Of a DNA stretch of 64,000 nt, positions 1-64,000 are shown piece after piece. Origin of the DNA: Girardinichthys multiradiatus. Taxonomy: Eukaryota > Chordata > Actinopteri > Cyprinodontiformes > Goodeidae. The notes under the pieces are model-generated. The model made no database searches, was not told the origin of the DNA, and saw nothing but the letters and a program-made list of their open reading frames with translations. Location: assembly GCF_021462225.1 (NCBI RefSeq), contig NC_061800.1, positions 17,592,749-17,656,748 on the forward strand, given 5' to 3'. Within the stretch, counting starts at the first letter, position 1. The number at the start of each line of letters is the position of its first letter. The translations under genes and the position numbers were made by a program.

Positions 1-331
1 GCTGCCGCCGGTCTCCGTAACGGAGGGCGCAGCCTCCTTGCACCCCGGAGAAACTGTGACACCCAATAGTGTGTCCCCCCTCGTCTGCCATCCACGACAT
101 CATGGCTGGCTGAAATGGCAGCCAGGTGCACCTTCAGGGTTGATGCTGCCCGTCCAGCATCCAATAGACCCTGCAGGTACCTCAAAATATTATGCAGGGA
201 ACACAAAATTGGGTCAACTGCTCTGCATCTGCACCACTCCGCAAAATGCTGCCAGCAACGGGCATAAGTCCTCAATGTGGAAGGAGCTCTGGCATTCTGC
301 AGTGTCTGCTGAATGGAGGGCTCCGGATCCG
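1..331 (-). other. GC-rich continuation of the DIRS remnant
   Basis: This GC-rich stretch lies 3' of the minus-strand reverse transcriptase frame and has the same base composition. It probably belongs to the same DIRS-type element, which runs off the left edge of the window. I see no tyrosine recombinase motif in what is visible. Confidence 0.4.
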
Positions 332-1918
332 TCAGGGGCTGCCAGCACCCCTCAGCGGCCACACCGTGAGGAGAAGATGGCCCGGAGACGGATGCCAAAC
401 CTTCCCCTCCAACTGAGACAACAGGTCTGCCCTGACCGGGAGCCTCCGTGGCTCCCCGTCCAGCAGACTGATGAGCAGTGGGAACCAGACCCTCATGGGC
501 CACTCGGGGGCCACCAAAAGAACCTTCAGGCTCGACGACCTCACTCGGTGGAGAGTGGGCAGAAGCAACGGAAGCGGGGGAAAGGCATACAGCAGGCCGG
601 CTGGCCATGCGTTCGCTAGGGCGTCCATCCCCAGTGGGGAGCTGGCCTCCGTAGTCACCACCTCCCGTCTTGCAGGGACCATACCGAGGGGGACCCCACC
701 CTGCAGATATGCCCTGTCCCGCCAGCGACGGAGGAGCACTGTGCAGCCGTGTGTAACCCGCACCTTGACCAGCCGGTGCAACCTGGGGTCCATGTGGAGG
801 CTGTTGAACCACCTTTGCAAGGGCCGTAGATAAAGCAACCCCAGAGGCGTCAGAGCCGAGGCCGCCACCAGCATCCCCAACAGTCTCAGCCACAGTTTGA
901 CTGGGGTTGCCGCCCCCGCCCAAAAAGACTGGAGCAGGGACTGAATCCTGTCCACCCTGTCCAGGGTCGGCTGAGCCAGCATGGCCACTGAATCCAGGGC
1001 AATGCCGATAAAGACCATCTGCTGGGCCAAGATGAGAGAACTCTTCTGATAGTTCACTGCTATCCCCAGTGCTCTGACGTGGGCCAGGACCTTTGACGTC
1101 GCCCGATCCACCCCGCCGGAGGTGGGTGCACAGATGAGCCAATCGTCCAAATATAGAAGGATCTTTAATCCTGACATACACAGAGGGCTCAAGACCGCCT
1201 TCATGCACCTCGGGAAAATCCGAGGGGCTAAGGAAAGGCCGAACAGCAGGACTGAATACTCGTAAGCCACGCCGTGGAAGGCGACTCGCAGATACTTCCT
1301 GTGTCCTGGGTGGATCGGAACATGGAAGTACGCGTCCTTCAGGTCCACGGATGTAAACCACTCGCCTGGCCTGATTACCTGAAGGACGTCACAGAGCATC
1401 CAAAATGGCAGCACATTCAAAAAGTGGTTCAGCCCCCTGAGGTCCAACACCGGCCGAAGGGAACCGTCCTTCTTTGGGATCAGGAAATAGGTTGAGTAAA
1501 ACCCGTCGGCCAGCGAATGTGGCGGGACCACCACTATGGCCTCCTTGTCCTTGTCTTTATTTCCTGCAGCAAGATCGCAGTTCGTGCAGCATCTGTGATG
1601 GGAGTCACCCTGACCCCCAATGGGGGCCTGTTCCACCCCGGGCTGCCGCCAAGCTCCTGCCACAGTGTGGCTCCGCTGCGCAAACTGTGCGGGAGTGGCG
1701 GTTCGAAACTGACGCCACGGTTCCCGCATGTCACGTCTCCTGACATGATCCCCAGGAATGCGCATGCAGGCCAGGATTCGTGCGTCTCGACCATGGTGGG
1801 AGAAGCTTCTAGGATCCCTCCAGCAGCGCTGAAGCTCTTCCAAGAAGGCCGACGACGGTGGCCCCTCGAACGCTGTCGCTACATGTCTGCTCAGTATGAG
1901 GGATTGCTGCAAAGTCAA
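332..1918 (-). pseudogene. DIRS-type retrotransposon reverse transcriptase / RNase H remnant
   Basis: A long open frame of 528 codons. It carries the reverse transcriptase core in order: a KKDGSLRPVLDLRGLN segment, the motif A-like SVDLKDAYFHVPI, a LLFGLSLAPRIF segment, and the catalytic YLDDW box encoded at about 1142-1153. This wording, with DLKDAYFHV and YLDDWL, is typical of DIRS-like retrotransposons, which copy RNA to DNA and integrate with a tyrosine recombinase rather than a DDE integrase. Downstream, the RNase H entry (VTTEAS) passes within a few residues into a later segment (GMDALANAWPAGLLYAFPP), so most of the RNase H core appears deleted. The first roughly 40 codons are antisense to a LINE tail and are not part of the original protein. 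No recombinase is visible, so this is a dead fragment. The assignment is from motif memory, without a search. Confidence 0.75.
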
Positions 1919-2112
1919 TGCCAGTGACTGTCCATTGTCTCTACATGCTCATCCAGGAGGAGTGGCTGCTACAAGTCACTGACTGGATGCAATCTGCTGG
2001 GTTTCCATAGATAGAAAAACTTTGTATCCAATTTGAATAATTAACTGAATCTGACTGCACTGTTCAATGGTTAGTTATTAATTGGAATGCATGTGCCTGA
2101 CTTGAAATCTAC
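1805..2112 (+). mobile_element. L2-type LINE 3' UTR fragment, plus strand
   Basis: The stretch from about 1883 matches, in reverse complement, the 3' UTR of the LINE at 21422-23263. Shared blocks include the one around CTCAGTATGAGGGATTGCTG, a CACTGACTGGATGCAATCTG block, and the following block about a CTGCTGGGTTTCC. It is truncated on both sides, and its 5' part overlaps the antisense DIRS frame. Confidence 0.7.
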
Positions 2113-2189
2113 ATGATTCGATTGAACTGACTTAGCCCATTTCAAAGTTACCCACCTTTCACACAATGCAACAGGAAACAACACTCCAA

Positions 2190-2597
2190 TTATTTTTACC
2201 TATGCCTTCCTCCCTCCCTGTTGTATGGAGTAAGGTTTAACCTAAAATGGCTCAGTTATGGTTGAGGTGCAAACACACCCTCCATTTCTGCTACCTGTGT
2301 GACTCCTTCTCTTTTCCAGTGGTTATAATCAGTCTGACAGAGAGAGGTACCTCCAATCCTTGTGGTTTTTAGTATAACAATGGCCACCAGTGGGCTCTAC
2401 ATGGACAAACTTTATCAGCGTATAATTTTACTTAGTACCCCTACACATAGCCCATTCTAAAATGGCCAAACTCTAACACTCAGTAGTTTAATCTAACCTC
2501 CCCAACAACCCTATACCATTCCAAACCCTTTTGTGAAGAGCCTTGAGATGTGTTGTGAATTGGCCCTATATAAATAAAACTGAATTGAATTGAATCT
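2190..2597 (+). mobile_element. L2-type LINE 3' end with microsatellite tail
   Basis: A second, separate copy of the same 3' UTR family. It carries the GGTTATAATCAGTCTGACAG block and a TTGTGAATTGGCCCTATATA block, then ends in a short TGAAT-type tail at about 2577-2597. Such terminal microsatellites mark the 3' end of CR1/L2 LINEs. The order of blocks shows it is not a continuation of the preceding fragment. Confidence 0.7.
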
Positions 2598-3443
2598 CCT
2601 TTGGAGAAAACCTAGATGTGATGGTTTTAATGGGTGAGGATGTAATTTTCTGTGCAATAAAAGCTAAAAAAAAACTAAACTAATGTCTTTTGTAAGTTTT
2701 AAGTGCCCGAATATCATGCCAGACAAGGCAAACAATTATATGACATAAGCCAGGTTTATGTGGATATAAATAATCAGAATAAACGGCCAATTGGATTAAA
2801 AATGTGTCAATCAAACATGTCCATCAGAATATTCTGATCAGATTTGGCAGGATCGGAATGAAATTGTAATCCACGGGAGGGGTGGTTTATGCTGATTGAC
2901 AATCCGATCGACATGCATGTAAACGCCTGACAGGATCAAGTTATTCTGAATGAGGCAAGCTGACCCCACGTTCCCCCCACTGGTTTCTGATCTTTGGTGG
3001 AGAGCTGCGCTAAAGTCTGAGGCGTCACAGAACTTTGAACGATGCTTATTTCATTCTGCTCTCTCATCCTGTAACGCAGATAGACCAGTAGCATGTGTTG
3101 CTCAGCCCATAGCTAAATTAGGGAGTTCAGTAACGTCTCAACCGTGATTAGAATCTGGTGTGATTCCATCCTGGATGCTCAAAAGACAAGCAAACTGGTG
3201 CACTACTGCTTTGTTTGCTATTTTTTGTTGTTCAGCAAAGATGGAAGTACTTCTGTGTTTTTTTAAGGCAAATTTGATAACTCTGCGCATCTCAGTGGCT
3301 CTTTTCCGAATAAAGCCATGTGCATATAAACGCACATCATGATTGGATTGATTGATTGTGTGCCCATATAAACGGTGCAGTCTGATTCATTTTTAATTTT
3401 TAGTCCGAATACATTTCAATCCGATCGGGAAATGATGTGCATG
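2598..3443. other. Unclassified interspersed DNA
   Basis: No credible gene. Repeated CATATAAACG/CATGTAAACG-like words near 2925 and 3310-3370, and a CCGATCGG word near the right side, suggest a non-autonomous DNA transposon, but I could not define termini. The 1,610-bp Tc1 element was inserted at its right edge. Confidence 0.3.
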
Positions 3444-3445
3444 TA

Positions 3446-5055
3446 CAGGTCCTTCTCAAAATATTAGCATATTGTGATGAAGTTTATTATTTTCCATAAT
3501 GTAATGATGAAAATTTAACATTCATATCTTTTAGATTCATTGCACACTAACTGAAATATTTCAGGTCCTTTATTGCATTAATACGGATGATTGTGGCATA
3601 CAGGTCATGAAAACCCAAAATTCCTATCTCACAAAATTAGCATATTTCATCCGACCAATAAAAGAAAAGTGTTTTTAATACAAAAAACGTCAACCTTCAA
3701 ATAATCACGTACAGTTATGCACTCAATACTTGGTCGGGAATCCTTTTGCAGAAATAACTGCTTCAATGCGGCGTGGCATGGAGGCAATCAGCCTGTGGCA
3801 CTGCTGAGGTCTTATGGAAGCCCAGGTTGCTTCGATAGCGGCCTTTAGCTCATCCAGAATGTTGGGTCTTGAGTCTCTCAACATTCTCTTCACAATATCC
3901 CACAGATTCTCTATGGGGTTCAGGTCAGGAGAGTTGGCAGGCAAATTGAGCACAGTGATACCATGGTCAGTAAACCATTTACCAGTGGTTTTGGCACTGT
4001 GAGCAGGTGCCAGGTCGTGCTGAAAAATGAAATCTTCATCTCCATAAAGCTTTTCAGCAGATGGAAGCATGAAGTGCTCCAAAATCTCCTGATAGCTAGC
4101 TGCATTGACCCTGCCCTTGATAAAACACAGTGGACCAACACCAGCAGCTGACACGGGACCCCAGACCATCACTGACTGTGGGTACTTGACACTGGACTTC
4201 TGGCATTTTGGCATTTCCTTCTCCCCAGTCTTCCTCCAAACTCTGGCACCTTGATTTCCGAATGACATGCAGAATTTGCTTTCATCCGAAAAAAGTACTT
4301 TGGACCACTGAGCAACAGTCCAGTGCTGCTTCTCTGTAGCCCAGGTCAGGCGCTTCTGCCGTTGTTTCTGGTTCAAAAGTGGCTTGACCAGGGGAATGCG
4401 GCACCTGTAGCCCATTACCTGCACACGCCTGTGCACGGTGGCTCTGGATGTTTCTACTCCAGACTCAGTCCACTGCTTCCGCAGGTCCCCCAAGGTCTGG
4501 AATCGGCCCTTCTCCACAATCTTCCTCAGGGTCCGGTCACCTCTTCTCGTTGTGCAGCGTTTTCTGCCACACTTTTTCCTTCCCACAGACTTCCCACTGA
4601 GGTGCCTTGATACAGCACTCTGGGAACAGCCTATTCGTTCAGAAGTTTCTTTCTGTGTCTTACCCTCTTGCTTGAGGGTGTCAATAGTGGCCTTCTGGAC
4701 AGCAGTCAGGTCGGCAGTCTTACCCATGATTGGGGTTTTGAGTGATGAACCAGGCTGGGAGTTTTAAAGGCCTCAGGAATCTTTTGCAGGTGTTTAGAGT
4801 TAACTTGTTGATTCAGATGATTAGGTTCATAGCTCGTTTAGAGACCCTTTTAATGATATGCTAATTTTGTGAGATAGGAATTTTGGGTTTGTATGAGCTG
4901 TATGCCAAAATCATCCGTATTAAGACAATAAAAGACCTGAAATATTTCAGTTAGTGTGCAATGAATCTAAAATATAGGAATGTTAAATTTTCATCATTGC
5001 ATTATGGAAAATAATGAACTTTATCACAATATGCTAATATTTTGAGAAGGACCTG
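3446..5055 (-). mobile_element. Tc1/mariner transposon, complete copy (family A)
   Basis: A 1,610-bp element with inverted ends starting CAGGTCCTTCTCAAAATATT and ending with its reverse complement. It is flanked by TA on both sides (3444-3445 and 5056-5057), the target duplication expected for Tc1/mariner. It contains one open transposase frame on the minus strand. The same family recurs at 30285-31894 and, as a deletion derivative, at 48081-48660. Confidence 0.93.
3723..4727 (-). CDS. Tc1-like transposase, uninterrupted
   Basis: Codes for 334 residues, a normal length for a Tc1 transposase, which cuts and pastes its element between TA sites. The N-terminal third has two helix-turn-helix regions (TAVQKATIDTLKQEG and ERIGCSQSAVSRHLSG), then a basic GRKKCGRKRC linker. 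The catalytic DDE domain shows the first Asp in LFSDESKF, the second in FQHDLAPAHSAK and the Glu in SPDLNPIENLWD, so the DD34E-type triad is present. The start is the ATG at 4727, about 330 bp inside the right end, as usual for the family. The frame has no stop or frameshift. Whether the protein is still active cannot be judged from sequence. The near-copy at 30562-31566 differs by a premature stop. Confidence 0.92.
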   Translation of the reverse strand: MGKTADLTAVQKATIDTLKQEGKTQKETSERIGCSQSAVSRHLSGKSVGRKKCGRKRCTTRRGDRTLRKIVEKGRFQTLGDLRKQWTESGVETSRATVHRRVQVMGYRCRIPLVKPLLNQKQRQKRLTWATEKQHWTVAQWSKVLFSDESKFCMSFGNQGARVWRKTGEKEMPKCQKSSVKYPQSVMVWGPVSAAGVGPLCFIKGRVNAASYQEILEHFMLPSAEKLYGDEDFIFQHDLAPAHSAKTTGKWFTDHGITVLNLPANSPDLNPIENLWDIVKRMLRDSRPNILDELKAAIEATWASIRPQQCHRLIASMPRRIEAVISAKGFPTKY

Positions 5056-5057
5056 TA

Positions 5058-5998
5058 GTTGCTATGCTCTGGTTTGCAAAGTTAAATAGGAAAACTTCAA
5101 AGGAAAGGGACAATTTGTACCAGGTTTAATGGGTAAGAAAACACAGAAATGCCGAACTCTCCAAGTGCCCTGTGATTATGATGCAGTGTCATTATCACAA
5201 ACCCTCCCAGTTAAAACTCTGAGCTGCATAGAGACACCTGCCCTGCCGTGAGCTCAGCAGCCTACATTATTGATTTACACTTAAGTCTTACAGGTCCAGC
5301 ATACAGCTTTAGCCAACAAGCTTTCAGAATGTTTACCATGGTGCAATTTTTTGTCTCAATGGTGACAGAAATGTGTACAATGTGGCTGATTGTCCTGTCT
5401 TTTGACATCTGTGCTGGATCTATTCAGTTGGGCACAACAGGGGAGCCACGTATTAGATGCTCTCTTCATTTGTTTGTTCCTGATGTGTCTTTATCCACCT
5501 AACCTTGTTCCTGACTTCAATATTTTTCACCTGTTGTTGCCTTTCTTTATATTGCATTGTTTGTGGGAAATTAAGGCTTCCGTTTTATAAAAAAAACTGT
5601 GGTCTCAATAGATGTGCCTTCATTTTGATAACTGTAACCCCAACAACCACAAACCGAACTGGACTGAAAGACACAATGGAACTAAGGGTGGTACAAGCAA
5701 AACAATTCATGCAACTCTTGCCATGCACTTTACAAGGTACGGTGTTTGTGATAGACAATATATTTAAGTGATAACTTTCAGTATAAAATCTCGTACTTTT
5801 TTCATTGCTTTAGGTTATTTCTTTGTGGTAATATCTTCATCTTGTCGTATTTAACGTTAAAAAACTGTTTGTTTGCTTGTTTGTTTGTTTGTTTATTTGT
5901 TTGTTTGTTTGTTTGTTTGTGAATGGGACATATTACCATTATGTCCTCAAGGTTAATTTGTCAAAAGCATGAAAAACAGGCAGGTGTGAGGATATGGG
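5058..5998. other. Intergenic DNA left of the Polinton
   Basis: I see no gene. It holds a TTTG-type microsatellite (5866-5920). Just before the left terminal repeat, the words TTGTCAAAAG and ACAGGCAGGTG (about 5958-5985) weakly resemble sequence just outside the right terminal repeat, so the element may extend a little further out than its matched repeats. Confidence 0.4.
5866..5920. repeat. (TTTG)n microsatellite
   Basis: About 55 bp of tandem TTTG with two imperfect units. Confidence 0.95.
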
Positions 5999-5999
5999 G

Positions 6000-6082
6000 G
6001 GGGCGTAACCGTGGATGCTGATTGGTTGTCGTCATTAGGGGCGATACCTTAAATGACTCAATTAAAACACAGGGGTGTGTTT
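6000..6082 (+). repeat. Left terminal inverted repeat
   Basis: Eighty-three bases starting GGGGCGTAACCGTGGATGCT that match the reverse complement of 20666-20748 with three substitutions and no gaps. The left side ends abruptly in an oligo-G run, whereas GC-rich DNA continues on the right. Confidence 0.95.
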
Positions 6083-6225
6083 GTTATAAATAGAACAAGA
6101 CAAATATGGTATTATCGGAAACTGTTTGGCATCAGCACCAATTAAAAATAGAGGGGGTGTGTTTGTAAGCATTGCTAAACCTTGAATAACCCAATGAAAA
6201 CAATAGGGCGTGCTTTAGTGTTTAC
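6055..6225 (+). promoter_or_regulatory. Iterated subterminal motif and TATA box, left end
   Basis: A motif of the form ATTAAAACACAGGGGTGTGTTT occurs at 6061-6082 and in degraded form near 6141-6163 and 6193-6216. A TATAAATAG box lies at 6085-6093. The array sits between the terminal repeat and the first rightward frame, so it plausibly acts as the rightward early promoter, as a terminal-protein or integrase binding site, or both. The role is inferred. Confidence 0.5.
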
Positions 6226-6301
6226 TTTAAATATATTGGATCAAGATGAGGTATTTAATGGATCACTGGCTCTGTGTACTCTCACCCACAGCGACTGAGC
6301 T

Positions 6302-6766
6302 GTGTTAAGGCTTGCAATCCCGCACCTTAATGATACCCCTGAAACTGTCTCAAAGCAGGAGAGGGATGAAGAAGAAGAAGAAAATGAACTGTCTCCTCGA
6401 CCTGTAAAATGGGTGAGAATGTTTCATATACCATCCGATGTTGAAATAGCTGAGAGAGAACCTCTCTTTAGCGCAGTGTGGGGGTCAAAAACCACAGCAA
6501 ATGGCCGCTGGTCTTTTCGGGCAAGCAGATGCAGGAACAACCGGACGAGTCCCTCAGATCTGTTTGTGTTGGAGGCTTTCAATCAGGACGGCGGCGTATT
6601 CAAGACAATGCTGGCTCTGCCGTTTGAAGCTTGGGCAGAGAAGATGAGTGAAATTGGACATCGTCTTTCCGACCTTTTCCACAAGTCACGAAGTTGGATC
6701 GATGTCATGTCAGTGAAAAAAACCCTGACGTTTCCTGTTTTACGTTTAGAACGAACCCTCTTCTGA
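6302..6766 (+). CDS. Accessory frame, possible PC4-like fold, 3' exon or short gene
   Basis: An open frame without an ATG at its beginning; the first in-frame ATG is at 6419. It is therefore either a 115-residue protein or the 3' exon of a spliced early gene. A possible donor (TGG followed by GTGAGA) lies at about 6413. The translated part has an acidic stretch (RDEEEEENEL), then a segment with hydrophobic strands (GRWSFRASRC, DLFVLEAF) followed by a helix (LPFEAWAEKMSEIGHRL). This strand-strand-helix pattern with an LxxExW-type helix start recalls the single-stranded-DNA-binding domain of transcriptional coactivator PC4/p15, but the similarity is by eye and weak. It is the first rightward frame of the element, an early-gene position. 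Function is unproven. Confidence 0.5.
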   Translation: MLRLAIPHLNDTPETVSKQERDEEEEENELSPRPVKWVRMFHIPSDVEIAEREPLFSAVWGSKTTANGRWSFRASRCRNNRTSPSDLFVLEAFNQDGGVFKTMLALPFEAWAEKMSEIGHRLSDLFHKSRSWIDVMSVKKTLTFPVLRLERTLF

Positions 6767-6822
6767 GGACACGCCCTATACGGGGGGATAACTGCAAGCT
6801 CACAGACACTGAGAATCGTATC

Positions 6823-7662
6823 ATGAGAATGAGTGGACCGACACCATACAGGAAGCTCTACAACCACCGAGCAGAGATCCACTTCTCTCCTGAGCACGAT
6901 GAAAGCTTCAACATTGGACCATATCATCCGCCTTCCCCTGACCTCTTCTCACCATCCACCTCAACATCCTCATTCTCAGAGAACCACTTCAGTCCTGCAT
7001 CACCTACAGGATACAACATGAAATATCTACCGCTTTCTCCAGACCTCTGCTCACCATCGCCGCTATTCATGGCTGAGTCTGTAGACGCGAATGTCCTGCC
7101 TGAAGACATGAAGGTGGTCGTGGAGGAGGAGGTAGCCACCGGCTACTCACCCTCTACCGAAGCCCCTACACAAACCCTGGAACCGATGGAGGACCCTCAG
7201 CCTTCAGCAGAGGATGAGAGTAACCAGGAGGACGAAATTGACGGTTGGTTCTCAACAACCCTCATCAATACGGTGAAAACAGCGATACTTCATTTATTCA
7301 ACATAACCTCTTTGAACTATCTCAGAGAAACCTGCTATGGGTGTATAACGAACCACCCGAGCCAGCGTCAACACCATTGCCTGGAGGTATTGGGGGAGGA
7401 TTATTACCAAGTCAACTTTCAACGCATCGTACGACGACTCGTAACCCCCAAACTCGTTCCTACTATTCAGAATCTTCTGGTACTTCGACGCATACAAGCG
7501 GATGACTTCAGAGTGAAGACGATTGCCAAGACGGTTTTATATGAACTGAAATCGGTACAAGGCATTCACAGTGCAATAGCGCACGTTTATGATCGCATGG
7601 TCGATGAGAAACATCTCAAACAACTTAACTCTGTTTCAGAGTGCTATGGACTGACAAACTGA
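6823..7662 (+). CDS. Accessory protein with Cys/His zinc-binding motif
   Basis: About 279 residues from the ATG at 6823; a second ATG follows at 6829, and the frame is open upstream only from a TTG. The first half is low-complexity and rich in Ser, Pro and acidic residues, with repeated SPDLFSP/SPDLCSP words, as in a disordered regulatory or transactivating region. The second half is ordered and holds Cys171, Cys174, His178, His184 or His185 and Cys186 in CYGCITNHPSQRQHHC, a likely zinc site, followed by helical sequence. I have seen similar C-x2-C...HPSQ...H-x-C proteins in fish Polinton/adintovirus-type elements but know of no assigned activity. It lies in a different frame from the preceding open frame and upstream of the integrase, suggesting an early regulatory role (inference). 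Confidence 0.7.
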   Translation: MRMSGPTPYRKLYNHRAEIHFSPEHDESFNIGPYHPPSPDLFSPSTSTSSFSENHFSPASPTGYNMKYLPLSPDLCSPSPLFMAESVDANVLPEDMKVVVEEEVATGYSPSTEAPTQTLEPMEDPQPSAEDESNQEDEIDGWFSTTLINTVKTAILHLFNITSLNYLRETCYGCITNHPSQRQHHCLEVLGEDYYQVNFQRIVRRLVTPKLVPTIQNLLVLRRIQADDFRVKTIAKTVLYELKSVQGIHSAIAHVYDRMVDEKHLKQLNSVSECYGLTN

Positions 7663-7993
7663 TCTCACATGTTTGATGACTTGTTGTATAATTTTTTTTT
7701 TAGTATTCCAGTACTTTAATTAATCTGCATTATATGATTTTTCTTCTTTTTTCTTTTTACTATTAAATACAATTAAAGTAGGAACATAGTAACCTTTCCC
7801 AGAAGTGTTGTTTAAAAGCTAGTAGTGTTTGAATTCATCTGCATTAATCTGCATTTTATCTGATTTTGTTTTTTTGGTATGTTTTTTTAAAAATATTAAA
7901 TACAAAAAAATAAAAAATAAGGATAAATCTACCCTCCTGTGTGTTTTTTCTCATAATTTAACAAGTAATCGGCAGAGTGAGCATAAGGCCGAG
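7663..7993 (+). other. AT-rich spacer before the integrase
   Basis: Very AT-rich DNA with two related blocks (about 7715-7770 and 7840-7910), each holding a TTAATCTGCATT-like word and a TATTAAATAC word. It may hold the poly(A) site of the upstream frame and the promoter of the integrase; neither is certain. Confidence 0.4.
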
Positions 7994-9082
7994 ATGGCAG
8001 GAAGACGGCTGATGAAGAAAGTATATTATAGCCCTTCAAATCCGGGAAGTTTTGGGGGTGTAGATAGGCTGAGGAGGGTTATGCAAGATGAAACGGGAAA
8101 GAAGGTTGCGGTTGAAAAAGTTAAAGATTTTTTATCAGGAGAAGATACCTATACTCTACATAAACCTGCAAGAATAAAGTTCCCGAGAAACAGAGTTTTT
8201 GTCACCAGACCATTGAGGCAGTTCCAGGCTGATCTCTGTGACATGCAAGCTCTGGCCAAGGAAAATGATGGTTATAATTATTTATTAACAGTCATTGACA
8301 TCTTTTCAAAAAGGGCGTATGTACGAGTTTTGAAGAGGAAAACAGCCGCTGAGGTGGTAAAGGCATTTGAATCAGTTTTTACAGAAAGTCAGATCCCCAA
8401 AAAACGTCAGACTGATGCCGGTAAATAATTTTTTAACAAGAAATTTAAGGTTTTAATGGAGAAACATGGTATTGAACATTTTGCCACAGCGAGTGAAGCA
8501 AAAGCTTCAGTGGTCGAGAGATTTAACCGCACATTAAAAACAAGGATGTGGAGATATTTTACAGCTAACAATACCCGGCGGTACGTCGATGTACTGCAAA
8601 ACCTAGCTAGAAGCTACAACCATTCCTACCACTCCAGCATTAAAATGAGCCCTATGGAAGTGACCTCAGAAAATGCCTTTCAAGTGTTTCAGAATCTGTA
8701 TGATGTCAAGTCCAACAGATATTGCAAGGACTCAGTGACAACGTTTAAACAAGGGGATCTTGTCAGAATATCCAAGGTCCGTGGAGTGTTTGACAAAAAA
8801 TACGAACAGAGTTTTACGGATGAAGTGTTTACAGTGTATGAGCGGATACCCCGATCTCCTCCTGTATACAAACTCAAAAATTTGGATGGAGAACCTATCG
8901 AGGGTTCCTTTTACGCTGAGGAACTTCAAAAGGTAAAAATATTTAACGACAAGATGTATCAAGTGGAAAAAATATTAAAACGACGTACGGTCAAGGGAGT
9001 CAAACAGGTTTTCGTAAGCTGGAAAAACTGGCCTGAGAAATTCAACAGTTGGATCAAGTTTGATGAACTTCGAAACGTATAA
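7994..9082 (+). pseudogene. INT: Polinton retroviral-type integrase with chromodomain, one in-frame stop
   Basis: The integrase inserts the linear element DNA into the host genome. The frame begins at the ATG at 7994 (MAGRRLMKKVYYSP) and would be 362 codons. The rve-type core shows catalytic Asp80 in FQADLCDMQ, Asp141 in QTDAG and Glu175 in KASVVERFNR, with the last two 34 residues apart. The C-terminus is a chromodomain (about residues 321-359) with YQVEKIL, a SWKNWP box and NSWIKF, giving the aromatic cage expected to bind methylated histone tails. A TAA at 8426-8428 (codon 145) falls inside the catalytic core between the second Asp and the Glu, and the frame resumes cleanly after it. There is no frameshift. 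The gene is followed 38 bp later by the minor capsid gene. As it stands no complete catalytic domain can be made. Confidence 0.93.
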
Positions 9083-9120
9083 AAAAGGTTTGCACTAAAC
9101 CTCACAGTTGACACAGCATC

Positions 9121-9894
9121 ATGAACCGTCAGGTAGAGGATGATGGCTTTTACGTTACTCTTCCATCTAATGCTAGCATGGAAGCGTTTAAAAATAATAC
9201 CAGTTCAAGTTTCCGTGTAAATTTAGCTCAACATATTGATTTAGAAGGCCAATGGATGGTTGCATTAGCAGAGATTTCATACCCTCATACGTGGCATAAT
9301 TTACCAGATTATGATGCCTACTTTGAATGGAGGAAGGTTGGTGATGTGGAGATCAATACGCAAAGGATCAGAAGTGGCTACTATAACAGCGTTATTCAAC
9401 TCGAGACAGAGATGAAAATGTTTTTCAAAAAATTGAAATCGGGTTTACGCATTAAATTCAGCAAAGTTCAAAAGAGATTTGCATTTCAAGCAAACAGTCC
9501 GTATGAAATACGCTTCTTCAGCACTCTAGCTTATATGATGGGCGTGAAACCAGGGGAATGGATTCATGTTTCTGAACCAAAACTGGCTCCTTTTCCGGCG
9601 GATATAAAGGCTGGTTTCTATCACCTATACTGTTACAGCGACGTGGTCAGCCCTCAAATAGTAGGCGACACTTTTGCACCTTTACTGCGGACCGTCAAAG
9701 TACAAGGCAAATTCAGTGATATGATTACTCAGATGTTTAACCCCGCCCACTACCTTCCAGTCTCCAGAAGAGATATTGAAAATATCAATATAGAAATTAA
9801 ATCGGACCAAAACGTTCCTGTAAATTTCGTCTATGGAAAGACCGTCATAAGACTACACTTCAGACCGGTGATATCACAACGTAGCCTGAGATAA
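9121..9894 (+). CDS. mCP: Minor capsid (penton-like) protein
   Basis: An uninterrupted frame of 257 residues. The opening FYVTLPSNASMEAFKNNT, the strand LEGQWMVALAEISYPHTWHN and the tail YGKTVIRLHFRP are characteristic of the single-jelly-roll minor capsid protein of Polintons, adintoviruses and related viruses. This protein forms the pentamers at capsid vertices. Its place between the integrase and the pVI/pX-like and major capsid genes fits a virion structural cassette. The start is the first ATG, 38 bp after the integrase stop. I see no stop, frameshift or missing block, so this is one of the few capsid genes that remains whole. Assignment is by pattern recognition; a profile search with Polinton minor capsid models would settle it. 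Confidence 0.85.
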   Translation: MNRQVEDDGFYVTLPSNASMEAFKNNTSSSFRVNLAQHIDLEGQWMVALAEISYPHTWHNLPDYDAYFEWRKVGDVEINTQRIRSGYYNSVIQLETEMKMFFKKLKSGLRIKFSKVQKRFAFQANSPYEIRFFSTLAYMMGVKPGEWIHVSEPKLAPFPADIKAGFYHLYCYSDVVSPQIVGDTFAPLLRTVKVQGKFSDMITQMFNPAHYLPVSRRDIENINIEIKSDQNVPVNFVYGKTVIRLHFRPVISQRSLR

Positions 9895-9900
9895 ATTTTA

Positions 9901-9912
9901 TTTGTATAAACT
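9901..9912 (+). promoter_or_regulatory. Possible TATA box upstream of late capsid genes
   Basis: A TGTATAAACTA word lies in the 114-bp gap between the minor capsid gene and the next frame, the largest gap inside the rightward late cluster. It could start a separate late transcript. Evidence is the motif and spacing only. Confidence 0.3.
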
Positions 9913-10008
9913 ATTCCAGAGATATGTATATAAGTTCTAAGACTGATTGGTTATCATTCATATTACCCTGGTCCTTCAACACTGTGCACCAAGCAGGCAA
10001 GAGAGAAC

Positions 10009-10452
10009 ATGGCACAGCTAAGTCTGAGACGTGATCCAAATCGCTTTGTAAATTACTATGTAAGTCAATCAGGCGGTAATCTGCCAGGGTTTTATGGGAC
10101 TCCGGTTATGTACGAACGCGGAATTGGATCATTATTTTCAAAATTATTCCGCTTCGTATCCCCTCTGGTTAAAAAAGGATTTGCAATTGCAAAACCCCAT
10201 CTTAAAACGGCTGCATCAAATATCGCTTCGGATGTCATCGGTAGAGCCGTGAGTAAAATGAGTGGTTCTACACACACCGACGGTCAAGAAGGTTCAGGAA
10301 TTATGGTTTTATCCAAAAGACCCAGAACAAGACCCCCTGGTGATCGTTTAAGGATGGTTAAAAAACAACGACAAACGCGAAAAAGGAGATCAGTTGGAGC
10401 AGACAAACGAAGAGGAAGGAAGTCATCCGCATGTTTTGATATATTTAAATAA
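10009..10452 (+). CDS. Basic virion protein, adenovirus pVI/pX-like
   Basis: Codes for 147 residues. Residues 36-80 (YERGIGSLFSKLFRFVSPLV and onward) form an amphipathic, glycine-led helix followed by KPHLKTAASNIASDVIG, recalling the membrane-active and capsid-cementing pVI proteins of adenoviruses and adintoviruses. Residues 102-138 are strongly basic (RPRTRP, KKQRQTRKRR, DKRRGRK), like a DNA-condensing core protein (pVII/pX). The combination suggests one protein doing both jobs, as an inner capsid and core component. The stop codon overlaps the ATG of the major capsid gene as TAATG, so the two are translationally linked in layout. The frame is uninterrupted. The name is by analogy; sequence identity to adenovirus proteins is not expected to be high. 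Confidence 0.7.
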   Translation: MAQLSLRRDPNRFVNYYVSQSGGNLPGFYGTPVMYERGIGSLFSKLFRFVSPLVKKGFAIAKPHLKTAASNIASDVIGRAVSKMSGSTHTDGQEGSGIMVLSKRPRTRPPGDRLRMVKKQRQTRKRRSVGADKRRGRKSSACFDIFK

Positions 10453-11594
10453 TGGCTCTTTTACATAACAAATCATCAGAGTGCACGCTGGCAGAGTTGG
10501 ACTTATTTTCTGCCCCGATGACGCAGCTATCGATCGAAGATAAAATTTACACCGAGATCCAGCCTTTATCAGCAATCACCGATGGAGGCCCGATCGAGTT
10601 TTTCATTCCGGGAGACGGAGAAAAGTATCTGGATGTCAACGATACGCTGTTGCATCTCAGAGTGAAAATTACTAACGAGGATGGAACAAACCTGCCGGAT
10701 GATGCACCTGTAGGGCTCATCAACTACCCGTTAAACACCATCTTCAGTCAGTGTGACGTCACTCTCGGAGATCGAATGATTTCACAATCCAGCGCTACAC
10801 ATCCATATAGAGCCATGATTGAGACATTGTAAAACTTTTCTGAGGATTCTTTAAAAACCCAGTTTAGCTCTGGTCTTTTTTATAAAGACACTGCAGGTGC
10901 TCTGAACTCTATTGTTACAACTAACGGCCCTAACCAAGGTCTTAACAGCAGAGCAGGCTTTACGGCAAATTCCAGGGAGGTACATCTCCTAGGCCCCCTG
11001 CATGCAGACATATTTTTCTGTGAGAGACTTCTTTTAAACTCTGTTGACCTCAAAATTAAACTTACAAAAGCCAACGATGCCTTTTGTCTCATGGCAGCAA
11101 GAGACTCCACTTACAAACTCAGGATATTAGGAGCATCTCTTTTTATCAAAAAAGTTACCCTCTCTCCAGCTGTACGACTGGGGCACGCTTCAGCTTTAAT
11201 GAAGGCAAATGCTCTGTATCCACTTTCACGTGTGAATGTAAAAACATATTCCATCCCTGAAAATTCAAGGGTATGCAACCAAGAGAATCTTTTCTTAGGC
11301 GTCTTTCGAAAGTATGTGGTGATTGCATTACTGGATCATGACGCTTTTACAGGAACACGCAATCTCAATCCGTTTGACTTTAATCATTTTGATATGGAAT
11401 ATTTAGCTTTGTGTAAGGATGGCAGACAAATTCCTGCTAAAGCCTTCCAGCCCAATTTTGACCAAGGTCATTCAGTGAGAGAGTATTACAACTTGTTTAC
11501 GGCTACAGGACGACATCTAAAAGATCTTCCGCTGAGTATAACACATCAGGAATTTAATCAAGGATACTCTCTATTCACATTTAATTATTATTAA
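10452..11594 (+). pseudogene. MCP: Major capsid protein (double jelly roll), one in-frame stop
   Basis: The hexon-like protein that builds the icosahedral shell. The frame spans 380 sense codons from the ATG at 10452. The N-terminal block has TQLSIEDKIYTEIQPLSAI, GPIEFFIPG and YLDVNDTLLHLRVKI, and the middle YPLNTIFSQCDVTLGDRMIS. The C-terminal block has PLSRVNVKTYSIP, FRKYVVIALLDHDAFTG and NPFDFNHFDMEYLALCKDG. This arrangement is the Polinton/adintovirus major capsid pattern. A TAA at 10830-10832 (codon 127) interrupts it early, and the same frame continues open to 11594; there is no frameshift. The ATG overlaps the previous stop (TAATG), and the protease starts 11 bp after the end. As read, only a 126-residue N-terminal piece would be made. 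Confidence 0.88.
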
Positions 11595-11605
11595 TCTAAT
11601 CAGAC

Positions 11606-12148
11606 ATGAATAATCATGAAATTGAGAGCCTGATGCGTCATCTGCTGGGAGATTTGTTTTGTGGTGTATGGCCGTGCGACCAGCTGCCGCTGCTAGCTGA
11701 CAAATTCCCAGGGCCGGCCTACTTTATTGTGAATACACATCCTTCACACATGCCGGGAGAACTCTGGCTAGCTCTGACTTTGGATGAGAATGGTCAATCC
11801 AGCTTTTTTGACTCTTATGGATTCTCTCCGGATTTCGAGTTCTACCCGTCAAGCATTGTAACATTTTTAGAAGACAGATCCTCAAAAATATTGTATCATA
11901 ATAATCAGCTTCAAAACACTCTGTCCACTGTGTGCGGTCACTATTGCATTTTTTATCTATGTCATAGAGCGTGCGGATTATCAATGCAGCAAGTGTTGTC
12001 GAAATACACCGGAGATGTGATTAAGAATGATTTAATGGTATCTAACTTTGTGAAAAAATATCAAAAATGTGTCTTTAATCAAAGTTGTACATTTTATACT
12101 CATGGAACATGCTCTTTGGAGATATTTATGGATTGTTATGGAATTTAA
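11606..12148 (+). CDS. PRO: Adenain-type cysteine protease, catalytic His absent
   Basis: A 180-residue open frame of the length and layout of the adenovirus-type maturation protease, which cleaves capsid and core precursors during virion assembly. The catalytic Cys is in TVCGHYCIFYL, the oxyanion Gln lies seven residues before it (QNTLSTVC), and the acidic partner is the Asp in FFDSYG. The catalytic His normally precedes a Trp in a GxHW-type segment; here the segment reads GELWLAL, with Leu at residue 53 (codon CTC at 11762-11764). The frame is otherwise whole, with no stop or frameshift, but the enzyme should be inactive. It is the last rightward gene, 11 bp after the capsid gene and close to the poly(A) region. 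Confidence 0.88.
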   Translation: MNNHEIESLMRHLLGDLFCGVWPCDQLPLLADKFPGPAYFIVNTHPSHMPGELWLALTLDENGQSSFFDSYGFSPDFEFYPSSIVTFLEDRSSKILYHNNQLQNTLSTVCGHYCIFYLCHRACGLSMQQVLSKYTGDVIKNDLMVSNFVKKYQKCVFNQSCTFYTHGTCSLEIFMDCYGI

Positions 12149-12342
12149 AATGTCTTTTTTTTTTTTTTTCATTGTTTGTTTTTTTTTTTTTCATTTTTTT
12201 TTTTTTTTTTCTTCTTATGATTTAATATTTGTGTAATGATATCATATGTTAGTGTGTGAAGTAGAGAACGAAGTTAGACTTGAAAAATATAATCAATAAA
12301 TATTTTATTGAATAAAAGAAATAGGCTACATGTTTCATTTTC
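12149..12342. terminator. Convergent poly(A) region between the two transcription units
   Basis: The rightward and leftward gene blocks end here. AATAAA occurs on the plus strand at 12295-12300 and 12311-12316. Its reverse complement TTTATT at 12304-12309 gives AATAAA on the minus strand. Long T runs (12153-12211) follow the protease stop. The placement makes a compact bidirectional polyadenylation site the obvious reading. Confidence 0.75.
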
Positions 12343-13005
12343 TTATAACGGTTTATGGTGAAAATGTAATCCATCGGGGTGGTAGTGTCGTCTCACGAAG
12401 AGACCTTTTTGATCTCCCATCAGCATTTTTTGGATCTTCCAGCTCAGATCTCGACCAGTAGGGAGAATGAGTTATCTGCCTTCTTCTTCTTTTTCTTCTC
12501 TGCTTAACGCTGGGGGTGTACCCCCATTTTCAATCGATGTACCCTCTGTTTTGAAACGTCTATATTCTTCACGAGCATAAGGGTTAATGACTGAAGATAT
12601 AGGGATGTTTACCTCTGACAAGGTGTGTAGAAAGTCAGACCATCCTCGGGTTTGTGATGCTCCAGATTTTTTAAACGGAAGCATGAGAGTTTTCAACAAA
12701 TCAATCATGTGGGACCCTTTTATAACATTTCCTTGAAATACAAATTCACCTCGCAAAGTCCAACTCTCACTTCTTTCGGATAATTTCTTCAAAATGTACT
12801 CGGCATTTTTACGGTTGTGTTTAGGTAGGCTTTTCAGTACTTCCGTAAGAACCTGATCCGTAGGGGCCTTGTCCTGCCCTGGGCCTTGTTTTTCTTGGGA
12901 CCGCTCATGTTCAGGAACCTCTGTGTCACGCTGCAGTGTTAAACTGAACCGCTTGAATTGATGAGGTGAAATGAGAAACATCTTCTGCGATGTTCTGAGA
13001 GACAT
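12343..13005 (-). pseudogene. Conserved Polinton accessory frame, in-frame stop near the 3' end
   Basis: The main open part (13005 down to a TAA at 12472-12474) codes for 177 residues: a MFLISPHQFKRF start, a polar linker (about residues 28-50), and an ordered middle with LPKHNRKNAEYILKKL, SWTLRGEFVFQG and GSHMIDLLKTLML. The same frame stays open after the TAA for another 42 codons (RDLSWKIQKML, then KGLFVRRHYHPDG) to a second TAA at 12343-12345, so the ancestral protein was probably longer and this stop is a lesion. Proteins of this shape occur at this position in vertebrate Polinton/adintovirus elements, but I know no function. A structural or core role would fit the late leftward position (inference). 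Its ATG overlaps the previous stop as TAATG. Confidence 0.65.
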
Positions 13006-13346
13006 TATCTCCTGATGATTCCACCCACTAGATCACCAATCAAGGGAGCAAGAGCCATTAAGATGGGGAGGATAAAACCACCTCGTTGCTTTTTGAGAGC
13101 CAGCTGTTTAGTTTTTATCCTGGTTCTTTTATCACCAAACAATCTGATGATATTTCTTTGTTTCTTCAATTGCCGGTGTTGAGAGGGTGATAGTTTAATG
13201 TTACCTTTTAGGATATTCAGTGCAATCTCGCACAGAGCCTGAATAAATTCGGGAGAGCAGTGTGCGAGAATATCTTTGCGCTTCTGCGGGGAGGCCTCAA
13301 ACAAGGCTCTGAATAATGGTACATTCCTTTTTATACGCGCAGACAT
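13005..13346 (-). CDS. Small basic protein with C-terminal amphipathic membrane-active-like tail
   Basis: A 113-residue frame. The N-terminal part is helical and charged (FEASPQKRKDILAHCSPEFI). A central basic stretch follows (SPSQHRQLKKQRNIIRLF, KRTRIKTKQLALKKQ). The C-terminus from residue 89 is GGFILPILMALAPLIGDLVG, a hydrophobic glycine-led segment that looks like a membrane-lytic or membrane-anchored peptide. Similar small GGF-tailed proteins are common in adintovirus-like elements, and in this family they have been compared to adenovirus membrane-active proteins. It sits 6 bp after the packaging ATPase and overlaps the next frame by one base (TAATG), so all appear to share a transcript. 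Frame whole; role inferred. Confidence 0.7.
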   Translation of the reverse strand: MSARIKRNVPLFRALFEASPQKRKDILAHCSPEFIQALCEIALNILKGNIKLSPSQHRQLKKQRNIIRLFGDKRTRIKTKQLALKKQRGGFILPILMALAPLIGDLVGGIIRR

Positions 13347-13352
13347 GATGAC

Positions 13353-14024
13353 TTACTTTGTTCTGGGCACGTACACAGCAGGCCACTGCTGAGGAAGTAT
13401 GCCTGTTCTCAGTCTGAAATGTTCTGGGCAGGTAGGTGTAAAATCGATGATTAAATATCCATGAGCTTCTCTCGTTGCGTCTTCAAAACTCTCCAAGAAG
13501 AGACCCTTTTGAGATGGAAACATTTGACGGGCCAGTATATTCAGCTGCAGTTTATCTCTCGGGTTTTTAAACAACACCATATAATTACAGTTCAAACTAA
13601 TAGTGCGACTGAACTTTCCCTGATGAAAAACATTCTGAGTCAGCATAATAACGCTCATATTTCGATGATGTCGATACTGGGTAAAGACTTTCATCACGTT
13701 TTCATCATCTGAGGCTTGAGCGATAACATCGTCTAGAATAATCAGATGATTCTGATCAGGAGGAAACAGGTTTTCATCTTCAAAAGAATGAGGCAATCCT
13801 TCCACAAAGGTAATATTTTTATTCATCTTCTGCAATTCAGCATACATGGGTTGAAAAGAAGTGTAAATCCATACAATATTTTCTGGAACAATATCCATGA
13901 CATGATTACAGTTTTGTAAAATACTTTTTACAAAGAAAGTTTTCCCGCAGCCGCTGGGTCCAACTATCATACATGAGAAAGGTGGTCTAAATCTAGGATC
14001 AAAATCAATCTCCTGTAAATCCAT
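13353..14024 (-). CDS. ATPase: A32-like genome packaging ATPase
   Basis: A 223-residue P-loop ATPase of the FtsK/HerA-related A32 group, which pumps viral DNA into the preformed capsid. Walker A is GPSGCGKT (residues 22-29), Walker B is HLIILDDV (acidic pair 98-99), and a sensor-like TQN lies at residues 129-131, all in the usual order. The N-terminal FDPRFRPPFSCMIVG lead-in and the length are typical for Polintons and adintoviruses. The start is the ATG at 14024, 30 bp after the polymerase stop, and the next frame begins 6 bp after its own stop. It is uninterrupted with all key motifs present, so it is one of the best-preserved genes of this copy. Confidence 0.93.
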   Translation of the reverse strand: MDLQEIDFDPRFRPPFSCMIVGPSGCGKTFFVKSILQNCNHVMDIVPENIVWIYTSFQPMYAELQKMNKNITFVEGLPHSFEDENLFPPDQNHLIILDDVIAQASDDENVMKVFTQYRHHRNMSVIMLTQNVFHQGKFSRTISLNCNYMVLFKNPRDKLQLNILARQMFPSQKGLFLESFEDATREAHGYLIIDFTPTCPEHFRLRTGILPQQWPAVYVPRTK

Positions 14025-14054
14025 GTGACTTTTTATTTTATTTCTTCTTCAACT

Positions 14055-17000
14055 CTAATAACCGAAAGGCAGAGTTGTCCCGTCAGAAAAAAGACGTCTC
14101 TTATCATACACCAGTCGAAACTTTTTAAGAAATGTCGCGTTTATCAAACGGAATCTCTTTTTATCCCTCCTGATTGTGTGTTGAGGGATTTCAATGAAAC
14201 TCTCACCTGACTTCTGTAAGTAGCCCCCGACCAGCCCTTTGATGCTGTCAAAATTGACCCTCTCGCTGCATTCATGCGTCTGAGTGATGCCTTTAGCACG
14301 TATCACTACTTTTTTACGGTTTTTGGTCTGGTATGCATAACACTTGGGTCCTGTCGATGCAAGCTCCGAAATGCTGTCACCATCTAACTCGTCAGTAAGA
14401 TCACCCAGATAATTCCCCAATTCCAGAGGAGTTTCACCACTTTTTGTCACATAAATCAAACTGCCCGTGTCAATATAAATCAATCTGTCCTGTAACTTCT
14501 CCATGCTGCTGAGAAGTTTTAAACGTGCATAAGCGGTGGTGAATGCTGCAATAAACACATTATTTGTCTTACTTGGTGGATATATGACACGTTTACTGAA
14601 ATTCCACTGCACTACACACATTTCAGGGTTGAAAAAATGAAAATAGTTAACCCTGTATTTACTCGACAACATGAAGCTGAAAAAGTCTTCAGGGTTAGTG
14701 ATGACTGTGGTCTGAGACAGATCACTTCTTTGCGCAAATTTCCCCCAAAAACTGTTTAAACACAATTTTGCAACCTGCTTTTTGGCAGGATTCACCTCGA
14801 TTTTCTCAGGGTCTAATTGGATGCCCTGATGCAGTTTGTAGTCGCTTATATACTTTGACTTACTCTCCTGATCCACTGCTTCAGACGGATAGCCTGAAGC
14901 CTCCTGTTTACCCTTTAAAAAGCAATGAATGTAACCTTTAAAGACTGTATCACTGCTCTTTTCAAAATGCCACACCTCTGTGATTTTAGCAAGATGATAA
15001 CCACACTGTAACGCTTTACAGAGTTCTACACTCGCCCATACACCCGTCAGAGCTCTGTCCTCATCATTATGCATGCAGGGACCTGACTGGTTATTTATTT
15101 CAGCGCATGAGCGGCAGAGAGTGAACACAAGTTTACCTTGGGATATTCTGTAAGGTAAAACAGGGAACAACAGGTTACGTGGTGGGTAGACCACAGCTTT
15201 GATTATCCCGAAGTAGCTGCTGGGGTCATCAAAATCTTTGTAAATGATGGTGGGGTGTCCGAGGGGAAAAACGCAGTTGGCGTTTACATAAGGGTACAGA
15301 GATGTGTAATCCACATAGTGTACAGTTTCATCCGGTTCCGCTGTGTACCTCAACTTCATAGGACAGGTGCGTCCACCATACAGCGCATCCCGGGGGGATA
15401 GCGGTTCGGGTGCATTAACTTTCTCAAGAAAGCTGATCACCCCTGGGTCTGATTTTTTCATTTCAGTCCACTCATGCTCCCATATGACTTTGAGATGAAG
15501 GCCGTACACAGTTTGTAACACCTTGCTTTTCTCAACAAACTGTTCAAATGTGACCCCTCTCAACGGACACTTGTCATGAGGCATGTAACACTTTTTACAG
15601 CCGTGGAAAAAACAGCCGTAAAATTCAAATGCAACTTTGACACCGTTAATCTCTGCATACCCATCCACTGAATATGGCCCGATTTTCTTTTCACCCCTAT
15701 TTAATGCATGCTCGATAAATATGGCTCTGCTGTCTGCAATCCAGCCGAGCCATTGAATGGACGCGCTGGAGAACGTTTTACTGCTACGTCTGTAGTCCAG
15801 AGGTGATGGAATGGCTAAGTTTTGAGGAGGAAGGAAATTGGTTACAAAAACCTTCATGCAGGCTGATGCTATTGTGATACTTTTAAACGGATCCACACTT
15901 GTCTCCTTAAAGAACTCGTCTCTGAATTTTAAGCATCCTTGAGAAAGAATTTCAACGTCATTTTTACAATAACGAATAGCTTCTTTCTTAAAGTCAAAGA
16001 CCTCTTTGCTCGCTTCTCTGTACCAGCTGCTAAACACCTGTTGTTCTTGAACACTCATGCGTTCTACAGCGTAGCAGGATGGAGGAGGAAAAGGCCCCAC
16101 ATACTGGCGACGTTGTTCAGAGGAAAATAGGTGGGGAAAAAAAACCTTGCTTTGATCGGTAAAGCCTAACGCTTTCGGCATGACACTAAGCTTTATGCAC
16201 ATGAAAGACAGGCTATCAATGTATTTTAACCTGTAATCAGGGTCGGTTAAACAGAGAAGTTTACTTCCTACCATGACGTGATAAGGTTTAATGCCTAACT
16301 GCAGCATTGCTGTGAGAATCAGGTAACCATCATACCCACGCGCATTGTACGCTATTAAGGTGAAGCCTCTGTACTTCGGCCTCCTGAAATGCAGGAGAAA
16401 GTTTTGGGTGCAATTCAATCCATAAGCGTACCATTTATCACCTTTCAACGTTTTAGCACAGACCAGAAAGGGGGTATGCACGCCGCTCTCATTGACGAGG
16501 CATTCGAAATCATAAAAAATCAGTTTATCATCAAGCTGATTAATTGCACTGCAAGGCTGAATGTAACACTTATGATCATCGCATGTAATGTTTAGGCTGG
16601 GGGGTACATTTTCACCACAAATACTGCATTTTACATTACACACGTGTGGTTTATTCGGTTTACTGATTGGAATAACGTATATCCGTTTGCATACTTTACA
16701 CAGTTTTACCAACTCACAGTCACTCATAGGCCTTTCAGCACTATTTCTAATGCGCGGTTCCCTGTGTCTGCTGAAACATGAAGAATTACGACAGATTCTT
16801 TGACAGCCTGCACAGCTTACAGGATTGCTAATCTCTTGCATACATTTATATGTTCGACACACTGGACAATAACCTTCACAATGGTGTGTGTTTGCATTCT
16901 CATAGCTGGTGTAACAGTAATTACAAATATACTTGCACCCCATAAAACCTTTGAGATTTTTTATCCCATAGTAATGACCTTGAAATAACAGCAAAAACAC

Positions 17001-17072
17001 AGGGTTTGAATGATCAGGGAAACTGGTCTCAAATTTACACAGAGCAGTAGAGCCCGTGGTTCTGTGAAACAC
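14055..17072 (-). pseudogene. PolB: Protein-primed family B DNA polymerase, catalytic body (motif C altered)
   Basis: About 1,005 codons, the replicase of the element. The beginning is a Cys/His-rich zinc region (CKYICNYCYTSY, CPVCRTYKC, CAGCQRIC). The 3'-5' exonuclease motifs follow: Exo I FYDFE (residues 187-190), Exo II YNARGYD (242-248) and Exo III YCKND (368-372). Polymerase motif A is DYTSLYP (588-594) and motif B is KLCLNSFWGKF (769-779). Motif C reads YIDTGS; the second of the two metal-binding Asp residues is Gly (codon GGC at 14463-14465), which should abolish synthesis. The nominal first codon at 17072 is a GTG, not an ATG: the frame is simply open back to a TAG at 17136-17138, and upstream of that to the ATG at 18173. 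This is therefore the C-terminal three quarters of one broken gene. The stop is 30 bp before the ATPase start. Confidence 0.93.
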
Positions 17073-17135
17073 TACAGTTTTTCTCTTCAGAATGGTTTCA
17101 AATTTACCAATATCGCTAAAAGTAACTGCTGTTTG

Positions 17136-18173
17136 CTAGTCGAGGCCTGCCTGATGCTGCCATCTCCTCGCCAGTTCTACAGCACGGTGATCCGTGAGCT
17201 CAGGATCAGAGATGTGTGCGAGGCTGATTGCAAAACATAACTGATTACCGGTATTGTTTATAATATACAAATGACGCATTTTCTTATTAAACAGTTCACA
17301 GTCTAACGTTCCTGCAGCTTTACGCTTAGAACCTCCTGCTGGGTCATTAACAACCTGAAGAACAAATTCCATGTTATTATCTACAGGTATATTTGCATTC
17401 GATTGTACTAAATCGTCGAGGAAGTTTTCGAAAGCAGGCAGGATCATATTTCCATCATCTGTAACAGTAAATGTGACGTGACGATTGAGATTTTCACCCA
17501 CTAATTCCAGCTGCACAACGTCGTTACGTCTGGTTAAAGATCTTGCAGCGTCGGCTAATTCAATGAGAATACGCATGATGTTTGTATAGAATGCGGCTAA
17601 ATCTGGAACGTTACTTGGACAGGGCGGCGGTATGGTAAAAGGCCTCCTTATTTCATGGTTATTAAAATGTTCACGTTCAACCACGGGTGGTGGATCTCGC
17701 CCTATTTGATCAGAACTAACTGCTACTTCCGTATTGAAATGACCCCCGTGCTGATCTGCGGCGTGTGACGTAGAAGGATTCTGATGACTGTCAGGTGAAT
17801 CATTTTCCTCAATGCTGAGTGGAGACGGTGCTCTATTTAAATCTTCAAGAGCCTGATTGATTACGTTTAAAACGTCACCGTGCCGATCTGCGGCGTGTGA
17901 CGTAGAAGGATTTTGATGAGTGTCAGGTGAATCATTTTGCTGAATGCTGAGTGGAGACGGTGCTCTATTTAAATCTTCAAGAGCCTGATTGATTACGTTT
18001 AAAAAGTCACCGTGCTGATCTTCATTTATTACATTTTCACTGTTAGCAGGAGATGCATTTAAAACGATGTTATCTGCTACTTCTGCATTAACGGGAATTT
18101 CGTTAAGTTGAATTACTAAATTTCTTATTTCATCCAGGGCAAGTCTGATTCGTTTATCCATTTCTATGAACAT
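17136..18173 (-). pseudogene. PolB: N-terminal region of the PolB gene, cut off by TAG
   Basis: A 345-residue frame from the ATG at 18173 (or the in-frame ATG a few codons on, MDKRIRLALDE). It is in the same reading frame as the polymerase body and separated from it only by the TAG at 17136-17138, so the two were one gene of about 1,370 codons. The N-terminus is acidic and low-complexity with a 44-codon tandem duplication. The distal part (HVTFTVTDDGNMILPAFENF, GGSKRKAAGTLDCELFNKK, GNQLCFAISLAHI) resembles the N-terminal extension of Polinton polymerases, where the terminal-protein or priming function may reside (inference). A pyrimidine-rich tract ending in ATAG about 25 bp before the ATG could be a 3' splice site. 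The stop context TAG CAA ACA is a known readthrough-type context. Confidence 0.8.
17758..18021 (-). repeat. 132-bp tandem duplication inside the PolB N-terminal region
   Basis: Two adjacent near-identical 132-bp units (17758-17889 and 17890-18021). Each encodes 44 residues with NVINQALEDLNRAPSPLS followed by NDSPD and HQNPSTSHAAD. The length is a multiple of three, so the frame is kept. Confidence 0.93.
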
Positions 18174-18227
18174 AAGAAAAAAATAAAATAAAACTAACCT
18201 ATAGAAAAAAAAAACACAGTGATCAGT

Positions 18228-18433
18228 TCAGTTTAAAATCACCTTGATGTCACCAAAATGCTTCTTTAACAGAATCTGACATGCTGCCAGAAGCGTTAAC
18301 GATGAGGCCTTATTACGAAGATCCCGTGAGGCTGTAGAGACTGTCTTCCTGCGCTGTCCGTTTCTGTAGCCAATCTGTCCTACCATCAACGTTACCTCTG
18401 TAAGGAGAATGAACAAAAAATAAATAAATAAAA

Positions 18434-18465
<32 letters not shown>

Positions 18466-19677
18466 TGAAATAAACACATTAAGCTGAAAAAAAAGGGGAA
18501 TTCAAATTAATTCAGTATGTATGAATTAAAACGTACCATTTATTAAACCTCTCAATAGCGTAGCTCTGGTATGCAGAGCAGAGAGTCGCTGTCTTTTGGC
18601 TGGGGTTAAATATTCTGTAAAAACAGAAGACAATAAAAGTTATCTTACGCTGCGCAGCACAGCGTTCATAAATAAACGATAATAGTTTTTAAAATACACA
18701 GGTTTTTTTTGTTTTTTTTTAAGGGGGAAAAAAAAACTAACAAAAAAAAAAACAATTTTGTTTTTATCTTACTCCGATTCTGTGCGGTAAAACCTCCAGA
18801 TTTCGCTTCTTGTTGGACTGAAACGGTGCCTCTCTGCTGAAAGCTGTCTTGATCTTTGAAAAGCGACCTTCTGGTGGGTGGATTCAGTGTGGATGTATCT
18901 GTAAACAGGTTTATATGATATTTTATTGAACTATGCTTAAAATACATATATATTGTTGTTTTTATTTTATTTTTATTTTTTTCTACCCTGCTGCTCGACA
19001 GCTGTGTCTTCCACAGAGCTCTCTGTCGAATCTGTAAACAGTTTTATCTGAGGTTTAAAACAAAGTCTCTAATAACACATAAATAAAATACATTCACTCT
19101 CAAAGAAAAACAGATAGTTCTTAGGACTTACTTTCTGGAGGTGCCGGTAACTTATCCGGTGTGTCTTCAGGGGAAATGATGATAATTGGCGGAGGAGTAT
19201 TCAAAGAATCAGTTTTAATTTCTGTGTTAGAAGAAAGTTCAGATGTTGTTGGGGTTTTTCTTGTTTGGAAATAATTTGCCTTCTCAATTTTGACTGTCGA
19301 TTCCAGCCGCTGAATCCTCCAACTTGATCATTCGAGTTTACCTCTCTCATCTAATCTATAAATTGAAACATTGTCAAGGGTTAACTATAATATATATATA
19401 TTTTTTTTATTGCATTTAACATTTACTTACCATATTCTGATTGTGTCAAGATGAAATTATCAAGGTCATCAGCGGTGGGTTCTATGACAAAGAAACAAAT
19501 ATATATATATATAAACAATATATATAAACAATATTAGAGAACATTCACATGCATTTAATGATTTCTTAAAGATGAATACTTACTTACTTACTTACTTTTA
19601 AAGATGTCATTGTACTTTTGTGAATCATTAGAAGTAGAAGCCACAATTTCCAGGTTTCCTGAAATATTTACCGACAT
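18228..19677 (-). CDS. Spliced accessory gene, seven phase-1-linked coding exons, unknown function
   Basis: Reconstructed from splice signals. Exons in transcript order: 19677-19596 (ATG at 19677), 19481-19431, 19350-19132, 19031-18987, 18898-18773, 18614-18537 and 18397-18228 (TGA at 18230-18228). All introns are GT-AG, 80-158 bp, with donors GTAAGT, GTAAGT, GTAAGT, GTAGAA, GTAAGA and GTACGT. Most acceptors end in a pyrimidine tract plus ACAG or ATAG, but that of the third exon (ATTAG) is weak. Every junction is in phase 1, and the sum, about 256 codons, stays in one frame. The product is polar: an acidic N-terminus (PTADDLDNFILTQSEY), a Pro/Ser/Thr-rich middle (NTPPPIIIISPEDTPDKLPA), a basic segment (YLTPAKRQRLSALHTRATLL), and a helical C-terminus (SSLTLLAACQILLKKHFGDI). 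The third exon has an in-frame TGA at 19330-19328. I do not recognise a family. It lies directly upstream of PolB, an early position. Confidence 0.6.
18437..18465. repeat. (TA)n microsatellite in an intron
   Basis: Alternating TA tract inside the last intron of the spliced accessory gene. Confidence 0.9.
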
Positions 19678-20281
19678 TTTTTTCTTGTCAGTACTGGTAT
19701 TTTTTCAATGTAACAAGTGTTGTGTTTCAAAGACATTCAGCATTTGAAGACCCTGACACTGAGGTTAACCAATGAAACAGAGCCCCCGGACAACATTTAC
19801 ACACAGTATTTATACCAGAACATGACAGTGTTATCTGTTGTGGAATTTTCCTAACCATCAAAACTTCTGATAATGGTTTTTGCAGCTTTCTCCAATAACA
19901 CAGAGGTTCAGAGGGATGAGTCAACCCAAATGACAGTGTTATCTCAACTGCAAAGACTCTATGTTTTAAGACCAAAACCCTTCTTGAGTTCAAAGGTGAT
20001 ATGGTTATCTAAGGAACAGACCTAACTGCCCTTCCTGACCTCGCCCCTAACAGATGGATATAGAATAACTGTAACTCCCTGAATAACCCTTTACTCTAAG
20101 ATGAAAAAATAAATGTTTTAGAAAAGCTACAGGTAACTAAAATTATCATTCCTTTTTCCTAAAATGGAGTCTCTCATGATTCATCATGCTAGAGTCAATT
20201 TGTAACTTGGAAACAGTATACTGAGGGATTATAAAGTTTTTTTTTGTTTGTTTTTTTCTGTTAATCTCATATTCGTCTTAC
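19678..20281. other. Noncoding spacer or 5' intron at the right end of the Polinton
   Basis: No convincing gene. It contains two copies of a GACAGTGTTATCT word (about 19826 and 19931). If the short exon at 20282-20338 is real, this stretch would be its intron, about 600 bp long. Confidence 0.35.
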
Positions 20282-20338
20282 CTCTTTCATCTGCTTTCCA
20301 ATCTGTTGACGCAGAAGCTGAAGGTTTTCTCGTTGCAT
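20282..20338 (-). CDS. Possible first coding exon of a leftward early transcript
   Basis: From an ATG at 20338 the sequence reads 19 codons (MQRENLQLLRQQIGKQMKE) and runs straight into a consensus donor, GAG followed by GTAAGA. The peptide is helical and could begin a coiled coil. The donor is in phase 0. It would fit an acceptor at about 19684 (AAG before AAAAAAATG), which keeps the frame of the spliced accessory gene but has a weak pyrimidine tract. Its position next to the right terminal repeat suits the 5' end of an early message. Tentative. Confidence 0.35.
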
Positions 20339-20596
20339 CGATGTAGGGAAGCACAATCTTTTATTTACTTTTTTAGGTCTTTTCTATTTTGAACTGATTT
20401 AGACTGGCTCATATATTCAACAAATAGGTCCTGCTGTAAAGCAAAATGAACTTACAGTTCTGTCAGGTTACATAGTTCATTTATTAGGATTTCATGTGAT
20501 AGGTCAACATTAAGTTGATTATACCTTTAAAATATAAAAGGATGCATGTCTTTTTGTTTTTAGATGTATTAACGCCTGAAAAACATACAGATTATT

Positions 20597-20700
20597 AATA
20601 ACACCCTTAAACACACCCCTGTGTGTTTTAATTGGCTCATTTAAGGCCTTCCCCGTAACACCCTTAAACACACCCCTGTGTTTTAATTGACTCATTTAAG
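20597..20700. repeat. Iterated subterminal motif, right end
   Basis: Two direct copies of an approximately 45-bp unit, each with CCCTTAAACACACCCCTGTG and TTTAATTGRCTCATTTAAGG, at about 20602-20646 and 20661-20702. The second overlaps the terminal repeat. It mirrors the array at the left end. Confidence 0.8.
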
Positions 20701-20748
20701 GTATCGCCCCTAATGACGATAAGCAATCAGCATCCACGGTTACGCCCC
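20666..20748 (-). repeat. Right terminal inverted repeat
   Basis: Reverse complement of 6000-6082 over 83 bp with three mismatches. Confidence 0.95.
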
Positions 20749-20878
20749 TTGGACACGCCCCCCCCACCCCCCACCCCCCGCTTGACCACGTGACCTCCCG
20801 CCCACATGGCACCCACTTGGCCCCCACCGGAAGTCCCGCCCTCACCGGAAGTCCCGCCCACCTGTCAAAATGTTTGAC
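20749..20878. promoter_or_regulatory. GC-rich promoter-like block outside the right repeat
   Basis: A C-run is followed by CCACGTGACC (20786-20795, a USF/MLTF-type E-box). Two copies of ACCGGAAGTCCCGCC follow at 20826-20840 and 20844-20858, each an ETS/GABP-type site joined to a GC box, with more CCCGCCC boxes. The block has no counterpart at the left end. It could be the outer part of the right terminal region, driving the leftward early genes, or a host CpG promoter fragment. Confidence 0.5.
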
Positions 20879-21421
20879 GAAAGGGTGTACTTAAATTCTC
20901 TGAGCTGCATTGTCACATACCCTTCAGGGCAAAAACTATTCCCCAATGGCCTTTTTCAGTAGGATAATGTGTCTTGCCACTTAACAAAAAATTTTCAGAA
21001 ATAGTTTAAGGAGCACAACGAGTTTGAGATGTTGGCCTCCAAATCCACCAAGACTAAATCCAAATGAGCACTGAAAGGTACTGGACAAACAAGTTCCATT
21101 TTTGAAAGTCCTTCCTCACAACTTACAGGACCTTCACGCAGAGGTCGCATTAACTGAATATTTTCAGTTTTTGACAGTTTTTTTAAATGGTGGCAGAAAA
21201 CTCTGAAGGCCATCAGTCATTTTGACAGATTGTAATTCACATCCCTGACCACTTGGCGGCAGGTTAGCGAATGAATTAGCTGTTTCGTCCCGCGATGTGA
21301 GTTCTTGCCGGATCACGAAACCCCTCATTCGAAGAGTCTTGCTGACCTCTGATTACTTCAGTTGGAGGAATGTTCCCTGATTTCAAAAGTTTGGATGGAG
21401 TGACGCTGTCTGAGGGAATAG
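20879..21421. other. Intergenic DNA
   Basis: No gene recognised. It separates the Polinton's right flank from the LINE tail. Confidence 0.4.
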
Positions 21422-23263
21422 TTCAATTCAATTCAATTCAGTTTTATTTATATAGCGCCAATTCACAACACATGTTGTCTCAAGGCACTTCACAACAGTC
21501 AGGTACATACATTTCAATTAGTCCTAACCATTGAACAGTGCAGTCAAAGTTAGTTATTTATTCAAATTGGATAAAAAGTTTTTCTGTCTAAGGAAACCCA
21601 GCAGATTGCATCCAGTCAGTGACTTGCAGCTTTCACTCCTCCTGGATGAGCATGTAGAGACATTTGACAGTCACTGGCTTTGAATTTGCAGCAATCCCTC
21701 ATACTGAGCATGCATGTAGTGACAGTGGAGAGGAAAAACTCCCTTTTAACAGGAAGAAACCTCCAGCAGAACCAGGCTCAGTGTGAGCGGCCATCTGCCA
21801 TGACCGACTGGGGGTTTGAGAGAACAGAGCAGATACACAAAGAGAACAAAGAAGCACTGATCCAGGAGTACTTTCTACGGGAAGGAAAAGTAAATGTTAA
21901 TGGATGTAGCTCCTTTAGTTGTTTCACCTAGAAAGAAAGAACAGATACACTCTGAGCCAGTTTTCAAGGTTAGAGTCTGAAAGAGAGCACATACAGTTAG
22001 TTACAGTTAAGCTCAGTCAATTGCCATGTCTAGGAGAGAGAAAGGGTTAAACACTAAAAGACAGGGCCATGTGGATCATCAGTAGAGGGTGAGCATTAAG
22101 TTGTTGCCAGCAGAAGCTCGGACGATTCCCCTCTCCAGAAAGGTGTCACAGGCAGACACAGAGCTAGGCCAGGTGTAGCTTCTAGGAAGAAAAAAGAGAG
22201 AACAAGGTTAAAAGCTGAAATAACAGCAAATGCAAAATTGGAGAGTAGTGTGAGAATGTATCGAAGTGGGTGAAAGTGGTCTTTATGTCCTCCAGCTGCC
22301 TAAGCCTATTGCAGCATAACTACACAGATAGTTTCAGTTCAGATTATTTAGTTAAATGGTGCTTATTTACAACATTGTCGTCTCAAGGCACCTCACAAAG
22401 GGTCCCACTGATGGTCATTGTTATACTAAAAACCACAAAGATTGGGATACATCCCTCTGTCAGACTGATTATAACCATTGGAAAAGAGACGGGGTCATAC
22501 AGGTAGCAGAAATGGAGGGTGTGTTTGCACCTCAACCATAACTGAGCCGGTTTAGGCTAAACCTGACTCCCCTTACTCCAACCAACAGGGACGGAGGAAG
22601 GCTCCCTCCCTGATAACCTAAGCCACTCTAAAAGGAAAGTTTTAAGCCTAGCCTTAAAAGTAGACAGGGTGTCTGCCTCACTGACTAAAACTGGGAACTG
22701 GTTCCACAGGAGAGGAGCCTGATAACTAAAGGATCTGCCTCCCATTCTACTTCTAGGGACTCTAGGAACCACCAGTAAACCTGCAATCTGAAAACGAAGT
22801 GCTCTGTTAGGAACATATGGAACAATCAGATCTCTGATGTATGATGGAGCTAGATCATTAAGGGCTTTATATGTGAGGAGGAGAATTTTAAATTCTATTC
22901 TGGATTTAACAAGGAGCCAATGAAGGGACGCTAAAATAGGAGAAATATGATCTATCTTTTTAATTTTCATCAGAACTCTTGCTGCAGCATTTTGAATCAG
23001 CTGAAGGCTTTTAACTGCATTTTGTGGACATCCTGATAATAAAGAATTACAGTAGTCCAGCCTTGAAGTAACAAATGCACGGACTAGTTTTTCAGCGTCA
23101 CTCCTGGACAGGATATTTCTAATTTTGGCAATGTTCCGGAGGTGAAAGAAGGAAATCCTAGAAACCTGTTTAATATGGGATTTAAATGACATGTCCTGGT
23201 CAAAAGTAACACCAAGGTTTTTTACTTTATTACCGGAGGTCAATTTAATGCCATCCAGGCATT
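21422..23263 (-). mobile_element. 5'-truncated L2-type LINE
   Basis: On the minus strand: the end of an ORF2-like frame (23243-22557), then a long 3' UTR ending in a TTGAA-type tail at 21441-21422. The tail and the TTATATAGCGCCAATTCACA 3' block mark the 3' end. Fragments of the same UTR occur at 1805-2597. Confidence 0.8.
22557..23243 (-). pseudogene. LINE ORF2 C-terminal part
   Basis: Codes for 228 residues of the C-terminal, post-catalytic part of an L2-clade LINE reverse transcriptase: KNLGVTFDQDMSFKSHI, FVTSRLDYCNSLLSG, LQLIQNAAARVLM and LLTYKALNDLAPSYI. The endonuclease and catalytic FADD-type box lie upstream of the 5' truncation, so the protein is not functional. Frame open to the end of the element's coding region. 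Confidence 0.8.
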
Positions 23264-24828
23264 AAAGAGGCTCGTGACCAAATCGACGCCCCAGCTGTGC
23301 AAGGATGGATCCGTCATTCAAGGCGATTCTTCCCACATTATCTTGCCAATGAGGATATTGCCTGCGATGTTGATGCAAGCTTACAGTGAACAATAAACAT
23401 TTATTTCTACAGCTTCATGTCCTGAACATTGTATGTTCTATTTTTCAATGTAGTGTTTAGAAACTGCTCAGTAGTGTTTTTAATTTTGATTGAGTCAAGG
23501 CACGATTTGACAACATACTTCAGTTTTGAGCACAGATCAAACTGTTTTGAGGTGAGAGTTTGGTGCCGCAAGGGGAGTCTGAGGTTTTGTGAATTTAACT
23601 TGAAAATTGGGTTTTGTGTGAACAGTTTGGAGAAAAGGAGAGCAGCTTTTGAGAAATGTGTCTTAGTAATTGAGAAAAACTGTAATGAGTTGGGGCTGTT
23701 TCATTTATAATCCTATATAAGATCGCTTTGGCTCTGCAGCCATTTAAATATGTGTCATCAGTTTTTGTGTGATGTCATAAAACAAGGAGGAATTAATATC
23801 ATAACCATTGTTGTAAAATACAAATTTACAGTAAAGCAGAAATTGAATTGTGGATTTATATTTGTGTGTGAAAAATTATCTTTCCTTCTTCTAGAGATCT
23901 ATGAAATTTCTTCTGTTTTCAGTTTTATTTGTTCCTAAATTCTATTTAAAATTTTCAAACCTTCATGTTTTCCAAAGTAAACACATTATTTAACTTTAAA
24001 CAAGTAGGGAGGGCAATGCATAAAACTTCAATAATTCAATAGAAATAACCCAATTGTTTGGGATTAATCTGTTCTTTGTAAAATTCTTAAAAATCATACT
24101 ATCTCAAGGTATTTTTGTAATTAGAAAAGTAGCACATGCTTTATATGAAAGTAACAATTAATTGTAAAATAAAAATTCAATATGAATTTCAAATTCACAT
24201 TCAGATTTATCTGTATTACATGGTAAGCTGTATTATTGTCAAAAGCTCTGCCTCTGCTTACCTTGTTGAGGATTCTTTTAAAAACGTGTTTTTTTACAGC
24301 GACTGATTTCTATGTTGCCCTGGAGTTTCTGCTCCAACATGGGACTGACTGGGTATTAGAAAATCTGCTATAATGTTCTAACAGCACTCAAGCTCAAAAA
24401 TGTAGCGGGATCACTCATTTCTAAACAACTATCTGACTTAGTTCATACGACTAGCAAAGATCTTCAGTAAACTAGCATCCTGTTCTACTGAGGATCTTTG
24501 TATAGGGAGATTTTTGTTAGTTTCTAAGCAAGCTTTGGTTTGCATCCTTTTTGGTTTGATATGATTTGTTGATAAATGAGACTCTTGTGTTTTGTTTTTC
24601 ATTTAAAATGAATTGTCTGTGGATAAAATTAATAGAAAGATTTGTTCTACTGCCTCATAGACTAAATGCTTTGCTTTGAACATTGTGATTATTATTTTCT
24701 ATTGTTAAAGCAGCTTTTTGTTCTGGATTCTCTCACATTGCTTTCATATAAGCCTCAGCTGAGCTTGCCCTAAAACTAAGGTGTTGACTGGGTCCAGGTT
24801 GATTTGGCGTTCGGTCTGGACCTGTATA
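23264..24828. other. AT-rich intergenic DNA
   Basis: No supported gene. Short open frames here (for example 23429-23710) have AT-driven composition and no recognisable motif. Confidence 0.5.
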
Positions 24829-26378
24829 CAATACCGACCAAAAGTTTGGATACACCTTCTCATTCAAAGAGTTTTCTTTATTTTCATGACTATGAATATT
24901 GTAGCTTCACACTGAAGGCGTCAAAACTATGAATTAACACATGTGGAATTATATACTGAACAAAAAAGTGTGAAACAACTGAAAATATGTCATATTCTAG
25001 GTTCTTCAAAGTAGCCACCTTTTGCTTTGATTACTGCTCCGCACACTCTTGGCATTGTGTAGATGGGCTTCAAGAGGTAGTCACCTGAAATGGTTTTCAC
25101 TTCACAGGTGTGACCTGTCAGGTTTAATAAGTGGGATTTCAAGCCTTATAAATGGGGTTGGGACCATCAGTTGTGTTGTGCAGGAGGTGGATACAGTACA
25201 CAGCTGATAGTCCTACTGAATAGACTGTTAGAATTTGTATTATGGCAAGAAAAAAGCAGCTAAGTAAAGAAAAACGAGTGGCCATCATTACTTTAAGATA
25301 TGAAGGTCAGTCAGTCCGAACAATTGGGAAAACCTTGAAAGTGTCCCCAAGTGCAGTCACAAAAACCATCAAGTGCTACAAAGAAACTGGCTCACATGAG
25401 GACTGCCCCAGGAAAGGAAGACCAAGAGTCACCTCTGCTGCAGACGATAAGTTAATCCGAGTCACCAGCCTCAGAAATCGCAGGTTAACAGCAGCTCAGA
25501 TTAGAGAACAGGTCAATGCCACACAGAGTTCTAGCAGCAGACACATCTCTAGAACAACTGTTAAGAGGAGACTGTGTGAATCAGGCCTTCATGGTAAAAT
25601 AGCTGCTAGGAAACCACTGCTGAGGACAGGCAACAAGCAGAAGAGACTTGTTTGGGCTAAAGAACACAAGGAATGGACATTAGACCAGTGGAAATCTGGG
25701 CTTTGGTCTGATGAGTCCAAGTTTGAGATCTTTGGTTCCAACCACCGTGTCTATGGTGTGGGGTGCTTTGCTGCTGACACTGTTGGGGGATTTATTCAAA
25801 ATTGAAGACATACTGAACCAGCATGGCTACCACAGCATCTTGCAGCGGCATGATATTCCGTCCGGTTTGCGTTTAGTTGAACCATCATTTATTTTTCAAC
25901 AGGACAATGACCCCAAACACACCTCCAGGCTGTGTAAGGGCTATTTGACCAAGAAGGAGAGTGATGGGGTGCTGCGCCAGATGACGTGGCCTCCACAGTC
26001 ACCGGACCTGAACCTTATCGAGATGGTTTGGGGTGAGCTGGACCGCAGAGTGAACGCAAAAGGGCCAACAAGTGCTAAGCATCTCTGGGAACTCCTTCAA
26101 GACTGTTGGAAAACCATTTCAGGTGACTACCTCTTGAAGCTCATCAACAGAATGCCAAGAGTGTTCAGAGCAGTAATCAAAGCAAAAGGTGGCTACTTTG
26201 AAGAACCTAGAATATGACATATTTTCAGTTGTTTCACACTTTTTTGTTCAGTATATAATTCCACATGTGTTAATTCATAGTTGTGATGCCTTCAGTGTGA
26301 AACTAAAATATTTATAGTCATGAAAATAAAGAAAACTCTTTGAATGAGAACATGTGTCCAAACTTTTGGTCGGTACTT
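24829..26378 (+). mobile_element. Tc1/mariner transposon, family B, broken copy
   Basis: About 1,550 bp between inverted ends (CAATACCGACCAAAAGTTTG on the left, its counterpart on the right), flanked by TA at 24827-24828 and 26379-26380. It is the same family as 33285-34916. Confidence 0.88.
25242..26217 (+). pseudogene. Tc1-like transposase, internal deletion and frameshift
   Basis: Starts MARKKQLSKEKRVAIITL and matches the open copy at 33448-34500 closely through the helix-turn-helix region and the first catalytic Asp (LWSDESKFEIFG). Near 25752 about 100 bp are missing compared with that copy, joining NHRV directly to the segment before GCFA. An extra G in the run at 25785-25789 shifts the frame, and the rest (FQQDNDPKHTS, SPDLNLIEMVWGELD) reads in another phase to 26217. 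The second Asp and the Glu are still present in the shifted part. Not functional. Confidence 0.88.
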
Positions 26379-28831
26379 TATGTCATATACACAGGGCTAT
26401 GCGCAGGTGTGTGTGTGCCTCAACTCTTCTGATTATAGTGTGTGACCGGTAGGTGGTTTCACACAGCTAAATCTCATCAATCTAATCAAGACATGCATAT
26501 AGAGAAGCGGTTTCACTAACCTGCATGTCCACTTTCCAATGCTCCACTGTCATCTCCATCTTCCCCTGGAAATAACGGATCATTAACAACCTGCATCACT
26601 CACATCAGCCTGCCAACCTCAGCCTCTGTGGGTCTACACACCTCCCTCCTGGAACTCCACCATTTCCGAAAAACAGTAAGAACCACCATCTCATCATCAT
26701 CATCATCATCATCAATTATCAAACATTTCTTCGCTCATTAACTACTTACTTCTCTTCTTCAGTGCTGTCCTGGACCCCACCCCGGAACCCAGTAGAAACA
26801 TTTACTTACTTGTTTTTATCAATAAACCATTTAAACCATCCTGTTGTATGACGTTGTTGCCTGCACAAGTGTCTTACATAACACGAACCTGACAATATCT
26901 GGATCTGGACTTTGAGAATAATTGGTGTAGAGGGTCTTACTGCCAGTATAAATGGCAACTCTCCATACATTAGGCTTCACATAAAAATATTGAGGCTCTT
27001 TTCCATCTATATCTTCATCTGTTTGAACATTCATAGTCTAGTAGCAGACTACAAACAATTTTTCAAATGTTTCTATTCATCCATAACACAATTTTCAGTC
27101 TTTTCAGTGTGTGTGAGTACATATTGGTAAAGGAAGAGTGAGCAGATTTTAATGCATGGTCAGAAGCAGGGATCATTGATTTTAACTCTAAGTGAAGGAC
27201 AAGGAGTGCGGAGCTCGATTCCAAATCAATGACACAGTCCAAAATGTCTGTCATGCCAAACTGCAAGGCTTCTAAATTTGTGTGGAAAACACAAAGTGAC
27301 ACCAATTCTGTAAGACACGAACGATAAAACATTCACGAGCTTAAAGAGAAGAATACAGTCCATCACAAAGATTTCCAAAGCAAACAAGACAGTCTTATCC
27401 AGCATTGCAAATGTAATGTTGAATCTAGAATAAGAAACTTCCCAAAGAAACTGCAAGGCAAATGCAAAGAAGAACCATTCTCCGGGATCCTGTAGAGACC
27501 AAAGCAGTGGGTGTATTAGACTAATTAAGCGGGGCCTCTGTACTCAGACGTCAATAGGTTCCATCAGACTGCACATAACTTCTATAATGACCCATGCCCA
27601 ATCATAGAGGGAATAGAGCTGATTATACACCTGCACATTTGCATACGTTTAAACAGAGAGATTGCACTAAGTGCAATGAATGCAGAGCTGGATTTTGTTT
27701 TATACACAATTTTTAAAAATAGCTAAAAAAGCTAGGAATACATAATTTACTAGTTTTTCCTAATTTTCTTTGTGTTTTATCCTGGCACAGCGTTCTTTGT
27801 AACTTTTTAAAAATCAATAAAGTATCACAATTAGGGAAATTGAAAGGAAAAAATGTCTATCAATTTCTTCTGATCTTCTGGCTGGTTAAAGAGTTTTGGG
27901 GTGAAAAAAAAGAGACGTTTCACATAAAAGAAAGAAAAGGGAAAACCTCTGACTGTTATTTGAGCAGAGGTGCGAGCAAAAATTAAAATGTTTTGTATCG
28001 AGCAATCTGAAATGAATTGGACGAGACGAGAGGAGAGGAGAGGAGAGAAAAAGAAAAATCAATGGAGCTCTAGCTGCGGTGAAAGGGACGGCATCACCAA
28101 TGGGATTTGCCAGTGGGGATCAGCAGCTGCCAAATAACCTAGAGCTAAAGAATTACAATAATACTGATGAAGTGTGTGAGCGCTTTTAGGGGCATTGCTG
28201 GAAAATTGCTCTGATGGAGGCAAAACAGTGCTGTCTAATACAAGTACCCCCTCCGCTCATTGCGACAAAGCACAAGAACAGATGTAACGTTACCTTTTGT
28301 AACCAGAAGAGATAGGTATTCAGAAAGACAGAGCTTTTTGTTCACTTTTCTGTAGTTCTCCAGTATGATGTGTTGATGAAAGGTTTTAGGTTTTGGAAGC
28401 TTCCTGATCCTTGTGCATCCATAGATGTTATTGTTTGAGCAGTATGGCATAACAAAATAAAAATGCATTTTTTTTTTTTTTTATTTCATTTTGAGCTTTC
28501 TCCCCTGTAAAGGGGAGAAAAGAAAGCAGCAGAGGAAGAATGGAGAGATGAGATGGGATGAATAAAGAGATGAGAGGAACAAGCTCCCATCATCTATTTA
28601 TATGCTGTGTTTAATTTACATTTTCTTTTGCTGCCGATAAAAGCAGACAGAGAACACAAGGATGGTGACACCCGGAGAGCTCCCTGGGTCAGAGGGCGGC
28701 AGTTAACCTGTCAGAAGCAGAGTACTGATTAGAATAAATCTACACACTCACTAGAGGTCAACTCCGGCCTCTCCTACTGATCCGACCCACCACTATTTAA
28801 GCTACGTGCATGTCCAACGAGCAGACATAGA

Positions 28832-28917
<86 letters not shown>

Positions 28918-28965
28918 TTGACGTGTGCATATATGAACACACCTCAGTGTGCAAAAAATCTGAAT
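26379..28965. other. Intergenic DNA with microsatellites
   Basis: No gene supported. It contains an ATC repeat (26691-26714) and a long GT tract (28835-28917). Polypurine stretches occur near 28020-28060 and 28500-28580. Confidence 0.5.
28835..28917. repeat. (GT)n microsatellite
   Basis: About 83 bp of GT with one interruption near 28862. Confidence 0.95.
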
Positions 28966-29260
28966 GAAAAAACATGCAGAAGTATTCATACCCCTTAACA
29001 TATTTTTGTCAGGTTACGACCACAAATTAAAATATGTTTTGTTGGATTTTTCTGTTATAACACAGGGTAGTGCATATTTGTTAAGCGGAAGGATACATGG
29101 TTGTAATTTCTTTTTACAAAAATCTCAACGAGTATGAGGTATTCTGCCTCTTTTGCTGTTTTACTCCTAAATAAGATACTGTACAACCAGTTGCATTCAG
29201 AAGTCACCTAATTAGTTAATAAAATCTACCTGTGTGTAATTTAATCTCAGTATAACTAGC
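28966..29260. mobile_element. Old Tc1-like terminal fragment
   Basis: The wording GTATTCATACCCCTTAACAT, followed by a 'gttacgaccacaaatt' type block, matches the degenerate ends seen near 47365, 51580 and 55440. This is an ancient Tc1-like family with no transposase left here. Confidence 0.5.
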
Positions 29261-29317
29261 TGTTCTGTGAAGGCCTCAGAGGTTTGTTAGAGAATTTTAC
29301 AGAACAAGCAGCATCAC

Positions 29318-30190
29318 CCAGCCCGAGGTGCCTCCAGCTGTCAGTGGATCACCAGCTTCCTGACTGACCGGCAAAAGTAAGGGAGGCTGAGAAGAATCTT
29401 CTTCTGCTTAAAAACCATTAACACCTGCGCTCCCCAGGGGTGTGTTCTCTCCTCATTCCTCTCCTCCTTGTACACAAACCACTGCATTTCAGCAGATGCG
29501 TCTGTGAGACCCCTGAAGTGTGCAGATGACACCACTGTCAGTGGCCTCATCCAGGACAATGACAAGACGACATGCAGACAGGAGGTGGATAGGCTGGTCC
29601 ACTGGTTTAGCACCTTGAGGTAAACCCGCTAAAGACAGTGGAGATGATGATGAACTTTCAGAGAACCCCCTCGCCACTGCTTCCCCTCACCATCCTCAAC
29701 AACACTGTGTCGACAGTGGATCACTTCATCTCCAGTTCCTAGGAACCACACTTTCTCTGGACCTGAGGTGGTCCTCACATACACATTGTTCAAAAAATGC
29801 CCAACAGAGACTGTTCTTCATGCAGCAAATCAGGAAGGACAACCTTCTTCAGGAGCTGCGAATCATCTTCTACACTGTCATCATTTAGTGTGCCCTCATT
29901 TCATCCATCTCTGTGCTGTTTAGATCATCAACAAAACAGGACAGGTCCAAACTGCAACAAACAATTAGGACTGCAGATAGGATCATCAGGGCTGACCTTC
30001 AATCCATCCAGGACTTGTACGGGTCTAGGGTTAGGAAAAGGGCAGCTAACATCTCTGTCAACCCCTCACATCCTGGACACAAACTGTTTAGACCTTTACC
30101 TACAGGTTGGTGTTACAGAGCACTAATGACAAAAATTAGCCAACACTGAGACATATTTTTGCAAGGACATATTCTCACAACACCTCACAA
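29318..30190 (+). mobile_element. Rex1-like LINE fragment
   Basis: Translation in shifting frames gives QWITSFLTDRQK, a CVLS motif, the catalytic-type FADD equivalent CADDTTVSGLIQDND, and later a 3' block also present at 49560-49760 (GACCCCACACATCCTGGACA-like). Several frameshifts; dead. Confidence 0.7.
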
Positions 30191-30235
30191 CCAGAATACT
30201 CAGCTACTCCAGCTACTCTGCTGCACATTTCATTG

Positions 30236-30236
<1 letters not shown>

Positions 30237-30282
<46 letters not shown>
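30237..30282. repeat. (TA)n microsatellite
   Basis: TA repeat directly abutting the Tc1 element that follows, which inserts into TA. Confidence 0.95.
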
Positions 30283-30284
<2 letters not shown>

Positions 30285-30286
<2 letters not shown>

Positions 30287-31894
30287 GGTCCTTCTCAAAA
30301 TATTAGCATATTGTGATAAAGTTTATTATTTTCCATAATGTAATGATGAAAATTTAACATTCATATATTTTAGATTCATTGCACACTAACTGAAATATTT
30401 CAGGTCTTTTATTGTCTTAATACGGATGATTGTGGCATACAGCTCATGAAAACCCAAAATTCCTATCTCACAAAATTAGCATATTTCATCCGACAAATAA
30501 AAGAAAAGTGTTTTTAATTCAAAAAACGTCAACCTTCAAATAATCACGTACAGTTATGCACTCAATACTTGGTCGGGAATCCTTTTGCAGAAATGACTGC
30601 TTCAATGCGGCGTGGCATGGAGGCAATCAGCCTGTGGCACTGCTGAGGTCTTATGGAGGACCAGGATGCTTCGATAGCGGCCTTTAGCTCATCCAGAGTG
30701 TTGGGTCTTGAGTCTCTCAACGTTCTCTTCACAATATCCCACAGATTCTCTATGGGGTTCAGGTCAGGAGAGTTGGCAGGCCAATTGAGCACATTGATAC
30801 CATGGTCAATAAACCATTTACCAGTGGTTTTGGCACTGTGAGCAGGTGCCAGGTCGTGCTGAAAAATGAAATCTTCATCTCCATAAAACTTTTCAGCAGA
30901 TGGAAGCATGAAGTGCTCCAAAATCTCCTGATAGCTAGCTGCATTGACCCTGCCCTTGATAAAACACAGTGGACCAACACCAGCAGCTGACACGGCACCC
31001 CAGACCATCACTGACTGTGGGTACTTGACACTGGACTTCTGGCATTTTGGCATTTCCTTCTCCCCAGTCTTCCTCCAAACTCTGGCACCTTGATTTCCGA
31101 ATGACATGCAGAATTTGCTTTCATCCGAAAAAAGTACTTTGGACCACTGAGCAACAGTCCAGTGCTGCTTCTCTGTAGCCCAGGTCAGGCGCTTCTGCTG
31201 CTGTTTCTGGTTCAAAAGTGGCTTGACCTGGGGAATGCGGCACCTGTAGCCCATTTCCTGCACACGCCTGTGCACGGTGGCTCTGGATGTTTCTACTCCA
31301 GACTCAGTCCACTGCTTCCGCAAGTCCCCCAAGGTCTGGAATCGGCCCTTCTCCACAATCTTCCTCAGGGTCCGGTCACCTCTTCTCGTTGTGCAGCGTT
31401 TTCTGCCACACTTTTTCCTTCCCACAGACTTCCCACTGAGGTGCCTTGATACAGCACTCTGGGTACAGCCTATTCGTTCAGAAATTTATTTCTGTGTCTT
31501 ACCCTCTTGCTTGAGGGTGTCAATAGTGGCCTTCTGGACAGCAGTCAGGTCGGCAGTCTTACCCATGATTGGGGTTTTGAGTGATGAACCAGGCTGGGAG
31601 TTTTAAAGGCCTCAGGAATCTTTTGCAGGTGTTTAGAGTTAACTCGTTGATTCAGATGCTTAGGTTCATAGCTCGTTTAGAGACCCTTTTAATGATATGC
31701 TAATTTTGTGAGATAGGAATTTTGGGTTTTCATGAGCTGTATGCCAAAATCATCCGTATTAAGACAATAAAAGACCTGAAATATTTCAGTTAGTGTGCAA
31801 TGAATCTAAAATATATGAATGTTAAATTTTCATCATTACTTTATGGAAAATAATGAACTTTATCACAATATGCTAATATTTTGAGAAGGACCTG
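30285..31894 (-). mobile_element. Tc1/mariner transposon, second full-length copy (family A)
   Basis: Exactly 1,610 bp, as is the copy at 3446-5055. It has the same CAGGTCCTTCTCAAAATATT ends, TA on both sides, and only scattered substitutions between the two. Its transposase carries a premature stop. Confidence 0.93.
30562..31566 (-). pseudogene. Tc1-like transposase, premature stop
   Basis: Same frame and length as the gene at 3723-4727, from the ATG at 31566. A TAA at 31486-31488 (codon 27) lies in the first helix-turn-helix. After it the frame is open to the end, with the DDE residues in LFSDESKF, FQHDLAPAHSAK and SPDLNPIENLWD intact. Reinitiation at a later codon would lose the first DNA-binding helices. 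The few differences from the other copy suggest recent insertion. Confidence 0.9.
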
Positions 31895-32870
31895 TATATA
31901 TAAGGAACACTGCAGACAGGTCATGGATAGAGAGGTGGAGATGTTTGAAGAAGGGTTAGGTTATAAAGAATAGGCCAAACTTTGAACCTCTTAAAGACCC
32001 CTGTTTAATCCAACTTAAAAAATAGAATCAGTATGGCCCGACTGAAAACCTGTGAAGACATAGACTCCACCTGAACAAGATGGGCTAGGAGTTCATTTAG
32101 CAGAGAAGTGGCCCATGGTAACTCTGGGGCAACTACAGAGATCCACAGCACAGGTAGAATAATCTTTCAACAGGATTCATATTAGTCATGCACTTCAGAA
32201 ATCTAGCCATATTGAAGAATAACAAGATAATTGCATTATTAAGAGAAAACCATTGGAAGTTCTTATTTCAGTTTGCCACAACCATGTAGAGGACACAGCA
32301 AACATTTATGCCGGAAATCTAACACCTTGAAAATACCATCCCCACCATTAAACCCGACAGTTGCAGAATCATGTAGTGGAGATGCTTTTCTTCATCACGG
32401 ACACTGAAGCTGGTCAGAGTTGATGGGATTAATCAATTGTGGAGCTAAATGGAGTTTAAAGCTGAACAATCCTTGAAAGAAAACGTGATAGAGACTCGAA
32501 AAGTCTTACATGGAGGTTCAAGTTTCAGCAGGACAATGACCCTAATCATACAGCCTGAGTTACAATAGAATGGTATAGACAAAGCATATTAATTTGTTTG
32601 AATGGCCTAGACCTAAATCCAAATGATAATCTGTGGCAAGACTTGAAAATTAATGTTTCCAGACACACTCCAACTCGATGTAATTAGGCTACAGACAGAT
32701 GGGTCAAACATTTACTGTAGATGTACAATCCTGGTAAAGATCTTAAGTATCTTAAGTTGTAAGTATAGCAGATTTTTCGAAATTATTTTTGCTTTCACTT
32801 TTGGTGTTCAGGTTTTATTTCTTTCTAATAAAAATTTAATGAATCACCGATCTTAAGTCATAATAATCAT
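31895..32870 (+). mobile_element. Degenerate Tc1-like transposon relic
   Basis: Scattered transposase remnants in several frames. The clearest is a FQQDNDPNHTA-like segment near 32525, followed by a LNGLDLNPNDNLWQDLK-like segment near 32605-32645, which correspond to the second Asp and the Glu region. Many stops. Confidence 0.65.
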
Positions 32871-33284
32871 CTTAATAATCAATGTTATTTAAATAATATA
32901 AGCATGATGAGAAGGACATTAAATTTTTTTTTATATTTGCTGTTACTCTAGTATCTGTGTTTCTGTTTTATATTTCACTGTATTTATTCATGGTCCCATG
33001 GTATGAGTGAGCTGCTGCTTTAAAATTGCTTATATTGACTGGTCTGTGTTCTTGTGTCCTAAGAAGACAACATCAATAATGATCTCTTCAACTGTATTTT
33101 TTTTTTCTTTTTTTACAAAAAGTAAACTACCCAGCAGATCCACACCTCCTCTTATATGTGAGTCCAAGGGGAGGGGCAGCTAAGAGGGAGAGAAGCCTAA
33201 TGCGCGTAAACACCAGACTCGAGGGCAAGATCCTGTGGGCCTCTCACAGAGGATAAAGGCTCTATCATCTCCGGCATACACATA
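32871..33284. other. Intergenic DNA
   Basis: AT-rich; no gene or clear repeat seen. Confidence 0.4.
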
Positions 33285-34916
33285 CAGTACAGACCAAAAG
33301 TTTGGACACATGTTCTCATTCAAAGAGTTTTCTTTATTTTTGTGACTATGAATATTGTAGCTTCACACTGAAGGCATCAAAACTATGAATTAACACATGT
33401 GGAATTATATACTGAACACAAAAGTGTGACACAACTGAAAATATGTCTTATAATCTAGGTTCTTCAAAATAGCCACCTTTTGCTTTGATTACTGCTCCGC
33501 ACACTCTTGGCATTCTGTTGATGAGCTTCAAGAGGTAGTCACCTGAAATGGTTTTCCAACAGTCTTGAAGGAGTTCCCAGTGATGCTTAGCACTTGTTGG
33601 CCCTTTCGCCTTCACTCTGCTGTCCAGCTCACCCCAAACCATCTCGATTGGGTTCAGGTCCGGTGACTGTGGAGGCCACGTCATCTGGTGCAGCACCCCA
33701 TCACTCTCCTTCTTGGTCAAATAGCCCTTACACAGCCTGGAGGTGTGTTTGGGGTCATTGTCCTGTTGAAAAATAAATGATGGTCCAACTAAACGTAAAC
33801 CGGATGGAAAAGTATGCCACTGCAAGATGCTGTGGTTGCCATGCTGGTTCAGTATGCCTTCAATTTTGAATAAATCCCCAACAGTGTCACCAGCAAAGCA
33901 ACCCCACACCATCACACCACCTCCTCCATGCTTCACGGTGGGAACCAGGCACGTAGAGTCCATCTGTTCACCTCTTCTGTGCCGCACAAAGACACGGTGG
34001 TTGGAACCAAAGATCTCAATCTTGGACTCATCAGACCAAAGCACAGATTTCCACTGGTCTAATGTCCATTCCTTGTGTTCTTTAGCCCAAACAAGTCTCT
34101 TCTGCTTGTTGCCTGTCCTCACCAGTGGTTTCCTAGCAGCTATTTTACCATGAAGGCCTGATTCACACAGTCTCCTCTTAACAGTTGTTCTAGAGATGTG
34201 TCTGCTGCTAGAACTCTGTGTGGCATTGACCTGTTCTCTAATCTGAGCTGCTGTTAACCTGCGATTTCTGAGGCTGGTGACTCGGATTAACTTATCGTCT
34301 GCAGCAGAGGTGACTCTTGGTCTTCCTTTCCTGGGGCGGTCCTCATGTGAGCCAGTTTCTTTGTAGCACTTGATGGTTTTTGTGACTGCACTTGGGGACA
34401 CTTTCAAGGTTTTCCCAATTGTTCGGACTGACTGACCTTCATTTCTTAAAGTAATGATGGCCACTCGTTTTTCTTTACTTAGCTGCTTTTTTCTTGCCAT
34501 AATACAAATTCTAACAGTCTATTCAGTAGGACTATCAGCTGTGTACTGTATCCACCTCCTGCACAACACAACTGATGGTCCTAACCCCATTTATAAGGCT
34601 TGAAATCCCACTTATTAAACCTGACAGGTCACACCTGTGAAGTGAAAACCATTTCAGGTGACTTCCTCTTGAAGCTCATCAACAGAATGCCAAGAGTGTG
34701 CGGAGCAGTAATCAAAGCAAAAGGTAGCTACTTTGAAGAACCAATAATATAAGACGTATTTTCAGTTGTTTCACACTTTTTTGTTCAGTATATAATTCCA
34801 CATGTGTTAATTCATAGTTTTGATGCCTTCAGTGTGAAGCTACAATATTCATAGTCATGAAAACAAAGGCAACTCTTTGAATGAGAAGGTGTGTCCAAAC
34901 CTTTGGTCTGTACTGT
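33285..34916 (-). mobile_element. Tc1/mariner transposon, family B, complete copy
   Basis: A 1,632-bp element with inverted ends beginning CAGTACAGACCAAAAGTTTG, flanked by TA (33283-33284 and 34917-34918). The transposase frame is open. Confidence 0.92.
33448..34500 (-). CDS. Tc1-like transposase, uninterrupted
   Basis: Codes for 350 residues from the ATG at 34500. The paired DNA-binding region holds KRVAIITLRNEGQSVRTIG and VSPSAVTKTIKCYKETG, then a GRPRVTSAADDK hinge of GRPR type. The catalytic domain has Asp in VLWSDESKIEIFG, a PTVKHGGGGVMVWGCF glycine-rich box, Asp in FQQDNDPKHTS and Glu in SPDLNPIEMVWGEL, so the DD34E triad and all standard blocks are present. No stop or frameshift. It is a cut-and-paste enzyme for TA-flanked elements and could in principle act on the broken copy at 24829-26378, which has near-identical ends. 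Activity is not demonstrable from sequence. Confidence 0.92.
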   Translation of the reverse strand: MARKKQLSKEKRVAIITLRNEGQSVRTIGKTLKVSPSAVTKTIKCYKETGSHEDRPRKGRPRVTSAADDKLIRVTSLRNRRLTAAQIREQVNATQSSSSRHISRTTVKRRLCESGLHGKIAARKPLVRTGNKQKRLVWAKEHKEWTLDQWKSVLWSDESKIEIFGSNHRVFVRHRRGEQMDSTCLVPTVKHGGGGVMVWGCFAGDTVGDLFKIEGILNQHGNHSILQWHTFPSGLRLVGPSFIFQQDNDPKHTSRLCKGYLTKKESDGVLHQMTWPPQSPDLNPIEMVWGELDSRVKAKGPTSAKHHWELLQDCWKTISGDYLLKLINRMPRVCGAVIKAKGGYFEEPRL

Positions 34917-35344
34917 ACGTGCATGCAGAATGTTTAATTTGAAGAGCTTAAGGTTATACCAGTATGGGATGTTTCTTGGGCCCACAGCTATGGTCGGTGC
35001 AAGCCTGCTGCTGAATGTGTTTGGAGAATGTGAGGTTACCTGCAGTAAAACAAGGAGGCTGGGGTTTTGCAGTCACAATTAATCTGCAGGTTGTTGTAAA
35101 AAGGGTAAAAAACTAGATTTTCATTTTTGGAAAGGTAGGGTAAAATAATTTAAAAAGATTATGTTCTTTTATTGCACCTAGTGCAATTGACAATGTTAAT
35201 GAGTACATGAGTCACCTGCTGTAAACACAAAGAAAAAAATATTCTTGTGTGTCTTGAATATTTATTTCACTATTACATGAGAATGACAAATCAACACAGT
35301 TTTAGTGTATGCTAGCGAATTTCATGTCAATATAATTCCTGGTA
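34917..35344. other. Intergenic DNA
   Basis: No gene recognised. Confidence 0.4.
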
Positions 35345-36080
35345 TTCCAGTACAAGACAGACTCTTGTTATTTGCAGAAATACTCAGATGATTCTGCAGT
35401 CATGGGGTGGATCAGGACAAAAGGCTAAATACAGGGAGCTCGTGGACCACCTTGTGGCATAGTTTAGAAATAATCATCTAATCTTGAATATGAATCAAAA
35501 CAAAGGAGATAATTGTAGATTTTAAGAGAAACAGAAATAGGTCAAACACTATTTCCATCATGGGAGAAGAAGTGGAGGTGGTGGAGGAGTATAAATACCT
35601 CGTTGTTCACCAGGACAACAGACTGGAGTGGAGATGCAACTGTGAAGCCATCTACAAGAAGGGACAGAGCAGACTACTTCTTGAGGAAGCTTAGGTCTTT
35701 CTGTGTTTGCAGCAAGATGCTGCATATCTTCTATAAGTCTGTTGTGGAGAGTGTGATCTCTTCTGCCATCATCTGCTGTGATAGCAGCATCAGAGCCAGG
35801 GATTTAAAAAGGTCAACAAGCTAATAAAAAAAGCTGGCTCTGTTCTGGGAACTCCTCTGGAACCTCTGTAGATCATTGTGTTAAGAAGAATTCTTCATAA
35901 AATGAAGAACATTATGGAGAACCCTGAGCATCCTCTTCATGAGACTGTTGCACAACAACAGTGTCTTCAGTCAGAGGCTTCTTTAGATCTGCTGTAAGAT
36001 GGAGCGCTACAGGAGATCCTTCCTGCCCACAGCCATCAGTATCTACAACGGCTCCTTAAAGAAACCTGTATAATATGAGC
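35345..36080 (+). mobile_element. Non-LTR retrotransposon (Rex-like) fragment
   Basis: Reading frames give ADYFLRKLRSFCVCSKMLHI followed by FYKSVVESVISSAIICCDSS, the post-catalytic region of Rex-type LINE reverse transcriptases. Frame breaks occur throughout; 5' part missing. Confidence 0.7.
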
Positions 36081-37589
36081 TACAACAATTAATAAAGTAT
36101 TTTTGAATGAGCAATAACATGAACAGAAATCGAAGGCAGAAGGATATTAATGCAACAGCGATCTTGATGAAGAACAGAAATATGTAGGTTGATATCCTAA
36201 AGCGTTACTACACAACTTTTCAAGTCTTCACAGATTTTGAAAAGTTCACACTAACAGACAGGTTATATGACTGAGAGACTGAGGACCTAACACACCTTAA
36301 CACCTGGACCTGCTGAGGGACCACAGACTACAGGAATTATCAAACCAAGTAAAGGAGTCTGAATGCATTTGACTGTCGTGTAATTATTCCGGTGGAAGAC
36401 AGCCTGATGAAACATACTGTTTTTGAAGGCTGAGACCTCTGATGAATGTTGGGCATGAGGCCACAGAGGTCAGAGACGTAGATCAGATGAACATCCGGAG
36501 GTCACGAGGTCTAGTGACAAGGCTTTGGAAGATCGACAGGCCTTGGGGTTAACACCATATGTGTTTGAGTCCCAACTTTCGCAGTGGCTGGTGTGTGTAG
36601 AGGATATTAGCATTTTCAAGCAGCAAGAAAAGGAAAGTATCAGATGCAAAAAGAACCAAGAGGAGCTACAAGTTATTCAAATGATTCAATCCCTGGAGGT
36701 TGTCTCAGTAGTTTAGCATTTGTTCCCCTCTGTGGTCACTATCTTGTTTAAAACCTTGAATAAAGAAATAAGACCAAGAAAACACAGCTGAAAATATTCC
36801 CGTTATGCTATTGTCTATTATGGGCAGCCCTTTATATGAAAGTGGTGACGTACAGATTCAGTAGTCATTCATATAATTCATCTATCTTATTCCTAACTCT
36901 CATGATGACATTGCCCATCTTGTCTGTACTTCTTAAGCACTCGTATGACTAAACAAGGCAGGTGTTTATGAAGCATCCCCGGTATGGCCCATTGTGCCCA
37001 CAGGTATCTGTTTCTTTGTGTGAATCAGACAGAGACAGAGTCGGATCAGTGGTGTCAGAACTATCAGGCCCCAGACTGAACAGAAACCGGAGAGGGAGGG
37101 GTCAGGTCAGGGGGAACTCTTTCTTCCTCTGACCTATTGTTCTTCCTCAGTTTGAAAACACACTGCAGCTCTTTCATCCGCACTTCTGCAGCCAGAGAAA
37201 CAGGAAGTGTCGGGATCACAGACTCCATCCATCATCTGCAGCTAAAAGACCTGTCACAGTTATAGACTTTTTGACTCTCATTGTTATCCACTTCTAACAC
37301 TGCTGTGTCACATAGCTACTTGTGGAAGAAAGGCCAATGTAATCTGAATACACAGCATTTACACAAATGTAGTGGTGGGCGATATGACAAAATCAGATCA
37401 GGAGGGATTAGATGATGTGTGACAATCTGCCAAAGCAGTGAGATCATGGGATCATCCATAAGGGACATTCTTTTTATTGATGATTTATGCCTGTTCACTG
37501 ACTGATCGGTTTAATTTTTCTCTTTTTAATTCGCCTTCATACACTCAGTGTTCCCAGCTCCCAGGTACGGAAAGTATATAGTGACTATC
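36081..37589. other. Intergenic DNA
   Basis: No supported gene or repeat. Confidence 0.4.
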
Positions 37590-37885
37590 CAATGGGTTGA
37601 TGGTGGTAGGGGTTCGTCCTGTAATCATTGGGTTTCTGGTTCGAACTCATGCTCCATCTGCTTCAGTCGTTGTGTCCTTGGGTGAAACACTTCACCCGCC
37701 TTGCTTGCTAAAGGTGGTCAAAGGGCTCGGTGACCCAGATTGTATGGCAGCCTCTCTTCCGTCAGTCTGCCCCAGGGCAGCAGTGGCTACAATGTAGTCA
37801 AATACTGTAGGAATGTGTCTATGGGTGGATGACTGATTGTAGTATAAAGAGCTTTGGGGTCTCTGAGGATTGATAAAGCATTATA
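37590..37885 (+). mobile_element. tRNA-derived SINE
   Basis: A GGTTCGAAC-type B box (about 37639) lies about 50 bp from a GGGTTTC/A-box-like start. It is followed by the 3' body with AGCTTTGGGGTCTCTGAGGA and a TAAAGCATTATACAAATG end, typical of fish tRNA-derived SINEs. Confidence 0.65.
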
Positions 37886-38030
37886 CAAATGGTAAATGGT
37901 AAATGGACTGAATTTATATAGCGCCTTTTCAGTTATACAGACCGCTCAAAGCGCTTTACACTAGAGCCACATTCACCCAATCACACTCACTAACGCTCAC
38001 ACATTCATACACCGATACATTTACCATTTA
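37886..38030 (-). repeat. LINE-like 3' end fragment (minus strand)
   Basis: A TAAATGG tandem is followed by a TTTATATAGCGCCTTTTCAG block, the generic 3' end of several fish LINE/SINE families, abutting the SINE. Confidence 0.55.
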
Positions 38031-41000
38031 CCCTAAAAGCTGCTAGATGTCGCTAAATGCCATCATAGCCCAAAAGCTGAAGCTGTAGGAGAGACAAGTA
38101 ACATTACAGAAGAGACCAAAACTGAGCAAAAAAAAAACACCCCAAGTATGTCTAGAACTACAAAAGAACTTCCTGCTGTCAATTCATGTTTTTATCATTA
38201 TCATCCTTTTTGAAATGTCACAGTTCCAACCCGCCTCCTTTATTAGGGTTTTGGATCAGAAAACCGACCAGAAGTAGACACTTTTTTATTGGTATGTGTC
38301 TGGTTTGATTTTTAAACAGTCTAATAGACAGCATATCATTTTAATTATCTGACTGGCTCAAATATAGACAGTAGAAAAGAAACTGTCAATGGCAAATGCA
38401 GTGATTTAATTTCAGACAAATTAAATTTGCCTGACTATATTAATTGTTGGTAAGGGCGTTGTAACGATGAAAAAAGTAATTTGTTTGATTACTCATCACT
38501 GAAGAAAGTAACACTGTTATTCCCATCACTGCTTGTCACACAAGTTGGAAAAACTGCACAGTTTGATTAAAATCTTTTAAAAATGTTTGGTTAGACATTT
38601 TTCTTTCAAATTTTATTTTCATTTTGAAAATTGTGATAAAATCATGAAAGCGATTTTACTGTAAAAAGAAAATTGGGCTTTCATATTTTTCTATGTTTAG
38701 TTTTTACACCAGATTTTTTTTTTTTTTTTGCTTCATTTTCTGACTTTAAGAGCATATATTTGTTCTTGGATGTAGCACTATTTTTTAAATCTTTCCTGAT
38801 TTAAGCTCTCCCTTTTGAGGCTGACCAGTGTTGCTCTCTCAAACTGGCTTAACTCTTCCTCATCACTACTTCACCTGGCTCCAGATCAACTGTAATGGCA
38901 ATCAATGAAGATCCAGTTACAATGGTTAATTCAATTTCCCTGGACCAGTTTTCTCATCAGAGCTCAAGGTCCTGTCCCCAGCTGATAGGGCCTGAGAACA
39001 TGTCTGGAAGTGTGAGGATTTATCCAGGCTGTCAGCCAGCCTTCTGTAATAGACACAGATAACCGGATTGTAGGACAAGAAGGGACTGTGAGGAGCAACG
39101 TGAGATGAAAAGCTCACCTGTCTGTCTGGAAGCCTAGAGTAAGGTGCATCCTGTCCCCAGTTACCCCCCTTCCCCTATTAAAAAAACGTAATCAAGAGAC
39201 CTCAACTCCTGCTTGGCCATTTTCAATGCGATTTCAGAGACTTAGGGCAGGAAGGATGGAAAACGAGAGGAGGAGACCTAGAAGGTAGTGGAGAAGTGTG
39301 GTGCTTGTCTGAGGGGTGCCAAGGGGAGATTAACATCTGTGTGGCTTCGGTTCACTTACCTGGGGTTCCCAAATGATTTCCTGGCTGTAAAAATGGTGCT
39401 TATCCCAAATGGCAAAAAAAAAAAGGGAGAGCAGAGTGGATAAGAAGAGAGGCGGCACCCTGCTCTCGCTGTCTATCTGCTGGCAACCCATGGGGGCAGA
39501 GGTTTGAGGAGAGAGGGATCAAAGAGGAACCAGAAAGGAGAGGGAAAGTGGGACATGAACAAATACAGGGAGGAAAAAATAGAACCAATGATCCCTTTTC
39601 TGTCTCCTTCGATCTCTGACTTTATTCCACCTCCCTTATTCTCTTTGCTCGTCCATTCGGCTTCTCCTGGACAGCAACCCGCTGTCCACAGGAGTCATAG
39701 TAAATAGTACGAGGCGAGAGTGAGGCCTAAAGTATGCTCGCACATGTACTAGGACAACAGCATAAACCACACAAACATCTGAGACACAACAGCCCCTCAG
39801 GCTCCACATTCTGGCTTTCACACAGCTTCTGTAAAGTGTGTAGCTGTGTGTATAGATATATATATATATATATACACTGTAAACATACATGCACACGTTT
39901 TTCCATCTTTCTTCTTGCGTGTACATGCACGTTCAAATGTCATGTTCAGCAGTGTGAAAGCAGATATTCTCGCATCTCTAGCACCATTCGGGATCCCCGT
40001 TGAGAAGACATCTGATGGCAGATGCTGCAGTCTGACGGTGACTGAGTTATCCAACCACACCAAACCATTGCCTCTTCCTAACTTAATGTATGTGCACACA
40101 CATATCCTCATGTCCATGCACGTATGCTCATGTATGCATCCAAAATGCGAATAAAAAATTAAAAAGGATCCTAAATTCAGCATTCAGGGAAGAAGGCAAA
40201 GGGAAATCTCTGATTTTGCAACAAAGGAAAAAGGAGAACAATGATATCTATTCCTAATTCATCAGACATGGTAAAGAGATGCATCTGTGGTCTTGAGTGG
40301 CGTGCCGGCAGTTGTCATCTGTTTGCTCTACACTGAATTTAAGCCGCCGTGGCAGCCAGCTTCAGACTGGTGTACAATAAGCTGGACGTCAGCCAATGTG
40401 TTTCTTCTTCAGTCATCACACATTCTTTCATCCCACGCAGGATGCAGACAAAAAGGCCTGATTCTTACAGAAGAAACAAAAAACAAACAGTAATTCTTTG
40501 TCTTGTGAGTGTGAAATTAAAGATTAGCATTTTAAAAATTTCCCAGAAACATCTCAAATGCTATTAAATCTTAATAAAACAACGCCCGCTTGGAGTGATT
40601 AATGGAAATGTCAGATAATTGTGTCCTGGCAGCATTTCATTACTCTGTGTCCTTTCTCAAAAAGCCTCGTCTGGAACAGGAATCCCGAAAATATGTAATT
40701 TAGCTCTGACCTTTGGCAGAGTTCAGCAGGTCTTCCATCTGTGTGCGAGGAGCTGAGAGGAGCAGGGAACGAAGAAGAATGATGACCCCTTTAACAGCTT
40801 GCGTGCGACTACCTGCTGATCCAAAAACACTGGCCAGACATGAAGCCCCTGCATAGTCAAAGGATCAAACAGGGCCAGAAAATACTGCTTATTTCAGTGA
40901 AACAGAAAGAGGTGGTAGGGGGAAGCTTGTGGGGTTGTGGGGGATGGTGTGGGACTCCAGTAATATATTTTGTGCTGGGATGTTAGTGTGATGGAGACAA

Positions 41001-42929
41001 TGAGGCGGGCCGGAAAAACACTAACTTGTGTTGTTAAAAAACAAAACAGTTCATAGATTCCATTCCTGATATTAAATTTTCACATTATGGTATCCTCTGT
41101 GCTTTGACAATATTGGTACATGCTTGAGCCACATGCACAAATACATAAATCTTGTTTAAAAATGCACACACTGGTGATAATAAGATAAATTACTAAACTT
41201 AATATGTCAAAATGAATTTGCAAAACGTGGCTTTCATCATAGTTTGGCTTAATAAAACTTTTAACAATCATTTACATGCTTGAAAAAGCTTCAGTATGTC
41301 AACTGGAAGAGATTATAATTTAAATAGAATATTACGCTGAAAATAGGAAACATTCAGTCCTTTAATTTGAGTATAAATATTATTGGGAGAAAATCTTTTG
41401 TAAAATTATTTTCAATGTCTCATTTACTTGAGACTTTGCTGTACAACACCCTTTTGCCAATAAGACTATTTTTTTTTTCTTTTCCTGTAACATTTCATAA
41501 TATTGGAGAATGTAAATAATATGTCTTTGACCATTCCTTGAAGCACAATCTCTCTATTTGTATTTGCCTCTCTCTAATGCCACATTTGCACTCCAGGAAG
41601 GAAGAAAGTCATAGATTACAAACTAGATGTTTGTAGAAACTCTGGTCAGCTTAAAAGGTGAAAAAAAAATGTCTCATTTGAGTATGTTTTATTCATCTGA
41701 ATAAATATACTCAAATTAAAGTTTGTTTTTTTCTAACATTTTCAGAGTGAGAAAATTTTTTCCCACTCTGATCCATCTTGCAATAAAATATACATTAATT
41801 TCAAGCTGTTCTACACAAATAATGTGTACCATTATATCCACACCTTGTAAAACATTAAACCATATTCAGCTGAAAGAAAGTTAATATACCACAGCCACCA
41901 TTAGCAAGAGATAACCCATACCTTGACTGAGGGGGGTTAGAATAAAATGACACATACTGGACCATTTGAAGCCTAATCCCCTATTGCAATCCTAATTAGG
42001 AAACAACAAGCACCAAGCCTCTTTGCCAGGCTGACCCACACACACCAAACTCATGTGTGGGTGCTTTAAGATCTGAGGAGAAACATTTTCTCTTTGGTCT
42101 ATTTTACTGATTAACGTCGCCGCCATTGAGCTAAATCCTCTGCAGAGGCATGATTTTGGTGCCTTTTGTCAGGTTCGTTTGTTAGGATTATGTAAAAAAC
42201 TATAGGTATAAATTTCCTGAGCCATGGTGGAACATGAAGAATGCCAAAAAAGGGAAGAAACGTAAAATCTTTTGCTAATCAGGATCCTTGAAATAATCAC
42301 TATTACACTTTCAAAGTGACTTTGTTCTCTGAAGGGCATACTGGATGGCTTTGAAATTATTGTTTCACAAAATATAGTATATGTAATGAACTGATACCAA
42401 AAACCAGTCCGGTTTGTTAAGCTGGAGCCAGTAGTAGTAGTAGTAGTAGTACCTGATAAATCATAAAAGGTGTGGTGTGGATGTTACTTAAAAGAAGAGG
42501 CCATAACTTATTTTCTTCTACTCTAACATCTTACAGATTGACATTATGTTTCCTGCACACATCATTTACTTTTCCTGGGCCTCCTACAGTATCACTTTCA
42601 GACGTATAGACATATGCACCCAAGATTTGTCTGCACATGCCCAGGTGTATAGAGAAAAGCAGCTGGGGAGCACAGGGTCGGCTGATGTGAAATGCCCACA
42701 ATGGCTCCAGAGGGATTAATTTCTGCCACTTTATATGTTTATTACTGCATGGTGAGCAACTGGGGCTGCACAGCAAACAGGACATAGCAGAGAGAGGCTT
42801 CTTCCTGTGGCTTTTGGTGCTTCATGCTGATCGTTTCAGTGAAGCGATTACACTACACACAATGATGTACAGTAAACTGCACTGGTTTCTTCCAATTTAC
42901 AGTAAACTTTCTATGGCTTGTATCACACT
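38031..42929. other. Intergenic DNA, no gene recognised
   Basis: About 4.9 kb with no supported coding sequence. Open frames on both strands around 39.7-40.2 kb overlap each other through a TA tract (39856-39876) and are not convincing. It contains a GTA repeat at 42431-42451. Confidence 0.5.
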
Positions 42930-43290
42930 GCTGGCTGTTTACAGTGCCTTAAAAAGCACTTTCATTTTTTTCTTTTTTACATTTTGCACTTTTTTTGGTG
43001 CATCTCTATCAGCTTCGCACACCTTGATACTGAAAATTTTCCTTACAAAATAGCTTAGGGTCAGGTGTCAGCTAAAGGTGGTTGAATAAAAATGCACGGT
43101 ATACTTCTTAAATATTTATTTGTAAATAAATATATAAATTGTTTTCCACTTCACAGTTATAAGCTTCTTTGTGTTGGTCTATCACTTAAAATCTCAATAA
43201 AACACATTGGATTTAGTGGTTGTAATGTGACCAAATATAGTAAAGGTAAAGCGAAATTGCAATGTTGTCACCTAATCTGTGATCATAATA
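42930..43290. mobile_element. Degenerate Tc1-like ends
   Basis: A TACAGTGCCTTAAAAAGCAC start and, about 260 bp on, a TTGGTCTATCACTTAAAATC block match the terminal sequences of the old Tc1-like family also present at 47365 and 55440. The middle is deleted. Confidence 0.45.
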
Positions 43291-43334
43291 AAAAAATTAT
43301 AATGAAATAATTTAAAATTATTAATAACTATTCA

Positions 43335-43550
43335 TAATGAACTGGGGGAGGAGGCCCAGGGGACAGCCCAGGACACGCTGGAGGGACTATGTCTCTCGGC
43401 TGGCCTGGGAACGCCTTGGGCTCCACACAGAGGAGCTGGAGGAGGTGTCTGGGGAGAGGGACGTCTGGGCGTCTCTGCTGAGTCTGCTGCCCCCGCGACC
43501 CGGTCCCAGACAAGCGGAAGACGACGAGTACGATTACGAGTACGAGTAAT
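43335..43550 (+). mobile_element. Retroelement coding fragment
   Basis: A 70-codon open frame (RGQPRTRWRDYVSRLAWERL ... EELEEVSGERDVWASLL). This GRPRTRWRDY-type segment is found at the C-terminal end of many fish non-LTR elements. It ends in a GACGAGTACGATTACGAG run. The clade is not assigned. Confidence 0.5.
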
Positions 43551-43559
43551 AATTATTAG

Positions 43560-45439
43560 TTTTACAAATATTGTGTCTTAGATCTTGTTAAAGCATGTTA
43601 TGTACAAGGTTTGGTCAGTAAAACCACAATATGTTGTTTTGTGGCCTCAGTGCTTTTAAATATTTTTCATGCCATTTGGATCTGCTGAGTGACGATGGTA
43701 GAGCTGAGCTGGATAATGTTTCTCCCTGGGCTATCATTGCAGTGATAGTGATGTGGTGTGTTTTTGTGGTTGGCTTGGCGGGGGATGCCGGCCCCAGGTG
43801 CTTGCCGCTTGCCGGGGACTTCTTGCCAGGTGAGTTTGTCCCATCTTGGTGTGGGGTCGAGGGTTCTCTTGTGGGCTCGGTGGTGTCTGCCTTTCTCCAC
43901 CCCCGGAGGGAAGGGGACCACCTTCCTCCGGGGACCTGGGAGTATAGAGTATGTATGGGGAGTGTACGACGTCCATTGTTTGTCTTTACGTTGCGTGCGT
44001 GGTGTGAGTGTTTTTATGTATACGCATGAGGGTGGGAACTTATGATTGTGACTGTGTGTGCCTGTTTTTTGTGTCAGGTTGGGTCTTGGACTGCTCCCTC
44101 TCCTGGATCAGTTTGGGCCCCCCATCAAATGTGGGGCCTCTTTCCTCCCTACCACACTACCTGTCGGTGATTGGTGTCTCTGCCCGCTGTCGTACTTGTG
44201 GTTCTTGGTGTCCGGGGCTTTGGTGTGTGCCAGCTCACTCCCGATGGCTGTGTTGTGACTATGAATCTGAATATATCATTTAATATTTAATATTAATACT
44301 GATCAATTTTCTGTGTTTAAAATCACCCTTTAAATAAAGTTTGCCTTAACTTTAAAAACACACAAACAAAGAACACAACCTGAGCATGTGGTGCTGAGCA
44401 GATAGCCTGCTAGCACCAAAATAGCTGAGTTCAACACAAACAAAACCAAAGTTCATAAAATGAAAAACGTTCAGATCATTTTGTCCTAAATCTTTCGATG
44501 CCCAAACCCTAACCTCGTTTGAACTGTATTGAAGAGGAGTTGTCCGGGCGACGACGAAGTTTGAAGAAAGCTCTGTGAACAAAGGGTTAGCTTCCAGCTA
44601 ACCTCCGGAGCAGTGGCTGGGTGGCTCACTCTGTCCACTGACCACACTACACGTTAACTGTTGTGACCACGGTGATGTGGTGCCGTTGTCCTCCTTTCAG
44701 ATCGAGAAACTGCTCCACTCGGCGTCGTAGAGACGGCGTCTCTGCCGGGAACTCTCTGGAACACAGCTTGATTCTGTAGGCCTCAGAGAGAAAAGTCAAT
44801 CCAGGCTTGTACCTTAATTCCCGTTCATGAACGAATCTACCGGGTACACGAACAGTGATTCATTTGTACTTAACTCAGTGCATATGATCGATAATCGTAA
44901 GACACTCTCGGATCCAGTTGAAGAGTTATGTCTGTTTGCCAGCAAAGAGACATTAGCGCGCTGGGTCTCTCTGTCCAGGTCCCTGTGTGACTCGGGTAGA
45001 AGAGGCAGAATGTAGCAAGAGCGGTGCTTTTATTTGGACGGTGATGTCACAGGAAGTCCGCAGTTACCCCGTTTCCTGGCTGTGCCGGAAGTAGGTTCAT
45101 GCAATTTATTTTGAAAGTTCCAGGAAATCTGTGCTGGCCTTTCACGTTGTAAACATGGCTGTGGGTCCCAACAGCTGCTTGCTGGGGCCTGGACCCTTGG
45201 ATTCTGTCAGGCCTCTGCTTGGGGAGTGATGTTACTAAGTGCTTCACAATAGTAAAAACATGAAAAAAAAAACTATTTAGTTTAGTTAAAAGCTTGTCTG
45301 TATATAAAAGGTCTTGGTCTTGGTGGAGTTCATGCAGTGCAGGGAAAGTGGACAAGAGTTTCAGAACATTGGGGTCATGGCCCTGAAAAGCCTGATCTCT
45401 GCGACTTTTAAATTATCAACAACAACCTCTGGTCAGATT
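43560..45439. other. Intergenic DNA, probably repeat-derived in part
   Basis: The 43690-44260 part is GT- and GC-rich, unlike its neighbours, and reads like a fish interspersed repeat. I cannot define its ends. No gene supported. Confidence 0.35.
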
Positions 45440-46690
45440 ATCCAAAAGTCTGAAAGGTGTTCCTTTCAGTAAGGCTCCAATAAGTTCTGAATGTATTCAG
45501 AAGCTGAAGTGCCCTGAACGTCAGGACCAATATTTTAAAATGTATCCTATAATGTACAGGGAACCAGTGCAGGGAGGCCAGAACAGGAGTAATGTGTTCT
45601 CTTCTGATGGTCCTTGTTAAAAGTCTTGCTGTCTGAAGGTGATCTAAAGCTGCTTTGCTAAGGCAGGTAAAAAGACTATTATAATGGTCCTAACGAGATG
45701 AGAGGAAAGCATGCACTACCATTTCTGTTATTACTCTTTTGGACCAGTCCTTTAAAATGTTGATTAAAGGATAAACTGCTGTCAAAAGTGACTCCCAAGT
45801 TTTTTATACTGGTTTGCAGAGAAAGTGAAAAAAAGGAAAACGACAGGAATTTTATCATTTTGAGCAATAATGAGGGTTTCTGTTTTGTTAACATTTAGTT
45901 GCAGATAGTTGCTCTCAAGCCATTGTTTGATTTCTGTCATACAGTGGTTATGGTTGGATAATTTACTCATTTTTGCGGGTCTAAAGAACAATATAGTTGA
46001 ATATTTTCAGCAAACAGATGATAAGAGACATTATTATAATACTTCATGATCTGACATAAAGGAAAAATGTATAGCAAAAATACAATAGGGCCCAAAACGG
46101 CTCCTTAAGGTACTCCACAAGACAAAAAAGCGGTGTTAGAAAAAAACTAGTTTTCAGAAACTGTAAAAGACCAATTTAAGAGGTATGGCTGATGTGTTTT
46201 AAAACCATCCACAGTGTTAAACAGTGATGATAGATCTAATAAAACCAACACAGTGTGCTCTCCAGGATCAGCTGTCATCAACATGTCACTGGAAATTTTT
46301 AACAAAGCTTTTTTGTGGAGCGCAATTTACAGAAACCTGACTGATAAATATCCATACCTTTATTTTCCTCTAAGAATAAATTAAATTTTTTAGCTACACT
46401 CTTTTTAAGAATTTTATACAAGAAAGGAAGTTTTGAGATAGGTCTGTAGCTATTTGGAAGAGATGAATCCAAATGGGCTTTCTTAGGCATTGGAGTAATA
46501 CCAGCTTTTTTAAAACCACAGGGCACTGATCTGGATAAAAGAAAGAAATGAATTATGTCCACCACACAAGGGCTAAAAATATTCAGAGACATCCTTAAAA
46601 AATGATGCACAGAGGACATCAAGGGGGCTGGAAGTCAGTTTATTTCCACCCAAAAGTGCAGTGATGTCTGTACAGTCAGTTTATCATCAG
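45440..46690 (-). mobile_element. L2-type LINE remnant
   Basis: Minus-strand frames, broken by shifts, give GITPMPKKAHLDSSLPNSYR followed by PISKLPFLYKILKK (reverse transcriptase entry motifs), then LESNYLQLNVNKTETLII, then IKNLGVTFDSSLSFNQH. The order is that of an L2-clade ORF2. The catalytic centre is not preserved. Confidence 0.75.
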
Positions 46691-47019
46691 AAATATCTTA
46701 TAAGATGACTCAGAAGTTTAAAAACAAAAACAGCTTCCATTCATATGTAAGTTGATTTTAAAAATAATATGAAAAAAATGACAGGAAAATCTTCTAAGAG
46801 GATAGATCAAGATAGGATCAGAATGATAAATATTAGATAAAAGCAGTCAAATCAATCAAACTTCATCTGGGTTTCTGAAATCACCCAGGATATCTCTGAC
46901 CTCCTTTTCTATTAAATTCTGATATTTTTGTACCTTCTTAAGCCACACTCCTCTCTTCTCACAGCAAGAGTCTCAGTTTAGCTATCTCACACGAGAATAA
47001 TAAAAGTCATATTTTGAAG

Positions 47020-47117
<98 letters not shown>

Positions 47118-47364
47118 GATAGTTAAAAAATGTGTTCAGGAAAAAGTTGGAGGACAGTTAGCTTCCCCCAGTTAACATGTCATGAACAATTAAATCTTAA
47201 AGTTAACATTTTTGTGCGAATTGAATTTTAACAGAAGGTGTCAGAAAAGTTTAATTTACATTCAGAATAAGCACCGATCTTTGACAATGCTTACGTATTT
47301 ATCATATTTTTTTACTTTAAAACCATCTAACACATAAATAAGGCAAAGTATTTTTGTAGTACGT
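46691..47364. other. Intergenic DNA with a dinucleotide tract
   Basis: No gene. The AC tract at 47021-47114 is the only structure seen. Confidence 0.5.
47021..47114. repeat. (AC)n microsatellite
   Basis: About 94 bp with one interruption near 47083-47088. Confidence 0.95.
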
Positions 47365-48060
47365 TGCAAAATTATGAATGCACCTTGACTTTTGGTGGTT
47401 TTTTTGGTTACAGCCACAAACGTCAATGACTTATTTTTTTATGTGATAAACCAACACAAATATGCACATAGTTGTGAAAGGGAAGGAAAATTATAGATTC
47501 TTTTCAAAAAGTTTCACAAATAAAAATCTGAAGACAGAGAACCAGACAGGTAATAGATAACAGTGTGGAGACATTTAAAGCAGGGTTAGGATGAACAACT
47601 ATATCCCAAGCTTTGAGCATCTTATAGAGCACCATTCAATCCATTATCTGAAAAAAAGGCCATCCACCTAAACTGCAAGAAGAGGATAAATCATAGAAGC
47701 AACTAAAAGACCTACAGCAACTCTAGAGGAGCTGCAGAGATCCATACCTCATTTAGAAGAATCGGTTCACAACTGTTAGTCATGGTGAGATCAAATTTAA
47801 ACTTGTTGGTCTGCAAGCAACACTGATGGTGGCATCATACTTTGGGAAAAAAAAATTTCAGCAGACTCAGAGAAGCTGGTCTTATTGATGTAAAGTTGTA
47901 TGGTGCTTAGGACCTGGAATTCTGGAAGAAAATGTAAGACTTGGGACTTAGGTTCAGCATTTAAAGGACATATTTGCTAAAGAATGATTGAAAGCTTTTC
48001 TTAAGTCATTCACCTCATAAAAGAAATTTTCATCACATCATATGGGGTTGAAACAGAACT
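47365..48060 (+). mobile_element. Degenerate Tc1-like relic
   Basis: A terminal block (GTTGCAAAATTATGAATGCA...) is followed by transposase remnants, with an internal HLKAAK-type loss of frame. Related to the relic at 51580. Confidence 0.5.
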
Positions 48061-48080
48061 CTCTATCTTCTCTACATGTA

Positions 48081-48660
48081 CAGGTCCTTCTCAAAAAATT
48101 AGCATATTGTGATAAAGTTCATTATTTTCCATAATGTAATGATGAAAATTTAACATTCATATATTTTCATATATTTTAGATTCATTGCCCCATAGAGAAT
48201 CTGTGGGATATTGTGAAGAGAACGTTGAGATACTCAAGACCCAACACTCTGGATGAGCTAAAGGCCGCTATCGAAGCAACTTGGGCCTCCATAAGACCTC
48301 AGCAGTGCCACAGGCTGATTGCCTCCATGCCACGCCGCATTGAAGCAGTCATTTCTGCAAAAGGATTCCCGACCAAGTATTGAGTGCATAACTGTACGTG
48401 ATTATTTGAAGGTTGACGTTTTTTGTATTAAAAACACTTTTCTTTTATTGGTCGGATGAAATATGCTAATTTTGTGAGATAGGAATTTTGGGTTTTCATG
48501 AGCTGTATGCCAAAATCATCCGTATTAAGACAATAAAAGACCTGAAATATTTCAGTTAGTGTGCAATGAATCTAAAATATATGAATGTTAAATTTTAATC
48601 ATTACATTATGGAAAATAATAAACTTTATCACAATATGCTAATATTTTGAGAAGGACTTG
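48081..48660 (+). mobile_element. Internal-deletion derivative of Tc1 family A (MITE-like)
   Basis: A 580-bp element with both family A ends and TA flanks (48079-48080, 48661-48662). It keeps only the last ~190 bp of the transposase gene (from the IENLWD segment to the stop) and lacks the rest. It could have been moved by family A transposase. Confidence 0.92.
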
Positions 48661-48662
48661 TA

Positions 48663-49375
48663 TATTATGTGTGAAACAACAGAGAAGCTATTGTTAGATT
48701 TTCTCTGATCTTGTCACCATGTTGGGGACTGAAACATTTAGTTAACACATTTATGCCAAATGTGTAAATAAGCAGAGGTCTTGTCTCAGTTGAAAATAAT
48801 AGCACAGTGGGACGTTACTGGGTCCAGCAAGCTTGCTGAAGATGTGCAGATGACAGTGAAACAAAACAGAGGACTACCAGCTGTCGTTAAATTCTGCTAT
48901 TTGGGACCATGGAGGTTCCTCATGGAGCTATAGTGGAGAAAGACAGGTGGACCTAACCAAAGCTTTATACCAGTGAACGCATCTCTCAACAGCACTGAGA
49001 TAAATAGCTTGTTTTGCACTTAACTGATTTACTTACCTGAAACAATGTCTAGCTGAATGTAAACATCACTGGTACTGGAGGAAAATCAACTCAAGTTCAA
49101 ATCCAGCTGCCTGGTGCAATCAACCAGTCCAAACCCTGCACAGAAAATGAGATGCAACAACACACCAATACTGTTATGAGAAGTCCTTCTGACCCATGGG
49201 GACTTCACAACAGTTGCACTTTTGTGATGTATTTAAGTACATCTTGTAAACCAGATTGTCTAAATATAGAAACAAGTCCAAAGTGATTTAAACGTTGTTT
49301 CCAAATTTCTACACAGTATTATTAAAAAACCCTAAACAACAACATAAACACTTTTAAGTGGTTTTATTGCTGTAT
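48663..49375. other. Intergenic DNA
   Basis: No gene recognised. Confidence 0.4.
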
Positions 49376-49790
49376 AATCCATCCATCTATCCATCCATCC
49401 ATTGTGTAAATCTGCTTATCTTTTCAGGGATGTGGGAGTGTTGGTACCTATCACCAGCAGCCATTGGGCGAGTGGTATGTCACAACACATAGATAATGTT
49501 CTGAAGAACTCCAAGCAGAGTCTATGCTTCCTGTAGCAACTCAAAAAGTAAAATTTCTCACAGGAGCTGCTGGTCATCTACAATGCCATTATTCGGTCTG
49601 TACTGTGTTCATCTATCACTGTGTGGTTTGGCTCATTCACAAAACAGGATAGGTCCTGTGAACAATTAGCAGCTAACATCTCTGCAGACCCCACACATCC
49701 TGGACACAAATTGTTTAGACTTTTACCTTCAGGTTTGCACTATTTGCTAAAACCTGCCACCACAAAGACAGTCAAAAGTCATGTTCCTTG
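49376..49790 (+). mobile_element. LINE fragment, Rex1-like 3' part
   Basis: A CATC repeat and a TTCAGGGATGTGGGAGTGTT block are followed from 49490 by sequence matching the Rex1-like copy at 29800-30120. One shared block is around CTGGACACAAATTGTTTAGA. Confidence 0.6.
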
Positions 49791-49862
49791 TTTGTGTGTG
49801 CAAATTTAGCGAATGAAGCTAATTCTGAAAATCAAACCAAATCTCAAATAATTTCCATAGTG

Positions 49863-50460
49863 TAAGTAAGTAAGTAAAAGTTTATTTATATAGCACCTTT
49901 CACAGACATTAAATGTCACAAGGTGCTTTACAGAAGTGCACAATTATACATTAAGATAAAACAATAAAGGCACAAAAAATGTAATAAAAACCATCACTAT
50001 GAGGGTAGTGGTAAATATAATAGTCACAAGCCTATAGTAGCATAACTACATCCAACGCACTGGAACTGTTAAAAAGATTTGCAAAAGAGATAGGTTTTAA
50101 GTTTGCTCTTAAAAACTTCCACAGAATCAAGAGAACGTAACAAGAGCGGGAGATCGTTCCAAAGCTTTGGCGCAACGGCCTGGAAGGAACGATCTCTAGT
50201 CTTAAAACGGGTGTTAGGGACCTTAAGAAGATTTTGATCCAATGACCTTAGCCTTCGAGAAGGGATATACGGACACAACAGGGCTCTAATGTATCGAGGA
50301 TCCTGACCATGGAGAGCTTTAAAAGTCAGAACCAGGATTTTAAAATTAAAGCGAAAAACCACTGGAAGCCAGTGGAGAGACTTAAAAATTGGGGTAATAT
50401 GAGCCCTTCTGTTGGTGCGAGTCAGCACCCTAGCCGCCGCATGTTGGACCTGCTGCAGAT
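49863..50460 (-). mobile_element. 5'-truncated L2-type LINE with GTAA tail
   Basis: Minus-strand frame 50428-50069 encodes HITPIFKSLHWLPVVFRFNF and FKALHGQDPRYIRALLCPYI, the C-terminus of L2-type ORF2. The 3' UTR ends in a TTAC-type tail at 49877-49863. Confidence 0.8.
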
Positions 50461-51579
50461 TATAGTGACATAGTGGCCACTTTTATTGATACTTACACAC
50501 ATTATAGAGATTAATTACTAACAGAATGATTTACAAGCTTTTATTTTTGTTAATTATGATGATTTTCCACTTACAGCTAATGAAAACATGATGATTAAGA
50601 TTTAAATATTACATCAAGCCAATAAAAAAATATTTTTAATACAGAAATGTGGTCTTAATAAAAAAACATGTATATTTCCTGCTTAAAGGTTGCTATTTTC
50701 ACATGGTAGCTTTAATCTGACAAACGAGCCTTTGGAATGCATTTTCTAATATATTGAATATTTCATTATATTAATTCAACAAATGTAAAGCCCAGCCTTT
50801 CCAGACTTAAAAACATGTGAAATGTACAATTCACAAGTTTTTTTTAATGCATTATCATAATGGACAAACATCTCTATAATATGACTTTTCACTCTAAGCA
50901 GATTTAGCTTCTCATGTCATTCTCTGTTAAATAAACCAAGAGATAGTGTGGAAAGCTGAGTGTGATCCAATGTTGCAAAGAAAGAATCAAAATGGAGCTT
51001 TGATAAAAAAATTAAAAAAATGAGCATCAGGTAGTGAAAAACATTAATTAGTCAGAATTAGAATTAAATCAACCTCTGTCATCATACAATTAGCGCTCAA
51101 AAGAAAATGGGAATCTCTCAAATTAATGTGCTATGGTCCATTTTGTGTCGTGTTTGTCCATCCTTTAATTTCCAGCTAATTTTCAGCTAACTGGCAAAAT
51201 GATATTCAATTACTTAATTAAGTATGATCCAGCTGCGTGCCATCTCTCCACACCAGGGGCTGTCTCCCTGTGGGATGCCGATTTAAGCCTCTCTGCACTA
51301 ATTATCACACTGACATTATCAGACTGTACCTGGCATTCTCTCCCACCTAAAGCGCTGAACCATCATTGACTGCAAGCTTAGCATCACATTAAGGGAAACA
51401 TAGTTGTTTATTATAATAATTTGAAATTAAAGATTCAAGACACTTCTGTTCTCAGACACAAAACTATTTTCGGAGTTGCAGCATCAAGACATCTTTTTCC
51501 TGAGAGATGTCTTGATGCTGTGGTCAATGGGTTGTCTTTGAACATTTTGGCATGTTATTCTGCCACTTAGTGATGATTG
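50461..51579. other. Intergenic DNA, possible conserved noncoding part
   Basis: No gene. The stretch 51130-51400 is less AT-rich and lacks repeat signatures; see findings. Confidence 0.4.
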
Positions 51580-52880
51580 ATTACTGTATAGTGCCTTGCA
51601 AAATTATTCGTAACCCTTAAGCTTTTTCAGTATTTGTAACATTGCATTCCAACCATTCCAATGTTAGAATTATATGTGCTAGAACAACACAAACTAGTGC
51701 CTAATTGTAAAGTGGAAGAAAAAGACTAGATGTTTTAAAAATACAAAGGAAAGTGTTAAAAGTAGGGCGTTAATATCTTTTTAGGCCTTTTTCAAACAAG
51801 ATGGATGGATGGATGGATGGATGGATGGATGGATGGATGGATGAATGGATGGATGGATGGATGGATGGATGGATGGATGGATGGATGGATGGATGGATGG
51901 ATGGATGGATGGATGGATGGATGGATGGATGGATGGATGGATGGACATGGCATTTTACAAGTTAAAATAGATGTACATATACAGTATGGTCATAATAAAA
52001 TACTGCAAATAAACACAAAAATTCAAAGAATGTGCAAAGCAGGAGAAGAGAGATAAAGTTATGAAGATGTTTAAAGATGTGCTAGGTTATAGAATAATAT
52101 CTCAAGCTTTGAACATCTCACAAAGCACTGTTCAATCCATCATCTGAAAACAGAAACTGTATTACAAAGCAGAAAACTTACCAAGACGTGGCTGTCCACT
52201 TAAACTGACAGTTCACTATCAACTGAAAGGTGAGCATTAATGAGAGAAGCAGCTAATACAGTATGTCCTTAGTATCTCTGAGCGAGGTGTCCACAACTCA
52301 CTGGGAGAAACTGTTGACAGGAAATCTGTTAGTCATGCACTCCAAAAATATAGCCTTAATAGATGAGAGTCAAAAACGCCATTGCTAAAATATTCATATG
52401 TCTTGGATAAAGTTTGCCACAAACTATGTAGGGGACACAGCAAACGTGGAAGAATATTCTCTGGTCAGATGAGTCCAAAATTAAGCACTTTGACCTGCAT
52501 GTAAAACATTATATGTGGCAGAAAACTAACAGTCCACATCACCCTTAGCACCCCATCCAAATAGCGAAGCATGGTGGTGGCAGTATAATTTTGTCGAAAT
52601 ACTTTACAGGGACAAGAAAGCTTGTTGGTGCTGATGCAAAGATGGATAAAGCTAAACGGCAATATGCGAAGACCTCTCAAAAGACTTTAGGCTGGTGCGG
52701 AGGTTGTTAGATACATAATCCAACAGACTTGCAGCAGTGTTTGTAGAAAAAGGTGTTTCTAAAAAGTATTGGTTCAGGATAGCTGAATACAAACGCAAGC
52801 CACACTTTGTGTTGAAAACCATGTATCATTTTTTTCCACTTAATGATAAGCTACTGTCTACTGTTGTTTTATCTAAATGA
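51580..52880 (+). mobile_element. Degenerate Tc1-like transposon relic, with internal (ATGG)n expansion
   Basis: Transposase remnants in order across shifted frames: SQALNISQSTVQSI-like near 52100, NLPRRGCPLKLT-like near 52180, a SGQMSPKL-like first-Asp region near 52465 and a IAKHGGG-like region near 52560. Ends match other relics of the family. An ATGG tract lies inside. Confidence 0.7.
51801..51945. repeat. (ATGG)n microsatellite
   Basis: About 145 bp of ATGG with one variant unit near 51841. Confidence 0.96.
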
Positions 52881-55434
52881 CCCCTAAGAATAATATTGAA
52901 GTTTGTCGTTGCAACATGACAAAGATGTGAAAGTTCAAGTAATATGATTTTCTTTTGAAAGGCACTGCAGGTGATCTTTGGCCATTTATTGGATGTACCC
53001 CTGCCAGTAACTGATGACTGATTTAGTATCCTATAAAATTCAGATGTAGAAATTTGACTGCCAAATACTCTGAAGGTTGATTCATTTTTCAGCATAGTTA
53101 CTGAAAAATGCGAGTGCTAAACTACAAAGCTAAACTAGAGCGTGCAAAATTTGGCAGTATTGAGATGGGGAATTTGTTTGCTATTGCTCAGAGAGAGAGG
53201 TGATGTAAAAAACACAAAGGGACTTCATGTGAGCTGTAACACACCCAATAAATGGCCACTCTGTAATGCAGCCCCCCCCCCCCCAGCTATGTGGACAAGC
53301 ATTTTGGCAGCTCGTACCCTCACACTTATTGCTGAGGTAAATCAATTGTTCTTCTAAAAGGCTCTTCTGTTTTGGGTGTAAAACAACTTAATTAAAACAA
53401 TGTGGGGAACCAACAAAGGATCAACATAGAGTGTCCAGTCAAGTAATGTCTACCTGATGACCGGCAGGCCAAGCTGATTAAAGGCTGACGAGCCGAGGAG
53501 CCTCCACCCGCCATCCACGGCAGGCCAAAAATGATCACCATGGTGATGCGTAATTACAGCTGTCGGCGCGTTCACTGTCCTGCTGGCACCGATTTGATTG
53601 CTCTCAGCAACAATGATAGACAAGCTTAGCATGCCCTCCGTCCCACTCCCTCCCTGTCTGTTCTCTTTATCTGACATGCATCCTTCACATGACCACATTA
53701 CACAGGCGAGCCATGCCATCCTGGCCCAGTTTTAATTGTTTCTCTCCCCCCGTACTGACTCCTCTTGCCACCCATTCTCTACCCGGTTCCTCCTCTGTCT
53801 CCCTTTCCTTCCCCCTCTCATGTGGACAGCTCAGAAGTGCAAGTGTTATTACATGAAACTCCCGCTGTAGCATTAATTGAAGGGAGATATGGTGGGACGA
53901 AAAAACGCCGGGGGGTAGTGCATGTCCATTATCACTCCTGCTTTCAACAGGTCTCACATTTGGAAACTGCAAATTGCAAAAACTTGCAAGGGCAAAATGT
54001 TTGACATTATTTGATCCGCAACCATATGGTGGAGGCAGGGAAGGGGGTGGGGTTGGTGGTGGAGCCCCGAAAACAGATAAATAAGTAAACAAAAGGAGCA
54101 AGAGATGCAGGCAGCACAATAGGAGATGTGAGAGCAAACAAATCAGGAAGATAATTGTTTTTTAAGGGGTAATTAATGGGGGAGGTTAGTTTGCATGAGA
54201 GTGTGTCAAGTAACCTCTCCACTGCCATACCATTGCCTCTTATAGATGACAATGACAATAGCCATACTGTAGATTCTGAACAGCAGAACCTGAGGACAGG
54301 TGGAGATGACTGCAAGTTCACACTGACAAGAAAAGCCTTCCTGTTCGATTTGTAATGGTTGATTTAAGTATTAATGAAGTCAAGAGTAGCTGGACGGAGC
54401 TTCCCATATCCTCTCTTAATTATCTGGCTTCGCCCCGGCTTGCTTGTCCTTAATGTGACCTAATGTGGCTAATAGCCGAACTTGAAAACAATCAAAACAG
54501 CAATTAGAAACAAGAGCACGGAAATGCTAAATTCTTAAATGAATGCAGAGGAAAAAAATTGCTTTTTTAGTCATGAGGGCATGTTCAGATGGCATTTCAG
54601 GTTGTACAGATAAGGATGTAAAATTGAGGAAAAGCAGAGGACTACCAATGCCCAAATCAAATACAAGAGTAAAAGCTTTTATTATTTTTTCTTCTGATAA
54701 AGAAACAGAATCCATATAAAATAATATTTTGAGAAAAGCAATTGAAATGACATATCAAAGATGGTGTTTGAAAGTAGATCTGTATCTTCTTACATTCTTT
54801 GAATAATTTGGCAGAACTTTGATGCAATGATTGAACCCTATAAAAGAAAAAAACAGAAACAGTTATGTCTTTATATTTGCTCCTTTTCAAAAAACAATCC
54901 TTACACAAATACTCTTCAAGGAGGTCTTGTTTAAGCTTGTAAATTCCTTGAAAGGGGATGAAATTAGGATCTGCCTATTCCAGTTACAGTCCCGGAGTGG
55001 TACTGACAAAAACAGATGAGTGTTTCTCCTGAGGGAGAGGACTGTTGGTATGGAACCAGTTAGCGCTGCCTGTTATTGCAGCTGATTATAAAAAGGCTAT
55101 GTTCATGGGAAAAGCCAGATGATGTTTGCTCCCATAAAAATATGGCAATGCAAAACAGTTAGTTGAAAGACAAAGCTTTATTATGAGGTTATTTAATGGG
55201 TGGATTTATTTGTAGATGGAATGCAGATCATTGTAATGCTTTTCCAAATAAATGCTTGTTTAAATGATTCTATATTTCACATCAATAAAAAAAAAAAAAA
55301 ACGTACAACTTGTTTTATATCAGAATCAAAGGTAAACAATTGTCAGATATAAACTTTTTCAGCTTGTCAGATACAAAGCAAAACTTAAGCTGAAGCATTA
55401 ACATTAAAGTGTTTTGCAGCTTTTTGGCCATGCT
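52881..55434. other. Intergenic DNA, candidate conserved noncoding elements
   Basis: No supported gene. A C run lies at 53273-53284. The part 53440-54500 lacks repeat signatures and has even composition; see findings. Confidence 0.4.
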
Positions 55435-56060
55435 AAATTATTAATACCTTTTAGACCTTTTTGCACTTTATCACTTAACAACCACGATTTTATGTGGTGT
55501 TCCAACACAAAGTAGCACCTAATTGTAAAGTGCTAGGCAAAAGATTGAAAATTTTCTTTTTCGACTAAAAATGAACAGTGCGGCATTCATTTGTGTTCAG
55601 CCACAGTAACACATTGTGGTGGCAGCATTATGCTGTGGGAATGCAGGGATAGGAAACTGGTCAGACTTGATGGGAAGATGGATTTAGGGTAATTCTGGAA
55701 GAAAGCCTGTTAGAGGCTAAGAAAGACTTGAGATGGGGTGGAGGTTCACCTCGCAGCTGAGTCTCTAAACATACAGCAATGGAATAATTAGGATCAAAGT
55801 ATATTCATTTGTTAGGATGGCCCAGTCAAAGTCCAGACCTAAATTCAACTGAGAATCTGTGGCAAGACTAGCCACCGACTGGAGGCAGACTAAAAATGCA
55901 CTCTGCATTTTAAGATTATTATTTTAAAAACATTTAGTCATGTATCATTTTTTCCACTATGCAATTGCTTACTACTTTGTATTGCTCTATATCATAAAAT
56001 TAACATGAGACAGATGTAAAAAATGGTTGTGAATATATTTTTTTTAATATTAGATTAAAT
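55435..56060 (+). mobile_element. Degenerate Tc1-like relic
   Basis: A block near 55605 (CATTGTGGTGGCAGCATTAT) corresponds to the glycine-rich box of Tc1 transposases. A 'GTCCAGACCTAAATTCAACT' block near 55830 corresponds to the PDLNP region and is followed by an ENLWQ-like remnant. Many breaks. Confidence 0.65.
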
Positions 56061-56944
56061 GATTAGATACATATCTATATTTTCTTTGGCATGTAAGTCA
56101 CAAAGAGAAATTTGAGTTGAAGCATAAAAGTAAAGAAAAAAAGCTCCATTACTGGAATGTACCATCAATGTTTTGCTCCTCCTGTTGTTGCGAGGCTCAA
56201 ACTAAACCAGGGTTATGTGAATTTGTGATGGATAACAAAAGACATCTTCTCTGCTAAATTAAGGCCTCTCCCCTTTTTCCTGCCCCAGTGCTACCTCCTT
56301 CGACCAATGGAGCACAGACACATGCATTAGCAGAAATCTTGAGGAGGAAGTTTGATCAAGAGGAAACATTAGGTTTGAAATAAAACACAGGAAACGGGGT
56401 TAACTACAACTCCTTCCGGCCAACACCAGTGGCTCGGCTATTCTTTGCCCAATTATCCTTGGTTAACAGGATTAATTACTTTAACTTTTTTTTTTCCTCC
56501 CCCCCTAGATAGCATAACAAGTTACAAAACCATTACAGCCTTTAACATCAGAAGAACAGGATAAGATGCCGGTTGGGATTTAGGAGGGCTATATACTAGA
56601 ATAAAATGTTTTTGGAGGTGAGATAGTGGAGTAAACACAATGTATAGTAATACACTGAAACACACACGAGGCATGAATGAATGTACAAAACTCAGGTTAG
56701 CAAAAACCTAGTGTTGATGGAAACTGCTAAACAGAAAGAGAAAATAAAAACATCTAAAATGTATTAAAAACACACAGCAGGACATTTTGATTCATTAATA
56801 GGATAACAGCAGTGCATTGAAAAAATGACGAAAATACAAATTTCACTAGATTTTCTTGGGATTTTACCAAAACTAGGTTGCACACAATTTTAAGCAGAGG
56901 AAAATGACACATGGCTTTCATATTTCTATTTTAAAGTTTCGAAA
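56061..56944. other. Intergenic DNA
   Basis: No gene recognised. Confidence 0.4.
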
Positions 56945-57210
56945 TGTTTCAAAACAAAGCTGTGGATGTAGTAAACAGTTGGATGAAGGTGCTCTGGTCA
57001 GATGACATCAAAATGGTCTAGATATGCAATGCTGGTAAAGACCTACCTGAAAAAAACTGGATGGAGCTTCGAAGTATTGACTCAGTTGGGCTAATTACAA
57101 ATGCACACAATACATTTAGAACTCTTTTGGAAAAAAAAATTCAAAACAATGTATTCTTTTCTTCTTACTTCACATTTATGGCTCATCACTTAAAATCCCA
57201 ATGAAAGAAA
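56945..57210 (+). mobile_element. Tc1-like relic fragment
   Basis: A LWSDD-like segment near 56990 and a terminal block near 57165-57205 (GGCTCATCACTTAAAATCCC) fit the same old family; heavily decayed. Confidence 0.45.
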
Positions 57211-58378
57211 GACATGAATTTGTTTGTCACAAATAAAAACGTTTAAAAGACATAAATGCATTTGCAAGGCCCTAAAAAGATGTTTTCTTTTGACATGCAA
57301 AATTATTACGGGTCTGTCTGTTCGCCATCCACTGCTTTCTGCCCAAACTCACTGCAGAGTCGGAGAGGAAAAAAACAGCCGCTTTCTGGCGAACCTGTTT
57401 AGCATGAGTCCCACCCAGTCGTCTGCTTTCACTAACCTGTCCTGACAAGTACCCAGATTAACGTAATATCATATCAGTGCAGAGGAGCAGAAGAGAGCAG
57501 ATGGACCCCTTGTGCCCCCCTTACTCCCCGCCCCAATCCTTCTCCATGACTCCAGCAAACAAACACATAAATGTAAACCCGCCCAGTCACAAACACACAC
57601 ACCAGACTAAGCTGCACAGTGCTTTGCATGCACAAGCCGGGCCCCAGCCACAGCGGTTAATGTTCTCCAGCAAATTGCTGGAGCTTTGGATGATGCTGTT
57701 CGAGGAGCATTTCTCCACGTATTCATATGCTGCATCTCATCGTACGCTGCAGCCTTGCCGGTGTGAGTCACTTTGAAATAAGAAAAAAAAAAAGGAAACT
57801 AGGAGGTGCCTTTTTTTTCATTCATTACAAAACAAATAAATATATAAATTTATAAATAGAGTAATTGAATGAATCACCCAACAAGACACTGTAGGCAGGG
57901 GAACTCAGTTTGGGATTTTTAACACTTGTCATCTGCCGTGATGAAGCAAGCTTGTCTTTTTACAGTTTCCCTGGTAAATCTCAACAACTTTGCTAAACTG
58001 AACAGATGGGCTTGCTAATTAGCAGCGCTCAAGCTGTAAGTTTGTTTATAAAGAGAGAAAGGGGTTCCAGACATCTTGACACATTTTATTAACATATCAT
58101 ACCTTAAAGCTATGATTCTTGGTGCTCACCAGGCTCTTTAGCTAAACGCACACACACGCTTTCGCAAACTCGTGAGCACTCGTGCACGCTTCACATAAAC
58201 GTGCACCAATAGCCTGTACACACTAAAAACAATAAAAGTCAGCCTTGCGAAACGGAACACCCTGCATGCATGCTCATGAATATGCACGATTACCTATGAG
58301 TGTGTGTGCGTGTCTGTGGGATTCAGGTCTTTGCAGGAGTGTTGCAGAACATTTTGCACATGTGGGTTCACCATTCAA

Positions 58379-58430
<52 letters not shown>

Positions 58431-60871
58431 GACAGTGTTTGTTTATGAGGGTGTCATGCACATGTCCTTGCAAGAGCAATGGCATGCTTCTGTCTCCGGC
58501 GGGACCCCTCCTAAATTCACCCCCTGTGGATTTGTCAGCTTTCACTATTGTGTGTCACGACACTGACACTAGATGATGTCCTAAGGAGACAAGGTTGGTG
58601 AGCTCCCAGAGAAAGGCCCCTGTGTATTTGAGAGCAGGATGTGATGGACTTAGGCTCTGTCTGTGCCACTTGCGCCTCCTGCCAAGCCTCACTCAGGACA
58701 TCATGGCACATACCTATGAAAGTGATGCAGTGAGATGGGAAAAGCTGAAAAAGATGAAGTGCATGAAATTGAAATAGAAAAAAAATAATACATCCATCAC
58801 CTGCGGCACATAATATTATCCATAGGATTGTTGCTTTTTGCCCACAGATTCACCACAGCCTGATGTTTCAGCGAACATGCATTACCATCATGATCCTGGG
58901 TAAGAGGCTTACATTTGGGCCCATGTGGATAGTTGCTGGGGGACACTCCCATTGCCATGGTGATGGCTACTGGGAGGACACTTGCATTGCCATGGTGATG
59001 ATGGCAGGAGTGAGGCATGCCAACCAATGAGATGATGGATAGATGCCATGCAGGAGGTGTGTGGAAAACGAGACTGGAATGTCCACTTATCCTCTTTAGC
59101 GTCATGGAGATCTTTCTAAAAATGTATCTACGTACCGTTTGAGGTCTGCGACAACCTGGGCAGCTCTAATGCAAACGCATACGACTTTCAGTGAAGGTAA
59201 AACAATCTTGAGGAAAAAGAACAAGACAAATAGAAGGTCTACTCTACTGTAAAAATTAAAAGAAAAAATAGTGCAGATTACAGATTTAGGTTTGCAGATA
59301 ACATGAATTATGTATAGGAAGCACGCAAAGACAGAGCTTAAAATTCAAAGCATGAAGTAATGCAAAATACATCAGAGAAAGACTTAAATTCAGTCACTGA
59401 TGGAGCAAGGTTGGAGCCAGTTTGTGTCAGCGTTTGTGTGTGCGTGAAATATGTACACCACCTACTTCTACATTCCACTAGTGATAACAACAATACAGAG
59501 ACAACAAAGACCTTGTGGCAGCAATTTAATGATTTTTCCTGAGATAATTGCTAAAAAGTCCTTTCAACTGCCTTCAAGCATATAGAGGGATAGACTGATT
59601 TGAGGGACAGCAGTACGAGGTTGGGAATCAAGGGACCAAGATTGCCTGAAGGTATCAACTGAAGTCCAAATAAGCACAAGTGAAAGTGACTACCAGGAGT
59701 TGTGTTTATATGGGTGTGAGGAACAGAAGAGATGGAATAAAGCAGGAACAAGGTCTTGTAGGAACAAATCAGCCTATTTCATTTTATTCTACAATGATTT
59801 CCTCTCTCAATCTTACCTTGCTCCTGTTTCCATAAATTGGAAAATTATATTAAGGAGATCAATCTCAAAACCTCACAGTCACTCAGGATTATTTCACCCA
59901 TCTTTAAACACAATCACATGCACAAGTCAGTCGGATAAGTACATTAAGTGTGAACATACACATGCACAACTTCTCAGTTTGTAGCACTGTAACTTTTAAC
60001 TCCCTGCGTCTTGCTACAGCTGACATCTCTGCTAAGATAAAAGATTTATCTTTCCTCTTGTAAGAGTGACACACAATTCACCAGAGAACGAAGGTGTTTG
60101 TAACGCATTCAGGAGTGTGTCATGTCAAAAAAATTGTCTCCGCGTGGGCAGGAACACCTGCCAGATCTCGTGGCACACAAAATGCACATTCAGGTCTTTA
60201 GCAATACAAACACATTACTCAAAAAACGAGCAAGCAGTATTCTTGCTTATATTATTTGTGATTAGAAATGCACCTAGAAATCAGCTGTTGACCAAACAGA
60301 ACATATTAAGCTTGACTGACAAGCCGTTTGGAAATATGTTTTCCTATCTCTGAACACCTAAGAGGTTTCAGAGGCACTAACAGCAACACTCTTTAATTCG
60401 TAAGTTGTTACTAATGAGAAAAAATTACAAAGTGTGCTTAGTGAAAATGAAGTCAGAAGAAGCCATATAGAGATTTAAGAATTACATCCGAGAAATGTAA
60501 GATTTAAAAAGAAATCCTTACTCAAGCTGCTGTAAAAGAGAGCAAGCTTTCAGTGGGTGCTTGTCGTTTTGAATCTTCTCCATTTCAACGTTTTGCTGTT
60601 TTGATCATTTCTTACTCAGCTTCTTAAGTAATAAAATGAAGTCCCTGTACCTGCCCAGGATGACGTTTCATTCAAGTGGAGAAGGTGCAAAATGATGCTG
60701 AGCAGCAGATAACAGGAAAATAAAATATATAACAGCAAAGTTGCTCTGTTTTATCCTTTTGAACTTCCAACCTCTGCCTGTCATTGAACATGCTGGATTA
60801 GTCAATTTCGGTAGCTTTTTGGAAATCTCTGAGTTATGGTACATTCACTAGGGAATTTAAACAGCAAATTT
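57211..60871. other. Intergenic DNA with a GT tract
   Basis: No gene supported over 3.6 kb. It contains the GT tract at 58381-58426. Confidence 0.5.
58381..58426. repeat. (GT)n microsatellite
   Basis: Forty-six bases of pure GT. Confidence 0.96.
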
Positions 60872-60973
60872 CCATCCATCCATCCATCCATCCATCCATC
60901 CATCCATCCATCCATCCATCCATCCATCCATCCATTCATCCATCCATCCATCCATCCATACATCCATCCATCC
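60872..60973. repeat. (CATC)n microsatellite
   Basis: About 100 bp of CATC with two variant units. Confidence 0.96.
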
Positions 60974-61690
60974 TGTATATCTGCTTATCTTTTCAGGGTT
61001 GTGGGGGTGTTGGTACCTATCTGCAGTGGCCATTGGGTGAGTGGCGGGGCACGTCACAAAGGTGATCGTGGAGGATCCAAAGACAGACAGACAGGTGGCA
61101 AATAAATATGTTTAATAAATGAAAAAAATAAAATAAATGCAAAAACCTTGAGTTCAATGTCTGAAATTCATAGAATCCAAAAGTGAGCATTAAGCATAAC
61201 GCATCAAAGAATAGTGACCGGGTACCGGGGCAACAGTTATGACAAGAACCAGCAGTGACGATAAGAATCAACCAGGGGAATATATACTGAGGAAGGGGGA
61301 TAAGTGGAATTACTTGGAGACTAATTAGCCAGTATGAGAGAAACTGAGAGAGAAGACAAGAGAACAAAGACAGGGAATCAAGTGGATTAGATGGCAGAAC
61401 AGAACATAAACACATGCAGAGGCCTGAAACTAGAAAACAGTACACAAACATAACACAGCTAAACATGAGAAAGATTCAAAACCCATAGAAGACTGAGAAA
61501 TTCAGAAACAGGAGAGGAAGAAAACAGGAAGTACAAAGAACAATGAAAGGGCCAGATACACTGAAATAAAACAGGAAACAATGAGAAACGCAGACACTAA
61601 AAACTGTATCTCTGTATGCAAGAAGCTTACCTAAACCACAGAATAAACAAAATCTAACACATAACAGGGTATACCCTGGACAGGTCAATA
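60974..61690. mobile_element. Interspersed repeat with a probable nested insertion
   Basis: The microsatellite leads into a known-looking fish repeat (TTTTCAGGGTTGTGGGGGTG ... CATTGGGTGAGTGGCGGGG). It breaks off near 61047 and appears to resume at about 61665 (GGTATACCCTGGACAGGTCA). The intervening ~617 bp has no open frame and no inverted ends. Confidence 0.45.
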
Positions 61691-62741
61691 GTCCTCGATA
61701 ACAATAGAAAAAAAAACATATATAAAGACTATAGAGACCATCAGCGAACCAAACGTAAAGATTGTGTAAACACCCTTGATTCATTCGTGGAGAGTGTCAG
61801 ACTACGTAGCTCTCAAAAAGTAATATTTCTACATTACAAATCTAACTTGTTACAATAGTGAGATATTCCATTAATGAATGGTGGAATAAAGCTACAAGCA
61901 TGTGTAATGAAAGTAAATGCTTTATATGTCATTCTTTTGTGATTTTGCCTTATATTTCCATACACAAGGCCTTAGGGAAACCAATATGTGTGGATAACAC
62001 TTTTAAAGACACCCCCAAACCGTCACAGCCCCTGAGGAGACCAATAGAAAGCAGTGTTACCAAAGTCCCTGCAGAGACAACAACCCATGTGAGGTGTGAA
62101 ACCTCTTGCCAACACGAATTTAAGTTTTCAGAGACGTACATCAGAAGAACAGAAATATTCAGGCAGAAAGAAAAGCAGGAGGAGAAAAAGGAGAATGAAC
62201 AGACAGACCGATGTTTGAAAAATATTGTTCGATGCGGTGGAGGGATGGTGGTGTTTTCATTGCTGACATCAACATAAATCTTTTTGGCACAGTTCGTCTT
62301 GCCCAGCGTGGGTCCAGCACTGGGAAACTGCAGAGGAAATTCTCCAAGCCGCAAGGGAGAGGAATCAAAGAGGCGAGGTTCGGAGACCTCTAACACACTG
62401 AACTCTATGCTGACCCCATGGCTCTCTATCTTGCCTGTGTGCACGTAGCAAATACATATAGAGATCAGCTCATGTAGGTAACCTATAAGGTGCAAGATTG
62501 AAAGATGAACACATACAAAATGGCACCTCTTCAGCTCTTGGTCTGAAACCTTTGGGGTGGTGGTTGGCTCTATGGGCATCTGTATAGCAAACGTGTTAAT
62601 TCTTTTCATGCTTTTTTTAACTGGAAAAGCTAAATATAGGTATTGAAAATAAGTGCTAAATTTTCATCCCAACCTCTTTCACCTTTGACCTGTTCCAATC
62701 AGACAGCTAAGGCAAAAAGAAAGGCAAGTCAATCTGAGTCA
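61691..62741. other. Intergenic DNA
   Basis: Overlapping open frames on both strands (61858-62277 and 61950-62609) have no recognisable motif; I do not call either a gene. Confidence 0.4.
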
Positions 62742-62932
62742 GGGCGTGCAGCAGTGGCGCAGGGGTAAAATATGTGCCCCATATTCAGAAGCTTTAGTCC
62801 TCAATGCAGTTGTTGCAGGTTTGACTGCAGCTCAGGTGACCATTGATGTCTTTCCCCTCTCTCCACCCCTCTACTGTCAGCTTACTGTTAAAAAATCTGG
62901 AAAAATAAAGGCCACTAATTCTGCAAAATAAC
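62742..62932 (+). mobile_element. tRNA-derived SINE
   Basis: It has a head with AGTGGCGCAGGGGTAAAATA and a degraded B box (GCAGGTTTGACTGC). The body has CTTTCCCCTCTCTCCACCCC and the end an AATAAAGGCCACTAATTCTG, a common fish SINE layout. Confidence 0.7.
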
Positions 62933-64000
62933 ATTCCAAAAACAAAATTTATCTGAGTGCAGTGACAATTTGCTGGCTGAAAGAAAACTCATACAATTTT
63001 CCTTTGCTTACAAAAAAGACAAATTTATCTGTTTGGAAACTGTGAACCAACCTTTCATCTCTAGAGACTCTTTGCTGTCATGCCCACTTCAACTAATCAG
63101 CTGGATTTCATAATTAGGTCAAATTAAACCTTTAGTTCCGCCAAAATTAAAGATATTTCTCAAATAACAAAACGTGTTTATGGCCTATCACGCTGTTGTT
63201 TTATTGTTCTGTATATATGAAAGCCATCTGCAGTTCCACTGAACTCCCTGATATCCAACAAAACAAGAGATGATGAAGGTTTGCCATTGTATTTTTTTTT
63301 AAATGTGGAATATTAGTTCCAAGTTAATTACTGAATGGTACTCGTTTTTAAATCCTGAAAAATTGATGGCAAGTGTCTTTTAGCCAGAGAAATTATCACA
63401 TGTGGAAAAGGCCTTGAATGTGAAAGGAGGTGCTCAGCAGTTTGAGCAACCTGAATGACCTTAATAAATAGTGTGTAGCTGACAAATGTAAATAGTTATT
63501 ATAAATATATGTCTGATCAGTAGTAAATAAACAGCAGTTGTGAACTCAATAGAAAGGTGTAGCTCCTGCTTGAAATGATGGAAGTCAGATGGGATCTTTT
63601 CCACCACACATGGACATCCTATGGAAACCAAAACTACCGCTACACATCACTCTTATTAATGTAGAACTGTTTTATGCAGCTGGCAAGCACTCAGAAGCAT
63701 GTCATGCAGATGACTGCATGCTTGCAAATAACCTTGCTAATTAACCAGCTGATATCAACTCTTTAGACTTTAGTTAATCTTTTAGTCAACAATCACTGTG
63801 TAAATACAGTGACAAAGTGAAACATTGTTTTTTTTTAACTCAAAATCATCATTGCTTGAGAGTCTCATACCAGCCCATGCCCAGTGTACACACAAACATT
63901 GAGGTAATGATGATGTAATTAGCCCTGATTGGGTGCTCAGGAAGTGAGACATGGTTCATGTCATTTGTAGCTTCTGAGAGTTTATGTGTTCACGTATGAA
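62933..64000. other. Intergenic DNA
   Basis: AT-rich with no supported gene or repeat. Confidence 0.4.

Follow-up and report, generated by a model that had tools for sequence, protein, structure and literature searches.

The window, a 64,000-nucleotide stretch of the Girardinichthys multiradiatus genome (C7:17592749-17656748), carries at 6.0-20.75 kb a degraded Maverick/Polinton (adintovirus-like) element, which has many copies across the genome of this small Mexican fish, a member of the Goodeidae. The element is bounded by terminal inverted repeats with 83-nt arms that pair at 96% and lie 14.6 kb apart, the left one at 6000-6082 and the right one at 20666-20748. An ORF on the minus strand (14055-16943) matches the Pfam profile for PolB (PF03175) with an E value of 1.7e-41. 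Upstream of it on the same strand lies a 345-aa ORF (17136-18161), with an acceptor-like site just before its ATG, that represents the N-terminal part of the Maverick PolB gene; it is a separate ORF in the window copy because of a stop, and its relatives P0042 and P0045 run on into PolB. The Takifugu protein P0036 is 41% identical to this ORF over 96%. An independent accessory gene at 17136-18173 had been considered and was rejected, as its relatives turned out to be fused to PolB.

The remaining genes of the element are in varied condition. Integrase matches are split between two adjoining ORFs: rve scores 25.2 bits, short of its curated cut-off (32.6), and Chromo scores 32.7 bits, above its own; the integrase gene is therefore broken in the window copy. 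Matches to the Pox_A32 ATPase (35.3 bits) and to the adenovirus-type protease Peptidase_C5 (22.4 bits) both exceed their cut-offs. ORFs at 9121-9894, 10009-10452 and 10452-11594 occupy the place expected for capsid genes; the first two, searched against Pfam, gave no capsid match. Searches of IMG/VR with PolB and integrase returned no relatives. The left accessory region, on the plus strand at 6300-7662, holds a 279-aa ORF without a Pfam or PHROGs match, and an unlisted open stretch ahead of that ORF (~6.3-6.77 kb) looks coding by eye. We take the ORFs at 3723-4727, 25242-26217, 30562-31254 and 33448-34500 of the window to resemble Tc1/mariner transposases.

Between PolB and the right terminal repeat, a predicted spliced gene runs on the minus strand from 19677 to 18228, reading towards PolB. 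Exon 1 (19596-19677, 82 bp) codes from an ATG at 19677 and ends inside a GTAA repeat, which makes its donor ambiguous in steps of 4. Exon 2 (19431-19481) encodes an acidic segment and is 51 bp long, as it is in 38 of 39 related copies. Exon 3, skippable and corrected here to 19132-19355, is followed by exon 4 (18987-19031), which measures 45 bp in the window, 45, 48, 51 or 60 bp in the 39 copies and up to 105 bp in diverged ones. Exon 5 (18773-18898, 126 bp) bears the RxLF motif of clade A, and exons 6 (18537-18614, 78 bp) and 7 (18228-18397, 170 bp with the stop codon) encode the first and second parts of a basic helical domain.

The original prediction had chained seven exons in this region, and six of them (1, 2 and 4-7) were confirmed, with GT..AG introns and phase 1 at every junction. 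Its central claim, that all six introns are in phase 1, was borne out, including on both sides of the corrected exon 3, as was the divisibility of the inner exon lengths by three, with exon 3 taken as 225 bp in most copies. In the case of exon 3 as drawn (19350-19132), the continuous frame and the size of 219 bp both failed: an in-frame TGA lies there, so that the frame is not continuous, and 38 of 39 related copies lack the AG at 19352-19351 on which this acceptor depends, the 39th being gapped. An AG five bases upstream of the drawn acceptor (19357-19356) is present in all 39, and from it exon 3 measures 225 bp in 36 of them and 226, 228 and 222 bp in the remaining three. The window copy has lost one base, which shifts the frame, and at 224 bp with a stop its exon 3 is therefore broken; skipping the exon yields an open frame of 183 residues. 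A first correction, which used an internal acceptor at 19222 and gave a 90-bp open exon 3, was dropped because the copies favour 19357-19356 with 225 bp. From its retention in 38 of 39 copies, the AG at 19222 may be an alternative acceptor. Intron-intron repeats that would indicate one duplicated intron were sought, and only short AT-rich matches were found.

Copies were searched for in 1,149,971,962 bases of the genome. For those near the window copy (clade A), the best 40 of 1073 candidates were scored, and the 39 long matches besides the window copy were used; copy numbers are lower bounds, and the 39 near copies are not independent of each other. C24 and C25 hold five pairs of copies at corresponding places, and in four pairs the scores are equal or almost so, as one would see if the two were homologous chromosomes or haplotypes. 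Seventeen of the 39 near copies are open from ATG to stop across seven exons, 13 of these with six GT..AG introns. Counted by intron, GT..AG was found in 29 (intron 1), 38 (intron 2), 39 (intron 3), 35 (intron 5) and 30 (intron 6) of the 39, and in all 39 for intron 4 once sequence, and not alignment column, decides where its donor lies. Splice dinucleotides were kept at 0.98 and 0.97, compared to 0.88-0.91 for other GT/AG dinucleotides. Exon 4 has a length divisible by three in every near copy, and exon 5 in 37. Net length changes were divisible by three in 47 of 74 exon cases and 59 of 182 intron cases (cells below 70% length excluded; 33 of the 47 are in exon 5), with a Fisher p of 6e-6 that is too small because the copies share descent. 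Exons 1, 6 and 7 had mostly out-of-frame changes (in-frame to out-of-frame 1:10, 0:6 and 4:6, respectively), which reflects decay, as expected of dead copies.

Twenty diverged loci (L048-L067) were chosen among matches to the protein P0002, for which the best 150 of 2234 candidates were scored; ten were picked for long open frames, and the sample therefore leans to open exons 5 and 7. One locus, L058, has an intron 5 that is ~3.3 kb longer and was excluded from the alignment, leaving 19. All 19 have an exon 5 of 126-141 bp whose length divides by three; exon 4 is absent in 2 and spans 45-105 bp, again divisible by three, in the other 17. The length class of exon 7 is preserved in 18 loci, the 78 bp of exon 6 in 16 and the 51 bp of exon 2 in 15. 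For exon 3, the length is divisible by three in 12 of the 19 when an empty cell and two short ones (15 and 24 bp) are counted, and in 10 of the 19 when they are not. Of 85 donor and 107 acceptor dinucleotides (intron 1 donor excluded), 80 and 98, respectively, were kept, compared to 0.72-0.79 for other GT/AG, and the intron 1 donor reads A|GT in all 14 diverged loci having an exon 1 match. The surroundings are kept as well, with the PolB N-terminal part downstream in 20 of 20 loci, the next PolB part in 18 and terminal-repeat-side sequence upstream in 14. Some copies match exons 5 and 7 within a single long open frame; these were considered as unspliced versions, a reading that was dropped because they hold the same exon blocks and splice signals. 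In seven copies (L048-L054), exons 5-7 form one frame of ~234-263 residues, since introns 5 and 6 read through in frame without a stop; retention of these two introns would likewise yield a protein there.

Estimates of dN/dS (Nei-Gojobori, exons 2-7, in-frame stop-free exons only) were 0.40 among diverged copies, 0.43 for near versus diverged copies and 0.43 among near copies. Exon 2 alone, with few synonymous sites, gave 0.71, 2.48 and 1.40, and exon 3, with an open frame in 35 of the 40 near copies counted, gave 0.32-0.37. A control that used all copies, with codons fixed by alignment column and exon 3 trimmed to its first part, returned 0.43-0.52 in frame, 0.82-1.15 in the two shifted frames and 0.68-1.15 for introns read as codons; dN/dS was below 0.55 in the proposed frame only. 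The expectation that exons and not introns would be conserved among copies held in three respects, reading frame, indels and splice sites, and failed within clade A for the plain rate of substitution. Between the window copy and diverged copies, substitution was 0.05-0.17 in introns and 0.08-0.15 in exons, clade A introns being not more substituted; synonymous differences between young and diverged copies (0.215) exceeded intron differences, and blastn coverage within clade A was equal for exons and introns (0.91). Since clade A introns are as similar as exons, it is by frame and splice sites, not by raw similarity, that the exons stand apart. Exons, which are richer in CpG, may mutate faster.

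A second clade (clade B, P0008-like) is numerous too, with at least 200 matches (best 150 of 1617 candidates scored), and its proteins are 37-42% identical to those of clade A. The ten clade B loci examined (L068-L077) have exon order and phase as in clade A and most splice sites in common. An AG precedes exon 7 in 10 of 10 loci, exon 5 in the 8 of 8 with a match and exon 2 in 6 of 7; it was seen before exon 3 in 6 of 8 loci and before exon 6 in 7 of 9, the remaining matches beginning inside the exon. Among matches that extend as far as the donor, a phase 1 GT follows exon 3 in five loci, exon 5 in 5 of 6 and exon 6 in 7 of 8. The gap between exons 3 and 5 is only 97-115 bp in the four loci with both ends read, leaving no room for exon 4 plus two introns. 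PolB N-terminal sequence lies downstream in all ten loci, in one as a short match only. Between the clades, blastn covered 0.36 of exon bases and 0.20 of intron bases, unevenly among exons.

The gene had also been called unrecognised, which holds in that no described family was found, but pieces of it are already in GenBank as goodeid hypothetical proteins. The related proteins, 11 and then 30, are all of this kind, with no Maverick link in their names, and come from eight genera: Girardinichthys and Xenoophorus, Goodea, Ameca, Ataeniobius, Ilyodon, Xenotaenia and Characodon, the last seven of which we take to be Goodeidae. The protein P0002, isoform X2 of Girardinichthys LOC124871093, maps without mismatch to exons 2, 4, 5, 6 and 7 of L058 with the same junctions, and reads exon 1 of that locus in another frame with the donor 4 bases on. 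It belongs, like similar goodeid hypothetical proteins, to the same gene family and is annotated as uncharacterised. This isoform and one Xenoophorus prediction pass from exon 2 directly to exon 4, without exon 3; the label X2 implies another isoform, and the goodeid predictions P0004, P0008, P0011, P0020 and P0025 include exon 3 sequence.

The stop in the drawn exon 3 of the window copy and the many broken copies are what a decaying unspliced accessory region would leave, with the exon chain an artefact of choosing splice signals in AT-rich DNA. That account is highly improbable given the purifying selection specific to the frame, the conserved splice dinucleotides, the same architecture in the ~40% identical clade B and the independent NCBI model. 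By comparison of its copies, the gene is real, and it is almost certainly a spliced coding gene: the copies open over seven exons (17 of 39), the frame-specific dN/dS, the conserved splice sites and the clade B architecture all uphold what was first proposed.

The stated absence of a described family was supported, with no Pfam match, solved structures no better than E 0.5 and related proteins confined to goodeid hypothetical ones. The first protein, structure and Pfam searches used a 213-residue query built with the 90-bp exon 3. A PHROGs search gave only weak matches, for P0001, at E 0.009 and 0.0098. The protein and structure searches work from shared 5-residue words, and a diverged source could have escaped them. 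Such a source could be an intron-bearing host gene that was captured by a goodeid Maverick and diverged past recognition, in which case the phase 1 introns would be the host's. Introns are reported to be rare in Mavericks and the gene was found in goodeids only in the protein searches made, both of which speak for capture; the same searches, however, brought up no host homologue, and we consider this origin unlikely.

The product had been described as acidic at the N-terminus and basic and helical at the C-terminus, and its net charge agrees: -4 in exons 1-2, -5 in exon 4, +2 in exon 5, +5 in exon 6 and +8 in exon 7, with predicted helices. The AlphaFold2 model of the whole of P0001 has a mean pLDDT of 62 and a pTM of 0.32, and that of the C-terminal piece P0014 a mean pLDDT of 74 and a pTM of 0.44, with two helices (4-35 and 47-80). 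A fold search with the C-terminal model returned 385 matches at E <= 10, none at E <= 0.001, the best being 0.51. Two short motifs recur, RxLF in exon 5 translations (32/32 near, 17/19 diverged) and TPx[KR] in exon 6 translations (30/32 near, 15/15 diverged), and a cell-cycle adaptor that docks cyclin through the exon 5 RxLF and is a CDK substrate through the exon 6 TPxK would put both to use. Such motifs nevertheless arise in shuffled sequences as well (R.LF in 4.5%, [ST]Px[KR] in 10.7%), and among the clade B proteins inspected (P0008, P0009, P0015, P0020, P0023 and P0025) the RxLF segment is missing and TPx[KR] occurs only in P0015, which makes this putative role quite doubtful. No LxCxE Rb-binding motif, as in small DNA tumour virus oncoproteins of the E1A-like kind, was seen by eye in the 183-residue translation.

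Taken together, the comparisons among copies demonstrate, at the level of their DNA, a protein-coding, spliceosomal seven-exon gene that was kept under purifying selection while goodeid Maverick elements multiplied. The architecture as first read was right except for exon 3; the function of the product is inferred. The best explanation as a whole, and one that we consider highly probable, is a seven-exon, phase 1 gene of goodeid Mavericks under purifying selection with a presumed role in early regulation; taken by itself, that the product is an early regulator is a tentative suggestion. Transcription would be driven from the terminal repeat side towards PolB, and the host nucleus would splice the primary transcript, with exon 3 optional and, over evolution, exon 4 as well. 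The product would be a small nuclear regulatory adaptor, whose N-terminal segment is acidic and whose C-terminal domain is a basic helix-hairpin, and would act early, before or with PolB, like the spliced terminal early genes of adenoviruses. Those genes, E1A and E4, are spliced regulatory genes beside the terminal repeat with several isoforms per transcription unit; they differ from the gene described here in having no sequence relation to it, far fewer introns per gene and introns that are not all in phase 1. Immediately ahead of the PolB ATG (18165-18161) lie a pyrimidine-rich stretch and an AG that are kept in 35 of the 36 near copies with letters there, and the AG was not seen in the ten clade B loci. 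This AG may be a 3' splice site of the PolB mRNA, joining it to upstream exons.

Exon-skipping isoforms are probably, though by no means surely, in regular use. The NCBI isoform X2 and the Xenoophorus prediction without exon 3, and clade B without exon 4 and with its frame undamaged, argue for this and against skipping as noise, with the full-length protein as the sole functional product and the uniform phase as an accident of intron origin. That alternative nonetheless keeps some plausibility and is the less favoured of the two: exon 3 is under selection in its reading frame (as given by its dN/dS and by the near copies in which it is open), and the full-length form therefore matters. The regulator might evolve by shuffling removable phase 1 cassettes: one transcription unit by the terminal repeat would give in-frame isoforms, and from clade to clade a whole cassette (exon 4) would come or go, with exons 1-2 and 6-7 retained as end modules; we offer this as a possibility rather than as the expected outcome.

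The element shares with vertebrate Mavericks/Polintons, as described by Barreat and Katzourakis (2021, PMC8097293), the PolB-side and integrase-side modules on opposite strands facing inward, the terminal inverted repeats and the accessory region between PolB and a terminal repeat. In that account, intact elements carry eight conserved intronless ORFs and no introns in their genes; the statement concerns the conserved genes of intact elements, and accessory genes are given there as ORFs only. The accessory gene described here, in contrast, has six introns, and the intronless state is a reported trait of these elements and not a defining one. With adintoviruses (Buck et al. preprint, PMC11071296) the element has in common a PolB with an extra N-terminal part, an rve-type integrase with a chromodomain and an adenovirus-type protease. 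It differs in its spliced gene, since the available excerpt of the preprint mentions no spliced (early) gene of this kind; the adintovirus 'Oncoid' class is defined there by linear motifs. A literature search at the level of titles and abstracts found none on spliced Maverick genes.

A six-intron gene is under selection in many copies and in two clades within one genome, and goodeid Maverick elements would therefore depend on nuclear splicing. This dependence would give a handle on the timing of element transcription. ORF-based surveys of Mavericks and adintoviruses can overlook entire accessory genes. With a uniform phase, exon gain, loss and skipping all spare the reading frame, and the gene lends itself to testing how a virus-like element evolves by modules.
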